Below are positions 1-64,000 of a stretch of DNA of 64,000 nt, in pieces; within the stretch, counting starts at the first letter, position 1, and each line of letters starts with the position of its first letter. This DNA is from Paracoccaceae bacterium (lineage in GTDB: Bacteria; Pseudomonadota; Alphaproteobacteria; Rhodobacterales; Rhodobacteraceae). The DNA lies in the NCBI GenBank assembly GCA_014323785.1, contig JACONJ010000050.1:62001-126000 (forward strand), in the 5' to 3' direction. Under the pieces are notes generated by a model. The model ran no database searches. It saw nothing but the letters and a program-made list of their open reading frames with translations, and had not been told where the DNA came from. The translations under genes were made by a program, and so were the position numbers.

Positions 1-1
1 G

Positions 2-61
2 GGCGGAAAGGCCAATCCGAAAGCGGTGAACAAGATCGTGACGGCAAAATTGGGTTTGTAG
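2..61 (+). CDS. gatB: GatB C-terminal fragment (Asp-tRNA(Asn)/Glu-tRNA(Gln) amidotransferase subunit B), partial
   Basis: Only the last 19 codons and the TAG stop lie in the window. The peptide GGKANPKAVNKIVTAKLGL matches the conserved GKANP-x-x-VN end of GatB, the tail domain that helps hold tRNA in the GatCAB transamidase. The gene enters from the left edge. The call rests on this short, well conserved tail, and the rest of the gene would have to be seen to confirm it. Confidence 0.72.
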   Translation, partial: GGKANPKAVNKIVTAKLGL

Positions 62-111
62 ACGGCTGTTTTTTGATGGACAACCGGGAATCACAATCGC
101 ATAAAGCCAGC

Positions 112-1368
112 ATGAACAAATCCTGTGCAACAGCCGCAGCTTTGGGGGCGTTCCTCTGCCTTGGCAGTGCCGCTTGGGCGCAAGGCACATGCACCTTTGC
201 CAACCTTGCAGACGCCGTTGCGTCGGGCACTTACGAAGACGAAGACCTGCTTTGGGAGTGTTCCCATACCTTCGATCTCTCCTCGGATAATAATTGGGGG
301 GATCGGCTGTTCAACATCGCGGTGCGGGAAACCGCGAACCCAAGGATTGTGCTGATACTCAGCGAACTGGGCGCACCCCTCGGGGCATCATATGTGGCAC
401 TGGACATCGCCCTTCGGCATAACCCACATACGGATATTGTGGCGGTGCTGATGGCACTTGGGGAGGAGTCCATTCTGGACACATGGCAGATCAGACCCGA
501 ACATCGGTATTTCGCCCCACGGCTGACGGGGGAGGAATTTCGGCCCCGTTTCCCCTCTGCCGATGCCAATGTCGATTGTTCGGAATTCCTTACGCCGCGA
601 TTCATGGCCAAAACAAGCCCAGGCCAAATCCGGCACTGCCAGGCCCGGGCACACCCGCGCGCCCGGGACGGCAGCGAGAATACCGCGCTGCATCTCGCCG
701 CCCAATACAGCGAGGATCCCTCGGCCATTGACGCGATCATCGCGGGCATCCCCGCGGGTGGCCGACCGGCGTTCATCGATGCGCGCAACCGTGAGGGGCA
801 GACCGCCCTTCACGTTGCGGCCCGCCACGCGCGCAATGCGGATATCGTTACGGCCCTGCTTGCCCATGGGGCTGATCCGAATGCCTTGGCCAGGGAGGAC
901 CGCGTGGGGATCCTCCGACAGCGCCGGGGCATAGCACCGCTGCATCGTGCGGTTCGGCACGATGACCCGGCACGTGCCTTCCAAATCACGGCGCGCCTTT
1001 TGGCCTATGGTGCCGATATGGAAATCCGGACCCCCGAGGAAGAGGAGGAAGAGGGCGGGCGCATGGCCCTGCATCTCGCCGCACACGGGGCGCGGACGGA
1101 TGATGTTCTGTGGCTGCTTCTTCAGGCAGAACAGTCAACGGCGGGTATAACCGAAGGCTGGGGAGAACACTGGCTTGACCGGAGGCGGAATGACGCAAAG
1201 CAAACCGCACTGCATTTCCTCACCCAAACCTCAAATACGCCATGGGTTTTCGGTCTTGCCCTGGACTATGGGCTGAGCCCCGATGCGCAGGACGATGATG
1301 ACTGGTACCCCCCTGATGTTTTATGCCGAGCGTGGCACAGATGCGGAAATCATGCACTGGCTTCTTGA
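112..1368 (+). CDS. Secreted ankyrin-repeat protein, apparently frameshifted near its 3' end
   Basis: The start at 112 begins with a clear signal peptide (MNKSCATAAALGAFLCLGSAAWA then QG), so it is preferred over the upstream TTG/ATG at 73/76. An N-terminal part of unknown type is followed by ankyrin repeats from about residue 190, each with the TALHLAA/TALHVAA/PLHRAV/MALHLAA signature. Ankyrin repeats bind proteins; the exported location suggests a periplasmic or secreted partner. The frame as read ends at 1368 in a non-ankyrin tail. A good ankyrin continuation (GTPLMFYAERGTDAEIMHWLL) lies in the +1 frame from about 1300 to 1513. Its stop overlaps the ATG of the next gene, so the intact gene probably ran 112-1513. 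A run of six C at the break is a likely slippage or sequencing-error site. The biological role is unknown. Confidence 0.75.
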   Translation: MNKSCATAAALGAFLCLGSAAWAQGTCTFANLADAVASGTYEDEDLLWECSHTFDLSSDNNWGDRLFNIAVRETANPRIVLILSELGAPLGASYVALDIALRHNPHTDIVAVLMALGEESILDTWQIRPEHRYFAPRLTGEEFRPRFPSADANVDCSEFLTPRFMAKTSPGQIRHCQARAHPRARDGSENTALHLAAQYSEDPSAIDAIIAGIPAGGRPAFIDARNREGQTALHVAARHARNADIVTALLAHGADPNALAREDRVGILRQRRGIAPLHRAVRHDDPARAFQITARLLAYGADMEIRTPEEEEEEGGRMALHLAAHGARTDDVLWLLLQAEQSTAGITEGWGEHWLDRRRNDAKQTALHFLTQTSNTPWVFGLALDYGLSPDAQDDDDWYPPDVLCRAWHRCGNHALAS

Positions 1369-1513
1369 TGCAAGCGATAAGCCTTGCCAGGAGTCCAAAG
1401 AGGGCGCGACGGCCCTGGCCTATGCCCGGGACAACCCGGCATTCAATCAGGTGAACCCGTCAGGGGAATTGCAGGACACACCGAGGGATCGCCTCTTGGC
1501 GTTGTGCTCATGA
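1300..1513 (+). pseudogene. Out-of-frame 3' end of the ankyrin-repeat gene
   Basis: This frame continues the last ankyrin repeats of the gene upstream and adds an ending with ATALAYARDNPAF, typical of a terminal ankyrin unit. The stop TGA at 1511-1513 forms an ATGA overlap with the start of the next gene at 1510. Such translational coupling is expected if the two frames were originally one gene. Whether the break is real or a sequencing error in the C run near 1308-1313 cannot be told here. Confidence 0.6.
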
Positions 1514-2487
1514 GGCCCATCCTGCTGTTTCTTGCCGCGCTGATCCGGCGGGTGCGCCGGTGGGTTCTGGCGGTGCTGGTTGTGGGGTTGCTGGCCCTGA
1601 ACGTGCTGACCGTTTCAACCGTCACAGCGTTTGAGATGGTGCGCGGTGCCGTCTTCTGGCTGGCCGAGGCGGCGTCAATCCCGGTGGACATGGTCGGATG
1701 GCGGCAAAGCCTGGATGACCGCGCCCGCGCCCGCACAGAATTGGAGGGGGCGAAAGCCGACCTGACGGACGCACAGCGCACCAATGCCGCCCTGCGGACC
1801 GACCTGGATGATGCACAGCGCACCAATGCCAACCTGCAGACTGACCTGGATGATGCACAGCGCACCAATGCCAACCTGCAGACTGACCTGGATGATGCAC
1901 AGCGCACCAATGCCAACCTGCGGACCGAGCGGGAGGCCCTTCAAACCCAGGTGGGTAAGGCGGAAGCCAACCTGCGCACCGCCCGCGGTGATCTTGCGCG
2001 GGTTGAAACCGACCTGCGCACCACCCGCACAGAATTGGAAGGGGCGAAAGCCAACTTGGCGCATGCACGCCAGAATGCGGGTGGTATTATCACCCGTATC
2101 CAAAAGCGGACGATTCTCAGGGCGGTCCGAAACACCGCCGGGGAAGTGGTGGCGTGGATACCTGTCATCAGCGGGGTGGTTGGCGCAGGCTTGGTCGCCT
2201 ATGAGATCAAAGATGCCTGTGACACGGTTAAGGATTTGGCGAATCTGTCCGATGCTCTCGATATTGACAACGACAGCCCCGCGTCCTGCGATGACTATCT
2301 TGCCGGCAACTGGGGGGATCGCGAACAGGCGTGTTATGCCGCCCGCACCGCGAGCAACACCCTTAGCCCGCCGGAATGTGATGGGCTGCCGTTGCCAGAC
2401 ACTGACATCACAATCCCGGCACCCGTCAGCCCCGCCCCCGCGCCCGCACCATTGCCACGGATTGACCTGCCCCCAAGCCTGCAATAG
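1510..2487 (+). CDS. Membrane-anchored coiled-coil protein with 14-residue repeats
   Basis: 325 residues, not recognised as a named family. The start at 1510 overlaps the stop of the ankyrin frame (ATGA). The N-terminus is basic and then hydrophobic (VLAVLVVGLLALNVLTV), giving one membrane segment. A long coiled coil follows, built on repeats of DLDDAQRTNANLQT and then looser heptads rich in LRT, ELEGAKA and the like. A second hydrophobic segment lies near residue 215 (WIPVISGVVGAGLVAYEI). The tail has several Cys (SCDDY, ACYAA, PPECDG) and a Pro-rich end (APVSPAPAPAPLP). Probably a membrane protein with a rod-like domain, co-transcribed with the ankyrin gene. The partner and purpose are unknown. 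Confidence 0.7.
   Translation: MRPILLFLAALIRRVRRWVLAVLVVGLLALNVLTVSTVTAFEMVRGAVFWLAEAASIPVDMVGWRQSLDDRARARTELEGAKADLTDAQRTNAALRTDLDDAQRTNANLQTDLDDAQRTNANLQTDLDDAQRTNANLRTEREALQTQVGKAEANLRTARGDLARVETDLRTTRTELEGAKANLAHARQNAGGIITRIQKRTILRAVRNTAGEVVAWIPVISGVVGAGLVAYEIKDACDTVKDLANLSDALDIDNDSPASCDDYLAGNWGDREQACYAARTASNTLSPPECDGLPLPDTDITIPAPVSPAPAPAPLPRIDLPPSLQ
1759..1926 (+). repeat. Four tandem 42-bp in-frame repeats
   Basis: Four direct 42-bp units starting at 1759, 1801, 1843 and 1885 encode 14-residue coiled-coil repeats (consensus DLDDAQRTNANLQT). The middle copies are almost identical in DNA, including synonymous sites, so they arose recently. Copy number can change by slippage without breaking the frame. 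Confidence 0.9.
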
Positions 2488-2615
2488 GCGCACACCGCCC
2501 CCCGCCAAGGCTTGCATCAGAATGCCGCACGATTGTCCCCCAGGTGCCTTCTTCAGGGAGAGAGTAGAGGCAGCGTGCCTGGAAGTTTGAGAGTTTTTTG
2601 TAACCTCACGTATTG

Positions 2616-2676
2616 CTTTATAGTTTTTGCGCGATAACTATAATCTGACCCATCGAAATCATAGAAAACTATAAAG
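2616..2676. promoter_or_regulatory. Triple operator-like site upstream of the Fic gene
   Basis: The 8-mer AACTATAA occurs three times: inverted at 2618-2625, direct at 2636-2643 and direct at 2667-2674. The outer copies extend to a perfect 12-bp inverted repeat, CTTTATAGTTTT (2616-2627) and AAAACTATAAAG (2665-2676). The last copy abuts the GTG start of the Fic gene. The region is much richer in AT than its surroundings. This arrangement fits autoregulation, possibly by the winged-helix domain of the Fic protein itself (inference). Confidence 0.6.
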
Positions 2677-3833
2677 TGCGATACGCCGACTTTGAAAACA
2701 GCCCTGCGGGCCGTCTTGTCCCGACAGTCTACAATCAGCGGGCATTTGTGCCCAACGCGCTGCCACCGGTGTTCGACCTGTCCAAGGTGGCACTGCAACT
2801 GGGCGATGCGATGGCCGCGATGGGCGAGCTGCGCGGGGCATGCAAGCTCCTGGCCAATCCCTACATCCTCATCCGCCCCCTTCAACGGCTGGAGGCGCAA
2901 ACGTCCTCTGCCATGGAAGGAACCTACACAACGGCGGATGCGCTTGTCATGGCCGAGGCAGGGTTTGACCGCTCCCCCACTGCTGAAGCCATTGAGGTCA
3001 ACAATTACTCTCGTGCGCTATTTTGGGCCGTCAAAGAACTAGCGCGGCTACCGATTTCGGTTCGTTTGCTCAAGGGAGCGCACAAAATCCTGCTGGAACA
3101 TGTCGGCCATGGCCGGGGCCAGGATAAGCAGCCAGGAGAATTCGCGCGTGACCAGAACATGATCGGCGGGACATCGATCAGGACAGCACGCTTCATTCCC
3201 CCGCCCCCGTTGGAAACCGCTGAGGCGATGAGTGACCTGGAAAAATACATCAACCGCGCAGACAAAGCGTCGGCGTCGGCCTTGATCGACATTGCACTTG
3301 TTCACTATCAGTTTGAGACGATCCACCCTTTCGCGGACGGGAATGGCCGCGTGGGCCGTATGCTCATCTCGCTGATGGCGGTCTCGGAAGGTCTGCTTGA
3401 CATGCCCGTCCTTTACATGAGCCCCGAGTTTGAAAAGAGGAAGGACGACTATCTCGATCATCTGTATTTCGTCTCGGCGCGGGGGGAATGGGAAGCCTTT
3501 CTGAACATGTTTCTGTCCGTGGTCATCGACAGTTGCAGGCGCACCATCGCGACAGTTGACCGAATTCTTGATCTGCAAAAACGCTACCATACGGCAGTGC
3601 GGCAGACATCCCGCAGCAGCAACATGAACGCCGTCGTGGATATGCTGTTTGAGAGCCCGGTCATACAGCCCCCTGCCATCACGGCACGCACCGGGATCAC
3701 CGATGCGGCGGCGCGCAATTTATTGCGTCAATTGACCATGATCGGCATTCTGAAGGAATGGGACAGCATGTACCCAAAGGTTTGGATCGCCGGAGAATTA
3801 CTTGACATATCACGCCCCGGTCGAACGCCCTAA
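2676..3833 (+). CDS. Fic family protein (class II, N-terminal inhibitory motif, C-terminal winged helix)
   Basis: 385 residues with the Fic catalytic motif [12 protein letters not shown] (217-228), matching HPFx(D/E)GNGRxxR. Fic enzymes normally transfer AMP from ATP to a hydroxyl side chain of a target protein. An N-terminal Fic_N region carries SSAMEG (77-82), which fits the S/TxxxE(G/N) inhibitory helix, so activity is probably autoinhibited (class II). The C-terminus (about 310-375) looks like a winged helix ([18 protein letters not shown]). The GTG start at 2676 is the first in frame and touches an operator-like repeat. Its TAA stop overlaps the stop of the convergent sdhB by two bases. 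The target protein is unknown. Confidence 0.9.
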
Positions 3834-4609
3834 ATCTGCCGTTCCACCATCATTTTCTTGATCTCGGCAATCGCTTTTGCCGGGTTCAGGCCCTTGGGGC
3901 AGGTTTTGGTGCAGTTCATGATCGTGTGGCAGCGGTAAAGTTTGAAGGGATCTTCCAGGTCGTTCAACCGCGCACCCGTCGCCTCATCCCGGCTGTCGAT
4001 GATCCAGCGATAGGCGTGCAGCAGTGCCGCCGGGCCAAGGTAGCGATCACCATTCCACCAGTAAGAAGGGCAGGAGGTTGAACACGAGGCGCACATCACG
4101 CATTCATAAAGCCCGTCGAGTTTCCTGCGATCCTCGATCGATTGCTTCCATTCGTGTTCGGGCCGTTGGGTTGTCGTTTTCAACCATGGCATAACGGCGG
4201 CATGCTGGGCGTAGAATTGCGTAAGGTCCGGGATCAGATCTTTGACCACTGGCATGTGCGGCAAGGGATAGATTTTTACGTCGCCCTTGATCTCATCCAT
4301 ACCATAGGTGCAGGCCAGCGTGTTGATCCCGTCGATATTCATCGCGCATGAACCGCAAATCCCCTCACGGCAGGAGCGGCGGAAGGTCAGCGTTGGGTCA
4401 ACCTCATTCTTGATCTTGATGAGCGCGTCCAGAACCATCGGCCCGCAGGCATCCGTATCAATGAAGTATGTATCCACGCGCGGGTTTTCACCATCATCAG
4501 GGGTCCAGCGGTAAATCCGGAACTTGCGCAGGCTGGCGGCACCCTTGGGCTTCGGCCATGTCTTGCCAGTGCGGATGCGGGAATTCCTGGGGAGTGTCAG
4601 TTCAACCAT
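3830..4609 (-). CDS. sdhB: Succinate dehydrogenase iron-sulfur subunit
   Basis: 259 residues, the normal length. The electron-transfer subunit of complex II carries all three clusters: CREGICGSC for the [2Fe-2S] centre, [12 protein letters not shown] for the first C-terminal cluster, and [17 protein letters not shown] for the other. It passes electrons from the SdhA flavin to quinone at the SdhC/D anchor. It is the last gene of the sdhCDA-vapD-sdhB operon. Its ATG lies 1 bp after the stop of the VapD-like gene, so the two are probably translationally coupled. The 3' end overlaps the stop of the convergent fic gene. Confidence 0.97.
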
Positions 4610-4610
4610 G

Positions 4611-4916
4611 TCAATTGGCTCCGGTCACGGCCCGCTCTACCGCAGGCATAAGGTCGTTGTTTTCCTCAATACGCAGCATGCGGATGTCTTTCACGGAAGG
4701 TTTGAACCAGGGAAAACGGGAGGACAGGGTTTGAACAGCAAGCACACATTGCACAGCATCTACGCCCTCGCCCCCGAAATACACACTTCCCTGTTGCCAT
4801 TGGAATCCAAGCCCCTCCAGTGCGCGGCGGATGTCAGAATACGCGTTAACGTGGGATTCGTTATGATACGACCGTCTGGGCATGTCTGTATCAAGATCAA
4901 AAGCGATGGCATACAT
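4611..4916 (-). CDS. VapD-like endoribonuclease (Cas2-fold toxin family) inside the sdh operon
   Basis: 101 residues from the ATG at 4916, preceded by a good ribosome-binding site (GAGGAAAC). The start at 4937 would overlap sdhA. The sequence follows VapD through its length: [10 protein letters not shown] at the N-terminus (first beta strand with acidic residues), [25 protein letters not shown] in the middle and [15 protein letters not shown] near the end. VapD proteins are small Cas2-like dimeric RNases, often found as toxins on plasmids or in islands. It lies in line with sdhA (10 bp upstream) and sdhB (1 bp downstream), so it is probably transcribed with them. No antitoxin gene is visible beside it. 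Its function here is unknown. Confidence 0.82.
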
Positions 4917-4926
4917 TGTCGTTTCC

Positions 4927-6735
4927 TCAGTAGACACGCGCCTTTGGGGCGATCCTTTTCAGATCAATCCCGCCTTCGTTATGACCCAGAAGCGGATTAA
5001 GGTGGACCGGGCGATACGCCAGCGTCGTCTGATTGCCATCAACCACGGCCAGCGAATGTTTGCGCCATTCGGTATCGTTACGGTCGGGGTAATCCTCATG
5101 CGCGTGGGCGCCGCGGCTTTCCCTACGCGCTTCGGCGGCGGTGATGGTGGCCAGCGCGTTGGGCATCAGGTTGGTCAGTTCCAGCGTCTCCATCAGATCC
5201 GAGTTCCAGATCAGCGATCTGTCGGTAACGCTAAGGTCGTCGAGCCCGGCGGCGACGGCCTCCATCTTTCTGGCACCTTCGGCAAGTGTTTTGTCGGTGC
5301 GGAACACGGCAGCGTCCTGCTGCATGGTCTTTTGCATCTCCAGGCGCAATTCGGCGGTGGGGGTGCCGCCATCGGCGTGGCGGAGCCCGTCGAATCGATC
5401 CAGGGCCGCCTCCAGCGCGGGTTTGTTCAGCACCGGGTTCGCGGCCCCGGCCTCAACCACTTCGCCCGCCCTGATCGCCGCGGCGCGGCCAAAGACAACA
5501 AGGTCGATCAGGCTGTTGGACCCAAGGCGGTTCGCCCCGTGGACCGAGGCACAGCCAGCCTCACCCACCGCCATCAGGCCAGGGACGATAGCGTCGGGGT
5601 CATCGCTGGTGGGGCGCAGAACCTCACCCCAGTAATTTGTGGGGATACCGCCCATGTTGTAATGCACCGTAGGCAGCACCGGAATCGGCTCTTTCGTGAC
5701 GTCAACGCCCGCAAATATGCGCGCGCTTTCGGAAATGCCGGGCAGCCGTTCGGCCAGGGTGTCCGGCGGCAGATGGTTCAGGTGCAGGTGGATGTGGTCC
5801 CTGTCCCTGCCGACGCCGCGGCCTTCGCGGATTTCCATGGTCATGCAGCGGGAAACCACGTCGCGGCTGGCCAGATCCTTGTAGGTGGGCGCATAGCGTT
5901 CCATAAAGCGCTCACCCTCGGAATTGGTCAGATACCCGCCTTCGCCGCGTGCGCCCTCGGTAATCAGGCAGCCCGCGCCATAAATGCCGGTCGGGTGGAA
6001 TTGCACGAATTCCATATCCTGCAGGGGCATTCCCTGGCGCGCAACCATGCCGCCACCGTCGCCGGTGCATGTATGGGCCGAAGTGGCAGAGAAATAGGCC
6101 CGGCCATAGCCACCCGTGGCCAGCACGGTGGATTTGGCATTGAACACATGAATCGTGCCGTCATCAAGCCGCCAGGCGACAACACCCTGGCATTGCCCAT
6201 CATCGGACATGATCAGATCGATGGCAAAGTATTCAACGAAGAACTCAGCATTATTCTTCAGCGATTGGCCATAAAGCGTGTGCAGGATGGCGTGGCCGGT
6301 CCGATCAGCGGCGGCACAGGTGCGCTGCACCGGCGGGCCCTCGCCAAACTCGGTAGTGTGGCCACCAAAGGGGCGCTGGTAAATCTTCCCCTCTTCGGTG
6401 CGCGAGAAGGGAACACCGTAATGCTCCAGCTCATAAACCGCTTTCGGTGCTTCGCGGGCCAGGTATTCCATCGCGTCCGTATCGCCCAGCCAGTCAGAAC
6501 CCTTGACCGTGTCATACATATGCCATTGCCAATGGTCGGGGCCCATATTGCCAAGCGAGGCGGCGATCCCCCCCTGTGCCGCCACCGTGTGCGAGCGGGT
6601 GGGAAACACCTTCGATATACAGGCGGTTTTTAACCCCTGTTCAGCCATGCCAAGGGTTGCGCGTAGGCCGGAACCGCCCGCGCCAACAACGACAACGTCA
6701 TAGGTGTGATGGTTCAGGTTATAGGAAACTGTCAT
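4927..6735 (-). CDS. sdhA: Succinate dehydrogenase flavoprotein subunit
   Basis: 602 residues. This subunit oxidises succinate to fumarate in the TCA cycle. It has the N-terminal FAD-binding GAGGSGLRA, the [10 protein letters not shown] region containing the histidine that binds FAD covalently, and [21 protein letters not shown] with active-site residues. The C-terminal domain ends in RPVHLNPL. It is the third gene of the operon (sdhC, sdhD, sdhA). The next reading frame downstream, the VapD-like gene, begins 10 bp after its stop. Confidence 0.98.
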
Positions 6736-6759
6736 ATCTGCCTGCTCCTGAAAAGCATC

Positions 6760-7131
6760 CTAAAGCGCGATTTGGGCCAGTGCCACAAGGCCGGACGCCG
6801 CCAGGCCATAGCTGACCAGGGTCATCACGACGATCCAGATTTTGCGGGCCACGCCGCGCACGTAATCCTCGATCAGCGTCTGCACGCCAAGCCGGAAGTG
6901 ATGGAAGCCAACGCCCAGCATCAAGGCGGTTATGATCGCGGTAAAGGGGCGGGACAGGCCCGCGATCACATCCTCGTGCGGTTCCCCCCAAAGCGGACCA
7001 ACACAGAACAGGAACATCGGCACGAGAATCAGAAGCGCGACCGAGGTCACAGTCATTGACCAGAAATGACGGGTGCCTTCCCTGGCGGAGCCCAGGCCGT
7101 CAACGCGCTTGCGGTCGGTCAGAAATGCCAT
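6760..7131 (-). CDS. sdhD: Succinate dehydrogenase membrane anchor subunit
   Basis: 123 residues with three membrane segments (about 25-47, 58-80 and 92-118). GVGFHHFRLGVQTLIEDYV contains the conserved histidine region that ligates haem b in the SdhC/SdhD anchor. It lies 13 bp downstream of sdhC and 24 bp upstream of sdhA, so it is a typical operon member. Anchor subunits vary in sequence, and the position in the operon supports the call. Confidence 0.94.
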   Translation of the reverse strand: MAFLTDRKRVDGLGSAREGTRHFWSMTVTSVALLILVPMFLFCVGPLWGEPHEDVIAGLSRPFTAIITALMLGVGFHHFRLGVQTLIEDYVRGVARKIWIVVMTLVSYGLAASGLVALAQIAL

Positions 7132-7144
7132 ATCCCATGCCCCC

Positions 7145-7528
7145 TTAGATTGCGATTATGGTCAGGAATGTCAGCACGACCGAGCCGATGATCATGCCCC
7201 AGCCCATCTTGTCGGCGGTCTCCATATCCAGACCATAGCCCGCATCCCAGATCAGGTGCCGCAGCCCGCCAAGCGCATGATACCAAAGTGCCAAGATCGA
7301 ACCGAGCATCACGAGATCCCCAAGGGCGGAGGTAAGCAGACCGTCGACCATTGCGAAATAGCCGGGACTGGTGGCCGCGGCCAGCAGCCACCAGACCATC
7401 AGAAGTGCGCCCAGCAAAAGCACATTGCCACTGATCCGCACCAGAATCGAGGTAATCGAGTTCAATTGCGGCCGGTAAATTGTCAAATGCGGGGAAAGCG
7501 GCCGGTTGCCCCGGTTCACATCAGCCAT
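7145..7528 (-). CDS. sdhC: Succinate dehydrogenase cytochrome b556 subunit
   Basis: 127 residues from the ATG at 7528 (MADVNRGNRPLSPHLTIYRPQ). The RPLSPHLTIYR motif is the SdhC family signature and starts right after this methionine, so the longer upstream reading is rejected. There are three membrane segments. ALWYHALGGLRHLIWD carries the haem-ligand histidine. It is the first gene of the sdh operon. The divergence from family length is small. Confidence 0.96.
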   Translation of the reverse strand: MADVNRGNRPLSPHLTIYRPQLNSITSILVRISGNVLLLGALLMVWWLLAAATSPGYFAMVDGLLTSALGDLVMLGSILALWYHALGGLRHLIWDAGYGLDMETADKMGWGMIIGSVVLTFLTIIAI

Positions 7529-7619
7529 GGCGAACACCCTTTTACGTGTTTTTTGGTTTGGACGGGTTGATTCCCTATATGTAGAACACCCTTTTGCCAT
7601 TGTCACGCGCCCCCCGAAG

Positions 7620-8651
7620 TCATGTCGGGATTAGTGCCCAGTAATCGAAATCCAAAAGCACGCCGGGGTCGTAGTGGCCATCGTTGTCCTCCAACTCCCC
7701 GGGTTCGCCGCCTTTCGCCGCCACGAGGCGCAGGCGCAGCGCACCGACGTGGGGGGCATGCGTTCGGGCCTTGTCCAAGACCTCACTCCAGGCGCGAACG
7801 GTATCGCCAGCAAAGGCCGGATTGGCATGGGTACCGGCATTGATTGCGGCGATCATCTGCGCATTGGCCAGGCCGTTGAAGCTAAGCGCACGCGCCAGGC
7901 TGATGATATGGCCACCATAGATCAGATGCCGTCCATCCGGCCGCGCAGCGCGATCAAAATGCACCCGCGCGGTGTTTTGCCAAAGCCGGGTAGCGGCCAT
8001 ATGATCCGCCTCTTCCAGTGTTACGCCATCGACGTGGTCGATCACCTCACCAATCTGGTAATCACTCCAGCGGTGGCGTTCCCCGGCAAGTGTGAAGTCG
8101 TAATGGGTAAAATCAAGGCCCTCCGGCACAATCAGCGCGTCGGGCGCAACCACGAGGGCCAGATCAGGGATCACGGTGTCCGGCGCGGGGGCGTCCGGGT
8201 TGGCTTTCCGCACCATGACCCATCGCACATAGTCAAGCACGACTTGACCACGCTGATTGATCCCTTCGGTCCGTACATGGACAATACCGGATTTGCTGTT
8301 GGAATTCTGTTTCAGCCCGATAACCCGCGACTGGCTGCGCAGTGTGTCGCCCGGCCAGACGGGAAGGTGAAACCGCCCCTCGGCATAGCCCAGATTGGCA
8401 ACCGCGTTCAGTGATATATCAGGCACGGTTTTGCCAAAGACGATGTGAAATGCGATCAGATTATCAAGCGGACTGGCAGGCAACCCGCAGGCGCGGGCGA
8501 ACTCGTCCGAAGAATACAGCGCGTGACGGGCGGGGTAAAGCGCGTGGTAAAGGGCCCGTTCCCCCCCCGACATGGTGCGCGGCACAGCGTGGTCAATCAC
8601 CTGGCCAAGCTGGTAATCCTCAAAGAAATGGCCTGGATTTGTCTTGGCCAT
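7620..8651 (-). CDS. mch: Mesaconyl-CoA hydratase (MaoC-type, ethylmalonyl-CoA pathway)
   Basis: 343 residues from the second of two adjacent methionines (8654/8651). A tandem MaoC/hot-dog protein: FFEDYQLGQVIDHAVPRTMSGGERALY begins the first half, and RWSDYQIGEVIDHVDGVTLEEADHM begins the second. Mesaconyl-CoA hydratase interconverts mesaconyl-CoA and beta-methylmalyl-CoA in the ethylmalonyl-CoA pathway for acetate assimilation. In Rhodobacter relatives the gene sits beside sdh and near mcl2 and mdh, as here. No ethylmalonyl-CoA mutase or crotonyl-CoA carboxylase gene is in the window, so the full pathway is not shown. Confidence 0.88.
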   Translation of the reverse strand: MAKTNPGHFFEDYQLGQVIDHAVPRTMSGGERALYHALYPARHALYSSDEFARACGLPASPLDNLIAFHIVFGKTVPDISLNAVANLGYAEGRFHLPVWPGDTLRSQSRVIGLKQNSNSKSGIVHVRTEGINQRGQVVLDYVRWVMVRKANPDAPAPDTVIPDLALVVAPDALIVPEGLDFTHYDFTLAGERHRWSDYQIGEVIDHVDGVTLEEADHMAATRLWQNTARVHFDRAARPDGRHLIYGGHIISLARALSFNGLANAQMIAAINAGTHANPAFAGDTVRAWSEVLDKARTHAPHVGALRLRLVAAKGGEPGELEDNDGHYDPGVLLDFDYWALIPT

Positions 8652-8778
8652 CATAGAGTTTTCAGTATCATGCTGGCGCGGGGGTGGTCCGGCACACCTC
8701 CGGCCTGGCCCGTGGCACGTGGACCACCGGGTGGCGTCAAAGGTATGGGGTGGCGGGTCGTGAAGGAAGTATGCTGCA

Positions 8779-9333
8779 TCAGAACGGGAATGGATAAACG
8801 CCAAGCCAATTGTGGATAAAGGCCACAAGGACATAGGCGGCGAGCCCGGCCCCGAGGGCGATGGCGTCATTGCGGACAGAGGCATCGGCGGGGTGATCCC
8901 AGGCGGGTTGGGCCCTGTTTATCAGAATCACGCTGCCAACCGCCCAGCCCAGCATCCCGCCTAACAGCAGGATAGAGGCCAGATCGCCATTGGCCAGCAG
9001 ATGTCCCAGTGCCCAGGCTTTGACCCCGGCCAATTGCTTATGGCGCACCCGCGCCGATATACGGCCCGGAATCACGCTCAGCGCAAAGAGCCAGAAGCCG
9101 ATCAAAACCAGCAGGTTCGTTATATGTTTCAGGGCGTCGGGAGGTTCCCATATATTGACAACTTCCGCATTGCGGTAGCCGATCACCATCAGGATAATCG
9201 CGGCCAGAAGCAGAAGGGAGACCAGACCCTTCCCCGGCTGTCCCAATCGGGCCCGCGCGTCAGGTGCCAGGCGTTTGAACCAATGCGCCCCAGCGAACAG
9301 TGCAACGCCAAGAAGCAAAACAAAATAGCTCAT
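8779..9333 (-). CDS. NnrU family integral membrane protein
   Basis: 184 residues with five or six membrane segments. The opening LLLGVALFAGAHWFKRLAPDARARLG, with a His inside the first helix, and the later KTW-type loop region are typical of the NnrU family. NnrU proteins occur with nitrogen-oxide metabolism genes in some bacteria, but many, like this one, sit in the TCA cluster of Rhodobacterales with no known function. The stop shares a base position with the end of the lyase gene upstream (9333), so the two are probably co-transcribed. Confidence 0.85.
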   Translation of the reverse strand: MSYFVLLLGVALFAGAHWFKRLAPDARARLGQPGKGLVSLLLLAAIILMVIGYRNAEVVNIWEPPDALKHITNLLVLIGFWLFALSVIPGRISARVRHKQLAGVKAWALGHLLANGDLASILLLGGMLGWAVGSVILINRAQPAWDHPADASVRNDAIALGAGLAAYVLVAFIHNWLGVYPFPF

Positions 9334-10208
9334 CAGGTCTGCTCCAGCATACGAATGGCGGTGGCCTTGGCCAAAGTCGCCCGGGCCGTTTCCACATGCA
9401 AGTTCTCAACGATCCGGCCGTCCAGAACCGCAACACCTTGACCCTGTGCCGTTGCCCTGTCAAACGCGGCGATCCGGCGGCGGGCAAGGTTGATCTCTTC
9501 CTCTGACGGGGCAAAGACAGCGTTGGCCGTGGTGATTTGCGCCGGGTGGATCAGGGTTTTGCCGTCAAACCCCATATCACGGCCCTGGGTGCATTCCCGA
9601 ACCAGCCCGTCCTGGTCGCGGAAGGCATTATAAACCCCATCGACGCAGATCAGCCCGTGGGACCGCGCCGCCAGCAGGCATGTTTGCAAAGCAGTCAGAA
9701 GCGGCAGGCGATCAGGACAGCCGTTGCAGTTCAAATCCTTGGCCAGATCATTGGTACCCATCACGAGCCCGGCCATGCGCGGGGCCGCGGCGATACCAGC
9801 AGCGTTAAGGATGCCGCGCGGGGTTTCCATCATCGCCCAGATCGCGGTCTCAGCTGTCTCGGTACGCTGATCGAGGTGCCGGGCCAAAGCCTCGATATCC
9901 TTGGCACTGTTGACCTTTGGCAGAAGAATCGCCTGGGGCCTGGCGTGGGCCATGGTTTCCAGATCAGCTGCACCCCATGGCGTGTCGGGCCCGTTGACCC
10001 GCACGATTTGCGCCCGGGGGCCATAGCCGCCCTTGGCCAGCTGCGTCGCCAGCCGGTGCCGGGCGGCGGGCTTTTCGCCGATGGCCACCGCATCCTCCAG
10101 ATCGAAGATGATCGCGTCCACCGGCAGCGTCCGGGCCTTTTCCAGTGCCCGATCCCTGGAGCCGGGAATGTAAAGCATGGAACGGCAGGGCAGGGCGCGG
10201 TGATCCAT
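9333..10208 (-). CDS. mcl2: HpcH/HpaI-type CoA ester lyase, probably (3S)-malyl-CoA thioesterase
   Basis: 291 residues from the ATG at 10208, which has GGAG just upstream. Key motifs: RSMLYIPGSRDRALEKA, IIFDLEDAVA (metal ligands) and MMETPRGILN. GTNDLAKDLNC and FDGKTLIHPAQI are also present. The citrate-lyase beta fold cleaves malyl-CoA-like thioesters or, in Mcl2, hydrolyses (3S)-malyl-CoA to malate and CoA. The length is closer to Mcl2 than to Mcl1 (about 318), and the position between mch and mdh is that of mcl2 in Rhodobacter. The exact activity is inferred from context. It is divergent from mdh. Confidence 0.82.
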   Translation of the reverse strand: MDHRALPCRSMLYIPGSRDRALEKARTLPVDAIIFDLEDAVAIGEKPAARHRLATQLAKGGYGPRAQIVRVNGPDTPWGAADLETMAHARPQAILLPKVNSAKDIEALARHLDQRTETAETAIWAMMETPRGILNAAGIAAAPRMAGLVMGTNDLAKDLNCNGCPDRLPLLTALQTCLLAARSHGLICVDGVYNAFRDQDGLVRECTQGRDMGFDGKTLIHPAQITTANAVFAPSEEEINLARRRIAAFDRATAQGQGVAVLDGRIVENLHVETARATLAKATAIRMLEQT

Positions 10209-11367
<1,159 letters not shown>

Positions 11368-11779
11368 CCGCTTCGGGCCGGGAAAACGAAGAAAGGGCTA
11401 CTCACCTCCCAGAGGCATCGCGCCGGACCTTCGCGGCTGCCCTGACGCGGGTCCGGCCATCCCTGCCAAAGCCTCCCGCGGGCCATCGATAGTCCCTTGT
11501 TTTCTGCGCCTCGTCTAGCTTTTAACTAACTCGTGCAGTCACAGCACGCAAAAGATGGCGACGCGCCCATCGCCAGGTGATGTCCCACCGCGAGCAGGGT
11601 GAGCGGGGCAAACGGCGTGAGGCAGTACGTTTCGAAGTTCGCCCGCGCCGAAGCGGTACAAATACCTCTCTGGCCTCTGTCGTTTTATCTTGGAAAGCCA
11701 TGATTTTGCGCTATGATGTCTAACTTACCGTGCGGAACGTTACGCGGGTGGCATGGCCGCATCAACATGGGACAGGATC
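11368..11779 (+). other. 412-bp non-coding region between mdh and sucC with hairpins
   Basis: No convincing gene lies here. A perfect 8-bp stem (GCCGGACC at 11422-11429 with GGTCCGGC at 11450-11457) lies shortly after mdh but lacks a T run, so it is not a clear intrinsic terminator. A second small hairpin (GATGG/CCATC near 11554-11571) lies in a stretch of mixed GC-rich stems. The last 80 bp are more AT-rich (TTTTATCTTGGAAAG, TATGATGTC) and probably hold the sucC promoter. A structured leader is possible. I recognise no known riboswitch. Confidence 0.5.
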
Positions 11780-12973
11780 ATGAACATCCATGAATACCAG
11801 GCAAAAGCATTGCTTCGTGATTACGGCGCACCGGTCAGCGATGGCCGCACCGTGATGAAGGCCGAAGATGCTAAAACGGCGGCGGGAGAGCTGGATGGCC
11901 CCCTGTGGGTGGTCAAGGCGCAAATCCACGCGGGCGGGCGCGGTAAGGGCATCTTCAAAGAGGCGGACGCAGGCGACAAGGGCGGTGTGCGGCTGACGGG
12001 AACCGTCGAGGAAGCAGCAAATGAAGCGAAAAGGATGCTGGGCCGGACGCTTGTAACCCATCAGACCGGGCCAGCGGGCAAGCAGGTCAACCGAATCTAC
12101 ATCGAGGATGGCGCATGCACCAAGACCGAGATGTATCTGGCCCTGCTTGTGGACCGCCAGACCAGCCGCGTTTCCTTTGTCTGTTCGACCGAGGGCGGCA
12201 TGGATATCGAAGAGGTTGCCGCCGCGACACCGGAGAAAATACTGTCTTTCGGCGTGGATCCGGCAACTGGGTATCAATCTTATCACGGACGGCGCATTGC
12301 TTTCAATCTGGGGCTGGAGGGCAAGCAGGTGAAGCAATGTGTCGCGCTGATGGGCAGACTGTACAAGCTCTTTGTTGACAAAGACATGGAAATGCTAGAG
12401 ATCAATCCGTTGATCGTGACCGATAAGGGCGACCTGAAATGCCTGGATGCGAAGATGAGATTCGACGGCAATGCTGTCTACCGCCATGCCGATATTGCCG
12501 CGCTTCGCGATGAGACAGAGGAGGATCCCAAGGAACTGGCGGCGTCGAAATATGATCTGAACTATATCGCACTGGATGGCGAGATCGGCTGCATGGTCAA
12601 TGGCGCGGGGCTTGCCATGGCGACAATGGATATCATCAAATTCCACGGCTCGGAACCCGCGAATTTCCTGGATGTGGGCGGCGGTGCGACGAAGGAAAAA
12701 GTGACCGAGGCCTTTAAAATCATCACCTCGGACCCGAATGTCAAGGGTATTCTGGTGAACATCTTTGGTGGGATCATGCGCTGTGACATCATCGCCGAAG
12801 GTGTGATCGCCGCGGTGAAAGAGGTCGGGCTGGATGTGCCGCTGGTGGTCCGCCTGGAGGGCACGAATGTTGAGAAAGGCAAGAGGATCATCGCAGGCTC
12901 TGGCCTGAACGTAATTGCGGCGGATAACCTGAAAGACGGGGCTGAAAAGATTGTGAAGGCGGTGAAGGGCTGA
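11780..12973 (+). CDS. sucC: Succinyl-CoA synthetase (ADP-forming) beta subunit
   Basis: 397 residues, exactly the family norm. The start [16 protein letters not shown] at 11780 is the conserved N-terminus, so the longer ATG-region reading from 11753 is rejected. It is an ATP-grasp enzyme that couples succinyl-CoA cleavage to nucleotide phosphorylation. [22 protein letters not shown] and [15 protein letters not shown] are visible, as are the C-terminal [10 protein letters not shown] and GTN motifs. Normally sucD follows directly. Here a sulfotransferase-like gene of 371 codons comes between them. Confidence 0.98.
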
Positions 12974-13000
12974 GTTCCACGGCGGGAGGAGGCACGTAAG

Positions 13001-14116
13001 ATGCGCGCAATTATTCACATCGGCATGCCCAAGGTCGGATCGAGCTCGATCCAAGCATGGTTGCGGCTTAATAAGTCCGCTCTGGCCGAACAAGGGGTTG
13101 TGTATGACCGGCTGGCAGCACCCGGCGCACGTAGCGAGGGACAAGCAGAACTTTCTGTCTGCGTCTACGAGTATATGGATCGCATGTTCTCGGGTGGTCG
13201 TGTGTTTATGGATGCGATTGGCGTTCGGGATAGGGAATCCCAGCGAGCCTTTGTCCAATCACATATGGTGCGGTTCAGGGCGTCTGTCCAAGCGGCGCAA
13301 GGGCGGGTCTATGTGATCTCTTCTGAAGGTTTTCAGGGGAACCACAGAACCGAGGAAGAAATAACCGGTCTGGACCAGTTCCTTTCTGAGTTTTTTGAGG
13401 AGGTGCGCTATGTGCTTTATTTCCGGCGGCAGGAGGATTACGCCCCATCCAAATATTGTCAAATTTTGCGGCGCGGGCAAAAGAAATCACTGAAAAAAGT
13501 GACTCATGATATCATTAAGAATGATTACTTCACAATAGTCGAGTGTTTGGCCGCAGTCGTGGGGCGGGAGGCACTGGATGTGCGCCTGTTGGAGCCTGAC
13601 ACGCTGATCGGCGGGAATCTGCTGGCCGATTTTGCCACCGTATTGGGTGTGGATCAGAGCGGTTTCACAATCCCGGACTACAAAAATACCTCTCTGAGCC
13701 GTGCAGCAATTGAGATTCTGCAAGCCCATGCCAACAAGCATCCCGCCTTTATCCAGGATAACCGCCATAACCCTGATGTGCGCGAGCTGGTGAATGTTTT
13801 GACCAAACTGGATCGGGACCGGGGCTATGAAAAATGGCAACTGACGCAACGCGATATCACTCAGATCCGCGAGGCATGTGCCGAAGACAATGAACGCCTG
13901 CGCATGGCATGGTTTCCTGACCGGACTGAACTGTTCCCGGAACACCCACCCGTGAACCCTGTCTCTGAGGCCAAGGTTGTCAAACAAGTGGCTGAATTAT
14001 CAATCGCGCTTTATGAGAGTGCTTTGACCATGAAGTCCAAACGCCAACCCAGTCCCCAAGCCTCTGGCGCGGATGGTTCCCGTGACGTTTCTAACGTTCA
14101 AGAGAGACTGCGATGA
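13001..14116 (+). CDS. Sulfotransferase-like protein inserted between sucC and sucD
   Basis: 371 residues. The N-terminus ([18 protein letters not shown]) matches the 5'-phosphosulfate-binding loop (PKxGSTSIQ) of the sulfotransferase-like P-loop proteins common in Rhodobacterales. A later [21 protein letters not shown] could contribute the 3'-phosphate site. The ending ([15 protein letters not shown]) is low complexity. It starts 27 bp after sucC with a GGGAGGAGG ribosome-binding site and stops 89 bp before sucD, so it is probably read through from the suc promoter. Its codon use is less GC-biased than sucC. The substrate is unknown, and PAPS-dependent activity is not shown. Confidence 0.72.
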
Positions 14117-14205
14117 GTGCGCAAGCTGACCCTTTGTCCCCCTCCCTTTGTCACTGCCGCAGCGTGATGCGACCCGAATGAACAGAAACCAGAAAGGAGT
14201 GAGCC

Positions 14206-15087
14206 ATGGCCGTACTAGTAGACGAAACCACCAAAGTGATCTGTCAGGGCTTTACCGGCTCACAGGGCACGTTCCATTCGGAACAGGCCATCGCCTATGG
14301 CACGAGGATGGTGGGCGGTGTGACGCCTGGCAAAGGCGGCGTGACGCATCTGGACCTGCCGGTTTTCAACTCGGTGCACGAGGCCAGGGCCGTGACCGGT
14401 GCAAATGCGTCCGTCATTTACGTCCCGCCGCCTTTTGCTGCCGATTCGATCATGGAAGCGATTGACGCCGGGATGGGGCTGATCTGTTGCATCACCGAGG
14501 GCATTCCGGTCCTTGACATGACGAAGGTGAAGCGTGCGCTGGAAGGGTCAGGCAGTATCCTGATCGGTCCCAACTGCCCCGGGATCATCACGCCCGATGC
14601 CTGCAAGATCGGCATTATGCCGGGCCATATTCACAAACGCGGAAGCGTGGGCGTTGTGTCCCGTTCGGGCACCCTGACCTATGAGGCGGTGAAGCAGACC
14701 TCGGATGTGGGCCTGGGGCAATCAACCTGCGTGGGTATCGGCGGTGACCCAATCAAGGGGACGGAACATATCGACGCACTGGAATGGTTTCTGGCCGATG
14801 ATGAGACCGAAAGCATCATCATGATCGGAGAGATCGGCGGCGCAGCCGAGGAAGAGGCCGCCGGGTTCCTGGCGTCGGAGCGCAGGAAAGGTCGCTGGAA
14901 GCCGGTCGCAGGCTTTATCGCCGGCCGCACCGCCCCTCCGGGGCGTCGCATGGGCCATGCGGGCGCGATTGTTGCCGGTGGCAAAGGCGGTGCCGAAGAC
15001 AAGATCGAAGCCATGAAAAGTGCCGGAATTGTGGTGGCCGACAGCCCCGCGGGCTTGGGTGAGGCGGTGCTGAAAGCGATTGGCTAG
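14206..15087 (+). CDS. sucD: Succinyl-CoA synthetase alpha subunit
   Basis: 293 residues. The start at 14206 ([24 protein letters not shown]) follows an AGAAAGGAG ribosome-binding site and is the conserved N-terminus. GFTGSQGT binds CoA, IGPNCPG is present, and [14 protein letters not shown] carries the phosphorylated active-site histidine. It pairs with SucC despite the intervening gene. Confidence 0.98.
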
Positions 15088-15251
15088 GGAGCGGATTTGG
15101 TGCCGACGCATAAACGATTTCGCAGGGTTCCAAGGTGCGCAGAGTCCCTGGGGTGCCCGGTGCCTGACGCCGTGCCTTTCATCCTTCCCTTCGGAGTGAG
15201 GCAGAAACGTGAACGTCATTCCAAATCGGAGTGCCTGACAGGATCCACGAC

Positions 15252-18212
15252 ATGACCGAGCAAAGCCCAAACGATCAATTCCACGCTTCCAGCTTCATGC
15301 AAGGGCATAATGCGGAATACCTTGAGCAGCTTTATGCGCAATACGCCAATGACCCGGGCGCGGTTGATGCGGCCTGGGCCAGGTTTTTCCGCGCCTTGGG
15401 TGATGCTGAAATTGATGTGAAGGCCGAAGCGCGGGGGCCGTCCTGGGTGCGGTGCGACTGGCCACCGATGCCCGAGGATGATCTGACCTGCGCACTGACC
15501 GGGGAATGGCCTGCTGCTGCCGAAATCAAACAGGCGGGCAAAAAGATCAAGGACAAGGCCACGGAACAGGGCGTGGCGATCTCCGATGATAGGGTACAGC
15601 GGGCTGTGCTTGATTCGATCCGGGCACTGATGCTGATCCGGGCCTATCGCATCCGGGGCCATCTGGTCGCCAATCTGGATCCGCTGGGCATGCGTGATCA
15701 GCTCCCGCATCCGGAACTGGATCCGATAAACTACGGCTTCACCGAGGCGGATATGGACCGTCCGATCTTCCTTGACAATGTCCTGGGGCTGCAGCACGCC
15801 TCCATCCGGCAAATCCTGGAGATCGTAAAGCGGACCTATTGCGGCACCTTCGCGCTGCAATACATGCACATCTCCAACCCCGAACAATCCGCTTGGCTGA
15901 AAGAACGGATCGAGGGCTATGGCAAGGAGATCGCCTTTACCCGCGAAGGCCGCAAGGCAATCCTGAACAAGATGGTCGAGGCCGAGGGCTTCGAGAAATT
16001 TCTGCACCTCAAATACATGGGTACCAAGCGGTTCGGCCTGGACGGCGGTGAAAGCCTGATTCCGGCGATGGAACAGATCATTAAACGCGGCGGCAATCTG
16101 GGGCTGAAACAGATCATCATCGGGATGCCGCATCGCGGGCGGCTGTCGGTTCTGGCCAATGTGATGGCCAAACCTTATCGTGCGATCTTCAATGAATTTC
16201 AGGGCGGGTCATTCAAGCCCGAGGATGTGGATGGCTCGGGCGATGTGAAATACCACTTGGGCGCATCCAGCGACCGTGAGTTTGACGGCAATTCCGTTCA
16301 CTTGTCGCTAACGGCCAATCCTTCTCACTTAGAGGCAGTAAACCCGGTCGTGCTGGGCAAGGTGCGTGCGAAACAGGACCAACTGAATGATACCGGCCGG
16401 CGCGCGGTTATGGCCGTTCTTCTGCACGGCGATGCTGCCTTTGCGGGTCAGGGCGTGGTGGCCGAGGGCTTTGGCCTGTCGGGTCTGCGGGGGCACCGCA
16501 CCGGGGGCACGATGCACATCGTGGTGAACAACCAGATCGGCTTTACCACCGCACCGCATTTTAGCCGTTCCAGCCCTTATCCGACGGATATTGCGCTGAT
16601 GGTAGAGGCACCGATTTTCCACGTGAACGGCGATGACCCCGAAGCCGTGGTTCATGCCGCAAGGGTTGCCACCGAGTTCCGCCAGAAATTCGGCAAGGAC
16701 GTGGTGCTGGATATCTTCTGCTATCGCCGGTTTGGCCATAACGAGGGCGACGAGCCCATGTTCACCAACCCGATCATGTATAGCAAGATCAAGACCCAAA
16801 AGACCACTTTGCAGCTTTACACCGAACGCCTGGTCCAGGATGACCTGATCCCGGAAGGCGAGATCGAGGATATGAAGGCCGCTTTCCAGGCGCATCTGAA
16901 CGCCGAGTTCGAGGCCGGAAAGGACTACAAGCCCAACAAGGCCGACTGGCTGGACGGGCGATGGAGCCATCTGGATCGCAAGGGTGGGGAGTATGAGCGG
17001 GGGCAAACCGCGATCAAGCCCGAAACCTTGGCAGAAGTCGGCGTGGCACTGACCCGTACGCCCGAGGGGTTCAGCCTGCACAAGACGGTCGGCCGGTTGT
17101 TGGAAACCAAGGCACAGATGTTCAAAACTGGGCGTGGCTTTGACTGGGCCACCGCCGAGGCATTGGCCTTTGGCTCACTTCTGACCGAGGGTTATCCGGT
17201 GCGCCTGGCTGGTCAGGATTCGACTCGCGGCACCTTTAGCCAGCGGCATTCGGGCCTTGTCGATCAGCAAACGGAAGAGCGCTACTACCCGCTTAACCAC
17301 ATCCGTGAGGGGCAGCCACGCTATGAAGTGATCGACTCGATGCTGTCGGAATATGCGGTGCTGGGGTTTGAATATGGCTATTCGCTGGCCGAACCCAACG
17401 CGCTGGTGATGTGGGAAGCACAATTCGGCGATTTCGCCAATGGTGCGCAGATCATGTTTGATCAGTTTATCTCCTCCGGGGAACGCAAATGGCTGCGCAT
17501 GTCGGGGCTGGTGATGCTGTTGCCGCACGGGTTTGAAGGGCAGGGGCCGGAACACTCATCGGCCCGGTTGGAACGGTTCCTGCAAATGTCTGCCGAGGAT
17601 AACTGGATCGTCGCCAACTGCACGACACCAGCCAATTACTTCCATATCCTGCGGCGGCAGATTCATCGTGACTTCCGCAAACCGCTGATTCTGATGACGC
17701 CGAAATCGCTGCTGCGGCACAGGATGGCAATCAGCACGGCAGAGGATTTCACCACCGGGTCAAGTTTTCACCGGGTGCTTTGGGACGATGCGCAAAAGGG
17801 CAACTCAGACACCGAGCTGAAACCCGATGACAAGATCAGGCGCGTGGTGTTGTGTTCCGGCAAGGTCTACTATGACCTTCTGGAAGAACGTGACGCGCGT
17901 GGTCTGGATGATGTCTACATTCTGCGGCTTGAACAGTTATATCCCTTTCCGGCACTTGCGTTGCTAAAGGAATTGGGGCGATTCAAGGGGGCGCAGATGG
18001 TCTGGTGCCAGGAAGAGCCAAAGAATCAAGGGGCGTGGGCCTTCGTTGCACCCAATCTGGAATGGGTTCTGACCCGCCTGAAAGCGAAACACACCCGCCC
18101 GGTCTATGCCGGGCGGCCTGGTTCGGCCTCTCCCGCGACGGGTTTGGCCAGCCAGCACAAGGCACAACATGCCGCGCTTGTGAACGAAGCACTGATGCTT
18201 GAAGGGAGTTGA
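15252..18212 (+). CDS. sucA: 2-oxoglutarate dehydrogenase E1 component
   Basis: 986 residues. The start at 15252 (MTEQSPNDQFHASSFMQGHNAEYLEQLY) is the usual E1 N-terminus. This thiamine-diphosphate enzyme decarboxylates 2-oxoglutarate and loads succinyl onto the lipoyl arm of SucB. GMPHRGRLSVL, HGDAAFAGQGVV and NNQIGFTT (cofactor binding) are present, and further on SHRHSGL-like SQRHSGLVDQQ. It is followed 3 bp later by sucB. 164 bp separate it from sucD, so it may have its own promoter. Confidence 0.98.
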   Translation: MTEQSPNDQFHASSFMQGHNAEYLEQLYAQYANDPGAVDAAWARFFRALGDAEIDVKAEARGPSWVRCDWPPMPEDDLTCALTGEWPAAAEIKQAGKKIKDKATEQGVAISDDRVQRAVLDSIRALMLIRAYRIRGHLVANLDPLGMRDQLPHPELDPINYGFTEADMDRPIFLDNVLGLQHASIRQILEIVKRTYCGTFALQYMHISNPEQSAWLKERIEGYGKEIAFTREGRKAILNKMVEAEGFEKFLHLKYMGTKRFGLDGGESLIPAMEQIIKRGGNLGLKQIIIGMPHRGRLSVLANVMAKPYRAIFNEFQGGSFKPEDVDGSGDVKYHLGASSDREFDGNSVHLSLTANPSHLEAVNPVVLGKVRAKQDQLNDTGRRAVMAVLLHGDAAFAGQGVVAEGFGLSGLRGHRTGGTMHIVVNNQIGFTTAPHFSRSSPYPTDIALMVEAPIFHVNGDDPEAVVHAARVATEFRQKFGKDVVLDIFCYRRFGHNEGDEPMFTNPIMYSKIKTQKTTLQLYTERLVQDDLIPEGEIEDMKAAFQAHLNAEFEAGKDYKPNKADWLDGRWSHLDRKGGEYERGQTAIKPETLAEVGVALTRTPEGFSLHKTVGRLLETKAQMFKTGRGFDWATAEALAFGSLLTEGYPVRLAGQDSTRGTFSQRHSGLVDQQTEERYYPLNHIREGQPRYEVIDSMLSEYAVLGFEYGYSLAEPNALVMWEAQFGDFANGAQIMFDQFISSGERKWLRMSGLVMLLPHGFEGQGPEHSSARLERFLQMSAEDNWIVANCTTPANYFHILRRQIHRDFRKPLILMTPKSLLRHRMAISTAEDFTTGSSFHRVLWDDAQKGNSDTELKPDDKIRRVVLCSGKVYYDLLEERDARGLDDVYILRLEQLYPFPALALLKELGRFKGAQMVWCQEEPKNQGAWAFVAPNLEWVLTRLKAKHTRPVYAGRPGSASPATGLASQHKAQHAALVNEALMLEGS

Positions 18213-18215
18213 TCG

Positions 18216-19682
18216 ATGTCCGTAGAGGTGCGTGTCCCCGCGCTGGGCGAAAGCGTGACCGAGGCCACAGTGGCGACCTGGTTCAAGAAACCGGGCGAGG
18301 CGGTCGCGGTTGATGAGATGCTGTGCGAGCTGGAGACCGACAAGGTGACGGTGGAAGTGCCTTCGCCTGCTGCGGGAACGCTGGCCGAGGTTGTGGCCAA
18401 TGAAGGCGATACCGTGGGCATCAATGCACTGTTGGCGATGCTAAGCGAAGGGGGGGTGGCCGCACCCGTTGCAAAGGTCACCCAAGCCACTGGAGATACC
18501 CCCCTCGAGGCCAGCGTTGATGTAATGGTGCCAACCTTGGGCGAAAGCGTGGCTGAGGCCACAGTGGCGACTTGGTTCAAAGCCGTCGGCGATGCTGTGG
18601 CCCGAGATGATATGCTGTGCGAGATGGAGACCGATAAGGTCTCGGTTGAGGTTCCGGCCCCGGCGGCGGGCACCTTGGCCGAAATCTTTGCCGGAAAGGG
18701 CGATACAGTGAAGCCTGGCGCGAAACTGGCAGCGATCAGCGCAACAGCAGGGGCCACCGCGAGGCACCCGGGCAAGGATGTGGAAGATGCACCAGCAGCC
18801 AGGAAAATGATGGCGGAACAGGGCCTGAGCGCAGATCATGTGCAAGGTTCAGGTCGCGATAGCCGGATCATGAAAGAGGATGTGATGAAGGCTGCACTGG
18901 CCCCCGGGGTGACCGCAATGGCCCCGGCGATTGCGCCCCCCGCACCTGCCCCGTTGCGCGCCCCCGTGGCTGCCGGGGATGCCGCGCGTGAAGAGCGGGT
19001 AAAGATGACGCGCCTGCGCCAGACCATCGCCAGGCGCCTGAAGGATGCCCAGAACACCGCCGCGATCCTGACCACCTATAATGAGGTGGACATGACCGAA
19101 GTGATGGCCCTGCGCAATCGTTACAAGGACCAGTTTGAAAAGAAGCACGGTGTGCGGCTTGGTTTTATGTCCTTCTTCACCAAGGCTTGTGTCCACGCAT
19201 TGAACGAGGTGCCAGAGGTTAATGCAGAGATCGACGGGACCGACATCGTTTATAAAAAATACGTGCACATGGGCATTGCCACGGGTACGCCCCAGGGCCT
19301 TGTGGTGCCGGTGATCCGCAATGCCGACAGCCTGGGCTTCGCCGAGATCGAAAAGGCGATTGGCGAGAAGGGTCGCCGCGCCCGTGACGGCAAGCTAAGC
19401 ATGGCCGAGATGCAGGGCGGCACCTTTACCATCTCCAATGGCGGGGTTTATGGTTCGCTTATGTCTTCGCCCATTCTGAACCCGCCGCAATCGGGAATCT
19501 TGGGCATGCACAAAATCCAGGACCGCCCGATGGCGATTGGCGGAGAGATCAGGATTCGCCCGATGATGTATCTGGCACTGAGCTATGACCACCGAATCGT
19601 GGACGGCAAGGGCGCGGTGACCTTTCTGGTGCGCGTGAAAGAGGCGCTGGAGGATCCGCGGCTGCTGCTGCTGGACGTGTAA
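18216..19682 (+). CDS. sucB: 2-oxoglutarate dehydrogenase E2 (dihydrolipoyl succinyltransferase) with two lipoyl domains
   Basis: 488 residues. Two lipoyl domains, at about 1-75 (lysine in [10 protein letters not shown]) and 105-180 ([10 protein letters not shown]), have nearly identical surroundings. A peripheral-subunit-binding domain follows ([24 protein letters not shown], cut short). The catalytic domain ends in [13 protein letters not shown] with the HxxxDG active site. Many bacteria have one lipoyl domain in SucB; the second looks like an internal duplication. It starts 3 bp after sucA. Confidence 0.98.
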
Positions 19683-19697
19683 TTGATGGAGGATCAC

Positions 19698-20042
19698 ATG
19701 CGATCAGAAGGACGTTTCTTCGGACTAATGTCCAAAGCAGTGCTGGTACTGCTTCTGTGTTTGGGAACGAGTGCCCAAGCGCAGGGTTCACGTGACAAAA
19801 TCTGCCAAGGGTTAGGGGGGACGGCGGCAACCATCATGCGCACTCGACAAGATGATATGGCGTTGTCTCAAGTGATGCAAGTGATAAACGATTCTGATAT
19901 GAACGAGACATATCTGTCAATCGTCCGTGCGCTAGTGCTTGAAGCCTATGATCGCCCGCGTTTCACAGTGCCGGAAAACCAGGCTGAGGCTGTTGAGGAC
20001 TTCAGGAACGATGTCGAATTGTGGTACTATACAGCGGATTAA
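19698..20042 (+). CDS. Small secreted protein between sucB and lpd
   Basis: 114 residues. The ATG at 19698 is chosen because GGAGG lies 8-9 bp upstream; an alternative is the ATG at 19731. A signal peptide (SKAVLVLLLCLGTSAQAQ) is followed by a short domain with KICQGLGGTAATIMRTRQ and a conserved-looking end, AVEDFRNDVELWYY. I believe related proteins occur in other proteobacteria, but I know of no assigned function. The start lies 15 bp after the sucB stop, so it sits in the operon. Periplasmic location is inferred. Confidence 0.72.
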   Translation: MRSEGRFFGLMSKAVLVLLLCLGTSAQAQGSRDKICQGLGGTAATIMRTRQDDMALSQVMQVINDSDMNETYLSIVRALVLEAYDRPRFTVPENQAEAVEDFRNDVELWYYTAD

Positions 20043-20093
20043 CGCTGACATAATCCCCCGCACGCTCCCCGCCGCCAGCCACGGAGATTCCAA

Positions 20094-21482
20094 ATGGCAA
20101 AATATGACGTGATCGTAATCGGTGCCGGGCCGGGGGGCTATGTCTGTGCCATCCGCTGTGCGCAACTGGGCCTGAAAACCGCCTGTGTGGAAGGGCGGGA
20201 GACCTTGGGCGGCACCTGCCTGAATATCGGCTGCATCCCCTCGAAGGCACTGCTTCATGCCAGCCACCAACTGCACGAGGCCAGGCATAACTTCGCCAAA
20301 ATGGGGCTGAAGGGCGAATCCCCTTTGGTCGATTGGGCACAGATGCAGGCTTACAAGGAGGACGTGATTAGCCAGAACACCAAGGGCATCGCATTTCTGT
20401 TCAAGAAGAACAAGATCGATTGGCTGAAGGGTTGGGCTTCGATCCCCCAGGCGGGCAAGGTGAACGTGGATGATGAGGTTCACGAGGCGAAAAATATCAT
20501 CATTGCCAGCGGGTCCGAACCCTCAATCCTGCCGGGAATCACGATTGATGAGAAGGTCGTTGTCACCTCCGAAGGGGCACTGAGCCTGCCGAAAGTACCG
20601 AAGAAGATGGTGGTGATCGGTGCGGGTGTGATTGGGCTGGAACTTGGTTCGGTCTATGCGCGGCTTGGGTCCAAAGTGTCGGTGATTGAATTTCTTGACC
20701 ACATCACGCCGGGCATGGATGCCGAGGTCTCACGGCAATTCCGGCGGCTTCTGCAAAAACAGGGGCTCAGCTTCACCCTGGGCGCGGCGGTGCAAAAGGT
20801 CGAGGCAACGAAGACCAGTGCCAAAGTGACCTATAAGCTGTTGAAGGATAACAGCGCGGCAAGTGTTGATGCCGATGTTGTGTTGGTGGCCACCGGGCGC
20901 AAACCCTATACCGACGGGCTGGGGCTGGAGGCCTTGGGCGTAGAGATGAGTGCGCACGGCCAGATCAAAACCAACGGGAATTGGGCAACCAACGTCAAAG
21001 GCATCTATGCAATCGGTGATTGTATCGACGGCCCGATGTTGGCCCACAAGGCCGAAGATGAGGGCATGGCGGCGGCGGAGGAGGTGGCCGGAAAACATGG
21101 CCATGTAAATTACGGTGTGATCCCGGGTGTGATCTATACCCACCCCGAAGTGGCCAGTGTGGGCGAGACCGAAGAAAGCCTGAAAGCGGCGGGGTGCGCG
21201 TGTAAAATTGGCAAGTTCGCCTTTATGGGCAATGGTCGTGCCAAGGCGAATTTCGCCGCCGATGGTTTTGTAAAGATCCTTGCCGATCAGAACACGGACC
21301 GCATCCTGGGTGCGCATATCATCGGCCCGATGGCGGGCGATCTGATCCACGAGATTTGCGTGGCGATGGAGTTCGGGGCCTCAGCGCAAGACCTGGCACT
21401 GACCTGCCATGCGCACCCGACCTATTCCGAGGCGGTCCGTGAAGCCGCCCTGGCCTGCGGCGATGGCGCAATCCATGCCTGA
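20094..21482 (+). CDS. lpd: Dihydrolipoyl dehydrogenase (E3)
   Basis: 462 residues. It reoxidises the dihydrolipoyl arm of SucB with NAD+. [10 protein letters not shown] binds FAD, and [16 protein letters not shown] contains the redox cysteines. [20 protein letters not shown] is the NAD site and [19 protein letters not shown] the second FAD contact. CHAHPTYSE carries the catalytic His-Glu pair. It completes the SucAB-Lpd complex. Downstream is a 112-bp convergent gap with a CACCAC/GTGGTG stem near 21525-21557. Confidence 0.97.
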
Positions 21483-21594
21483 GCATACGCCCGGTGGTAA
21501 GTCCTTTCCCCCTGGGTGCACAACACCACGCCCTGTGCTACAGCAGTGGTGTGCGGGGGGGGCAGTAGCGACCCCTGTTGGGCGGGGATTGATC

Positions 21595-22338
21595 TTATGG
21601 GGTCTTGTCCGTGATCGCCTGCACCGCATCCGGGGTGCTGTCGAACCGCCAGGCCAGAAGCTCCGCACCATGGGATTTCAACCAGGCGCGGGGCGCGTGT
21701 TGCCGGGGAAACAGCTGGCCGCAAACCGTCCAGAAACGCGGTGAGTGGTTCATCTCTGCCAGATGCGCGACCTCATGGGCGACGACATAATTAAGCACCT
21801 CGGGCGGTGCCATAACCAGCCGCCAAGAATACATCAGATCGCCCCGGGCCGAGCAGCTGCCCCACCGCGTTCGCGGGTCACGCAGGGTGATCCGCCTAGG
21901 CTGTCGCCCAAGCTTTTGCGCATAATGATCTGATGCGGTGGTCAACTGCTCTCGTGCCAGCGATTGGAGTAGGGCCCCGATCCGTGGTGCCAGCTGCGGG
22001 GTGTCAGGTACTTCGATCACGCCGTCAAGAAACCGTGCAACACGGCACGTCCCCGGCCGGATTGGGCAGAGCACTCCGGCGATGGGCAGCGTACCGCCGA
22101 TGCGTGGATAACATGGCGCGGCGACATTGGCCAATTGTCTGCGCAGCCAGGGCTCCCGCTTTTCCAGAAAGGCCAGTGCCTCGGCCTCCGCCGCCCAGAC
22201 TGGAAGGCTTAAACTGACGCGGCCGTCGGCGCAGGAGACCCGCAGCAAAAATCGCCGCGTACGCCCCGAGCGGCGCAGCGTCACAATGACGGGTGGGTCG
22301 CCGTCCAGAACGTGGGTTTGGCCGATGGATTGGGGCAT
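21595..22338 (-). CDS. YgjP-type zinc metallopeptidase
   Basis: 247 residues. VVAHEVAHLAEMNHSPRFW carries the HExxH zinc site and the third histidine of the YgjP/DUF45 (WLM-like) family. Upstream are PRRITLRDPRTRWGSCSARGDLMYSWRL, with the RWGSC signature of that family, in shorter conserved pieces. The substrate is unknown. It is convergent with lpd and divergent from the TIGR02300 gene. No signal peptide is seen, so it is probably cytoplasmic. Confidence 0.9.
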   Translation of the reverse strand: MPQSIGQTHVLDGDPPVIVTLRRSGRTRRFLLRVSCADGRVSLSLPVWAAEAEALAFLEKREPWLRRQLANVAAPCYPRIGGTLPIAGVLCPIRPGTCRVARFLDGVIEVPDTPQLAPRIGALLQSLAREQLTTASDHYAQKLGRQPRRITLRDPRTRWGSCSARGDLMYSWRLVMAPPEVLNYVVAHEVAHLAEMNHSPRFWTVCGQLFPRQHAPRAWLKSHGAELLAWRFDSTPDAVQAITDKTP

Positions 22339-22463
22339 TGGCGCGGGCAGTACTAAGTATCAGACCATCGGCGGCGATGGCGGGGCGGAAAGCCTTTGAC
22401 ATCTTTCCGGCATTGTGACATTTGAAAGCGTTTCTTGGAATACCGATGAATCAAGGGGGTATC

Positions 22464-22763
22464 ATGCCCAAAGAGGAATGGGGCGTCAAACGCGTTTGCC
22501 CAACCACCGGCAAACGTTTTTACGACATGAACAAAGATCCGATCATCAGCCCTTATAGCGGGAAGGTTGTCATCCTGGACACCGGCAAGGGATCTTATCC
22601 GCCTGCTGCGGATAAGGTCGACAAATCCCCGGCCTCCAAGGGCGATGCGAAAGAGGCCGCGCTGGAGGATGACGCTTTGGTCTTGGACGATGATGACGAT
22701 ACAGGGACGGTTGCGCTGGATGATTTGGCCGATGTTGCGGCCAATGACGACGATGAAGATTGA
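22464..22763 (+). CDS. TIGR02300 family small acidic protein
   Basis: 99 residues from the ATG at 22464. The start MPKEEWGVKRVCPTTGKRFYD and SPYSGKVV are the signature of the TIGR02300 (FYDLN_acid) family, which looks like a small zinc-ribbon-like head with a long acidic tail (DDDDDTGTVALDDL and ending NDDDED). It is widespread in Alphaproteobacteria and of unknown function. The upstream ATGs at 22422 and 22446 are less like the family start. The tRNA-Ala gene follows 96 bp downstream. Confidence 0.9.
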   Translation: MPKEEWGVKRVCPTTGKRFYDMNKDPIISPYSGKVVILDTGKGSYPPAADKVDKSPASKGDAKEAALEDDALVLDDDDDTGTVALDDLADVAANDDDED

Positions 22764-22859
22764 CCCTTTGGGGTGATGCGCGGGCGGGGTTTTCCGCTTG
22801 ATCTGTCCCGCATAACACCCTACACTGTTCGGCGTCGCCGCAGGCGGCGGCGTGTGCTT

Positions 22860-22935
<76 letters not shown>

Positions 22936-23011
22936 GATTCCCCCGACAAGGCTTTGCCTGGATTGTCTGGTGTGCGCGTGCAGCGGGTTTGGTGCATTCG
23001 GTTGAGGGGCG

Positions 23012-25824
23012 ATGCGGTTATCTTGGAATGAAATTCGAGCCCGCGCCGCAAAATTCGCCAGGGAATGGAGAGGTGAAGGCTATGAAAAAGGGCAAACACA
23101 GCTCTTTTATCGGGATTTTTTTGATGTCTTCGGCGTACCGATCCGGCGTGTCGCACGTTTCGAGGAACCGGTAAAAACCCTGGGTGAAAAACGAGGGTTC
23201 ATTGACCTGTTCTGGAAGGGCGTTCTGCTGATAGAGCAGAAAAGCCTTGGGCATGATCTTGGAAAGGCAAAGACCCAGGCCCTTGAGTATTTTCCAGGAC
23301 TGAAAGATGCGGAACTCCCCCGATTCATTCTGTTGAGCGACTTCCAGACTTTCGAGCTTTACGACCTTGAAGATGACAAAGAATTGCATATTCCCCTTGC
23401 GGATCTGCCAAGGCACGTGGAGAAATTCGGGTTCATTATTGGCGTTGAACACCGCCGGTTCAAAGACCAGGATCCCGTCAACATCGAAGCGTCAGAGCGC
23501 GTTGGCAAACTGCATGATGCACTCGAAGAGGCTGGCTACACTGGCCACGGTCTGGAGCAGTTTCTGGTCCGGGTCGTGTTCTGCCTCTTTGCGGATAACA
23601 CGGGAATTTTTAATCCGCGGGACATCTTCCTTGACCTGCTGGAAACCCGCACCCGAGAGGACGGTTCAGACCTTGGAGGCTGGCTTGCACAGCTCTTTCA
23701 GGTTCTCAATACGCCAGAGGACAAGCGGGCGAAGAATCTTGATTCCGATCTGGCCCGTTTTCCTTATGTCAACGGGGCCCTGTTCCGCGATCCGCTTCTG
23801 ATCCCGTCCTTCGATGGCGCGATGCGGCGGCACCTTCTGGAGGCGTGCCAGTTTGACTGGTCGGGCATTTCTCCGGCTATCTTTGGTGCGCTGTTTCAAT
23901 CTGTCATGGATAAGGTGGAACGTCGCGCCCAGGGTGCGCACTACACGACAGAAAAGAACATCCTGAAGGTCATCGAGCCGCTGTTCCTGGATGATCTTCG
24001 TGCCGAGTTTGATCGGCTCAAAAACCGCAAGGACAGCCGCCGCCGTGCGGATATGCAGGCGTTTCACGCGCGTCTGGGGGCGATGACATTCTTCGATCCG
24101 GCGTGTGGCTGTGGCAATTTCCTGATTATTGCCTATCGCGAGCTGCGGATGATTGAGATTGATCTGATCCGCGAGCTGCGCGCCTATCGCGTGGCAGAAG
24201 AGCAGAGAGAACTGGACGCGGCCGGACTTTCCGTAATCAATGTTGATCAGTTCTACGGGATCGAAATCGGGGAATTTCCCGCCCGAATCGCGGAAACCGC
24301 GTTGTGGATGATGGACCACATCATGAATAACCGGTTGAGCCTTGCGTTCGGGCAAACCTGCGTTCGTATCCCGCTTCGAAAAGCACCACACATCGCTGTC
24401 GGGAATGCCCTGGAACTGGATTGGCAGGCACTTTTGCCCTCCAGAGACTGCAGCTTTTGCTTCGGCAATCCACCTTTCATAGGCCATCAATGGCGCACAA
24501 CGGATCAGAAAGCCGATATGGCGCGCATCTGGGGCAGGGAAGGGCAGGTGAACCGGCTGGACTACGTGACATGCTGGTTCAAGAAAGCGATGACCTATGC
24601 CGACCGGGGCCGCAGGGCCGAGATTGCCTTCATTTCCACCAACTCAATTATCCAGGGGGAGCAGTGCGGCATCTTCTGGCCGGTCATGTTCGCGGGCGGT
24701 TTATCGATCCGTTTTGCGCATCGCCCCTTCCAGTGGAACAGTGAAGCCAGGGGCAAGGCCGCCGTTCATTGTGTGATCGTGGGCATGACCTACCGGAACA
24801 ACGGCCCCCGAACGATCTATGAGTATGACCATGCGCGCGGAGAGCCGCACCAGGCCATCGTCCCTCGTATCAACGGGTATCTGCTTGACGGTCCGCAATA
24901 TGCCGTACCCGCGCGTTCACAGCCACCGGCCGGACGCCTGAGGATGCATAAGGGAAGCCAGCCGACCGACGGCGCAAGGCTGAAGACACCAGGCGGCGGT
25001 TATCTGAAGTTCAGCAACCTGATCCTTGAAGAACGTGATCGGCAAGTACTTCTGGCAGAAGACCCGAACGCGGCGCAATGGCTGAAGCCGTATGTTGGCG
25101 GCGAAGAGCTGATCACTGGAAACTGGCGGTGGTGCCTCTGGCTCAAGGATGCTGACCCCAGAGAGCTCAAGGCGTCAAAACCGATCCATGCGCGCCTTGA
25201 GCGCGTAAGACAGGGGCGGCTTCAAAGCCCGACTCGGGGCGTGCGGGAGTTTGCCAAGTATCCGACGCTGTTCACCCAGGATCGCCAGCCCGATTCCGAC
25301 TACCTTGCGCTTCCCGAAGTCTCGTCGGAGGCGAGGGAATACATACCGATGGCGATTTTGCCACCCACGGTCATCGCGTCGAACAAACTTCAGATTATCA
25401 CGGATGCGCCACTCTGCTACTTTGGAATCATGACATCGGCCATGCATATGGCCTGGATGCGAACGGTTGCGGGGCGGCTGGGACGCGGCTACAGCTATGC
25501 GCCTGCGGTATATAATTCCTTTCCGTTCCGTGGCCGAAGATGGCCCCAAAGCAACAGGCGACCATCGAGGTGCTGGCGCAGGCCGTTCTGGCCGCGCGCG
25601 CCTTTTTCAAGGGCGCGGGCCTTGATGTACTCTATGATCCGGATTCCATGCCGCCGAAATTGCGCAAGGCGCACGCAACGCTTGATAAGGCGGTTGACCA
25701 TATCTACCGGCGCAACGGCTTTGCCTTTGAACGTGAGCGGGCAGAACATCTTTTTGAACTCTACGAGAAGGGTGCCGCGCCGATGGTCGCCCGAAAGACG
25801 CGGAGGCGAAGAAAAGCAGGCTGA
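23012..25824 (+). pseudogene. MmeI-like type IIL restriction-methylation enzyme, frameshifted near the C-terminus
   Basis: The N-terminal nuclease motif is D65-x9-E75-x-K77 (IDLFWKGVLLIEQKS), the MmeI spacing. A helical linker, then a methyltransferase with motif I FFDPACGCGNF and motif IV FGNPPFIGH, and a target-recognition region follow. The C-terminal helical domain (ATIEVLAQAVLAARAFFKGAGL...) is in another frame from about 25531. The frame break is explained by a 5-bp tandem duplication, TTCCG at 25521-25525 and 25526-25530. Deleting one copy restores SFPWPKMAPKQQ, the family reading. The intact protein would be about 935 residues, like MmeI (919). As sequenced, the long frame runs on, antisense through the Mrp genes, to 26323, which is not a natural ending. 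Such single-chain enzymes methylate and cut DNA at a distance. It lies between tRNA-Ala and the Mrp operon, so it was probably acquired. Confidence 0.82.
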
Positions 25825-25843
25825 AAGAGGGCCATTAGATACA

Positions 25844-26218
25844 TCAGTGATCCGGACCAGTGTTCGGCGGGTCATCATAGACGGACCAGCCGACCCCCCC
25901 GGTCCTCTCGGGCAGATCATCCCGGCGCAGGTTCCGTGCCATATAGGTCTTGGCGATGAAATTTGCCGTGATCGGTGCTGTCAGGAACAGAAACAGGGTA
26001 ATCAGAAGTTCATGCACCGAGATATGTCCGGTCCTGACATAGAAGAAGATCATCGATGCAATCAAAACCCCGCCAACGCCCAGCGTGGTTGCCTTGGTGG
26101 GCGCATGCAAGCGTTGCAGTGTGTGCCTGAGTTTCACAAGCCCGTAGGAGCCGATGAAACCGAAGATGCCGCTGATGACAAGCGCGAACGAGATAAAAAA
26201 TTCCGCGGCAAAACTCAT
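25844..26218 (-). CDS. mrpG: Mrp-type Na+/H+ antiporter subunit G
   Basis: 124 residues from the ATG at 26218, with three membrane helices. SGIFGFIGSYGLVKLRHTLQRLHAPTKATTLGVGGVL is spread over the first two and is the MrpG/PhaG signature (here cited in pieces: GSYGLVKL, RLHAPTKA, TTLGVGGVL). It is the last gene of the operon, 12 bp after mrpF. The end is convergent with, and 19 bp from, the restriction gene. Confidence 0.93.
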   Translation of the reverse strand: MSFAAEFFISFALVISGIFGFIGSYGLVKLRHTLQRLHAPTKATTLGVGGVLIASMIFFYVRTGHISVHELLITLFLFLTAPITANFIAKTYMARNLRRDDLPERTGGVGWSVYDDPPNTGPDH

Positions 26219-26229
26219 GAATTCGGGCC

Positions 26230-26499
26230 CTATTCGATGATGTCGCCGCGCAGCAGAAACCTGCAATACGCGACTGTTGCAACAAACCCGACCATGGCAA
26301 TCAGCATTGCGGCCTCAAAGTAGATCGCGGTGCCGCGCCAGACACCGTACAGCACCAAAAGGGCGATGACGTTGATCACCATGGTATCAAGTGCCATGAT
26401 GCGGTCGGCGGCGTCCGGGCCCAGGGCGATGCGCCAAAGGTCCAGCATAAGGGCCACGCCGTAGCAGCCAGCGGCGAAGAAAAGAGCGTATTCGATCAT
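26230..26499 (-). CDS. mrpF: Mrp-type Na+/H+ antiporter subunit F
   Basis: 89 residues, three membrane segments. RIALGPDAADRIMALDTMVINVIAL is the conserved centre of MrpF/PhaF (RxxxGPxxxDRxxALDT). Its start overlaps the stop of mrpE by 4 bp, so the genes are translationally coupled. It is a structural subunit of the multi-subunit cation/proton antiporter. Confidence 0.95.
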   Translation of the reverse strand: MIEYALFFAAGCYGVALMLDLWRIALGPDAADRIMALDTMVINVIALLVLYGVWRGTAIYFEAAMLIAMVGFVATVAYCRFLLRGDIIE

Positions 26500-26987
26500 G
26501 GGAAAATATCCAGAAGGCGGCGTTCGTAGCGGGATTTGATCTCATCGCGGACACCATCCGGGGCACCGGTATGCAGGCAATGCACAAGGATGGCACTGCC
26601 ATCGGCGGCGAGCGTAGCGGACACGGTGCCCGGCGTCATGGTGATGGTTCCCGCAAGCACGGTGATCGCCTCGGCAGAGGTGAGTTCCAGCGATACCAGA
26701 ATCCATTGAGAGCGGATGGCCGACTCTCGTTTGAACAGGATGATTAGCGCGACCTGTACGTTGGCCACCATAATGTCCCAGAGTACGATCAGAATATATT
26801 CGGCGATCTTCAAGGGGTGCGCGATAGCCGGACGATTCGGCCAGTAGGCCGCTGTCAGCATCGGAATAACCAGACCAAAGGCGGTGCCCAGGACCAGATT
26901 GCCAAGTGTGAACGTGTTGACCAGCCCAATCCAGACAAGCACCAGTGTCAGGCTAAGGAGAGGGTGGGGAATCAGACGCATCAGCAT
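26496..26987 (-). CDS. mrpE: Mrp-type Na+/H+ antiporter subunit E
   Basis: 163 residues from the ATG at 26987, 4 bp after the mrpD stop; a second ATG at 26981 is equally possible. The longer upstream reading overlaps mrpD and is rejected. HPLLSLTLVLVWIGL begins the family sequence, and the conserved VANVQVALIIL and TLLAGTITMTPGT-like stretch (TVLAGTITMTPGT) are clear. There are two or three membrane helices and a soluble C-terminal end. Confidence 0.93.
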   Translation of the reverse strand: MLMRLIPHPLLSLTLVLVWIGLVNTFTLGNLVLGTAFGLVIPMLTAAYWPNRPAIAHPLKIAEYILIVLWDIMVANVQVALIILFKRESAIRSQWILVSLELTSAEAITVLAGTITMTPGTVSATLAADGSAILVHCLHTGAPDGVRDEIKSRYERRLLDIFP

Positions 26988-26991
26988 AGGG

Positions 26992-28542
26992 TCAATTCTC
27001 CCCCTGACCAGTTCCCAGAACCGCATCGACATAGCTGCTGCGGTCAAAGAGCTGCACCGAGGCGTTTTCAAGATAGGTAGAGACTAGCCCGGCAAGGACG
27101 GCAAGCACCGCCAGTATGGCAAGCCCCAGCATCACCGGAGCAACCTGCATCGGGGTGGCACGCAAATTCGGTGTGGGTGCGGCAGGTGTGTCGGCATTGG
27201 TGCCGGCCCCGGGTGCGGTAAGTGCCGTGGATTTCCAGAACAGCACGCTGCCCGCCCGTGCAAAACCCACAATGGTCAAAAGCGACCCCAACAGGATCGC
27301 CGTCCAAGCCCATTCCATGACGCCGGGCGCGCGCAGCGCGTCAAGAATCAAGAGTTTGCCCAGAAACCCGCCAAGGGGGGGCATTCCCGCCATGGCAATG
27401 GCCGTGGCAAAGAAGAGTGCCGCAAACAGGCCATTTTGCACTGTCGGGGGGGCGGGTGCGAGCGTATCGGTCAAACGCCGGGTCACAACCAGATCGGCGA
27501 TCAGGAATAGACAGGCGGCGGCAAAGGTTGAATGGATCATATAATAGAGTGCCGCCGAGGTGGCTGCCGAGGAAAACGCCGCCACGGCAACAAAAAGGGT
27601 GCCCATCGACCCCAGAACCGAAAAGGCGATCATCTGCATCAGGTGCCGTGCGCCCAGAACGCCGAGAGCACCAACGGCAATGGTCGCAAGTGCCGCCGGG
27701 AAAAGCCATGTGGCTGCAAGGTCTTCCGTGCCGGGCGCACCAGGGCCAAAGGCGGTGGTATGCACCCGCAGGATCGCGTAGGCCCCAACCTTGGTCATGA
27801 TTGCGAACAGCGCGGCCACTGGCGCGGGCGCGTTGGCATAGGTTGCGGGTAGCCAGAATTGCACTGGGAACAGTGCGGCCTTCACCGCAAAGACAACCAT
27901 CAGAAGGATGGCTGCAACCCGCACGAGGGCTGCATCTTCGACGGGGATTTCGGGTACGCGGATGGCCAGATCAGCGATGTTGAGCGTGCCCGTCGAGGCA
28001 TAAAGTGTACCAAGCGCGAACAGAAACAGCGTCGATCCCGCCAGGTTCATAACCACATATTGCAGCCCCGCTCGCATCCGGTTCTTGCCACCAGAGTGAA
28101 TCATCAATCCGTAGGACGCGATTAGCAGAACCTCGAAGAAGACAAAAAGATTGAAGATGTCGCCCGTCAGGAATGCACCACAGATTCCCATCAACTGGAA
28201 CTGGAACAGCGTGTGGAAATGCTGCCCGCGCACATCCCAGCCCGAGGCTATGGCATGGATTAGGACGATGACAGCAAGTACTGCGGTCAAAAGCACCATA
28301 AGTGCCGAGAGTCGATCAAGCACCAGTACAATGCCGAAGGGCGCGGGCCAATCGCCAAGACGGTAGACATGGGTTGTGCCATCAGTGGCCATCGCCGTCA
28401 GGCCAAGCGCAAGCACCACCAAGGCCAAGGTTCCCGCCAGAGATGCGGTGCGCGCCAGCATGATGTCGTGCCGCATCACGAATCCGATCAACGGTGCCAG
28501 AAGTGCGGGCAGAACGACGGGAAGGATAATCCAGTGCATCAC
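26992..28542 (-). CDS. mrpD: Mrp-type Na+/H+ antiporter subunit D
   Basis: 516 residues, about 14 membrane segments, homologous to proton-pumping subunits of complex I (NuoN/NuoM type). GDIFNLFVFFEVLLIASYGLM contains the conserved Glu in the helix, and KAALFPVQFWLPATYANAP the conserved Lys and loop. It overlaps mrpC by 4 bp. It is part of the ion-conducting core with MrpA. Confidence 0.96.
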   Translation of the reverse strand: MMHWIILPVVLPALLAPLIGFVMRHDIMLARTASLAGTLALVVLALGLTAMATDGTTHVYRLGDWPAPFGIVLVLDRLSALMVLLTAVLAVIVLIHAIASGWDVRGQHFHTLFQFQLMGICGAFLTGDIFNLFVFFEVLLIASYGLMIHSGGKNRMRAGLQYVVMNLAGSTLFLFALGTLYASTGTLNIADLAIRVPEIPVEDAALVRVAAILLMVVFAVKAALFPVQFWLPATYANAPAPVAALFAIMTKVGAYAILRVHTTAFGPGAPGTEDLAATWLFPAALATIAVGALGVLGARHLMQMIAFSVLGSMGTLFVAVAAFSSAATSAALYYMIHSTFAAACLFLIADLVVTRRLTDTLAPAPPTVQNGLFAALFFATAIAMAGMPPLGGFLGKLLILDALRAPGVMEWAWTAILLGSLLTIVGFARAGSVLFWKSTALTAPGAGTNADTPAAPTPNLRATPMQVAPVMLGLAILAVLAVLAGLVSTYLENASVQLFDRSSYVDAVLGTGQGEN

Positions 28543-28898
28543 GCCCCCCCATTGTCGGGGGTATTGTCCGTCTCGGGTTCTAAGTTGATCTGGTCACTTT
28601 CAGCTTCCAGGTAAGCACCGAGCCCGATCATCACCAGGACGGCTGTCATCCCGAAGGATATGACGATCGCCGTCAGCACGAGTGCCTGCGGCAGCGGATC
28701 AGTGTAGGCTGCCGCGCCGTATTTGGCCAGGATCGGCGATTGGTCAATGGCCAGCCGACCGCTGGCGAACAGAAAAACGTTCACCGCATAAGACAAAAGC
28801 GCAAGACCCAGGATAACCGGAAATGTTCTAAGCCGGAGCATCAGGTAAACCCCGCCCGCGGTCAAAACTGCGATTGTGCTTGCGACGATGATCTCCAT
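28539..28898 (-). CDS. mrpC: Mrp-type Na+/H+ antiporter subunit C
   Basis: 119 residues from the ATG at 28898 (MEIIVASTIAVLTAGGVYLML), one base before the mrpA stop codon. Homologous to NuoK: three helices, with FPVILGLALLSYAVNVFLF and the loop DPLPQALVLTAIVISFG, the family hallmark. The acidic C-terminal tail (ESDQINLEPETDNTPD) is typical. Overlaps mrpD by 4 bp. Confidence 0.96.
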   Translation of the reverse strand: MEIIVASTIAVLTAGGVYLMLRLRTFPVILGLALLSYAVNVFLFASGRLAIDQSPILAKYGAAAYTDPLPQALVLTAIVISFGMTAVLVMIGLGAYLEAESDQINLEPETDNTPDNGGA

Positions 28899-28899
28899 C

Positions 28900-31761
28900 T
28901 CAGTGCTTCGCCTCACTGCTCGCTGTGTGTGCGCCGGGGTCGTAGTCCGTGGGATCGATATTCACCTTCTCCCCAGCGAAGCGCGCAATGCGGCTGAGGC
29001 TGTAGAGCATAAGCATAACGGCCCCGAGCACGGTCAGAAACACGCCCAGATCAAATAGCATGGCGGTGGCCAGTTCAAATTCTTCAATGGGTGGCAAATG
29101 CACATAAGTGTAAGCACTGGTCAGGAACGGTGTCCCCGAGAGCCAGGCACCAATGCCCGTTGCCCCCGCGATCACAATGCCAAGCCCGATCAGTGTATGA
29201 TACTCGATCCGCTTGCGCTTCTGCGTCCAGGCAAATCCCGAAGCCATGTATTGCATCAAAAGCGCGATGGCGACGACAAGACCAGCCACAAAGCCCCCCC
29301 CTGGTTCATTATGGCCTCGCAGGAAGATATAGAGGCCAACAACCAGCGCGATGGGCATCAGCACACGAGTCACAACCACCATCATCAGCGGGTGCCGGTC
29401 GCGGGAGCGGTTGTCAGAGTAGTGTGTGTTCTTAAGCCGCCGTGCCGCCGTGCCGTTCAATAATGCATGCATAAGCGCATAGATGACGAACCCCGCAATC
29501 CCGAGTACGATGATCTCGCCATAGGTGTCATAGCCACGAAAATCGACGAGGATCACGTTGACGACATTGGTACCACCCCCGCCTTCATAGCTGTTTTCGA
29601 TGTGGAAATCCGAGATCGTCCGAATATCGCGCAGCATGAAGGCATAGGCCAAGCCCCCCGCACCGCCGCCCGCGGCGAGCGCGACAACACCATCGCGGAT
29701 GCGCAGTCCAAGGGGGCTTTCCCTGGGCGTGACCTTCGGCAGGAAGTGCAGTGCCAGGAGAAGCAAAATAATGGTGACTGTCTCCACCGAAATCTGCGTC
29801 AGCGCAAGGTCCGGGGCCGATAGATAGGCAAAGCCCGCAGAGATTGAGAGCCCTATGATACCCAGAAGTGTGAGTGCCCGGAAGCGTTGGTGGTGCACAG
29901 TGACAACCGAAACCGTGGCCACAATCAGCATGATCCATCCCACAGCGATCACCGGCGGCACCCCCAGAATGCCGCGGGTCGGCTCTGACATACCACCGCC
30001 AGAATAGGCCGCGAAGCCAAGCAGGACAGCCGTGATCGTGAAGATCGCCAGATAGCGGCTGATGGCACCGTTGTGGCTGAGCCCGGTGATCCAGCGGCTG
30101 CTGATGACAGCACTGGCGACAAGCCTGTCGAAGATTGCCTTTGCTTCGGGCCGGGGCGCGATGATCCAGGCGTGGTCAAGGGGGCGATGTAGCGTCAGAA
30201 GGAATGCACCACCCGCAACCGCGATCACCGACATCCAGAACGCTGGCGTCACGCCGTGCCAGATTTTCAAATGCGGGTGCAGGTTGGCTCCGGTAACGGC
30301 ATTGGCCGCTGCGGTCACAATCCCCTCGGCCAGGAATGGCGCGACACCGATCCCGATCACCAAAACCGCCAGGAGGGCAGGCGCGGCCCACATGCCAAAG
30401 GGCGGGTCATGCGGCCTGTGGGGATAGTCCTCGCGCGGCGGGCCCAGGAACACATGGGCAACGAAGCGGAAGGAATAGGCCACCGACAAGATGGCCCCGA
30501 TTGTGGCGAGGACTGGCACGGCGTAATGGCTGCCGAACCAGTCCGTGTGCGAGGCTTCCTCCAGCATCATTTCCTTGGACAGGAACCCGTTAAACAGCGG
30601 GATGCCTGCCATGGAAAGTGCCGCGGCTGTGCCGATCAGGAACGTGATGGGCATCAGGTGCCGCAAACCGCCCAGGCGTTTGATGTCGCGGGTGTGGGCT
30701 TCGTGATCAACGATTCCTGCAGTCATAAAGAGCGCGGCCTTGAAGGTCAGGTGGTTGATGATGTGGAATACCGCGGCCACTGCGGCCGCCCGGGTTCCAA
30801 AGCCCAGAAGCATGGTCAAAAGGCCCAGGTGGCTGACCGTGGAAAAGGCCAGAAGTGCCTTCAGGTCATCCTTGAAAAGCGCGATCAGTGCCCCCAGCAC
30901 CATTGTTACCAAGCCCGTAGTCGCAACGATGTAGAACCAGGCGTCGGTCCCGGCGAGCGCGGGCCACATGCGCGCCACCAGGAAAACCCCTGCCTTTACC
31001 ATGGTGGCCGAGTGCAGATAGGCCGAGACCGGCGTTGGTGCTGCCATCGCGTGCGGCAGCCAGAAATGGAAAGGGAACTGCGCCGATTTTGTGAATGCGC
31101 CGAGTAGGATCAGGATAAGCGCGGGCATATACCCCTCCGACGCGCGGATTTGATCGCCCGCCCGGAGGATATCGGTCAGGTTATAACTGCCGACAACATT
31201 CCCCAGGATCAGCATCCCCCCGATCATGGCAAGCCCGCCCGCCCCGGTCACGGCCAGTGCCATACGCGCACCCTGCCGCCCCTCGGGAAGGTGTTTCCAA
31301 TAGCCGATCAGAAGGAAAGAGGAGAGGGATGTCAGCTCCCAGAAGATTAGCAGAAGCAGAATGTTGTCGGACAGGACGATGCCAAGCATCGCGCCTTGAA
31401 ACAGCAGCAGATAAGTATAGAACTGTCCCATCGGATCCTTGCCCGACAGGTAAAATCGCGCATAAAGCGTGATCAGCAGGCCAACGCCCAGGATCATCCC
31501 CGCAAAGAGCAACCCCAGCCCATCCAGGAAGAACGCGGCGGACAATCCAAGTTGCGGTAGCCACACAACCCGGGCTTGCACGACCTCACCGCGCAGCACC
31601 TCAGGTGCCAGAACAAGGAGCATCGTCAGCGCAAGAAGTGTCGGCACGGCCGTCGAGACAGCACAGGTGGTACGCCCTGCCCGTATCATCAGCCCCGGCA
31701 CCAGTGCCCCGATGAAGGGCAGCAGCGCGAGCAGAAATAAAAGCGTCCCCGCGTGGCTCAT
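28900..31761 (-). CDS. mrpA: Mrp-type Na+/H+ antiporter fused subunits A and B
   Basis: 953 residues. Residues 1 to about 790 are MrpA (NuoL-like), with FWELTSLSSFLLIG and the LPHAMAAPTPVSAYLHSATMVKAG region seen in pieces (AAPTPVSAYLHSATMVKAG). The last 160 or so form MrpB (TRVLMPIALVVGLYIFLRGHNEPGGGFVAGL). The A-B fusion is normal for alphaproteobacterial Pha/Mrp systems. It starts the operon mrpAB-C-D-E-F-G, which exchanges Na+ or K+ for protons and supports pH and salt tolerance. Confidence 0.97.
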   Translation of the reverse strand: MSHAGTLLFLLALLPFIGALVPGLMIRAGRTTCAVSTAVPTLLALTMLLVLAPEVLRGEVVQARVVWLPQLGLSAAFFLDGLGLLFAGMILGVGLLITLYARFYLSGKDPMGQFYTYLLLFQGAMLGIVLSDNILLLLIFWELTSLSSFLLIGYWKHLPEGRQGARMALAVTGAGGLAMIGGMLILGNVVGSYNLTDILRAGDQIRASEGYMPALILILLGAFTKSAQFPFHFWLPHAMAAPTPVSAYLHSATMVKAGVFLVARMWPALAGTDAWFYIVATTGLVTMVLGALIALFKDDLKALLAFSTVSHLGLLTMLLGFGTRAAAVAAVFHIINHLTFKAALFMTAGIVDHEAHTRDIKRLGGLRHLMPITFLIGTAAALSMAGIPLFNGFLSKEMMLEEASHTDWFGSHYAVPVLATIGAILSVAYSFRFVAHVFLGPPREDYPHRPHDPPFGMWAAPALLAVLVIGIGVAPFLAEGIVTAAANAVTGANLHPHLKIWHGVTPAFWMSVIAVAGGAFLLTLHRPLDHAWIIAPRPEAKAIFDRLVASAVISSRWITGLSHNGAISRYLAIFTITAVLLGFAAYSGGGMSEPTRGILGVPPVIAVGWIMLIVATVSVVTVHHQRFRALTLLGIIGLSISAGFAYLSAPDLALTQISVETVTIILLLLALHFLPKVTPRESPLGLRIRDGVVALAAGGGAGGLAYAFMLRDIRTISDFHIENSYEGGGGTNVVNVILVDFRGYDTYGEIIVLGIAGFVIYALMHALLNGTAARRLKNTHYSDNRSRDRHPLMMVVVTRVLMPIALVVGLYIFLRGHNEPGGGFVAGLVVAIALLMQYMASGFAWTQKRKRIEYHTLIGLGIVIAGATGIGAWLSGTPFLTSAYTYVHLPPIEEFELATAMLFDLGVFLTVLGAVMLMLYSLSRIARFAGEKVNIDPTDYDPGAHTASSEAKH

Positions 31762-32139
31762 ACTATGGCCTTATCGTTCCAGCCTATGCGTCCAAGGCGT
31801 AGCAGGAACAGGACGACACTACAACCAGACGTTTTGCCGCACAAGGACGGACCGGTTTGACCATGTGTCGCGGTGCACGAGCCTTTGGCCAATTGATCCG
31901 CGCACATTCGTCCCCAGGTTTTGATCAATTTGGCCCCATCGATGCGGCAGTGTGGCACATGTTCTGGCCGAATGTTTTTTTGATGACGGCCTTGGCGGCA
32001 GTTTGCCGCCGACCAGAACGCATGCCAATACGGGAGGATCAGTTGAGTGTGTTAAAAATCTATTGTAGCGATGCTTGGGGGAGAGAAACATCCACACAAA
32101 AGAACATGACCATCAAAGACAGGCTTCATCGGTGGCCTG
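31762..32139. other. 378-bp non-coding region between the Mrp and Zorya operons
   Basis: No gene is supported. It holds the mrpA promoter side and the downstream end of zorD. An imperfect inverted repeat, GGCCAATTGATC (31887-31898) and GATCAATTTGGCC (31923-31935), and a perfect 7-bp hairpin GGCGGCA (31994-32000) with TGCCGCC (32004-32010) are present. No T run follows the hairpin on either strand. The stretch 32030-32110 is noticeably richer in AT. Confidence 0.5.
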
Positions 32140-35100
32140 TTAGCGATACGGGATTGACCCATCCGGGTTTGGGGATTCCATTGGGGTCTCGTCTCGCGTG
32201 AACATCACGGCCATTGCGGCATCGACGGGATTCTCAACCTGTGTTGCGCTTCCGTCCGAGAGTATCTGCTGCAGCTGGTTCGCGTCTTCTTCTGTGTCCC
32301 CCATCGGCCAGAGGGCGGAACTGGCAAGCCGTCGTTTTCGGGTCATGAGACTGTGAAGCAGACAGTCAAACGAGTTGTGCTGATATCCCGGATGGATCGC
32401 CATCGGGATGTGAACGGTGATGTCCCGGGTCTGCCCGATCCGGTGGACCCGATCATTGCATTGCTCCTCCACTGCCGGATTCCACCAGCGCGACAGGTGG
32501 ATCACATTTGTGGCTGCCGTCAGGGTCAGGCCAGTGCCAGCCGCCTTGGGGCCAAGCACAAGCACTTCGAACCCCTCGTCGTGCTTCAGATGTCGTTGAA
32601 ACCGGTTCACGATCTCCTGTCGGCGGGGAATCGGGGTGCTTCCGTTGATCAGATCGATGTGTGGCAACCCGAACTCCTGTTTCAAAAGCCTGATGAACCG
32701 GTACTGCATTTTTATGTGTTCGATGAAGACCAGAACCCGTTCACCCCGGTCCCTGATCTTGCGGATAATGTCCATCGCAGCGAGAAGCCGGGCGGACATC
32801 CCGATATAGGTTTTATCATCAACGGGCGAGGAGGCGTTCGGATGCACGGATACAGACCGAATATGATGAAGCATCTTCAGGGCACCGCCACGGGTGCTGG
32901 CAGCAAGTTTGCGGCGCGCCTCCTCGTAGGCCACCGCCTGCGGTTCCGGCATCAACCGCGGGTGCAGAAGGCGCGACTTTCCAGGAAGGTCGCGGGCGAC
33001 ATTCTCTTTCAGCCGGCGCAGGCCAACCGGTGGGTGTTCATCCTGCCGCTCGAACATGCGCGTGTAGAGTTGGCGCATGTTTCCCTGCCCAGGTTCCTTG
33101 AACTGCTCCCGGAATTCCTTGAGTGAACCGAACCAGCCTGGTGTCAGTTGATCCATGATCGCCCAGAGGTCGGTCGTGCTGTTCTCGATCGGGGTTCCGG
33201 TCAGTCCAATCCGGAAATCCGCGTTGACGGTGAGTGCCGCCTTGGCGCGCAGACTCCCCGGATTTTTCACTGCCTGGATTTCATCAAACACAGCGGTCGA
33301 GAAGGGAATCTTCGCAAGTGAATGCTGATAATTCGTCAGGGTCGTATACGTAGTCAGAACCCAGTACCGATGCCCGCGCCCTTCTTTGATCGCGTCTTCC
33401 AAGTCTGACAGGTCCAGAAGCGTGATACCGCTGTCCGTGTCCTTCCCCTTCTGGCCGGGCTGTTTCTTATTCCCGAGGGCGGAACCGTAAAGCCGGATCA
33501 CATTTCCGAGCCCCGGTGGGTTCAGGTGCTTGTCTACCTCCTCTTCCCAGTTCACAAGGAGGGAGGTGGGGGCGACCACAAGAACCAGTGCTGTCCGGCC
33601 GGATTCAGAGCGGGACATGTTCTCTTTCATCCAGGCCAGAAAGGTGATCGCCTGCAGTGTCTTGCCAAGGCCCTGTTCATCTGCATTCAGAATCCCGGGC
33701 AGCCCGGCCATCCACGACTCGATTTTCCAATGAAAACTCTCAATCTGGTGTTCTTTGACGGCTGACTTTACCACCTTGGGGAGCATGTCAGGGGCAAGCC
33801 GGGTTCGGGGATTGAGCTTCTTGTACCATTGCAGATCGGCAATGTTGTTTCGCGTGTCGAGGATGATGGCCCCGCCCGCGGTGCCAATCTTGTCCTCCTC
33901 CACGGGCAAAGAATTCTCTTTCGGTTCTTCGGGGGGACGGGTTTCCTCAAGCCGCTGCACAAGGGCGGCGCGGCTGGCCGGGGTTGCGGGGATTTCCACC
34001 CCATCAACGGCTACCGTCCGATCCTCCGATGCGATTGCGGCATCCACCCGCTCGATGAGTGCCTCTACCTCATCCGGGGCCATCGCCTCGATCTTCTCGG
34101 CCGCGGCCCCGGTGAACACTTCCGGCAGCCAGGTGGTGCCGGATGCAGTGATCTCTGGCCCAGGTTTCACGTAGCGGGTCAGCCCGATCACACGTTCCGA
34201 GTATTCCAGGGTCTCGACAAAGGTAGGTTCAGCCGTCTGCTCGATAATCTCCTCTTCCTGGGCAGGGGATAAACCGTCCAGTTCGCCTTTCGCACGCAGA
34301 TGTTCTGTCACCGCCTCTGTGATCCTCTGCCGCGGGTTCTTGACGAAAGCGGCCCGGGTGGCCCTGTCGGCACGTTGCATCTCTGCCATCACCCTAAGGA
34401 CGGGGGCGGCGTCCGGGTCTACGACCAGATAGCTCTGATTGCCGAGCTTATAGGCAGGGCGGGCACCACGGGCGAAAGCCTTATCCTGAAAGGCCCGAAG
34501 CTGGCCCTCCTGCAGCTCCGCCCCCGCCTCTCTGATCTGCCCCCCGTCGCGCTCAACCGCCTCGACTGTTTCGCCAAGGAACGGGATAATCGCGAACTGG
34601 TCTTCCCCCTGCGGGCTGATCGCGAACCGGTCCGTCAGAGTGACCTCAAGCCCGGACAAAAAATCCGTCATGCTAAGCCGGGCCTCCGTATCCGTCCTGT
34701 CCAGTTGTAACCCTGGTTCAAGAGTGCGCCGGAAGTGCGCCAGTGCCTCCCAGTGCGCGTCCAGATCCGCCGGTCCGGCCTGGAACTGATCCGCCACCTC
34801 CAGCGCATCCAGCATCCATCGGGGCAGTCGCCTGGGCCCGTTCGCGGTTTCCAGTATCGCGCCGGTCCGGGTAACGATCTCCGGTTTCCCGGCCCGAACC
34901 CACTCATATGTAAGATGAAAGTTCGGGCTTCCGATCTGCCCCATGACATCCGTCCGAAGCGTGAGATCCACCAGCGGGGGGAACCCAAGTGCGTCTGCCG
35001 CCTCCTTGTCAACCTTGCTCAAAGTCCGATGTTTCAACCGGATATGGCTCTCGCCTATCTCCACCTCCTCGCCTGCCTCCTCTGCGGTGGCCCGCAAATC

Positions 35101-35235
35101 CGCAAGCGCGAAACCCAGCTGCGTATCGTGATCAAGGTTTCGATTGGGGTGACGGGAAAGAAGACGATCCAGAAGAGACTGGCGCGACGTGAACTCAAGG
35201 GTGAGCCCGTCCTGATCGTAGGAACACCGGATCAT
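32140..35235 (-). CDS. zorD: Zorya anti-phage system protein ZorD (SNF2-type helicase)
   Basis: 1031 residues. The N-terminal half (to about 480) is a Zorya-specific region. The C-terminal half is a superfamily-2 SNF2 motor with Walker A in NADEQGLGKTLQA, Walker B as FDEIQAVKNP and GLTGTPIENSTTDLW. Motif VI is QCNDRVHRIGQTRD. In Zorya, ZorD is the effector recruited to invading DNA, and it degrades or translocates on it. It overlaps the zorC stop by 4 bp, so it is translationally coupled as the last gene of the operon. Confidence 0.93.
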   Translation of the reverse strand: MIRCSYDQDGLTLEFTSRQSLLDRLLSRHPNRNLDHDTQLGFALADLRATAEEAGEEVEIGESHIRLKHRTLSKVDKEAADALGFPPLVDLTLRTDVMGQIGSPNFHLTYEWVRAGKPEIVTRTGAILETANGPRRLPRWMLDALEVADQFQAGPADLDAHWEALAHFRRTLEPGLQLDRTDTEARLSMTDFLSGLEVTLTDRFAISPQGEDQFAIIPFLGETVEAVERDGGQIREAGAELQEGQLRAFQDKAFARGARPAYKLGNQSYLVVDPDAAPVLRVMAEMQRADRATRAAFVKNPRQRITEAVTEHLRAKGELDGLSPAQEEEIIEQTAEPTFVETLEYSERVIGLTRYVKPGPEITASGTTWLPEVFTGAAAEKIEAMAPDEVEALIERVDAAIASEDRTVAVDGVEIPATPASRAALVQRLEETRPPEEPKENSLPVEEDKIGTAGGAIILDTRNNIADLQWYKKLNPRTRLAPDMLPKVVKSAVKEHQIESFHWKIESWMAGLPGILNADEQGLGKTLQAITFLAWMKENMSRSESGRTALVLVVAPTSLLVNWEEEVDKHLNPPGLGNVIRLYGSALGNKKQPGQKGKDTDSGITLLDLSDLEDAIKEGRGHRYWVLTTYTTLTNYQHSLAKIPFSTAVFDEIQAVKNPGSLRAKAALTVNADFRIGLTGTPIENSTTDLWAIMDQLTPGWFGSLKEFREQFKEPGQGNMRQLYTRMFERQDEHPPVGLRRLKENVARDLPGKSRLLHPRLMPEPQAVAYEEARRKLAASTRGGALKMLHHIRSVSVHPNASSPVDDKTYIGMSARLLAAMDIIRKIRDRGERVLVFIEHIKMQYRFIRLLKQEFGLPHIDLINGSTPIPRRQEIVNRFQRHLKHDEGFEVLVLGPKAAGTGLTLTAATNVIHLSRWWNPAVEEQCNDRVHRIGQTRDITVHIPMAIHPGYQHNSFDCLLHSLMTRKRRLASSALWPMGDTEEDANQLQQILSDGSATQVENPVDAAMAVMFTRDETPMESPNPDGSIPYR

Positions 35236-36653
35236 GCGCGCCTGTCCCTTCCGCTACAGGTTTCTGAACCTGACCGGGAAACCTTGGTATAGGGTCGGGT
35301 TGACCGGGACAAGGGAACGTCCGCATTGATCATGTCCCGAACCCATCGGCTCCAGGATGGTATGCTGCTGTGGGACTTGGAGGCACCCGAAGGCCGGTGA
35401 TCCGACGCGTGCATGATTTCATCGCAGTCATAGCCTTCCTGGAAGAGTTTTGGTGCCATCGGGTCATCCTGGTCGAACACGTGCGTCCGGTAACTGTGGC
35501 ACCCGTCCACCATGATCTTGTTCCCGATATTCATGATCAGAAGAGAGGTGTTTTGCCGCGCTCTTTGAAACCCCACCCGGGTGTCGGCGTTCTTTGCATC
35601 CTGCCGCATCAGGTGCTGGCGCGCATACGCAAGTGCCTGTGACGACAGGGCGACCCAGGCCGCATCAATCCGACCTTCGTTATAAAGTTCCAGCCAGAAA
35701 TCCCGACGGGGTGGCCACATGTGACTATCCTGGTTCGCGTCCACCACCCCGGTGAAGAAGTGTATATCCTCTCGGGTAAGCCATCGGTGAATGATGGCCA
35801 TGTGGCGTTTATCAACCCCGGCCCAGACCCCGCCGGACCTGATCCGCGGATCCCCGTAAAGCTCGATCAGGGTTTCCACAATGTGGGTTCTGAGCTCACC
35901 CCCCGGATGCGTGTAAAGCCAGGGGTGAATAAGGGCTTCAATCGCCCGGTCCGCCCCGATGGTCAGGGCCTCTTCCCTGCCCGGTGGCCGCAGCCACCCG
36001 ATGTACCAGTCGATCCGCTCACGCTCTGACAGGTTCGGCCGGATGCGTTCCGTCAGGGACAAATGGGTATGGTTCATGAACCCGGCCCCATGCGGATTCC
36101 GAACCCCGAGTCGGGACAGTTCCGTATGCGGGTCCGGCATTTGCAACATCCGAACCGCAAGCCGACCTGGACCGTTTTTGGGATCCAGGAGTTCCGGAAC
36201 TGCTTTCAGCAGGCTGCGTGCGGTGGCACCTGCCCGCGGGGTTGCCCCGCGAAGCGCGGTTGCAAGGGCCGCGGTGTGGGCCCCGTTCGGGACGTAGCTG
36301 TCAAGATAGGTCCGTAGAAGGCCGGACAGGAAGGTCTCTGAGGTTGAGGCCCCGGCCTCTGCGCAGAGGAATTCGCGGGTCCGGTCAAGATCGGGGCGAT
36401 CCCGGCGGTCCAAATCGAACACGGCCGCAGTTGCGGCAATCACGAAGGAGAGGCGGGTGTTGTCCCAGTCATCCCGTTCCACCCGATCCTTGAGTTTTTG
36501 GGCCAGTGCCTCCCGCTCCTGCGCGGTTCCGGCTGCCTGGACGTCGGGCCACCGCTGCCGCACCCGGTCGGCAGCCTTGATCAAATCCCAGAGGTCCGGA
36601 ACCGCAAGGGGCCTGGGCTGCCCGACTGTTCTGATCGCCTCGGACAGGCTCAT
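35232..36653 (-). CDS. zorC: Zorya anti-phage system protein ZorC (EH-signature domain)
   Basis: 473 residues without membrane segments. The conserved region around HMWPPRRDFWLELYNEGRIDAAW resembles the EH_Signature domain that defines ZorC in type I systems. ZorC is thought to link the ZorAB motor to ZorD and DNA. It overlaps zorB by 4 bp upstream and zorD by 4 bp downstream. The last 50 residues are Ser/Arg-rich and probably flexible. The identity comes mainly from the operon context and the EH-like region. Confidence 0.9.
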   Translation of the reverse strand: MSLSEAIRTVGQPRPLAVPDLWDLIKAADRVRQRWPDVQAAGTAQEREALAQKLKDRVERDDWDNTRLSFVIAATAAVFDLDRRDRPDLDRTREFLCAEAGASTSETFLSGLLRTYLDSYVPNGAHTAALATALRGATPRAGATARSLLKAVPELLDPKNGPGRLAVRMLQMPDPHTELSRLGVRNPHGAGFMNHTHLSLTERIRPNLSERERIDWYIGWLRPPGREEALTIGADRAIEALIHPWLYTHPGGELRTHIVETLIELYGDPRIRSGGVWAGVDKRHMAIIHRWLTREDIHFFTGVVDANQDSHMWPPRRDFWLELYNEGRIDAAWVALSSQALAYARQHLMRQDAKNADTRVGFQRARQNTSLLIMNIGNKIMVDGCHSYRTHVFDQDDPMAPKLFQEGYDCDEIMHASDHRPSGASKSHSSIPSWSRWVRDMINADVPLSRSTRPYTKVSRSGSETCSGRDRRA

Positions 36654-37732
36654 TCCGATCCTCCCGCGGTTCGCAGTGCATCAAGCCTGCGCCCGACCTC
36701 CTCCACCTCCTCGACGGTGCTGGGGGCGTACATGATAATCCGAAGATCGATCCGCCGGTTTGCCGCCTTTCCTTCCGCCGTCTCGTTCGTCTCGATTGGC
36801 CGCATCTCCCCGTAACCGGAGACGGACATGACCGGCTGACCCCGCAGGTTCTTGTGCGCCAGTATTGTCCGATCCTCGTCAAGCATCACCAGCAGGGTTG
36901 CGTTCGCCCGATCTGTCGAGAGGCGCAGGTTGTTCAGGTCAGGCCCGTCGCTGTCCGTGTGACCCTCAATCTGAACCGCCTCGATCAGGGCGTTGCCACT
37001 GTCACAGTCCGGCCCCCGTTCTGCCCGCTCTCCAAGGGTGAAGCACACCAGGATTTCGTCCAGCAGGCGACCCATCGCCTCCGCGATCTGACGCTGGCGG
37101 GGCTCCAACTGGCTTGAACCGCTCCGGAACAGCCCCTCTCCCTGGAACCGGAGCGCATCCTGCTCCGGGCTGATCACAACCTGAAGCTCGGGAAACTCGA
37201 TCAGGAGGCGGTCGCGAAGCTCAACAAGAATCTCCCTGCGCTGGTTAATCGCCTGGGACAGGTAGGCTTCAAGCGGGTTGACCACCTGGAGCTGTGCAAT
37301 CTCTTCGCGCAGGCGTTCAATCTCGGCGATCAGCTGGTCGATGCGGGCACGAAGCAGGTCGTTCTCCTCTTCCAGTGCGGATAGCCGGGCTCTCAACGCC
37401 TCGTTCTTATCGCGTAACCGGGCCAGTTCTGTCCTGAGCTCGTCGCGTTCGGTGCGCACCGTTTCCAGCGCGGACGTGATGCGGGCGAGCTCCGTCTGCA
37501 GTGCCTCGATGGTGGAGCGCAAACTCTGATTCTCAAGCCGCAGGTCGTCGCGCTCTTGCCGGACCCCCTCATATGCGGACAGGGGAACCGTTTCATCATC
37601 GCTGAGCAGGGTTGCAAAAAAGGCGAGCAGGATCATGATGATTAACAGGAAGCTGATGGTCATGTCCGTCATCGTGAAGAACACGGACTCCTCATCTTCC
37701 ACCCGCGCCCGGTTACGCTCCAGACGCCGCAT
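36650..37732 (-). CDS. zorB: Zorya anti-phage system protein ZorB (MotB/OmpA-like)
   Basis: 360 residues. One N-terminal membrane helix with the MotB-type aspartate (TDMTISFLLIIMILLAF) is followed by a coiled coil (about 45-150). The C-terminal OmpA-like domain has EGHTDSDG, LSTDRANATLL, and ANRRIDLRI for peptidoglycan binding. It forms the stator ion channel with ZorA. The start is 2 bp after the zorA stop. Confidence 0.95.
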   Translation of the reverse strand: MRRLERNRARVEDEESVFFTMTDMTISFLLIIMILLAFFATLLSDDETVPLSAYEGVRQERDDLRLENQSLRSTIEALQTELARITSALETVRTERDELRTELARLRDKNEALRARLSALEEENDLLRARIDQLIAEIERLREEIAQLQVVNPLEAYLSQAINQRREILVELRDRLLIEFPELQVVISPEQDALRFQGEGLFRSGSSQLEPRQRQIAEAMGRLLDEILVCFTLGERAERGPDCDSGNALIEAVQIEGHTDSDGPDLNNLRLSTDRANATLLVMLDEDRTILAHKNLRGQPVMSVSGYGEMRPIETNETAEGKAANRRIDLRIIMYAPSTVEEVEEVGRRLDALRTAGGSE

Positions 37733-37734
37733 GC

Positions 37735-39750
37735 TCAGTGCCTCTGTTCAGGGAGGAACTTCTCCGCCTGGTCAACGATCTCCCGCATCGTGTCCAGCGC
37801 AGGGGCCAGTTCCCTGTTTATTTTCCGAACATGCTCGGCAAAGGTATCGAGACCAGTCTGAACATGGGTGGTGAACTGATCGAACGCAGCACCGAGCTTG
37901 TCGTCCATATCGTCTATCTGTTGCCGCTGCCGCTCAATACGGTCCAGTGCTTCCTTCATCTTCGTCAGGGACGCTTCGATCATCTCCCGTTCCGCCCCCA
38001 GGGTTGCCACCACCGTTTCCAGAACCCGCGCCGCGTTCGCCGCCGTTTCCCTGGAGGACATGACAACGGTCTCGGCTGCCTCGGTCGTGCTCCTGGCGAG
38101 CCCGGTTGTGGCGGTCTCGATCCTCTCCACGCTGGCCTGGACCGGACCAGCCGCCGCCCGCAGGTCTGTTGAGGCATTCATCAGGGTTTCAGCCGCAGAT
38201 CGGGTTGCCTCGTTTATGGAATTGATGTGCCCGGCCGCGGTTGCGATCTCCCTACTTCCGTCTTTCAGCTGGTGCGCCATCTTGTCGAACTGCTCCACAA
38301 CCTCGTTGATCGGGTCCACAAGGTCAGCATGAATTTTCTCCCGAAATGCCCCGGATGCGGACAGGAGATCCTGCCCGCTGCGGGTGATCACGTCTGCCAT
38401 GCCACGGCCCGCCTCTTGGATTTTTCCCTCTGCCTCGGTGCCAGCCGCCTGCATCCGGGAACGGACCGCATCGGACCCGCTGGCCACCGCCGCATCCAGC
38501 TCCTGGCGGAAAGAACCCGCGGAAGCGCGCATATCCGTCGCCGCCGCCTTGAGCGTGTTTGCCCCTTCGGCCGTGTTGCGCCGGATGCTTTCCAGTGTTT
38601 CGTTCATGATCCCCAGCAGTTTTTCAGCCCCCGCATTCAGGGTACCGTCCGTCTGTTCCGCCGCTGTCGCAAGACGCAGGGACAGATCCTCGGCGGCCTG
38701 GGCGAGTTTGCCAACCGACGCCTCCATCTCCTGCCCCATCTGCCCGGTACTCTGATCCATTCGGTCGGACAGGCTTGCAATCTTGTCCCCGGCCGCGGAC
38801 AGTTGCGCACTGGCATCGGAAAGTGCCCGGCCCACATCTTGGGAGAAACGGGATGAGAGGTCAGTCACCATCTGTCCAACCCCGTCTGTCCCCGCCTTTC
38901 CAACCTTGTCAAGAAGCGGGGCCATGGCAGTACTGATTGCGCCGGAGATGGCTTGGGGGATCTCTTCCCGGAGCGGACGGGACAGTTCCGCCACCATCTC
39001 GGTCCCGATCTTCTGGAACTCGTCCTTCTGGCTGCGGGCAATCTTGAGCTGCTCCATCGCGGCCTCCTCAAGGCTGATGAAGCTCAGCCTTTTTTCAAGG
39101 GCGGCGCAGAGTGTGTGGATCCGTTTTTCCACTTGCCCAGCAGATATGCGCAGGATGATCGTGAATACGATAGACGCCAATAACCCGGTCAGGGACATAA
39201 TAAATTTCGCAGAGGCTGCGCCCAGGAGCCCGTCGAGAGAGGCGCGCATGGCCTCCGGCGAGGCATCGCTTAACCCGGTGATCTGCCGGAGCGCGGCGAT
39301 CAGACCAAGAAATGTCAGGAACAGCCCCACCGTGACGAACAGCCCCGGCATATAGCGGGAAAATCCTGGCCCGTAATGCAGATCATCCAGGTTGAAGAAA
39401 CTGGAGGGGCGTACGCTATTTCGCAGAACCGGCTGTGATTCCGTTTTATCCTCAATGAGGGTTGCGCGGAATTCATCCCAGGCACCCGTGATGTACGCAT
39501 ACGCCTTCCGCCGGGCCGGAAGCCTCTTTGCCTCTTGGCTGATCCGGTTTACCCGTGCGTGGAATTCTGCCTCATTCACTGCGGTCCGGACCTGTTCTTC
39601 CAGCCATTTCAAAGCGTTTAGCTTGTCCCGCGCACTGATCCCCACCAGCACACAGGATACGAACAGAACAATGAGAATGCCGATAGACACCAAGCCCGGC
39701 GCATAATCTTCTGTCAGGTATGAGGATCCCCAGAAAATCCATGCGGACAT
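37735..39750 (-). CDS. zorA: Zorya anti-phage system protein ZorA (MotA-like)
   Basis: 671 residues from the ATG at 39750, which has GGGGAGG just upstream. A TTG at 39780 in the same frame is the alternative (681 residues). MotA-type membrane helices lie at about 15-35, 140-165 and 185-215 (YMPGLFVTVGLFLTFLGLIAAL, here cited in part: VGLFLTFLGLIAAL). A long helical cytoplasmic tail (about 250-660) contains many Ala/Thr-rich coiled-coil repeats. In Zorya the long tail is thought to sense envelope perturbation and to signal to ZorC/D. First gene of the zorABCD operon. Confidence 0.94.
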   Translation of the reverse strand: MSAWIFWGSSYLTEDYAPGLVSIGILIVLFVSCVLVGISARDKLNALKWLEEQVRTAVNEAEFHARVNRISQEAKRLPARRKAYAYITGAWDEFRATLIEDKTESQPVLRNSVRPSSFFNLDDLHYGPGFSRYMPGLFVTVGLFLTFLGLIAALRQITGLSDASPEAMRASLDGLLGAASAKFIMSLTGLLASIVFTIILRISAGQVEKRIHTLCAALEKRLSFISLEEAAMEQLKIARSQKDEFQKIGTEMVAELSRPLREEIPQAISGAISTAMAPLLDKVGKAGTDGVGQMVTDLSSRFSQDVGRALSDASAQLSAAGDKIASLSDRMDQSTGQMGQEMEASVGKLAQAAEDLSLRLATAAEQTDGTLNAGAEKLLGIMNETLESIRRNTAEGANTLKAAATDMRASAGSFRQELDAAVASGSDAVRSRMQAAGTEAEGKIQEAGRGMADVITRSGQDLLSASGAFREKIHADLVDPINEVVEQFDKMAHQLKDGSREIATAAGHINSINEATRSAAETLMNASTDLRAAAGPVQASVERIETATTGLARSTTEAAETVVMSSRETAANAARVLETVVATLGAEREMIEASLTKMKEALDRIERQRQQIDDMDDKLGAAFDQFTTHVQTGLDTFAEHVRKINRELAPALDTMREIVDQAEKFLPEQRH

Positions 39751-39780
39751 ATCCTCCCCGAAGGGCCGCAATAAATCCAA

Positions 39781-40249
39781 CTTTGTCTTCCTTCCTGTTC
39801 GTCATTTCAGTCATCGAACAACCCCCGGCGAAGTAAAATCCGGGGGCATCTTATCGCCACAGCACACAGTTGTTCAATTTGGTGTTGGCAACCTGATAGC
39901 TGAAATACCCCAACCGTGAGCGTGTTTCAACCCGTTCCGCAGTGTGACCTTCGGGGATGCTGACGATCATATTGAGGAAAGCGGACAGATTCATGCCAGG
40001 GTGCCTGGGGTGCTGCGTGACGGGTTGTTCTTGCGTCTGTTGTCAGGTAATATGCTGGAGAAAATGGCAGGTGCCTGGGCCGTTCCCTTGGCCTTCGGGG
40101 CCAGCCGGAGATGGCTTGGAATCCTCTGCCACTGGGGTGGCGGTGGCGGGCGGGGTAATCCTGCCAGAAGGGCTGTGGTGCCTTGTACGTTGTCATAGAT
40201 GACCGGATTTTGGCACTCTTCCCTATCAGATTGTGGAAATGGCCCCTCA
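39781..40249. other. Divergent region between zorA and the HEPN gene
   Basis: About 470 bp with no convincing gene. A perfect 7-bp hairpin, CCCCCGG (39822-39828) with CCGGGGG (39840-39846), lies 30-70 bp upstream of the zorA start region. It could be a leader element or an operator. Both the zorA operon (minus strand) and the HEPN gene (plus strand) need promoters here. Confidence 0.5.
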
Positions 40250-40915
40250 ATGAACAACATTCTTGACCATGCCCGCCTAAAGGATAAGCAGCGGGTCACT
40301 CGCGCGATTTTCCCTGAAACCATGGGGCTACGCATACATCGCGCCATCAGTTGGATTGGTCGTGCTGAATCATGTGCCGATGATCATGATGCACGCTTCA
40401 TCTTTCTTTGGATCTCTTTCAATGCGGTATACGCGGATGAAAGCAAATTCGAATTGATCGATCATGATGCGCGCACAGCGTTCAGCGACTATTTCGAAAA
40501 GATCGTCAGCCTCGACAGTAACCATCGAATCTATAATGCGCTCTGGCATCGATTCTCTGATCCGGTCAGAAACCTTATGGAGAACCAATACGTGTTCATG
40601 CCATTCTGGAAATACCATAACGGGATAAAAGGATATGAAAATTGGGAAGATAAATTTAATAAATCGAAGAAGGATTTTTACTGGGCATTTAAGAAACATA
40701 AATGCATCAGAGTATTAAAGCTGATTTTTGATCGGCTCTATGTTTTGCGCAACCAGATGGTCCATGGCGGATCCACATGGAACGGCAAAGTGAACCGTTC
40801 TCAAGTCCAGAACAGCGCGGAAATTCTGGGGTTTTTGATGCCAGTATTTATAGACATCATGATGGATAATCCATCGGAGGATTGGGGAAAGCCCTTCTAT
40901 CCTGTTGTTCACTGA
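40250..40915 (+). CDS. HEPN-domain protein (putative RNase) divergent from the Zorya operon
   Basis: 221 residues from the ATG at 40250; the same frame is open from an earlier ATG at 40199. DARFIFLWISFNAVYADE starts an Apea-like HEPN fold. LYVLRNQMVHGGSTWNGKVNR contains RNxxxH (RNQMVH), the catalytic motif of HEPN ribonucleases. The codon use is markedly AT-richer than the neighbours, which suggests transfer. It is divergent from zorA and next to pckA. HEPN proteins act as toxins or RNases in defence; whether this one works with Zorya is not known. Confidence 0.72.
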   Translation: MNNILDHARLKDKQRVTRAIFPETMGLRIHRAISWIGRAESCADDHDARFIFLWISFNAVYADESKFELIDHDARTAFSDYFEKIVSLDSNHRIYNALWHRFSDPVRNLMENQYVFMPFWKYHNGIKGYENWEDKFNKSKKDFYWAFKKHKCIRVLKLIFDRLYVLRNQMVHGGSTWNGKVNRSQVQNSAEILGFLMPVFIDIMMDNPSEDWGKPFYPVVH

Positions 40916-41069
40916 ACTTTGTCAAATTGACTTGGGATGGTGGCGGATGGAAGTTTGAATCCGTCTTGAACTGGATGGTGGAGTTACCATACCCTGCCGG
41001 AACCTGCGTGAAGGTGTTGATATAGGCGTTGATCAGCATCGGTATCATCAGGCGAGGATGCACCGCTGC

Positions 41070-42668
41070 TTACGAGAGAGCTACCGCTTTCACGTCATCG
41101 TCGATAAACGGGGTGTATTGCGCGAAATTATCGGCGAACATCCGCACCAATTTCGCAGCCTGGCGGTCATAGGCGTCCGGGCTGTCCCAGGTCCGCCGCG
41201 GATCCAGCAGAATATCCGCCACGCCATCGCAACGGATGGGGACCTCGAACCCGAAATTTGTATCCTTGCGGAAGCTGCCCCCGGCCAGCACCCCGGCCAT
41301 GGCCGCCTTTAGCAACGCACGGGTTGCACGGATGGGCATCCGGCTGCCAGTGCCATAGGCACCGCCGGTCCAGCCAGTGTTGACCAGCCAGCATGTTGCT
41401 GCGTGGCGGGCCATCTTTTCGCGCAGAAGTCGGCCGTAAACCTCGGGGCGGCGCGGCATGAAGGGGGCACCGAAACAGGTAGAGAAGGTCGGCTCTGGCG
41501 TGGTCACACCGCGCTCGGTCCCGGCGATCTTGGAGGTGAAGCCGGACAAGAAGTGATACATCGCCTGCGCCGGGGTCAGCCGCGCGATGGGGGGCAGCAC
41601 GCCAAAGGCGTCGCATGTCAGCATGATGATAGTGCCGGGCTGCCCGCCGCGCGCGGTGTCCGATGCGTTGGAAATATAGTGCAGCGGATAGGCACAGCGC
41701 ATATTGGCAGTCAGGCTGTCATCGGTGAAATTGAGTTCGAACGAGTCGGGGTCGTGAACCATATTCTCGATCACGGTGCCGAATGTCCTTGTCGTGGCGT
41801 AAATCTCGGGCTCGGCCTCGGGGTTCAGATTGATCGTCTTGGCATAACAGCCGCCTTCGAAGTTAAATATGCCAGTCTCGGACCAGCCATGCTCATCATC
41901 GCCGATCAGAACCCGCGTTGGATCAGCCGAGAGGGTGGTTTTGCCGGTTCCGCTGAGCCCAAAGAAGATTGCGCTGTCATCAGGGTTGCCGATGGCATGG
42001 TTGGCCGCGCAGTGCATCGCCATCACGCCTTTGCCGGGCAGGATGTAGTTTAGAAGTGTAAAGACCGACTTCTTGTTTTCGCCCGCATAGGCCGTACCGC
42101 CAATCAGGATTATCTTCTTTTCAAAATTGAGTGCGATCACCGTTTCTGACCGGCAGTTGTGGTGCTTGGGGTTGGCCCTGAAGCCGGGGCAGTTGATGAT
42201 TGTATATTCGGGTGAGAAATTGGCTAACTCCCCGACCTCGGGGCGGTGCAGCAGGTGGCGGATGAATAGCCCGTGCCAGGCCAGCTCCGTCACCAGCCGC
42301 ACGTCCAGCCGGTGGGTCGGGTCGGCCCCGCCGTACAAATCCTGCACGAAATAAGTGCCGCCTTTCATATGGGCCAACATATCCGCGTACAGGCGGTCGA
42401 ATCCCTTTGGCGTCATCGGGGCATTGTTTTCCCACCAGATGTGATCCTCGACACCGGGTGTTCGGACCACGAATTTGTCTTTGGGGGACCGGCCAGTATG
42501 CCTGCCCGTGGTGACCAGGAAGGTGCCGCCCTGGCCCAGATGGCCTTCGCCACGCTTCAGTGCCTCTTCGATCAGGGCCGGTTCCAGAAGATTGTAATGA
42601 ATGGTGCCAAGCCCGGTGATGCCGTGTTTGTCCAGGGTCATGGCCGGGTTTACGCGTCCGGTTATCAT
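41070..42668 (-). CDS. pckA: Phosphoenolpyruvate carboxykinase (ATP)
   Basis: 532 residues from the ATG at 42668 ([19 protein letters not shown]), the normal length. It converts oxaloacetate and ATP to PEP, the first step of gluconeogenesis. [15 protein letters not shown] is the kinase-1a P-loop, [23 protein letters not shown] the kinase-2 region (cut into GDDEHGW and [10 protein letters not shown]). The longer upstream frame is rejected. In relatives it is divergent from chvI-chvG-hprK; here hprK follows but chvI and chvG are not found. Confidence 0.97.
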
Positions 42669-43081
42669 CTGCAGGTTCCCTCTCTTCCGGTCGGGGCAGT
42701 CAGTGTAGGGTGTGCCCTGATTTTGCCCCTTATAACACAATGCTTTTGCGTCTAAGCAAAACAACGCCGTATAGTGAGCGCAACCGGATCTCCACACTCC
42801 CGTATTATCAGACCCGCGACTCAATGCTCTGGTAGAGAGGGACCGATTCGAAGGGGTACAGGAAACTCAGGATGGCCAAAAACACAATGATAGCCAGGGC
42901 GTATAAAGGATTCACTGTATGCTGAGGATCACATCATTGACCTCATCTCAAGCGTGTGCGCAGGAATATGTGCCTGCCCGATCCGTCCGTTTCGGCCATT
43001 GAGGCATTCTATGGTATCATCATCCGTTATATTGGCCGGAATCGGAATGGGCGAATGCCCTGAATCCCCGGGGCGCAGTTT
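42669..43081. other. 413-bp region between pckA and hprK without recognisable chvI/chvG
   Basis: I find no open frame with response-regulator or histidine-kinase motifs here. The region holds short AT-richer stretches (42888-42925, 43010-43040) and the pckA promoter side. It replaces the chvI-chvG gene pair that precedes hprK in many Alphaproteobacteria. Confidence 0.5.
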
Positions 43082-43114
43082 ATGGTCGGTTTGCCATCCC
43101 GGGATGGTGCAGGT

Positions 43115-43600
43115 ATGACCGCACTGCTTGCACCCGGCCCGGCCCCGCGTGATCTGACCGCCCACGGGACGGCGATTGACGACCATGTGTGCTGCCACGG
43201 TACCGCCCTGGCCCATGGCCGTCGGGCGGTTCTTCTGCTTGGTCCCTCGGGGGCGGGCAAGTCCGGTACCGCCCTTGTGCTTATGGCCCATGGCTTGCGC
43301 CTGATCGCGGATGACAGCGTGATTGTCCGGGCCTCGGGCCACCAGCTCTGGCTTTGCGCCCCCGATACCGCGCCGCCAACAATTGAGGCACGTTTCGTGG
43401 GGCTTCTGGGTGCTGATATGGTGACTGGACCCTTGCAGTTGCAGCTTGTCGTTGATCTGGGCACGGCTGAGACGGATCGCCTGCCGCCACAACGAAAGGT
43501 CGCCTGGAGCGGGGCCGAGGCGGATTTGATTCTGGGGGCGGGAAACTCCGGATTATGGCCCGCGGTGCTGCAATATCTGCGCGGCGGGCGGTCTGCCTAG
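43115..43600 (+). CDS. hprK: HPr kinase/phosphorylase, short alphaproteobacterial form
   Basis: 161 residues from the ATG at 43115 (an earlier ATG lies at 43082). It consists of the C-terminal kinase domain only. AVLLLGPSGAGKSGTALVL is the Walker A, followed by RLIADDSVIV. The N-terminal domain of the roughly 310-residue Firmicutes enzyme is missing, as in other Alphaproteobacteria. It phosphorylates HPr on Ser, linking nitrogen/carbon PTS state to regulation. The EIIA and HPr genes follow at 43810. Confidence 0.92.
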   Translation: MTALLAPGPAPRDLTAHGTAIDDHVCCHGTALAHGRRAVLLLGPSGAGKSGTALVLMAHGLRLIADDSVIVRASGHQLWLCAPDTAPPTIEARFVGLLGADMVTGPLQLQLVVDLGTAETDRLPPQRKVAWSGAEADLILGAGNSGLWPAVLQYLRGGRSA

Positions 43601-43809
43601 ATTGGCACCCTGCCTCCGACCTGTCAAGATGAAGGAATATCCCCTTGTTAGATTCCTTCGGCCGTGCCAACGGGCTGTACTTGTCAGTGGCACTGGCGGA
43701 AAATCCGGCCAGCCATCTTGCACCAGCGGGATGGCAGATGTCTAAACGGCATCGGAACCTGGAGCGGCGTAGAGTCGTTCGGACATCATAAGCCGGAAAG
43801 TACAGGCCG

Positions 43810-44202
43810 TTGATCGGGATTGTCATTGTTGCACATGGGGGGCTGGCCCCGGAGTTGCTGAAGGCGACCGAACATGTGGTTGGTCGCCAAGATGCCATTA
43901 TGGCGATCCCGGTGGCCGCCGATGATGACAGGGCCACCCGCACACAAGAGATTTGCGAAGCCGCTGACGTGGTCGATGCAGGCGATGGGGTTATCCTGGT
44001 CGCCGATATGTACGGCGGTTCTCCCTCGAACCTGTCCTTGCGCGCCTGCCGCCCGCAGAACCGCAGGATTATAACGGGCGTGAACCTTCCGATGCTGATC
44101 AAACTGATCAAATCCCGCCACCTTCCCGTGGACGAAGCCGTGCGCCGCGCAACCGAGACCGGACGCCGCTACATCAACAGTTTTGACGGAGTCCCGGAAT
44201 GA
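43810..44202 (+). CDS. PTS EIIA (mannose-type, ManX-like) of the PTS-Ntr system
   Basis: 130 residues with a TTG start at 43810 (IGIVIVAHGGLAPELLKATEHV). The His in VAHGG is the phosphorylation site of mannose-family EIIA domains. Later motifs are VILVADMYGGSPSNLSL and RRIITGVNLPML-like RIITGVNLPMLIKL. It overlaps the HPr gene by 4 bp. It takes part in a regulatory phosphotransfer chain rather than sugar uptake. The usual rapZ is missing from the 209 bp upstream. Confidence 0.92.
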   Translation: MIGIVIVAHGGLAPELLKATEHVVGRQDAIMAIPVAADDDRATRTQEICEAADVVDAGDGVILVADMYGGSPSNLSLRACRPQNRRIITGVNLPMLIKLIKSRHLPVDEAVRRATETGRRYINSFDGVPE

Positions 44203-44480
44203 CCGAACTGACCTGCCGCCGCGAATTGAAAATCGTCAATGTTAAAGGGTTACACGCCCGGGCTTCGGCCCGATTTGTCGAAGTGGTAGAGAAGTTTCAG
44301 GCGCACGCCACCGTCACGCGCGACGGGCTGAGTGCCGCCGGGGACTCGATAATGGGTCTTTTGATGTTGGCAGCGTCCCGGGGAACCTCTATTGAAGTCG
44401 AAACATCCGGCCCGGATGCCGAGGCACTCGCGGACGCCCTGGACGCCCTGGTGGCCGACAAGTTCGGCGAAGGCGACTAA
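44199..44480 (+). CDS. Phosphocarrier protein HPr (NPr-like)
   Basis: 93 residues. KIVNVKGLHARASARFVEV carries the phospho-accepting histidine at residue 19. AAGDSIMGLLMLAASRGT contains the Ser site region used by HPr kinase. It overlaps the EIIA gene by 4 bp. Together with EIIA and HprK it forms a regulatory PTS. The EI enzyme gene is not in the window. Confidence 0.95.
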   Translation: MTELTCRRELKIVNVKGLHARASARFVEVVEKFQAHATVTRDGLSAAGDSIMGLLMLAASRGTSIEVETSGPDAEALADALDALVADKFGEGD

Positions 44481-44490
44481 TGCCCGCGCC

Positions 44491-45420
44491 ATGGCGCGCA
44501 CGGGGGGAGGCACCATAGTTACTGATACCACAACGCCTGGTGTGAAACCCGCGAACCCACCTGCATCCCGTACGGCAGTGCGCGTCTATGACCGGCGCAG
44601 CCTGACCTATGCCAATTCCTTCGACAGCTGGTGGACCCATCACACAATCCGCGCCATCGAGTGGTTCACCGGAAAGATCACCATCCTGCGCCGGGTGCGG
44701 CAGTTTGAACAGATGGGTGCGCCTGTGGGGCAGGAATTCTGGCCTGCCACGATGCAGGTGATGGGGATCGACCTGCAAACACCGCAGGTGCAGCTAAATC
44801 GCATCCCCCCGGACGGGCCAGTTGTGTTCGTGGCGAACCATCCCCATGGATTGGTTGATGGCATGATCCTGGCCGATCTGATCGGACGCCGCCGCGAGGA
44901 TTACCGCATTCTGGCCCGTGCACTTTTGACGGGGCTTGATGAAAGTGCCGCCAGCTATATGATTCCGGTGCCGTTCCCTCATGATCCCGAAGCGAGGGTA
45001 AAGATGATCGACATGCGGCGTCAGGCGATGATGCATCTGGCGCACAGGGGGCTGATCGCGCTGTTCCCCTCGGGCGTGGTGGCGACATCAAAAACCGCCT
45101 TTGGCCCCGTAGTCGAGGCCGAGTGGAATGTGTTCACCGCCAAGATGATCCGCATATCGGGCGCAACCATTGTGCCGTGCTTCTTTCAGGGGGCAAACTC
45201 TCGCTGGTATCAGATCGCTAACCGGATCTCTCCGGTCCTGCGCCAGGGGCTTCTGATCCACGAAGTCGTGTGCGCCTTCGATAAACCGCAATCCCCGATC
45301 ATCGGCAGGCCGATCAGTCCGGATATGTGGGCCAACAGTATCGGCAGTCCGCGGCAGTTCATGGCGGATTTGCGGGCGCATACACTGGCGTTGAAGGATG
45401 ATCCCGACCGAACACCCTGA
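44491..45420 (+). CDS. PlsC-like acyltransferase
   Basis: 309 residues from the ATG at 44491. VVFVANHPHGLVDGMIL carries the HxxxxD acyltransferase motif, and IALFPSGVVATSKTAFGP the third motif with a Pro-Ser-Gly. Lysophospholipid-type acyltransferases of this form are common in this cluster in Rhodobacterales. The upstream frame extends to 44392 but overlaps HPr. The substrate is not known. Confidence 0.85.
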   Translation: MARTGGGTIVTDTTTPGVKPANPPASRTAVRVYDRRSLTYANSFDSWWTHHTIRAIEWFTGKITILRRVRQFEQMGAPVGQEFWPATMQVMGIDLQTPQVQLNRIPPDGPVVFVANHPHGLVDGMILADLIGRRREDYRILARALLTGLDESAASYMIPVPFPHDPEARVKMIDMRRQAMMHLAHRGLIALFPSGVVATSKTAFGPVVEAEWNVFTAKMIRISGATIVPCFFQGANSRWYQIANRISPVLRQGLLIHEVVCAFDKPQSPIIGRPISPDMWANSIGSPRQFMADLRAHTLALKDDPDRTP

Positions 45421-46296
45421 TCACCGGGTCGGAACCGGTACCTCTCCGCGATAATCGTAGAATCCGCGTTCGGTTTTGCGGCCCAGCCAGCCAGCCTCGA
45501 CATATTTCGTCAGCAACGGACAGGTGCGGTATTTCGTATCGGCCAGCCCGTCATGCAGCACGTTCATAATTGCCAGGCAAGTATCAAGCCCGATAAAATC
45601 CGCCAGTTCCAGGGGCCCCATCGGATGGTTCGCGCCGAGTTTCAAGGATTGATCAATGGATTGGACCGAACCGACGCCCTCATAAAGCGTATAGACGGCT
45701 TCATTGATCATTGGCATCAGGATACGGTTGACGATGAAGGCGGGAAAATCCTCGGCCGTAGCCGCGGTTTTGCCCAAGCGGTCAACAACGGCCCTGCAGG
45801 CGACGAAGGTTTCTTCATCCGTTGCGATCCCACGGATCAGCTCAACCAGCTGCATCACCGGCACCGGGTTCATGAAATGAAACCCCATGAATTTTTCCGG
45901 GCGATCCGTCCGGCTGGCAAGCCGCGTGATCGAGATGGATGAAGTGTTTGATGTCAGAATTGTGTCTGCCCGCAAATGCGGCACCAGATCTTCAAATATG
46001 GCTTGTTTTACCGTCTCGCGTTCGGTGGCGGCCTCAATGATCAGATCAGACGATCCAAGCTCGGTCAGCACCAGCGTCGGGGAAATCCGGTCCATGACGG
46101 CGTTTTTCTCGGCCTCCGGGATTTTTTTGCGGGTGATCTGACGGTCCAGATTCCTGCTGATCAGCACCAAGGCTCTGTCAATGGCGTCCTGTGAAATATC
46201 ATTCAGAACAACATCATAGCCCGCCAGGGCGCAGACATGGGCAATGCCGTTGCCCATCTGGCCCGCACCGACGATCCCAATCTTCTGAATGTTCAT
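45421..46296 (-). CDS. 3-hydroxybutyryl-CoA dehydrogenase
   Basis: 291 residues from the ATG at 46296 (MNIQKIGIVGAGQMGNGIAH), the usual length. GIVGAGQMG is the NAD site, GFHFMNPVPVM and FPAFIVNRILMPMINEAV are the C-terminal-domain motifs. It interconverts 3-hydroxybutyryl-CoA and acetoacetyl-CoA in butyrate or polyhydroxyalkanoate metabolism. Convergent with the acyltransferase gene, whose stop is directly adjacent. Confidence 0.95.
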   Translation of the reverse strand: MNIQKIGIVGAGQMGNGIAHVCALAGYDVVLNDISQDAIDRALVLISRNLDRQITRKKIPEAEKNAVMDRISPTLVLTELGSSDLIIEAATERETVKQAIFEDLVPHLRADTILTSNTSSISITRLASRTDRPEKFMGFHFMNPVPVMQLVELIRGIATDEETFVACRAVVDRLGKTAATAEDFPAFIVNRILMPMINEAVYTLYEGVGSVQSIDQSLKLGANHPMGPLELADFIGLDTCLAIMNVLHDGLADTKYRTCPLLTKYVEAGWLGRKTERGFYDYRGEVPVPTR

Positions 46297-46558
46297 TGTC
46301 CGATGCCCCGTGCCATGCTGTTCCGGCACAGAATAGGCCCCTTTAGGGCGCGGGCACAAGACCCGTTACCCGTACGCCTGACCCCCGCGTTCATGGGTGG
46401 GGGAATCGCGACACGGGGGTGATGCCTGCTACCACGCCTACGGGGAAGATGTTCCGCCGTTATCTGTTCCGTGCCAAGGATACCAACAATCCGGTGGTGC
46501 ATCCGCCCTGGTCGCGAAATTGACTTGTTTCATCGCAGTTTAGGCGCGATGAGGGGGC

Positions 46559-47500
46559 ATGCCCCTTTGGATACCCGTCACCATCTTCGCGGCGTTTATG
46601 CAAAACCTGCGGTTTCTGCTCCAGCGACACCTGAAAGTGACAACGTTGTCAACCGGCGGGGCCACCTGGGCGCGATTTCTCTACTCCACCCCATTGGTGG
46701 TGCTGATCATCGCGGTTTATGCCCCCCTGTCGGGACACGTGGTTCCCGACATGAACTCTCGATTCTGGGTTTTTGTCATCTCCGGCGGGATGGCACAGAT
46801 GCTGGCGACGATGTGCGTTGTTGCGCTATTCGCCCGTCGCAATTTTGCCGTGGGTGTCACACTCAAAAAGACCGAAGTGATCCTGACGGCTTTGATCGGG
46901 ATGGTCGTGCTGGATGAGGCGGTGTCACCGCCGGTCATCGCTGCCATTGCCTTGGGGTTCGCGGGCGTTCTGCTGCTGTCGGACCCGCCTGGGCGCGATG
47001 TGGCCCTGCCTTGGCGTATGCGGGTTTTTAACGCGGCCTCTGGCTATGGCCTCGCCTCTGGCATTCTCTTTGGGGTCTCTGCCGTCGGCTATCGCGGTGC
47101 AGCACTGTCCTTGGCAGGGGATGATGTGTTTCTGCGTGCAGCCTGTACTCTGGCTGTGGCCACGGCCGCGCAAACCCTGACCCTCGGGGTCTGGCTTGCC
47201 TGGCGCGAACGGGGAGAGATCGCGCGCGTACTTGCCTCCTGGCGGGTGTCTGGCCTGGTCGGCCTGACCTCTATGCTGGGTTCCCTCGGCTGGTTTACGG
47301 CCTTCACGCTGCAAAGTGCGGCCTATGTGAAGGCATTGGGCCAGATCGAGCTGGTCTTCACCTTTCTCTTCTCGGTTTACTGGCTCAGAGAGCGGTCCTC
47401 GACCAAAGAGGTCGGCGGGATTGTCCTGATTGTCGCCTCTGTCGGGATGATCTTCGCAGGAAGTGTGCTGTGGTCGCCGTCGCGCTTTTCATCGCACTGA
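46559..47500 (+). CDS. EamA-type transporter (DMT superfamily)
   Basis: 313 residues with about 10 membrane segments in two EamA repeats (first up to about 145, second from about 160). VGVTLKKTEVILTALIGMVVLDEAV is the end-of-repeat signature, seen again as QIELVFTFLFSVYWLRERS. Substrate unknown; possibly a metabolite exporter. It is preceded by a 262-bp gap with no other recognised gene. Confidence 0.85.
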   Translation: MPLWIPVTIFAAFMQNLRFLLQRHLKVTTLSTGGATWARFLYSTPLVVLIIAVYAPLSGHVVPDMNSRFWVFVISGGMAQMLATMCVVALFARRNFAVGVTLKKTEVILTALIGMVVLDEAVSPPVIAAIALGFAGVLLLSDPPGRDVALPWRMRVFNAASGYGLASGILFGVSAVGYRGAALSLAGDDVFLRAACTLAVATAAQTLTLGVWLAWRERGEIARVLASWRVSGLVGLTSMLGSLGWFTAFTLQSAAYVKALGQIELVFTFLFSVYWLRERSSTKEVGGIVLIVASVGMIFAGSVLWSPSRFSSH

Positions 47501-47625
47501 TCCTCCTGTCACGTGTCACACGATATGCGGGGGCGGCTTTGGATGTTGCATTCGGCACAGCGCACACATGACTGATCAGCAGGCGTTGCACGGCCACAGC
47601 AAAGCGGTGAGGTGTTCGCCATGGT

Positions 47626-48351
47626 TCAGGCCGCTTGACCGACACGCGCCAGGGCGATCACGCAGACGTTCCCGGCACCGGCGGCGAAGCAGGCCTCTGT
47701 CGCCGCGCTGAAGGTTGCGCCGGACGTCATGACATCATCCACCAGTATCACATCGCGCCCGCCCAGTGCGACCCCATGTCGTGGGTGCGGGATGATGGCA
47801 TCCTGCAGGTTTTGGAACCGCGCCTCTCGGCCCAGGCCATCCTGACTGATTGTGGTGCGCCGCCTGAACAGTGCCATCGGTGCAACGGGAATGCCTGCTG
47901 CCCGCGCCAGTGCATGCGCCAGCAGGGCCGACTGGTTAAACCGCCGCCGCAACAGCCGCCACCGGTGCAGGGGGATGGGCACGACAAGCGACCGATCAGT
48001 GATCAAATCCGCAGCTTTCGCCGCCATCCACGGGCCCGCGGCGCGTGCAACCTCGGCGCGGTCCGCGTGCTTCAGACCCAGAACCAGGGCCCGACCCTGG
48101 CCAGAGTAATGAAATACGGCGCGCCCGCGATCCCAGGGCCGCGCAATCTGCAGGCAGGTATCGCAGTGCAGGCACTCTGTCTCACTCGCGGTACCTGGGA
48201 GTGGTACGCCGCAGCTGTCACAGGCAGCCCCACTGATAAAGGGGGTTTCCGCCCAGCACCCGGCACAGATCGCGTAATCCTGATCCACCAGCGCGCCACA
48301 GCACAGGCATTCTGGCGGAAAAATCGCGTGGAGTGCCGTTTGCAATATCAT
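47626..48351 (-). CDS. comF: ComF family phosphoribosyltransferase-like protein
   Basis: 241 residues. An N-terminal zinc ribbon (CLCCGALVDQDYAICAGCW and ACDSCGVPL) is followed by a phosphoribosyltransferase domain with VILVDDVMTSGATF, the PRPP-binding motif. ComF proteins help natural transformation in some bacteria; in others their role is unknown. It is divergent from the methyltransferase gene. The other competence genes are not in the window. Confidence 0.92.
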   Translation of the reverse strand: MILQTALHAIFPPECLCCGALVDQDYAICAGCWAETPFISGAACDSCGVPLPGTASETECLHCDTCLQIARPWDRGRAVFHYSGQGRALVLGLKHADRAEVARAAGPWMAAKAADLITDRSLVVPIPLHRWRLLRRRFNQSALLAHALARAAGIPVAPMALFRRRTTISQDGLGREARFQNLQDAIIPHPRHGVALGGRDVILVDDVMTSGATFSAATEACFAAGAGNVCVIALARVGQAA

Positions 48352-48419
48352 GTCAGTCCCCTAAGTTGCGACGGGTCAGCAGACGGAACCCGAGAATGCC
48401 CGCCTCGCAGCCAGCCGCC

Positions 48420-49238
48420 ATGGTAGATCGCACCGCCCTTGTTCGGCACCGTGCCCGCGCACGGCTGGACCGGGCTGCGTTCCTGCACGATGAAGCGCGG
48501 TTTGAAATTCAGGAACGACTGGCAGAGGTTAATAGAACGTTTACAGCACCCGCGATTGTGACAGCTTTTCCCGGGTTCTGGGGGGATTTTTTGCCCGGCG
48601 CAACGGTTGTACCGGATGAGGATATACTTCCCCTGCAGCCTGGGGTGCACGATCTGGTGATCCATGCCATGGCACTGCACTGGGCGAATGATCCGGTGGG
48701 CCAGATTGTGCAATGCCGGCGGGCCATGGTTGCGGATGGCCTGTTTCTGGCTGTCTTCCTGGCCGAAGGTACCCTGTCCGAACTGCGCACGGCTCTGGCG
48801 GAAGCAGAAATCGCGCTGACCGGAGGGCTGTCGCCGCGCGTAGCCCCGATGGGCGGGCTGCGCGACCTTGGCAGGCTGCTGCAACGCGCCGGTCTGGCCC
48901 TGCCCGTCGCCGATAGCAGCCGCCGCACGGCGACCTATCCCGATCTTTTCGCGCTCATCACGGATTTGCGCATGATGGGGGAAACCAACGCACTTGCCCG
49001 CCGCCGGGTGCCCGCTACGCGCGATCTGTTCCGGCGTGCGGCCGAAATCTACCAGGACAGTTTCCCGGCAGGCCAGGGCCGCATTCGTGCCAGCTTTGAT
49101 CTGATCTTTCTGACCGGGTGGTCCCCGCATGAAAGCCAGCAGAAACCCCTAAGACGCGGCAGCGCATCAACCCGGCTGGCCGACGCCCTGGGAACCATTG
49201 GATTTGGCGACAGCACAACACTGGCCCCGGGACAGTGA
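48420..49238 (+). CDS. NDUFAF5-like SAM-dependent methyltransferase
   Basis: 272 residues from the ATG at 48420; 48396 is an alternative. The Rossmann SAM domain is recognisable (DLVIHAMALHWANDPVGQ). The C-terminal part GGLSPRVAPMGGLRDLGRLLQRAGLALPVAD resembles the mitochondrial complex I assembly factor NDUFAF5, which modifies an arginine of NDUFS7. The bacterial role is unproven. The stop overlaps the hemH GTG start (GTGA). Confidence 0.75.
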   Translation: MVDRTALVRHRARARLDRAAFLHDEARFEIQERLAEVNRTFTAPAIVTAFPGFWGDFLPGATVVPDEDILPLQPGVHDLVIHAMALHWANDPVGQIVQCRRAMVADGLFLAVFLAEGTLSELRTALAEAEIALTGGLSPRVAPMGGLRDLGRLLQRAGLALPVADSSRRTATYPDLFALITDLRMMGETNALARRRVPATRDLFRRAAEIYQDSFPAGQGRIRASFDLIFLTGWSPHESQQKPLRRGSASTRLADALGTIGFGDSTTLAPGQ

Positions 49239-50320
49239 CCAAGGTTCAGGCAGATATAAACATGATGCGGCAAATGCCGGAAACAGCAGAAGACCATTTA
49301 CCCAACGCTCACCCGAAGGTCGCCTTTGGCAAGGTTGGCATCCTTCTGGCCAATCTTGGCACGCCGGATCACTACAGCTATTGGCCGATGCGGCGGTATC
49401 TGAACGAGTTTTTGTCGGACAAGCGCGTTATTGACTATTCGCCCTTCATCTGGCAGCCGCTTCTGCAACTCATCATCCTGACGAAACGCCCGTTTTCGTC
49501 GGGTGCGGCCTATAGGTCGATCTGGAATAAGGTGGCCAACGAAAGCCCCCTGATGACGATCACCAAGGCCCAGACTGCAAAGATGAAGCAGGTTCTGACC
49601 GAACGCTATGGTGCTGGGGTTATTGTGGATTTTTGTATGCGCTACGGTAACCCCTCAACCGGATCAAAGGTTAAGGCACTGGTGGCCCAAGGCTGCACCA
49701 GGATATTGTTCTTTCCCCTGTATCCGCAATACGCCGGGGCCACCTCGGCCACTGCCTGTGACCAGTTTTTCCGGTCGCTCCAGCAGCATAAATGGCAACC
49801 CGCCGTCCGTACGGTGGCACCCTATTACGAACATCCGCTGTATATTGAAGCACTGGCGCAATCGATCAGGCGCGCCTATGATGCGCTGCAGGACCGGCCC
49901 GACATCCTGATCTGTTCCTATCATGGCCTTCCGAAACGCTACCTGACAGAGGGCGACCCCTATCATTGCCAGTGTCAGAAAACGACGCGCCTGTTGAAAG
50001 AGCGGCTTGGCTGGGGCAACGCCGATATTGTCACCACCTTTCAATCTCGTTTTGGCCCGGAGGAATGGCTGAAACCCTACACCGTGGAAGAGGTCGCGCG
50101 GCTGGCCGGGACTGGCAAGAACAAGATCGCCATCTGTGCACCCGCCTTCTCGGCTGATTGCATCGAGACGCTGGAAGAGATCAACGAAGAGATCAAGGAC
50201 TCATTTCAAGAGGCGGGCGGACAGCAATTCACCTACATCCCCTGTCTCAACGACGATGATGCGCATATCAGGGCACTGGCCGCCATTGTTGACGATAATC
50301 TGAAAGGCTGGATGGATTGA
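49235..50320 (+). CDS. hemH: Ferrochelatase
   Basis: 361 residues. The GTG at 49235 overlaps the preceding stop; an ATG at 49262 is also possible. KVGILLANLGTPDHYSYWPMRRYLNEFLSD is the family start (in pieces ILLANLGTPD and RRYLNEFLSD). YHGLPKRYL and PAFSADCIETLEEI carry the histidine and other residues of the active site. It inserts Fe2+ into protoporphyrin IX, the last haem step. It is convergent with mutT. Confidence 0.96.
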   Translation: MTKVQADINMMRQMPETAEDHLPNAHPKVAFGKVGILLANLGTPDHYSYWPMRRYLNEFLSDKRVIDYSPFIWQPLLQLIILTKRPFSSGAAYRSIWNKVANESPLMTITKAQTAKMKQVLTERYGAGVIVDFCMRYGNPSTGSKVKALVAQGCTRILFFPLYPQYAGATSATACDQFFRSLQQHKWQPAVRTVAPYYEHPLYIEALAQSIRRAYDALQDRPDILICSYHGLPKRYLTEGDPYHCQCQKTTRLLKERLGWGNADIVTTFQSRFGPEEWLKPYTVEEVARLAGTGKNKIAICAPAFSADCIETLEEINEEIKDSFQEAGGQQFTYIPCLNDDDAHIRALAAIVDDNLKGWMD

Positions 50321-50462
50321 ATTCCCCCCCGTGCGGACCCGGCTGCGGCAGGCGGCGTGCGCTACACAATGGCTATGCCTGTGAACAGGTGGCCCCCCAC
50401 ACACGCACCATGACCCCGCCGCTACCAAGTCCGGGCAGGTCACGCAGTTTTGCCGTAGCGGG

Positions 50463-50861
50463 CTAAAGCCAGTCGCGCAGGATGGGGATGAGCGGGATAT
50501 CGGCGGGCGGCATGGGATAGTGGCGCAAATCCCCCGGGCGAACCCATGCCAGACCCTGGTTTTCGCGGGAACGGGGAAAGCCATCCCACTTTCGGCAGAC
50601 GAACAGCGGCATCAGCAGGTGGAACTTATCATAGCCGTGGCTGGCAAAGGTCAAGGGTGCCAGGCACGAGGCCCAGGTCTCAATCCCCAATTCTTCTCGT
50701 AACTCGCGGATCAGGGCCGTTTCCGGGGTCTCAGCCGGTTCAACCTTGCCGCCCGGGAACTCCCACAGCCCGGCCATGGGCTTATCCGGTGGTCTTTGCG
50801 CCAGAAGCACGCGGCCCTCGGGGTCTGCCAGCGCCACGGCGGACACAAGAACCACCTTCAT
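50463..50861 (-). CDS. mutT: MutT-like 8-oxo-dGTP hydrolase (Nudix)
   Basis: 132 residues from the ATG at 50861 (MKVVLVSAVALADPEGRVLLAQRP), which forms an ATGA overlap with the end of argJ. GGKVEPAETPETALIRELREELGIE is the Nudix box. It cleans oxidised dGTP from the nucleotide pool. It is co-transcribed with argJ. Confidence 0.93.
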   Translation of the reverse strand: MKVVLVSAVALADPEGRVLLAQRPPDKPMAGLWEFPGGKVEPAETPETALIRELREELGIETWASCLAPLTFASHGYDKFHLLMPLFVCRKWDGFPRSRENQGLAWVRPGDLRHYPMPPADIPLIPILRDWL

Positions 50862-52138
50862 GATCGGTAATCCGCGTTGATCGTGATATAGCCATGGGTC
50901 AAATCGCAGGTCCACATTGTAGCGGTCCCGGCACCAAGCCCCAGATCGACCGTGATCACCAGCTCATCCCGGCGCATATAGGCCGCGCCATCCTCCTCTG
51001 CGTAACTGTCGGCCACCCATCCGCGTTCGGCCACCAGCACATCACCAAAGCGGATGCGCAGCCGGTCGCGGTCTGCTACTGCGCCGGATTTGCCGACCGC
51101 CATGACAATCCTGCCCCAATTGGGGTCTTCACCGGCGATGGCTGTTTTGACCAGGGGGGAATTGGCAATAGCACGCGCCACGCGCCCGGCATCGGCGTCA
51201 TGCGCGGCCCCGCTGACCCGTACCTCGATCAGTTTTGTCGCCCCCTCCCCATCGCGAACGATTTGCAAGGCAAGGTCGTGCATCACCCCCTCCAGTGCCA
51301 CGGCAAAAGCCTGTGCATCGGGGGTGTTTAGATTGGTAATGGCTGCGTGTCCTGCCTGCCCGGTGGCGGCAACCATGACCGTGTCCGAGGGTGAGGTATC
51401 ACTGTCAACCGTAATGGCGTTGAAACTGCGCCCGATAGCATCCGACAGCAGCACCTGCAGCACGTCGCGATCAATCGCGGCATCGGTGAACAGATAGGCC
51501 AGCATTGTCGCCATATCCGGCGCGATCATGCCGGACCCCTTGGCAAAGCCGACGATCCGCACCGGCACACCCGCAAGCGTCACTTCGGCCATGGCCCCTT
51601 TCGGGAACGTGTCGGTTGTCATGATGGCGCGGGCCGCGGCCTCGATTCCATCAGGCGAAAGCGTGGCCCGAAGCTTCGCCAATACGCCGGTGATCTGTTC
51701 GATCTGTTCTGGCGGCAAGGGTTCACCGATTACCCCGGTGGAGGCGGTGAAGACATGCGCCACCGGCACGCCCGTTACATCGGCCGCGGCCGCGCAGACC
51801 GCTTTGACCGCCCCATCGCCTGCCGCACCCGTGAACGCATTGGCATTGCCCGCGTTCACGACAATTGCAAAGCCGTGCCTTGCCGCACCCGTCAGCGTGC
51901 GCAATTTCGCTTCACAATCCAGCACTGGCGCGGCCCGTGTGGCCGAGCGTGTAAAGACCCCCGCCAGCGCGGATCCCGGCGCGATCTCTGCCAGCATTAC
52001 GTCATCGCGGTCCCTGTATCTGATCCCGGCCCGCGCGGCGGCAAACCGCACACCGGCCACAGGCGGCAAGGCCGGAAAGCCATCGGGCGGGGCCAGAGGG
52101 GAAACCTTTGGCCCCATCGGTTCGGATGGCACCGCCAT
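50858..52138 (-). CDS. argJ: Bifunctional ornithine acetyltransferase/N-acetylglutamate synthase
   Basis: 426 residues. ArgJ recycles the acetyl group in arginine synthesis. It is made as a precursor that cuts itself at an A-T bond; the site DMATMLAYLFTDA is visible. NSPLVKTAIAGEDPNWGRI is typical of the beta subunit. The first methionines lie at 52138 and 52117. The position (ppiC-argJ-mutT) is usual in Rhodobacterales. Confidence 0.95.
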   Translation of the reverse strand: MAVPSEPMGPKVSPLAPPDGFPALPPVAGVRFAAARAGIRYRDRDDVMLAEIAPGSALAGVFTRSATRAAPVLDCEAKLRTLTGAARHGFAIVVNAGNANAFTGAAGDGAVKAVCAAAADVTGVPVAHVFTASTGVIGEPLPPEQIEQITGVLAKLRATLSPDGIEAAARAIMTTDTFPKGAMAEVTLAGVPVRIVGFAKGSGMIAPDMATMLAYLFTDAAIDRDVLQVLLSDAIGRSFNAITVDSDTSPSDTVMVAATGQAGHAAITNLNTPDAQAFAVALEGVMHDLALQIVRDGEGATKLIEVRVSGAAHDADAGRVARAIANSPLVKTAIAGEDPNWGRIVMAVGKSGAVADRDRLRIRFGDVLVAERGWVADSYAEEDGAAYMRRDELVITVDLGLGAGTATMWTCDLTHGYITINADYRS

Positions 52139-52148
52139 CGTGCCGCCC

Positions 52149-52979
52149 CTATTGCCCGATCAGTTCAAGGGACCGGATCAGCCCGGCATCAATCCCGATC
52201 TCCGGGCGATCAATCTCTGCCGTGGCGGTCAACGCCTCTGTCACCGTTTCAACCTGGGCACGGCGCAGGCCATTGGCCAGTTCCGTGCGCACCTCTTCCA
52301 GGGTCGGGGTGGCCCGCAGGCGGGTTTCGTGCAGCAGGATGACATGCCAGCCGAACTGCGTTTCCACGGGGGCCGATACCTCGCCTTCCTCCAGCGCGAA
52401 TGTGGCCTCTTCAAAGGGTGGCACCATCATGCCCGCGGCGAACCAGCCCAATTGGCCACCATTGGGGCCAGAGGGGCCCGTGGAATGCTGCCGCGCAAGC
52501 CCGGCGAAATCGGCACCAGCGGCCAAATCTGCCACCAGCGCGGCGACGGCCTCTTCGGTTTCTACCAGAATGTGAGAGGCATTCCACTCCCGCACCGGTT
52601 CGGCCGATGCGTAGAGGCGGTCATACTCCGCCTGCAACGCCTCCTCGGACACCGGGGCAGAGGAGACCTCTTGCACCAGCGCGGCGGCAAGGAAGGCGCG
52701 CGCTTGATTCTCCAGTCTCAGGGTTAGTTGCCTGGTCATCTCGGCCTGTGCGGCATCGGCCAGAACCTGCTGCTGCACCAACTGCTCCAGCAGGCCGTCA
52801 AACAGAACCTGATCGGGCAATTGCCGGTATTCCGGCGGCAGCAGTGCCTGCATCGCGATCAGATGGCCAAGGGTAATTTCGGTTCCGTTCACGGTGGCCA
52901 GAACCGTATCGGCATCCTGCGCCTGTGCCGGCACCGGCAGCATCAGGGCCAGCAGTGCGCCCGCAAAAAATCGCATCAT
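52149..52979 (-). CDS. Peptidyl-prolyl isomerase (parvulin, SurA-like) with signal peptide
   Basis: 276 residues from the ATG pair at 52979/52976. [21 protein letters not shown] is a signal peptide, so it acts in the periplasm. A SurA-N-like region is followed by a parvulin domain ([37 protein letters not shown], in shorter pieces, [14 protein letters not shown]). The long upstream frame to 53471 is a shadow. In many relatives secA lies divergently here; I do not see it in this window. Confidence 0.93.
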
Positions 52980-53295
52980 CGTGGAGTATCCTTTGTTGAT
53001 GGGTAGCCCAATGGAGGGCCTCGACGGATGCCCCCCCCTGGCCGCGTTGATACCTGTAAGGCCACCCCTTATGCCCTCGGGCGGCATGCACTCGCACCGG
53101 GCCAGTCCTGCCGCTGTTGATAGCCCGCGGTGACAGGCCAGACAAGGCAGAACTAACCGGGACCGCCCCGGCGGGGGGCTGAAAGGCAGCGGGGGGCTTT
53201 GCCCCGGCCCGGTTGTGTTGCATCTGGTTTCATTTTGCCTTATCCTGGCGGGGCTATCATACTGAATTGTCCGGGAAAGAAACAGGGAGGTTGGC
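52980..53295. other. 316-bp region upstream of the parvulin gene and of module A
   Basis: No gene is supported. It contains GC-rich runs and a short hairpin CGGGG..CCCCG near 53191-53208 (CGGGGGGCTTTGCCCCGG). The last 70 bp hold the leader of gene A, including a block (53241-53255) similar to leaders of the next two modules. Confidence 0.45.
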
Positions 53296-53661
53296 ATGGG
53301 AAAACATGATGATCCGAGTATCCAGGACTGGCTCCAAAGCAGTGCGACACTCAAGAAACCCGAACCCGCCCCGTCGCGCTCTGAGCAAGGCGATGTCCCG
53401 TCCGACGTCCCGGATAAACCTTCCGGTGACGATGGCACAATGGGGGCGGATGGTACACCAAACCGGTCCAACCAGACCGACAGCGGCGATATTCATGGTT
53501 TACCTCGAGCGGATGAGCTCGACGCGTCTAAGGAGGAGGACAGCCATTTCCAGGCGACTCGTGAGAAGGAAAAAACCAAACGGCTGGGGATAGTGCTGAA
53601 GGCTTTGCCTGTTATTACCTTGAGTGTGGGGGGTATTATCTTATATTATCTTAATAGTTAA
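53296..53661 (+). CDS. Module A: small tail-anchored protein, apparently a shortened paralogue of the next gene
   Basis: 121 residues, not a known family. It has a charged, Pro/Ser/Asp-rich body and one C-terminal membrane segment ([17 protein letters not shown]). The ribosome-binding site is AGGGAGG. About 40 nt near 53438-53485 (encoding [14 protein letters not shown]) match the repeat unit of the next gene (GTVGADGAPNQSNR). After the stop, another frame (53657-53725) encodes a hydrophobic stretch (ILGLGGLGLAALIFLLGTLF). The DNA further down resembles the coding tail of the next gene. So this copy is probably truncated by a frameshift. Function unknown. Confidence 0.6.
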
Positions 53662-54022
53662 AATACTTGGTTTGGGGGGACTCGGTTTGGCGGCACTCAT
53701 ATTTCTTCTCGGAACACTGTTCTGATTATGAAGGAACCCCCGGAGTCAAAGAACGATACACGGCGTTGAGGTAAGGAAGGCTCCGCCGAATGACGGCTCC
53801 GCAACCGGAGCCAAGGCAACCACTGTCCGCCCCTTCTGACGCCTGACACCCGGCACGCCCCCGAACCCCACTCCACGGGGCGTGCGTTTGCAGGGAGCCC
53901 CCGCGGGACGTGACCGGATAACCCCCCGCTCCGGCCCGGTTACTTTTCAGGCTTTTATCCTGTTGCCATGTCGGGGCTTCTGTTATTCCAAATTTTCCGC
54001 GAAACAGGGGGCGTGACGAGAA
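53662..54022 (+). other. Module A downstream region with duplicated tail and hairpin
   Basis: 53725-53748 (ATTATGAAGGAACCCCCGGAGTCA, cited as ATTATGAAGGAACCCCCG) is nearly the same as 55059-55082 inside the next gene. A 9-bp stem, GCACGCCCC (53843-53851) with GGGGCGTGC (53877-53885), is terminator-like, but it lacks a T run. The GCGGGACGTG..CCGGATA block at about 53903-53921 recurs at about 55275-55293. This is thus a copy of the region after the next gene. No gene is supported here. Confidence 0.6.
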
Positions 54023-55210
54023 TTGACATTGAAAAACCGGATAAAACGCGCCCCCCGCACATTCGCCCGCCGTGTTGGTGATGCGATCACGCTGAAATCA
54101 ATGCGCCGGGCCCTTGGCCAAAGGCGTGCGGCCAAGGCAGAGAACCGCAAGCAATCCGAAATGCCCCCTTTGCGCCCTGAACAGAGCGGTGGCACTGGCA
54201 CAGTGGGGGCAGACGGTGCACCAAACAGGGACAACCGGGCCTCGGGTTCCCGCACATTCGCCCGCCGTGTTGGTGATGTGCTTACGCTGAAGCGAATGCG
54301 CCAGTCCCTTGGCCAAAGGCGTGCGGCCAAGGCAGAGAACCGCAAGCAATCCGAACGCCCCCCTTCGCACCTAGAACAGAACGGTGGCGCTGGCACAGTG
54401 GGGGCAGACGGCGCACCAAACCAGTCCAACCGGGCCACGGGCTCGCGCACATTCGCCCGGCGTGTCGGTGATGCAATCACGCTAAAACAAATGCGCCGGG
54501 CCCTTGGCCAAAGGCGTGCGGCCAAGGCAGAGAACCGCAAGCAATCCGAACGCCCCCCTTCGCACCCAGAACAGAACGGTGGCGCTGGCACAGTGGGGGC
54601 AGACGGCGCACCAAACCAGTCCAACCGGGCCAAGGGTTCCCGCACATTCGCCCGCCGTGTCGGTGATGCGATCACGCTGAAGCGAATGCGCCGGGCCCTT
54701 GGCCAAAGGCGTGTGGCCAGGGCGGAGGCTAGGGCAGAGAGGCGTGCGGCCAAAGCGGTGGCTAGGGCAGAGAAACGCAAACAATTTGTCCAATCCTTCA
54801 CTAAGCCAGTAATTGAGTCGGCTAAGGAGGCGATCCCGGAAATTATTGAATCGGCTAAGCCAAAAATTGATGCGGCCATTGATGCGGCTATTGAGTCGGC
54901 TAAGTCAGCAATCGAGCCGGCTAAGCCAACAATTAAGTCGGCTGCTAAGGGGTATCTTATCTTTAAGATTATCTCGCTGGTTATCGCGTTCCTGGTTGCC
55001 ATAGGGACTATCTTGCTTGGCTTGGGGAATATCCTGCAACCAATTGTGATTCAGCCATATTATGAAGGAACCCCCGAAGTCAGAAATCAAGGGACGATAC
55101 AGGGCATTAAGGAAGGGGGGCCCCCGCAGCAGGGCGATGGGACCGCCGGAACAGAAGCCGGGGTGGCCCCCGCCGCGACAACCGAAGGGGCGGAGGCACC
55201 TTCTGACTGA
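54023..55210 (+). CDS. Module B: arginine-rich 65-residue repeat protein with C-terminal membrane segment
   Basis: 395 residues, TTG start at 54023; not recognised. Three full copies and a partial fourth of a 65-residue repeat (period 195 bp, copies starting at 54056, 54251, 54446 and 54641) begin RTFARRVGDAITLKRMRRAL. Each has a basic first half (Arg/Lys/Ala-rich, helical) and a Gly/Pro-rich second half (GGAGTVGADGAPNQSN). An amphipathic Ala/Lys/Ile-rich stretch follows (IESAKPKIDAAIDAAIESAK). One membrane segment is at about 318-345 (IISLVIAFLVAIGTILLGLG). A Gly/Ala-rich tail ends it. It could bind nucleic acid or acidic surfaces at the membrane. Gene B and gene A appear to be paralogues. 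Confidence 0.6.
   Translation: MTLKNRIKRAPRTFARRVGDAITLKSMRRALGQRRAAKAENRKQSEMPPLRPEQSGGTGTVGADGAPNRDNRASGSRTFARRVGDVLTLKRMRQSLGQRRAAKAENRKQSERPPSHLEQNGGAGTVGADGAPNQSNRATGSRTFARRVGDAITLKQMRRALGQRRAAKAENRKQSERPPSHPEQNGGAGTVGADGAPNQSNRAKGSRTFARRVGDAITLKRMRRALGQRRVARAEARAERRAAKAVARAEKRKQFVQSFTKPVIESAKEAIPEIIESAKPKIDAAIDAAIESAKSAIEPAKPTIKSAAKGYLIFKIISLVIAFLVAIGTILLGLGNILQPIVIQPYYEGTPEVRNQGTIQGIKEGGPPQQGDGTAGTEAGVAPAATTEGAEAPSD
54056..54715 (+). repeat. 195-bp tandem repeats, 3.4 copies, inside module B
   Basis: Units start at 54056, 54251, 54446 and 54641, always 195 bp apart. Copies 2-4 are nearly identical, copy 1 more diverged. The unit length is a multiple of three, so copy number can change without frame loss. 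The partial last unit runs into the unique C-terminal region. The opposite strand is also open across the array for the same reason. Confidence 0.9.
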
Positions 55211-55360
55211 CGGTGTGTGACACGGCCCCCCCAAACCGCCCGCCACGGGGGGCCGCGTGCGGGGAGACATCATGCGGGACGTGGCCGGATAGCCCACCCC
55301 CGGCGATAATCCGCCCCGGTCGGGTTTGGTCATTTTCCTGTTGACTTGACGGGGCTGTCG
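55211..55360 (+). other. Module B downstream region and start of a third module
   Basis: A 9-bp stem, CGGCCCCCC (55223-55231) with GGGGGGCCG (55247-55255), mirrors the stem after module A. GCGGGACGTG..CCGGATA recurs at about 55275. The leader-like block CCTGTTGACTTGACGGGGCTGTC (cited as CCTGTTG..CGGGGCT, 55337-55356) matches the block at 53959-53977 before gene B. So the start of a third copy begins here, and its gene is replaced by the Abi_2 gene. Confidence 0.55.
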
Positions 55361-55379
55361 TTTTAGGTGTCCCTTCTTA

Positions 55380-55446
55380 ACAAGACCCGCCACGCCTCGG
55401 ACGGAGTTTCATCTCCGCACTGCGCACCCCGGCGGGTTACTTTTTT
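55380..55446 (+). ncRNA. Candidate structured RNA with terminator upstream of the Abi_2 gene
   Basis: The outer stem is ACCCGCC (55385-55391) with GGCGGGT (55431-55437), followed by TACTTTTTT, so it ends like an intrinsic terminator. Inside, CGGAG (55402-55406) pairs with CTCCG (55413-55417). A second hairpin, GCGGGC (55461-55466) with GCCCGC (55475-55480), abuts the ATG, with the GGGG ribosome-binding stretch in its loop. Some Abi_2 genes are preceded by the abiF RNA motif. Whether this is that family needs a covariance search. Confidence 0.4.
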
Positions 55447-55480
55447 GAAGCACCGCATTCGCGGGCTACAGGGGGCCCGC

Positions 55481-56386
55481 ATGAAGTTCGAAAAGCCTGC
55501 CCTATCCATACCGGATCAAATCGAGCTGCTGAAACGTCGCGGTATGGCCATTGAAGATGAAGCTTCGGCTCAGCATTACTTGAAATTCATCTCTTACTAT
55601 CGGCTCCGTGCTTACTGGCTCCCCTTTGAGGTAAACGCTGCGGTGGAAGGGGATCATGCATTCCATGCGGGCACAACCTTCAGGGATGTGCTGGCACTCT
55701 ACATCTTTGACCGAGAACTCCGATTGTTGGTGCTGGATGCAATTGAACGTGTCGAAGTCGCCTTTCGGGCACAGTGGACGCATCACATGGCGATGTGCCA
55801 TGGGGCACATGGCTATCTAGAACCAGGGCATTATGCGGATACTGAGCGTCACAAAAAGGCTGTCAAGGATATGAAAGAGGAGTTCAAACGATCACGCGAC
55901 AGATTCGCGCGTCACTACCGGGATAAATACACTCCCCCAGAACTTCCCCCTGTATGGATGGCCCCCGAAGTCATGTCATTTGGGATGCTGTCAAAATTCT
56001 ACAGTGATCTGAAGCATCGTGCAGACCGGCAGGCCATAGCCAGACCGTTTGGTCTGGACGAGAAAGTGCTCACCTCTGCTGCGCACCATATCAGTCATGT
56101 CCGCAATATTTGTGCCCACCATGGCCGACTTTGGAACAAGCGCCTCACGATGACGATGACAGTACCCAAATCCCCGGCAAGGCTACTTGTCGCCATGCGT
56201 GGTGCCAATGAACGCTACCTTCACAACACCCTTGTGATGCTTGATCACATGCTCACCATAATCGCACCGGATAATGAATGGAAAAAGCGGGTTCTGGACC
56301 TTCTTGATCGCTATCCACAGGCAGTTCCTTCCAGCATGGGGTTTCCCGATGATTGGTGCAAGAGAGCGGCGTGGAAAATCGGGTGA
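55481..56386 (+). CDS. Abi_2 (AbiD/AbiF-like) abortive-infection protein
   Basis: 301 residues from the ATG at 55481. IPDQIELLKRRGMAIEDEASAQHYLKFISYYRLRAYW is the Abi_2 opening (in pieces: QIELLKRRGM and ISYYRLRAYW). Middle motifs are YIFDRELRLLVLDAIERVEVAFR and PPVWMAPEVMSFGMLSKFY. The HEPN-type RNase motif is SHVRNICAHHGRLWN, with R..H spacing of RNxxxH type. It is presumably a phage-triggered RNase toxin. A structured leader and an upstream terminator-like hairpin precede it. It starts right after the module A/B region. Confidence 0.85.
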   Translation: MKFEKPALSIPDQIELLKRRGMAIEDEASAQHYLKFISYYRLRAYWLPFEVNAAVEGDHAFHAGTTFRDVLALYIFDRELRLLVLDAIERVEVAFRAQWTHHMAMCHGAHGYLEPGHYADTERHKKAVKDMKEEFKRSRDRFARHYRDKYTPPELPPVWMAPEVMSFGMLSKFYSDLKHRADRQAIARPFGLDEKVLTSAAHHISHVRNICAHHGRLWNKRLTMTMTVPKSPARLLVAMRGANERYLHNTLVMLDHMLTIIAPDNEWKKRVLDLLDRYPQAVPSSMGFPDDWCKRAAWKIG

Positions 56387-56605
56387 TGAACAAAATCAAG
56401 ATCAAGTATACCAAGTATACAGTGTTCTCGGCGGGTTCGGGAAACAATGGGCAGTTAGTTTAGGCGACCTCTCCCGCGACTATCCCCAAGGCATTTATGG
56501 TATAAAGGCCGGGTGGCCAAAGGTTGTGACTGAACAACACGGTCGACAATCTGTTTTCTGAAGGCGCATAGAGGGCTCATAATCGAATGGAGATACGCGG
56601 CACTG

Positions 56606-57826
56606 TCAGCCCTTCAATGTCCGGTTGCGCGCTGCAATCAGCTTCAGGCGCAATGCATTCAATTGAATGAAACCGGCCGCATCTTTCTGATCATAGGCAC
56701 CTGCATCGTCTTCAAAGGTCACATGCGCCTCGGAGTAAAGGCTGCGGTCCGACCATCGGCCAACACAGCGTGCCAGGCCCTTGTAAAGTTTCAGGCGAAC
56801 GGTTCCGGTGACATGCTCCTGGCTTGTGTCGATGGCCACCTGCAGCATCTTGCGTTCGGGTGAAAACCAGAACCCGTCATAGATCAATTCGGCATAGCGC
56901 GGCATCAGCTCGTCTTTCAGGTGCGCCGCCCCGCGATCCAGCGTAATGGACTCAATGCCGCGATGCGCCTCCAGCAGAAGTGTACCGCCCGGGGTTTCGT
57001 AAATGCCGCGGGATTTCATGCCAACGAACCGCCCTTCGACCAGGTCAAGCCGCCCGATTCCGTGCGTTCCGCCAAGCGTATTCAATTCTGTCAAAAGGGT
57101 CGCGGGCGACATCGCCCGCCCGTTGATGGAAACCGCATCGCCGCGCACAAACCCGATATCCACGTGTTCGGGCGTGTCGGGGGCGTCTTCGGGGTGAACC
57201 GTGCGCTGATAGATGTGATCGGGTGCTTCCTTGGCCGGGTCTTCCAGCACCTTCCCTTCAGAGGATGTGTGAAGCAGGTTGGCATCCACGCTGAACGGTG
57301 CCGCGCCACGTTTATCCCCGGTGATCGGGATCTGGTGCTGTTCGGCGAAATCAAGCAGCTTGGTCCGGCTGCCAAGGGTCCATTCGCGCCAAGGGGCAAT
57401 CACCTTGATATCAGGGTTCAGGGCATAGGCACTGAGCTCAAACCGCACCTGATCATTGCCCTTGCCGGTTGCCCCATGGGCCACTGCATCGGCACCGGTT
57501 TCCGCCGCAATTTCCACCAAGCGTTTGGAAATCAAAGGCCGCGCAATAGAGGTGCCAAGCAGATAAAGTCCTTCGTAAACTGCATTTGCACGAAACATGG
57601 GGAAAACAAAATCGCGGACGAATTCCTCGCGCAAATCTTCGATATAGATATCGGTTGCACCCATCATTTCGGCCTTTTTGCGGGCTGGTTCCAGCTCCTC
57701 TCCCTGGCCCAGATCAGCGGTGAAGGTCACAACCGCGCAGCCATATTCCGTTTGCAGCCACTTCAGGATGATTGAGGTGTCGAGGCCACCGGAATAGGCA
57801 AGGACAACTTTCTTGGGTGCGGACAT
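56606..57826 (-). CDS. argG: Argininosuccinate synthase
   Basis: 406 residues. It condenses citrulline and aspartate with [21 protein letters not shown] is the PP-loop ATP site. [16 protein letters not shown] and [13 protein letters not shown] are family motifs in the middle. The family's usual length is about 400-410. It is divergent from the membrane-protein gene at 57915 and convergent with the Abi_2 gene region. Confidence 0.97.
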
Positions 57827-57914
57827 GGGCGGACAGCTCCGGACGTTTGATATTGACTAACGGGGCGATAGCGGGTTTTAAAAGACACGGCAAGCTAGGT
57901 TCAGGAGGTCTGCG

Positions 57915-58721
57915 ATGGATTATGGATACCAACTGCTCCGCCATGTCGTGCGGCAGGTGTTTGGCAACCTGAAGGAAGCCGCGCAATTGACGCTGTTGCT
58001 GTTTCTGGTGCCGTTCATCGGCTTCGTTCTGCTTTGGGGTAGCCTGGCTGGCCTGATGCCGGGAACATCCGGGGACGCAGCACCCGCTGCAGGCGGCATC
58101 CTGCTGGGCGGGCTTCTTCTACTTGGGGTCACGGCCCTGGCCTATTGCTGGGCGGCTGTGGGCTGGCACCGCTACGTGCTGCTTGAGGAAACGGGCAACG
58201 GCATTTTGCCGCAATGGCACCCTGATCGCGTGTTGTCCTATCTGGGGCGGGTCATCCTGGTGGTACTGATTACGGTCCTTGCGGCAATTGCTGGCGGTGT
58301 TGTTGTGGGTCTGGTGACGGCGACAACCCAGGCAGGCGGGGGCACGCTTATCCTTTGGGTCGGTCTTGTCTTCGGGATCTCCTGGGTGGCCACGCGCATC
58401 GGCCTTATCCTGCCTGCCGCTGCAGTGGGGGCGCGGATGACATTTGGCGAAAGCTGGGCGGCAACGCGGCCAGTGTCCGGACAAATCCTGCTGCCGCTAA
58501 TCGTGATCGCGATTGTTACCGTGCTTGTAGATCAGGTGATCCTGCTGCTTTTCGGCCAAACCACCCAAGTTGAGGTATTCGGGCAGATTCAGGATCAGGT
58601 GGTTCCAGCACTCCCGGGGCAAATCCTCAACGGGATTGCCTATTGGCTGCAGGTTTTGGTCAATCTGGCCCTGATGACCACGCTTTACGGCAACCTTGTC
58701 GAAGGCCGGCCCTTGAACTGA
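57915..58721 (+). CDS. Integral membrane protein of unknown function
   Basis: 268 residues with about six hydrophobic segments (at about 25-50, 60-80, 110-140, 145-175, 195-220 and 245-262). The start at 57915 is preceded by AGGAGG. I recognise no signature beyond a GYM-like repeat of glycine- and alanine-rich helices. It is divergent from argG, and a 133-bp gap without genes follows. No function is proposed. Confidence 0.75.
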   Translation: MDYGYQLLRHVVRQVFGNLKEAAQLTLLLFLVPFIGFVLLWGSLAGLMPGTSGDAAPAAGGILLGGLLLLGVTALAYCWAAVGWHRYVLLEETGNGILPQWHPDRVLSYLGRVILVVLITVLAAIAGGVVVGLVTATTQAGGGTLILWVGLVFGISWVATRIGLILPAAAVGARMTFGESWAATRPVSGQILLPLIVIAIVTVLVDQVILLLFGQTTQVEVFGQIQDQVVPALPGQILNGIAYWLQVLVNLALMTTLYGNLVEGRPLN

Positions 58722-58854
58722 AACCGGTTGAATCCGGCCGCGATCAAAATATGGCCTTCACAAAGGCGGGTGTGCCAACATAACTCTTGCCGCCGTGCGC
58801 ACGACGTGCCCCCCCCGGCCCCGAACGGCGTTTCTTCGGGGCCAGCGTCAGGGC

Positions 58855-60330
58855 TTATGGGGTGGTCCAGCGCACCCTTGTCAGATCATTTGCCTGGGTC
58901 GGTGCATTTTCCCACAGCCCTTCGATATTGGCATTCGCCACCCCGGTCTTGGCCAGTTGAAACAGGAAGCCGTTGACATAATCGCCCGCGATTATTTCCT
59001 GCGCCTGACGGTTAAGGGCCGCGCGTTCCGCCGGATCGGTGGCGGCGGTCAGGTTGGCCATCAACTCCTGAAACTCTGGATTGTCATACTGAAAATAATA
59101 GTCGGGACGGGCATAGATGTTGATATCCGCCGGTTCCGTATGGCTAACAACGGTCAGGTCGTAATCCTTACCGCGGAATACCTGTTCCAGCCATTGCGCC
59201 CATTCCAGGTTGCTGATCTCGGTCTTGATCCCGACATCGCGCAGTTGCGCGGCGATGATCTCTCCACCCCGGCGGGCATAGGAAGGCGGCGGCAGCATCA
59301 GGCGCAGGGTCATATCCTCAATCCTCGCTTCGGCCAGAAGCGCGCGGGCGCGGTCCGGGTCATGGGCTGAATGGGCCGTCAGATCGACGTAATCGGGATT
59401 GTGCGGCGCGAAATGGGTGCCAATGGGGGTGCCAAAGCCGAACATGGCCCCATCGATGATGTCCTGACGGTTGATCGCATGGGAAATCGCCTGGCGCACA
59501 CGAATATCATCCAGGGGTGGCGACTGATTGTTCATTGACAGGATCGTTTCCCCCTCGGTTGAGCCGACAATCACCGAAAATCGCGGATCGGCTTCGAACT
59601 GGCCCAGGGTTTCGGGGGCAGGAAAGGCCGGAAAGGCATCAATATCGCCCGCCATCAATGCGGCAAAGGCTGCGTTCGGGTCCGGGATAAAGCGGAACGT
59701 TGCGGCCTCCAGCGCGGGGTTCTCCCCCCAGTAGTCCGGGTTACGGGCCAACTCTACCCGGTCACCCTGAACCCAATCGGCAAAGATAAAGGGCCCCGTG
59801 CCGATGGGATTGGTCGCGTTGGTGTCGGCCGATTCCGGGGCGACAATGACCGCATCGCCCCAGGCCAGGTTGAACAGAAATGCGCCATTGGGGTCGGTCA
59901 GCGTGATTTGCACCGTGGTATCATCCAGCGCGGTCACGCGTTCAATTCCCGCGAAAAGCGCGGTTTGCGCATTGGTGCTGTCCGGTGCGCGGGCGCGATC
60001 CAGGCTGAACACCACATCCCCGGCCGTGAACGCCGTGCCGTCATGAAATCTGACGCCGTCGCGCAGGGTAAAGGTGTAGGTTCTGCCATCCGCGCTGATT
60101 TCCCATCGTTCCGCGAGGGCGGGGTTGACCGAACCGTCGGGGCCAAACCGCGTCAAACCCTCAAAGACATTGGCATAGACCACCTCATCAATCGCGGCGG
60201 CGGCCCCTCCGGTGGGGTCAAGATTGGGGGGTTCCAGCTGCATGCCGATGGTGATGCTGGTCTGCTGTGCGGCGGCACCCGTGGCGATCAGTGTAAGCGC
60301 GGCCACGCTGGTCAGAACGCGGTAAAACAT
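58855..60330 (-). CDS. Family 5 extracellular solute-binding protein (peptide/nickel type)
   Basis: 491 residues with a signal peptide (VAALTLIATGAAAQQ). EPPNLDPTGGAAAAIDEVVYANVFEGL is the SBP_bac_5 start, followed by TFTLRDGVRFHDGTAFTAGDVV and RQAISHAINRQDII in pieces. It binds peptides or similar ligands in the periplasm for an ABC importer. No permease or ATPase gene is beside it. It is probably transcribed after the M20 peptidase gene (minus strand, 141 bp upstream). Confidence 0.92.
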   Translation of the reverse strand: MFYRVLTSVAALTLIATGAAAQQTSITIGMQLEPPNLDPTGGAAAAIDEVVYANVFEGLTRFGPDGSVNPALAERWEISADGRTYTFTLRDGVRFHDGTAFTAGDVVFSLDRARAPDSTNAQTALFAGIERVTALDDTTVQITLTDPNGAFLFNLAWGDAVIVAPESADTNATNPIGTGPFIFADWVQGDRVELARNPDYWGENPALEAATFRFIPDPNAAFAALMAGDIDAFPAFPAPETLGQFEADPRFSVIVGSTEGETILSMNNQSPPLDDIRVRQAISHAINRQDIIDGAMFGFGTPIGTHFAPHNPDYVDLTAHSAHDPDRARALLAEARIEDMTLRLMLPPPSYARRGGEIIAAQLRDVGIKTEISNLEWAQWLEQVFRGKDYDLTVVSHTEPADINIYARPDYYFQYDNPEFQELMANLTAATDPAERAALNRQAQEIIAGDYVNGFLFQLAKTGVANANIEGLWENAPTQANDLTRVRWTTP

Positions 60331-60471
60331 ATCAGGATCTCCCGGCTCCCTGGGGTTACTTTGCCTGATGGTAGATCATATTCGCCATGGCTGGCAAGCC
60401 CTGATCCGGGAACCTGCCGCGGTGCAGGCCGGGGTGCTTTTGGGGTGCCCGAATCAGCAGGATCAGGGCGG

Positions 60472-61767
60472 CTATCCTGTCGGGGCGGTCACCAGAAGCT
60501 CCTGCAGGGTCAGTGCCATTACCCCGGCACTGTCCAGCATGTCCTCTACACTGACCCATTCATCGGGTTGATGCGCAAGGTCCAGAATCCCCGGCCCATA
60601 GGCGATGCAGTTATGCAGCCGCCCGATCCGGTCAATATGTTTCTGGTCATAGGTGCCTGGGGAGACGACGAATTCCGCCCGCGTGTGCAAGACCTTTTCG
60701 ATTGCAGCCTGGACGGTGCGAACGACGGGGGCATCTTCTTTGGTCATCGTCGGCTGCACCTCAAGAATATCTGTGATCTCGTATGTGAATCCGGGCCGTT
60801 CGGCTTTGACTTTCTCCAACATGGTCGTCACCTCGGCCTTCACCTGGGCCAGTTCCTCCTCAATCAGAAAACGTCGGTCGATCACGATCCGGCAGCGGTC
60901 GGCCACGCAGGGGGCGGGCAGGGCGGTGTGATCCTCTCCCTGCTGTTCGGGTTCCCCTCCGTGAATCGAATTGATGTTAAGCGTAGAGGAACGCGCGCCC
61001 TCGGGCACCACCGGCATCGCCGTGCGCCTGGTGGCCAGAAGCGGGTAGAGGGCCCGCTCCATCTCGTCCAGCACTGCACCCATATGGCGGATCGCGCTGT
61101 CGCCCAGAAACGGCATTGCACCATGGGCGATCCGTCCCCGCGTTTCGATCTCGGCCCACCAGACGCCACGATGGCCAAGACAGATGCGATCCTTGTTCAG
61201 CGGCTCCGGGATAATCACGTGCTGTACCCGCGCGGGATCAAAACGGCCCTGTTCGGCCAGATAGGCAACACCGCTGTGGCCCCCCGATTCTTCATCGGCC
61301 GTCGCGCTGATCTCGATGCTGCCGGTAAAATCGGGATGCGTGTTGATGAACGCCTCGGCGGCGATAATTGAGGTCGCCAGCCCGCCCTTCATATCACAGG
61401 CACCACGGCCATGGATGCGGCCGTTGCGCAGCTCACCGCCAAAGGGGTCCACAGTCCAGCCGTGGCCCACCTCTACCACGTCGTGATGGCTGTTGAAATG
61501 CACGCACTCCCCCGGGTGCGCACCCGCGTACCGGGCCACAAGGTTCCAGCGCGGATACCGTGCGCTATCGGCGGGGGTGCCAAGGGCGCGGATCAGCTCA
61601 ACGGTGAACCCCGATGTGCGCAGCCGCGCGGCCAGAAGGTCGCAAATCTCCCGATAATTCCGCCCCGGCGGGTTCAGCGTGGGAATGCGGATCAGATCGC
61701 GGGTCAGGGCGATCAGGTCGTCGCGGCGTACGGCGACAGCCTGCAAAAGGGCAGCGGATTCACGCAT
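60472..61767 (-). CDS. M20 family metallopeptidase (ArgE/DapE-like)
   Basis: 431 residues. The zinc-binding and catalytic residues are in HFNSHHDVVEVG, HGRGACDMKGGL and ISATADEESGGHSG. The last part contains the dimerisation domain and VSPGTYDQKHIDRIG. It probably hydrolyses N-acyl amino acids or dipeptides. Next to the peptide-binding protein it may handle imported peptides (inference). Confidence 0.93.
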   Translation of the reverse strand: MRESAALLQAVAVRRDDLIALTRDLIRIPTLNPPGRNYREICDLLAARLRTSGFTVELIRALGTPADSARYPRWNLVARYAGAHPGECVHFNSHHDVVEVGHGWTVDPFGGELRNGRIHGRGACDMKGGLATSIIAAEAFINTHPDFTGSIEISATADEESGGHSGVAYLAEQGRFDPARVQHVIIPEPLNKDRICLGHRGVWWAEIETRGRIAHGAMPFLGDSAIRHMGAVLDEMERALYPLLATRRTAMPVVPEGARSSTLNINSIHGGEPEQQGEDHTALPAPCVADRCRIVIDRRFLIEEELAQVKAEVTTMLEKVKAERPGFTYEITDILEVQPTMTKEDAPVVRTVQAAIEKVLHTRAEFVVSPGTYDQKHIDRIGRLHNCIAYGPGILDLAHQPDEWVSVEDMLDSAGVMALTLQELLVTAPTG

Positions 61768-61879
61768 GATGGCAAGTTTGCACTACCAGCGGCGCGGCGG
61801 CAAGCCCCGACCTGTCAAATCTCTTGCCAGACCATGTGTAAGGGGCTACGATGGGGATCGAAGCACAAAGGCGAAGACG

Positions 61880-62140
61880 ATGCTGAACCTGGGCCGCATG
61901 GCGATCATCCTGCTCCTCCTCCTAAGCGTGGTCTATGTCTGCATCTACCTCTCCTGGCGCGCATCCCTGCGGGAGCAGCTGGCAGAGGATTGGGTGATGA
62001 AGGGCCGCCCCGGCACCCGTGAGGCGTGGGTTGAACAGCGTGCGGCACCGAAACTGCGCCGGATTAACCGCTGGCTGATTGTGACAGTCTATGTCCTGCC
62101 CATCACCGCGCTTGGCCTTTTTGTCTACATCACGAATTAG
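61880..62140 (+). CDS. Small two-helix membrane protein
   Basis: 86 residues from the ATG at 61880. Two membrane segments (LGRMAIILLLLLSVVYVCIYL and WLIVTVYVLPITALGLFVYI) flank a charged loop with EDWVMKGRPGTREAWVEQR. It is directly followed, 17 bp on, by the DUF1523 gene. It looks like the small membrane protein found beside DUF1523 genes in Rhodobacterales. Function unknown. Confidence 0.75.
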   Translation: MLNLGRMAIILLLLLSVVYVCIYLSWRASLREQLAEDWVMKGRPGTREAWVEQRAAPKLRRINRWLIVTVYVLPITALGLFVYITN

Positions 62141-62157
62141 CGAAGGGATCCCCCGCG

Positions 62158-62769
62158 ATGCGCTGGCCACGGATTATCATTCTACTGGTTCTGTTCCTGA
62201 TTCTGGGGGCATTCCTGCACTACACGCTGCCGCAGCGCGATATCGTGCGGATCGTGAACACCGAGGCGCGGCTTTTCACGCCCGAAGGCTGGAACCGGTT
62301 CTTCTATGCCGATGAAGATGCCGGGTCTGCGGTGGCCGGGGCGCAACGTGACCTGCGCTTGATCAACACGGTGCGCCCGAATGGCAATGTGATCGTCTAC
62401 CGCAATGAGGATACCGGCTGGGTCTGGCCACCTTATTTCAAGTTCCGCAGCCAGGATTTGCAGACTGAGGCGACGAACCTTGAATCCACTGCGACGGAAC
62501 CGGAATGGGTCGCGATCACCCATTATGGCTGGCGGAATAATTTCTTTTCAATCTACCCCAACGCGGTCTCGATCCGCCCCGTTGCAGGCCCTGATGTTAC
62601 ACTGGTTCCCTGGCTAAACCTGATAATTCTGGCGATGCTGGCCCTGATCCTGTTCTTCATTTGGCGCCTGTGGGAGCGGTTCAAGGACCGGGTGGTTGAC
62701 CCGATTATGGACCGCACCGCCGTGCTCTGGGCCAGGATGCGCGACTGGATAGCATCCCGCCGCGCCTGA
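62158..62769 (+). CDS. DUF1523 family membrane protein
   Basis: 203 residues. The N-terminal helix IILLVLFLILGAFLHYTLPQRDIVRIV is the DUF1523 hallmark (HYTLPQRDIVRI). A second helix lies near 150-172 (LNLIILAMLALILFFIWRL). The middle region contains VYRNEDTGWVWPPYFKF and ITHYGWRNNFFSIYPNAV, both conserved in the family. It is probably co-transcribed with the small gene before it. Function unknown. Confidence 0.93.
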   Translation: MRWPRIIILLVLFLILGAFLHYTLPQRDIVRIVNTEARLFTPEGWNRFFYADEDAGSAVAGAQRDLRLINTVRPNGNVIVYRNEDTGWVWPPYFKFRSQDLQTEATNLESTATEPEWVAITHYGWRNNFFSIYPNAVSIRPVAGPDVTLVPWLNLIILAMLALILFFIWRLWERFKDRVVDPIMDRTAVLWARMRDWIASRRA

Positions 62770-62878
62770 TCGCGCATGCCAGGGCCATCGGGGCCAGGCG
62801 CGAAACCATATATGGCATGGCCGGGATACCGGGCGGAAACAAAAGCACGATCCGGCGTGCGCTTGCCGCGAGTGTGTG

Positions 62879-63166
62879 ATGGACGAGGTTCAGCGTTGCT
62901 TCTACCAGCGCGAATTCAAAATCGCCTTCCTCGAAAAACAGGGACAGGCGTTTGAGGATATGTTCTCCGGGATTATGGGCCATGCCTTTCCGGAAGACTT
63001 TCAACCGGTGCGTCCGTACGGCAACAAGGGCGACATGAAGTGCGATGGATACCGCGCCAGCGACAAGACCGTTTTTCAGTGTTACGCCCCCCGCACCATG
63101 AAACTCGCCGCGCTAAAGGCAAAGATCGATACCGATTTCAACGGTGCCGTTGACCATTGGGGCAGT
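62879..63166 (+). pseudogene. ABC-three-component system protein, N-terminal fragment of a split gene
   Basis: From the ATG at 62879 the reading follows the N-terminal part of the ABC-3C effector family: FYQREFKIAFLEKQGQAFEDMF, RPYGNKGDMKCDGY and VFQCYAPRTM (a PD-(D/E)XK-like or related domain) up to DFNGAVDHWGS (residue 96). Normal continuation (KM..W-type) is then lost and the frame runs into RHRHSPTGG until a stop at 63289. The true C-terminal end lies at 63843-63953. So the gene is interrupted by about 676 bp and is presumably inactive. Confidence 0.7.
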
Positions 63167-63177
63167 CGACACCGACA

Positions 63178-63205
63178 CTCGCCCACAGGCGGTCAAGTGG
63201 GCGAG
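63178..63205 (+). other. Perfect 9-bp hairpin at the left side of the insertion
   Basis: CTCGCCCAC (63178-63186) pairs with GTGGGCGAG (63197-63205) around a 10-nt loop. It lies just inside the left boundary of the inserted DNA. Element 2 has no equivalent. It could be part of a longer RNA with element 1 or a transposon-end structure. Confidence 0.6.
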
Positions 63206-63229
63206 GGACACAATCGATCAATTGTGATC

Positions 63230-63303
63230 GCCGAAACGCCCCCCTTCGGGGGGGGGGCGTATAAGGGGAAAAGGGCAACCCCTTACTGATGAGGCAGCCC
63301 GAA
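63230..63303 (+). ncRNA. Structured RNA element, copy 1
   Basis: Begins GCCGAAACG (63230-63238). Hairpin 1 closes ACG (63236-63238) with CGT (63258-63260) around a C6/TTCG/G-run stem. Hairpin 2 pairs AAGGGG (63263-63268) with CCCCTT (63279-63284) around a loop with AAGGGCAA. Then CTGATGA and GGCAGCCCGA (63286-63302). The loop GGGC (63273-63276) could pair with GCCC (63297-63300) as a pseudoknot. It lies 20 bp before the small ORF. Copy 2 conserves all three sequence blocks while changing both stems. Confidence 0.7.
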
Positions 63304-63322
63304 CTAGAGAGAGGAAGAACCC

Positions 63323-63553
63323 ATGGAAACACTTGCATTTTGCATCCTCACAGCGTTGGCAATCCTTTATCCGTCCCCCGACAATACCAGTGAAATAAGG
63401 CTACTCCGCATGATGGTGGCAGGCGAAATTGTATCAAAGATTGCTGAAGAAAAGGCAACAGGCATAAGCCTCGACGATTTTCGGGCTTTGCGTCAGCCCC
63501 CGCCTGATGATGAGATATTTCAATGCATAGAAAAACATTGGAACGATCTGTAA
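63323..63553 (+). CDS. Small ORF between the two structured RNA copies
   Basis: 76 residues, ribosome-binding site GAGAGAGGAAG upstream of the ATG at 63323. It is not recognised. A short hydrophobic start (LAFCILTALAILY) is followed by MVAGEIVSKIAEEKATGIS and a charged end (DDEIFQCIEKHWNDL). It starts 20 bp after RNA copy 1 and stops one base before copy 2. It does not resemble IscB, TnpB or a transposase. It may be a passenger gene of the element or chance. Confidence 0.45.
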   Translation: METLAFCILTALAILYPSPDNTSEIRLLRMMVAGEIVSKIAEEKATGISLDDFRALRQPPPDDEIFQCIEKHWNDL

Positions 63554-63619
63554 GCCGAAACGAGCCGACAGGCCCGTCACCGGGGCAAGGGCAAACCCGG
63601 TCTGATGATGGCAGCCCGA
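63554..63619 (+). ncRNA. Structured RNA element, copy 2
   Basis: GCCGAAACG (63554-63562) is identical to copy 1. Hairpin 1 is ACG-A-GCC-GACA-GGC-C-CGT (63560-63577). Hairpin 2 pairs ACCGGG (63579-63584) with CCCGGT (63596-63601) around a loop with AAGGGCAA. CTGATGA (63602-63608) and TGGCAGCCCGA (63609-63619) follow. The stems have different bases from copy 1 but still pair, which is covariation supporting an RNA. It starts right after the stop of the small ORF. Confidence 0.7.
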
Positions 63620-63684
63620 CAAAACCGGGAGAGAATCGATAGATTTTGCGATTGACCGCAAGGTGTGTGATGTTATGCCTTGCC

Positions 63685-63815
63685 GCGCGGACTAAGCTGG
63701 CCGCGCACTGGACAGCCAGCAGATGCCAACCGGGCGTCATCCCGGAACGTTGCTGGCTCAGGGAGGGGCAGGGGGAATGTGGGCTCTCCTTGCGCAGATG
63801 ACCCTGCCCCCTCCC
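63685..63815. other. Three consecutive strong hairpins at the right side of the insertion
   Basis: GCGCGG (63685-63690) pairs with CCGCGC (63701-63706). AGCCAGCA (63714-63721) pairs with TGCTGGCT (63751-63758) and encloses CCGGG/CCCGG (63730-63745). GGGAGGGGCAGGG (63761-63773) pairs with CCCTGCCCCCTCCC (63802-63815), one base longer. They lie between RNA copy 2 and the resumed ABC-3C reading frame and could be the right end of a mobile element. Confidence 0.6.
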
Positions 63816-63842
63816 GTCGATTCGCCAGCCATAATATTTGCC

Positions 63843-63953
63843 AACCTGACGCTCGCCTCGCCTTCGGTTCTGGCCATTATGTCGTATTTCTTCGAACGCT
63901 GCGACATTTTCGAAGACTATGACAGCCATGTTGTGAAGGACTCCACAGCATGA
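63843..63953 (+). pseudogene. ABC-three-component system protein, C-terminal fragment
   Basis: The frame ending at 63953 carries SPSVLAIMSYFFERCDIFE, which looks like the C-terminal end of ABC-3C effector proteins. Its TGA stop overlaps the ATG of the next gene (ATGA), as in intact systems. The N-terminal fragment is at 62879-63166. The residues before about 63843 in this frame do not resemble the family. Confidence 0.6.
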
Positions 63954-64000
63954 TTCTGCCAACCAAGCACATTCGCCCTGAACGGGCACTCTTTACCGTG
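63951..64000 (+). CDS. ABC-three-component system middle component, partial
   Basis: Only the first 16 codons are in the window: MILPTKHIRPERALFTV. This matches the start of the small middle component (MILPxKHxxxxRALxxVG) of ABC-3C systems as I know it. It would be followed outside the window by the ABC ATPase gene. It overlaps the C-terminal fragment of the split first gene by 4 bp. Confidence 0.6.

Follow-up and report, generated by a model that had tools for sequence, protein, structure and literature searches.

Type II hammerhead ribozymes around a 76-residue open reading frame in a broken ABC-3C effector gene: a probable role in separating genes

Two RNA elements placed in the same direction inside a broken ABC-3C effector gene are, on the evidence of their sequences, type II hammerhead ribozymes, that is, self-cutting RNAs. 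They lie in the window, by which we mean the whole 64,000-nucleotide stretch of a Paracoccaceae genome that was analysed, and further copies occur elsewhere in the same genome, where they follow the ends of open reading frames and precede starts. We consider it probable that such ribozymes cut a polycistronic RNA into mRNAs of one gene each, with hairpins at their ends, and that the sets found here are pieces of a phage-type operon.

Results

Identity and fold of the two RNA elements

The whole window was scanned against 4,227 Rfam families, which gave three matches, one to a tRNA and two to Hammerhead_II (RF02276). The latter score 42.0 bits (copy 1) and 40.3 bits (copy 2), both above the curated gathering cut-off of 37 bits. 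The original prediction had described two copies of one structured RNA element within a split gene, and Rfam places them where it did, on the plus strand. The features of the region, all on the plus strand, are as follows (R1 is a covariance model built from these hammerhead sequences; cleavage sites are predicted from the hammerhead rule).

62879-63169, plus: ABC-3C effector gene, N-terminal part (residues 1-97), 72% identical to an intact 303-aa homologue in L023; PADLOC LmuA, E=1.1e-4
63170-63229, plus: inserted DNA, left part; beyond 63169 there is no homology to the effector gene
63229-63303, plus: type II hammerhead, copy 1; R1 40.3 bits
63230-63232/63293-63295, plus: copy 1 stem II, without the extra U
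63261/63262, plus: copy 1 predicted cleavage (GUA), between these two positions
63262-63268/63279-63285, plus: copy 1 stem I
63286-63292, plus: copy 1 CTGATGA core
63323-63553, plus: ORF of 76 aa, preceded by a purine-rich ribosome-binding site; the TAA stop directly adjoins ribozyme 2
63553-63620, plus: type II hammerhead, copy 2; R1 66.1 bits, copy 2 being itself part of the R1 model by construction
63554-63556/63610-63612, plus: copy 2 stem II
63578/63579, plus: copy 2 predicted cleavage (GUC), between these two positions
63579-63584/63596-63601, plus: copy 2 stem I
63602-63608, plus: copy 2 CTGATGA core
63609, plus: copy 2 extra U, between A9 and stem II
63621-63863, plus: inserted DNA, right part; leader similar to that of the C21 copy (63573-63644 aligned to C21, 74.7%)
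63864-63953, plus: ABC-3C effector, C-terminal remnant, 89% identical to residues 278-296 of the L023 homologue; Pfam CTD10 18 bits, below the cut-off of 28.1
63950-64000, plus: start of the ABC-3C middle component (81 aa), an open frame in L009; gene order as in the intact L023 system

The invariant core (CUGANGA, GAAA and the UH at the cleavage site) is intact in both window copies, and a U insertion after A9 is present in copy 2 only. The words that the copies have in common, GCCGAAACG, GGGCAA and CTGATGA(T)GGCAGCCCGA, correspond to the hammerhead core, loop I and stem II; GCC-GAAA-CG runs from stem II through the core into the beginning of stem III, CTGATGA belongs to the core, and (T)GGCAGCCCGA to stem II and the tail. 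Both copies resemble RF02276 in their core, in their three stems with an open stem II and in the cleavage triplet, whereas the consensus stem II of the family has 2 bp and that of the window copies 3 bp, with the extra U in copy 2, differences that Rfam aligns as insertions.

The fold was examined by a covariation test, in which an alignment of 15 diverse sequences was compared with shuffles and with slid structures. Standard pairs fill 98.1% of the cells against 77.5 +/- 2.1% after shuffling, both-side changes occur at 8 pairs and in 38 cells against 11.8 in shuffles, and control structures slid by 1-3 columns pair in 26-42%. The signal is carried by stems I and III, stem II being almost invariant, and it backs a fold in which stems I and III are closed and stem II is open. 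The expectation that stem bases differ between the copies and still pair is borne out for stems I and III, as is selection on an RNA fold, and the covariance-model search returned homologues with compensatory changes in addition to the match to a known RNA family. A GGGC-GCCC pseudoknot between loop I and the tail, also envisaged, can indeed be formed in both copies, but covariation does not favour it, since among 58 loop/tail pairs at least 4 bp form in 26 with the own partner and in 24.8 +/- 2.4 when partners are swapped. The suggested kinship to the HEARO/omega-RNA of IscB elements, likewise a structured RNA near mobile-element genes, was rejected, neither copy giving an Rfam HEARO match at the gathering threshold. 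Single-sequence folding energy is weak evidence (z = -1.83 and 0.10 for the two copies): the minimum-energy fold of copy 2 is the expected three-way junction, with a stability no greater than that of shuffles, and that of copy 1 is not a hammerhead by energy alone. The case for hammerheads thus rests on the covariance models and not on folding energy.

The insert and the broken effector gene

The effector gene is split, in substance as predicted: its homology to the intact protein covers only the two terminal segments listed above, and the middle has been replaced, with about 695 bp of other DNA in place of about 540 bp. Effector, middle component and ATPase follow the order and homology of the intact L023 system, but the effector is broken and its CTD10 match lies below the cut-off. 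The ATPase (609 aa) comes next, past the window end, and its frame and that of the middle component are both open. The locus is thus an example of a small insertion disrupting a defence system.

Ribozyme 1, the 76-aa ORF and ribozyme 2 all point in the same direction, the hammerheads forming direct copies 324 bp apart. The N-terminal effector frame continues into ribozyme 1, with a stop at 63289, and in another frame of the left part an ORF end (DTRPQAVKWARDTIDQL-stop) is found whose stop lies 2 nt before ribozyme 1. The 76-aa ORF gave no match in Pfam, NCBIfam, PADLOC or PHROGs and no relative among the phage records or viral contigs searched, and the insert DNA showed no similarity to the plasmids or phages searched. 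There is no clear gene start 3' of ribozyme 2; in the right-part leader an ATA occupies the position of the ATG start at C21, and the gene behind ribozyme 2 may have been lost through this replacement of its start.

Other copies in the genome

Searching the 2.55-Mb genome with R1 revealed nine copies, two in the window, two at C28 and one each at C29, C21, C44, C40 and C50:171112, so that about seven copies at six sites exist besides the window set. Four of them (C44, C50:171112, C40 and the second C28 copy) score 25-39 bits with R1 and are unseen by Rfam even at E = 0.1; their assignment rests on R1 together with their position after an ORF end and before a start. The core is intact in six of the nine. 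The C21 copy carries the change U4C, C50:171112 has GCGA for GAAA, and the second C28 copy combines both; as these changes should harm catalysis, some copies appear to be decaying. The GCGA elements at L119:4113-4183 and L121:3343-3406 keep the fold and are probably dead as ribozymes. A GCGA core as a widespread type was considered and rejected, since it was found in one viral contig only.

The surroundings of three sites were compared with those in 5-6 congeners, in which the DNA after hslV, tsf and acnA is without cassettes. The hslV site (C28) is clean: in the congeners the following gene overlaps the hslV stop or adjoins it, and here the two are separated by about 2.1 kb (L121:1640-3740) in the order ORF, hammerhead, N6_N4_Mtase-HNH fusion gene, hammerhead-like element and ORF, the outer ends of the array being without a ribozyme. 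The tsf and acnA sites are weaker cases of insertion because flanking gene order differs too. Downstream of tsf, at C40 (L120:3848-4520), a hammerhead is followed by a 170-aa VasI/TagO-like protein (PF11319, phrog_1848) and then by a second hammerhead, which is cut short after stem I; the phrog_1848 protein adjoins the CI repressor region in Labrenzia phage vB_LagS-V1. The only hint of a prophage is a fragment resembling a recombinase end, which has no Pfam or PHROGs match. Cargo differs at every site, and apart from the ribozyme the sites have in common no more than one short 3' segment. Two cassette sites share a stretch of 52 bp (83%; L119:3744-3795 and L123:5826-5876) behind the cargo ORF; it contains a hairpin and a T run and is perhaps a common 3' end or terminator.

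Distribution and the stop-codon junction

R1 matches were found in 7 of 296 genomes of the order, only this genome having more than one, and at class level one other among 385 genomes has two; the matches in relatives L149 and L154 lie within coding-like sequence and were discarded as apparent chance. A pattern scan returned 35 stretches in species genomes, mostly Planctomycetes (L027-L061), and 47 in viral contigs (L062-L108), and when 13 of these loci were rescanned with Rfam all 13 held a type II hammerhead above the cut-off. The subtype, whose stem II has 3 bp and which usually carries an additional U after the catalytic A9, is found among Planctomycetes and a few other bacteria and in viral contigs. 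The extra U is present in every clear copy of the planctomycete and other genomes read, a count biased by the U having been built into both the pattern and the model; a viral scan without it gave 10 contigs. We found no report of Planctomycetes hammerheads in the open-access literature, and closed journals may hold one.

For 81 copies the neighbourhood was examined, seven pattern-scan loci that look like chance matches being left out (L030, L037, L038, L040, L058, L059 and L060). In 70 of the 81, the stop codon of an ORF of 40 aa or longer lies no more than 6 nt before the ribozyme, compared with 17 of 405 random positions, and the gap between stop and ribozyme is 0-1 nt in 60 of them, figures to be read knowing that many copies are related and so not independent. 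A Shine-Dalgarno-like motif accompanies 71 of 78 downstream starts, which lie at a median of 34 nt after the ribozyme. In Planctomycetes one lysine-rich downstream family with a HARE-HTH domain has partners from at least 14 families upstream, which indicates that the ribozyme belongs to the junction rather than to a particular pair of genes.

Some further observations were made in these genomes. In Planctomycetes and viral contigs the ribozyme often has a variable small gene before it and a lysine-rich HARE-HTH gene after it, and some genomes carry up to five copies. An identical hammerhead sequence is shared by Vibrio pacinii and a Pseudoalteromonas genome (L033, L050, L054), occurring twice in the latter about 1.8 kb apart; these hammerheads precede a short ORF and have no upstream stop nearby.

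Discussion

That hammerheads flank small ORFs or genes in bacteria and phages has been known since 2011. Perreault et al. 2011 described type II hammerheads whose tandem copies flank genes in prophages, found three tandem sets to be cleaved in vitro and an A. tumefaciens set to be active in E. coli, and proposed an RNA-processing role for such sets (PMC3088659). A 2017 review describes hammerheads as flanking ORFs whose products are small and non-conserved, and calls the role of these hammerheads open (PMC6155905); hammerheads are also enriched near Mu-like phage genes (PMC10085705). The set described here resembles the prophage tandem hammerheads (PMC3088659, PMC6155905) in that direct copies enclose single small genes, of unknown function, in the neighbourhood of phage-type genes; it differs in that small sets are spread over several separate places on the chromosome, one of them in a defence gene, and that no prophage was recognised around the sets. 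The prophage hammerheads that lie behind HU-like genes in the same bacterial family are also type II and placed directly after a stop codon and before another gene, but they have a 2-bp stem II (GC/GC), another loop I and one copy per genome. Fresh here are the scattering of sets over the chromosome, the tight junction of stop codon and ribozyme, and the +U subtype, which earlier counts may have underestimated, since Perreault et al. excluded matches mispaired beside the core unless found active (PMC3088659).

The separation of genes that we favour would proceed as follows. When the plus strand is transcribed, each ribozyme would fold right after the stop codon and cut itself after 63261 and 63578, respectively. 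Double cleavage would free a 317-nt mRNA of the 76-aa ORF with the stem I hairpin at its 5' end and the stem III hairpin at its 3' end, and both end hairpins would be likely to slow its decay. The source would be a phage-type operon with ribozymes separating its genes, pieces of which landed at several chromosomal sites, one of them replacing the middle of the ABC-3C effector gene. Of this account, the analysis shows the family to which the ribozymes belong and their covariation, the layout from stop to ribozyme to start, the insertions and the breakage of the gene. The separating role is supported by the Rfam matches, the strong covariation and the consistent plus-strand layout from stop to ribozyme to start, and by the processing role and the cleavage in vitro and in E. 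coli reported by Perreault et al. (PMC3088659); cleavage in the cell and protection of the mRNA ends are inferred. A phage origin is suggested by the cargo, which includes the methyltransferase-HNH fusion and the phrog_1848 VasI/TagO-like protein. Against the favoured reading stand the core changes in three of the nine copies, the lack of a clear gene start after ribozyme 2 and the fact that a single recombinase-like fragment is all that hints at a prophage.

The same facts could be read as those of a relic, the ribozymes having once been useful in a phage operon and the chromosomal pieces being now neutral and possibly untranscribed. The core changes in three of nine copies, the truncated copy at C40, a ribozyme 2 without a clear gene behind it and an insert that destroys the effector gene would all suit such decay, while the intact core and stems of both window copies and the open 76-aa ORF with its ribosome-binding site speak against it; we regard this explanation as possible but doubtful.

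A wider version of gene separation, to which we attach little weight, would make the +U subtype with a 3-bp stem II a general separator after stop codons, in which cleavage is coupled to translation by terminating ribosomes that cover the 5' strand of the ribozyme, and small genes bounded by ribozymes move as modules from genome to genome.

In integrons, attC forms the border of a cassette, and the ribozyme DNA could similarly border exchangeable gene cassettes, recombination between copies shuffling the genes. The ribozyme-separated genes at seven sites of one genome, the array of ORF, ribozyme, methyltransferase, ribozyme and ORF between hslV and its neighbour, and the single downstream family that in Planctomycetes is combined with many different upstream families agree with this. 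We nevertheless judge it improbable, given that the ribozymes always lie on one strand relative to the genes, that the covariation suits an RNA, that the outer ends of the hslV array lack a ribozyme and that no recombinase is tied to the array. Retrozyme-like copying via a circular RNA cut out by two ribozymes, for which two direct hammerheads 324 bp apart around one unit and the hammerhead circular RNAs of plant and metazoan retrozymes (PMC4918200, PMC7229834) might plead, is highly improbable and was rejected, as no ribozyme-flanked unit is common to the sites, nothing is shared past the ribozyme and the short 3' segment, the window set has protein-coding cargo and no copied unit, most other sites have a single ribozyme, and Perreault et al. 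detected no circular products (PMC3088659).

The tight stop/ribozyme junction, present in Planctomycetes, viral contigs and this genome, makes the role of a bacterial hammerhead directly testable, and it raises the questions of whether terminating upstream ribosomes block cleavage and whether hairpin-ended products are longer-lived.

Elsewhere in the window, tandem repeats of ~195 bp (about 90% identical) were noted at 54054-54727, within a 395-aa ORF (54023-55210) that lies just upstream of an Abi_2-family gene (55367-56386).
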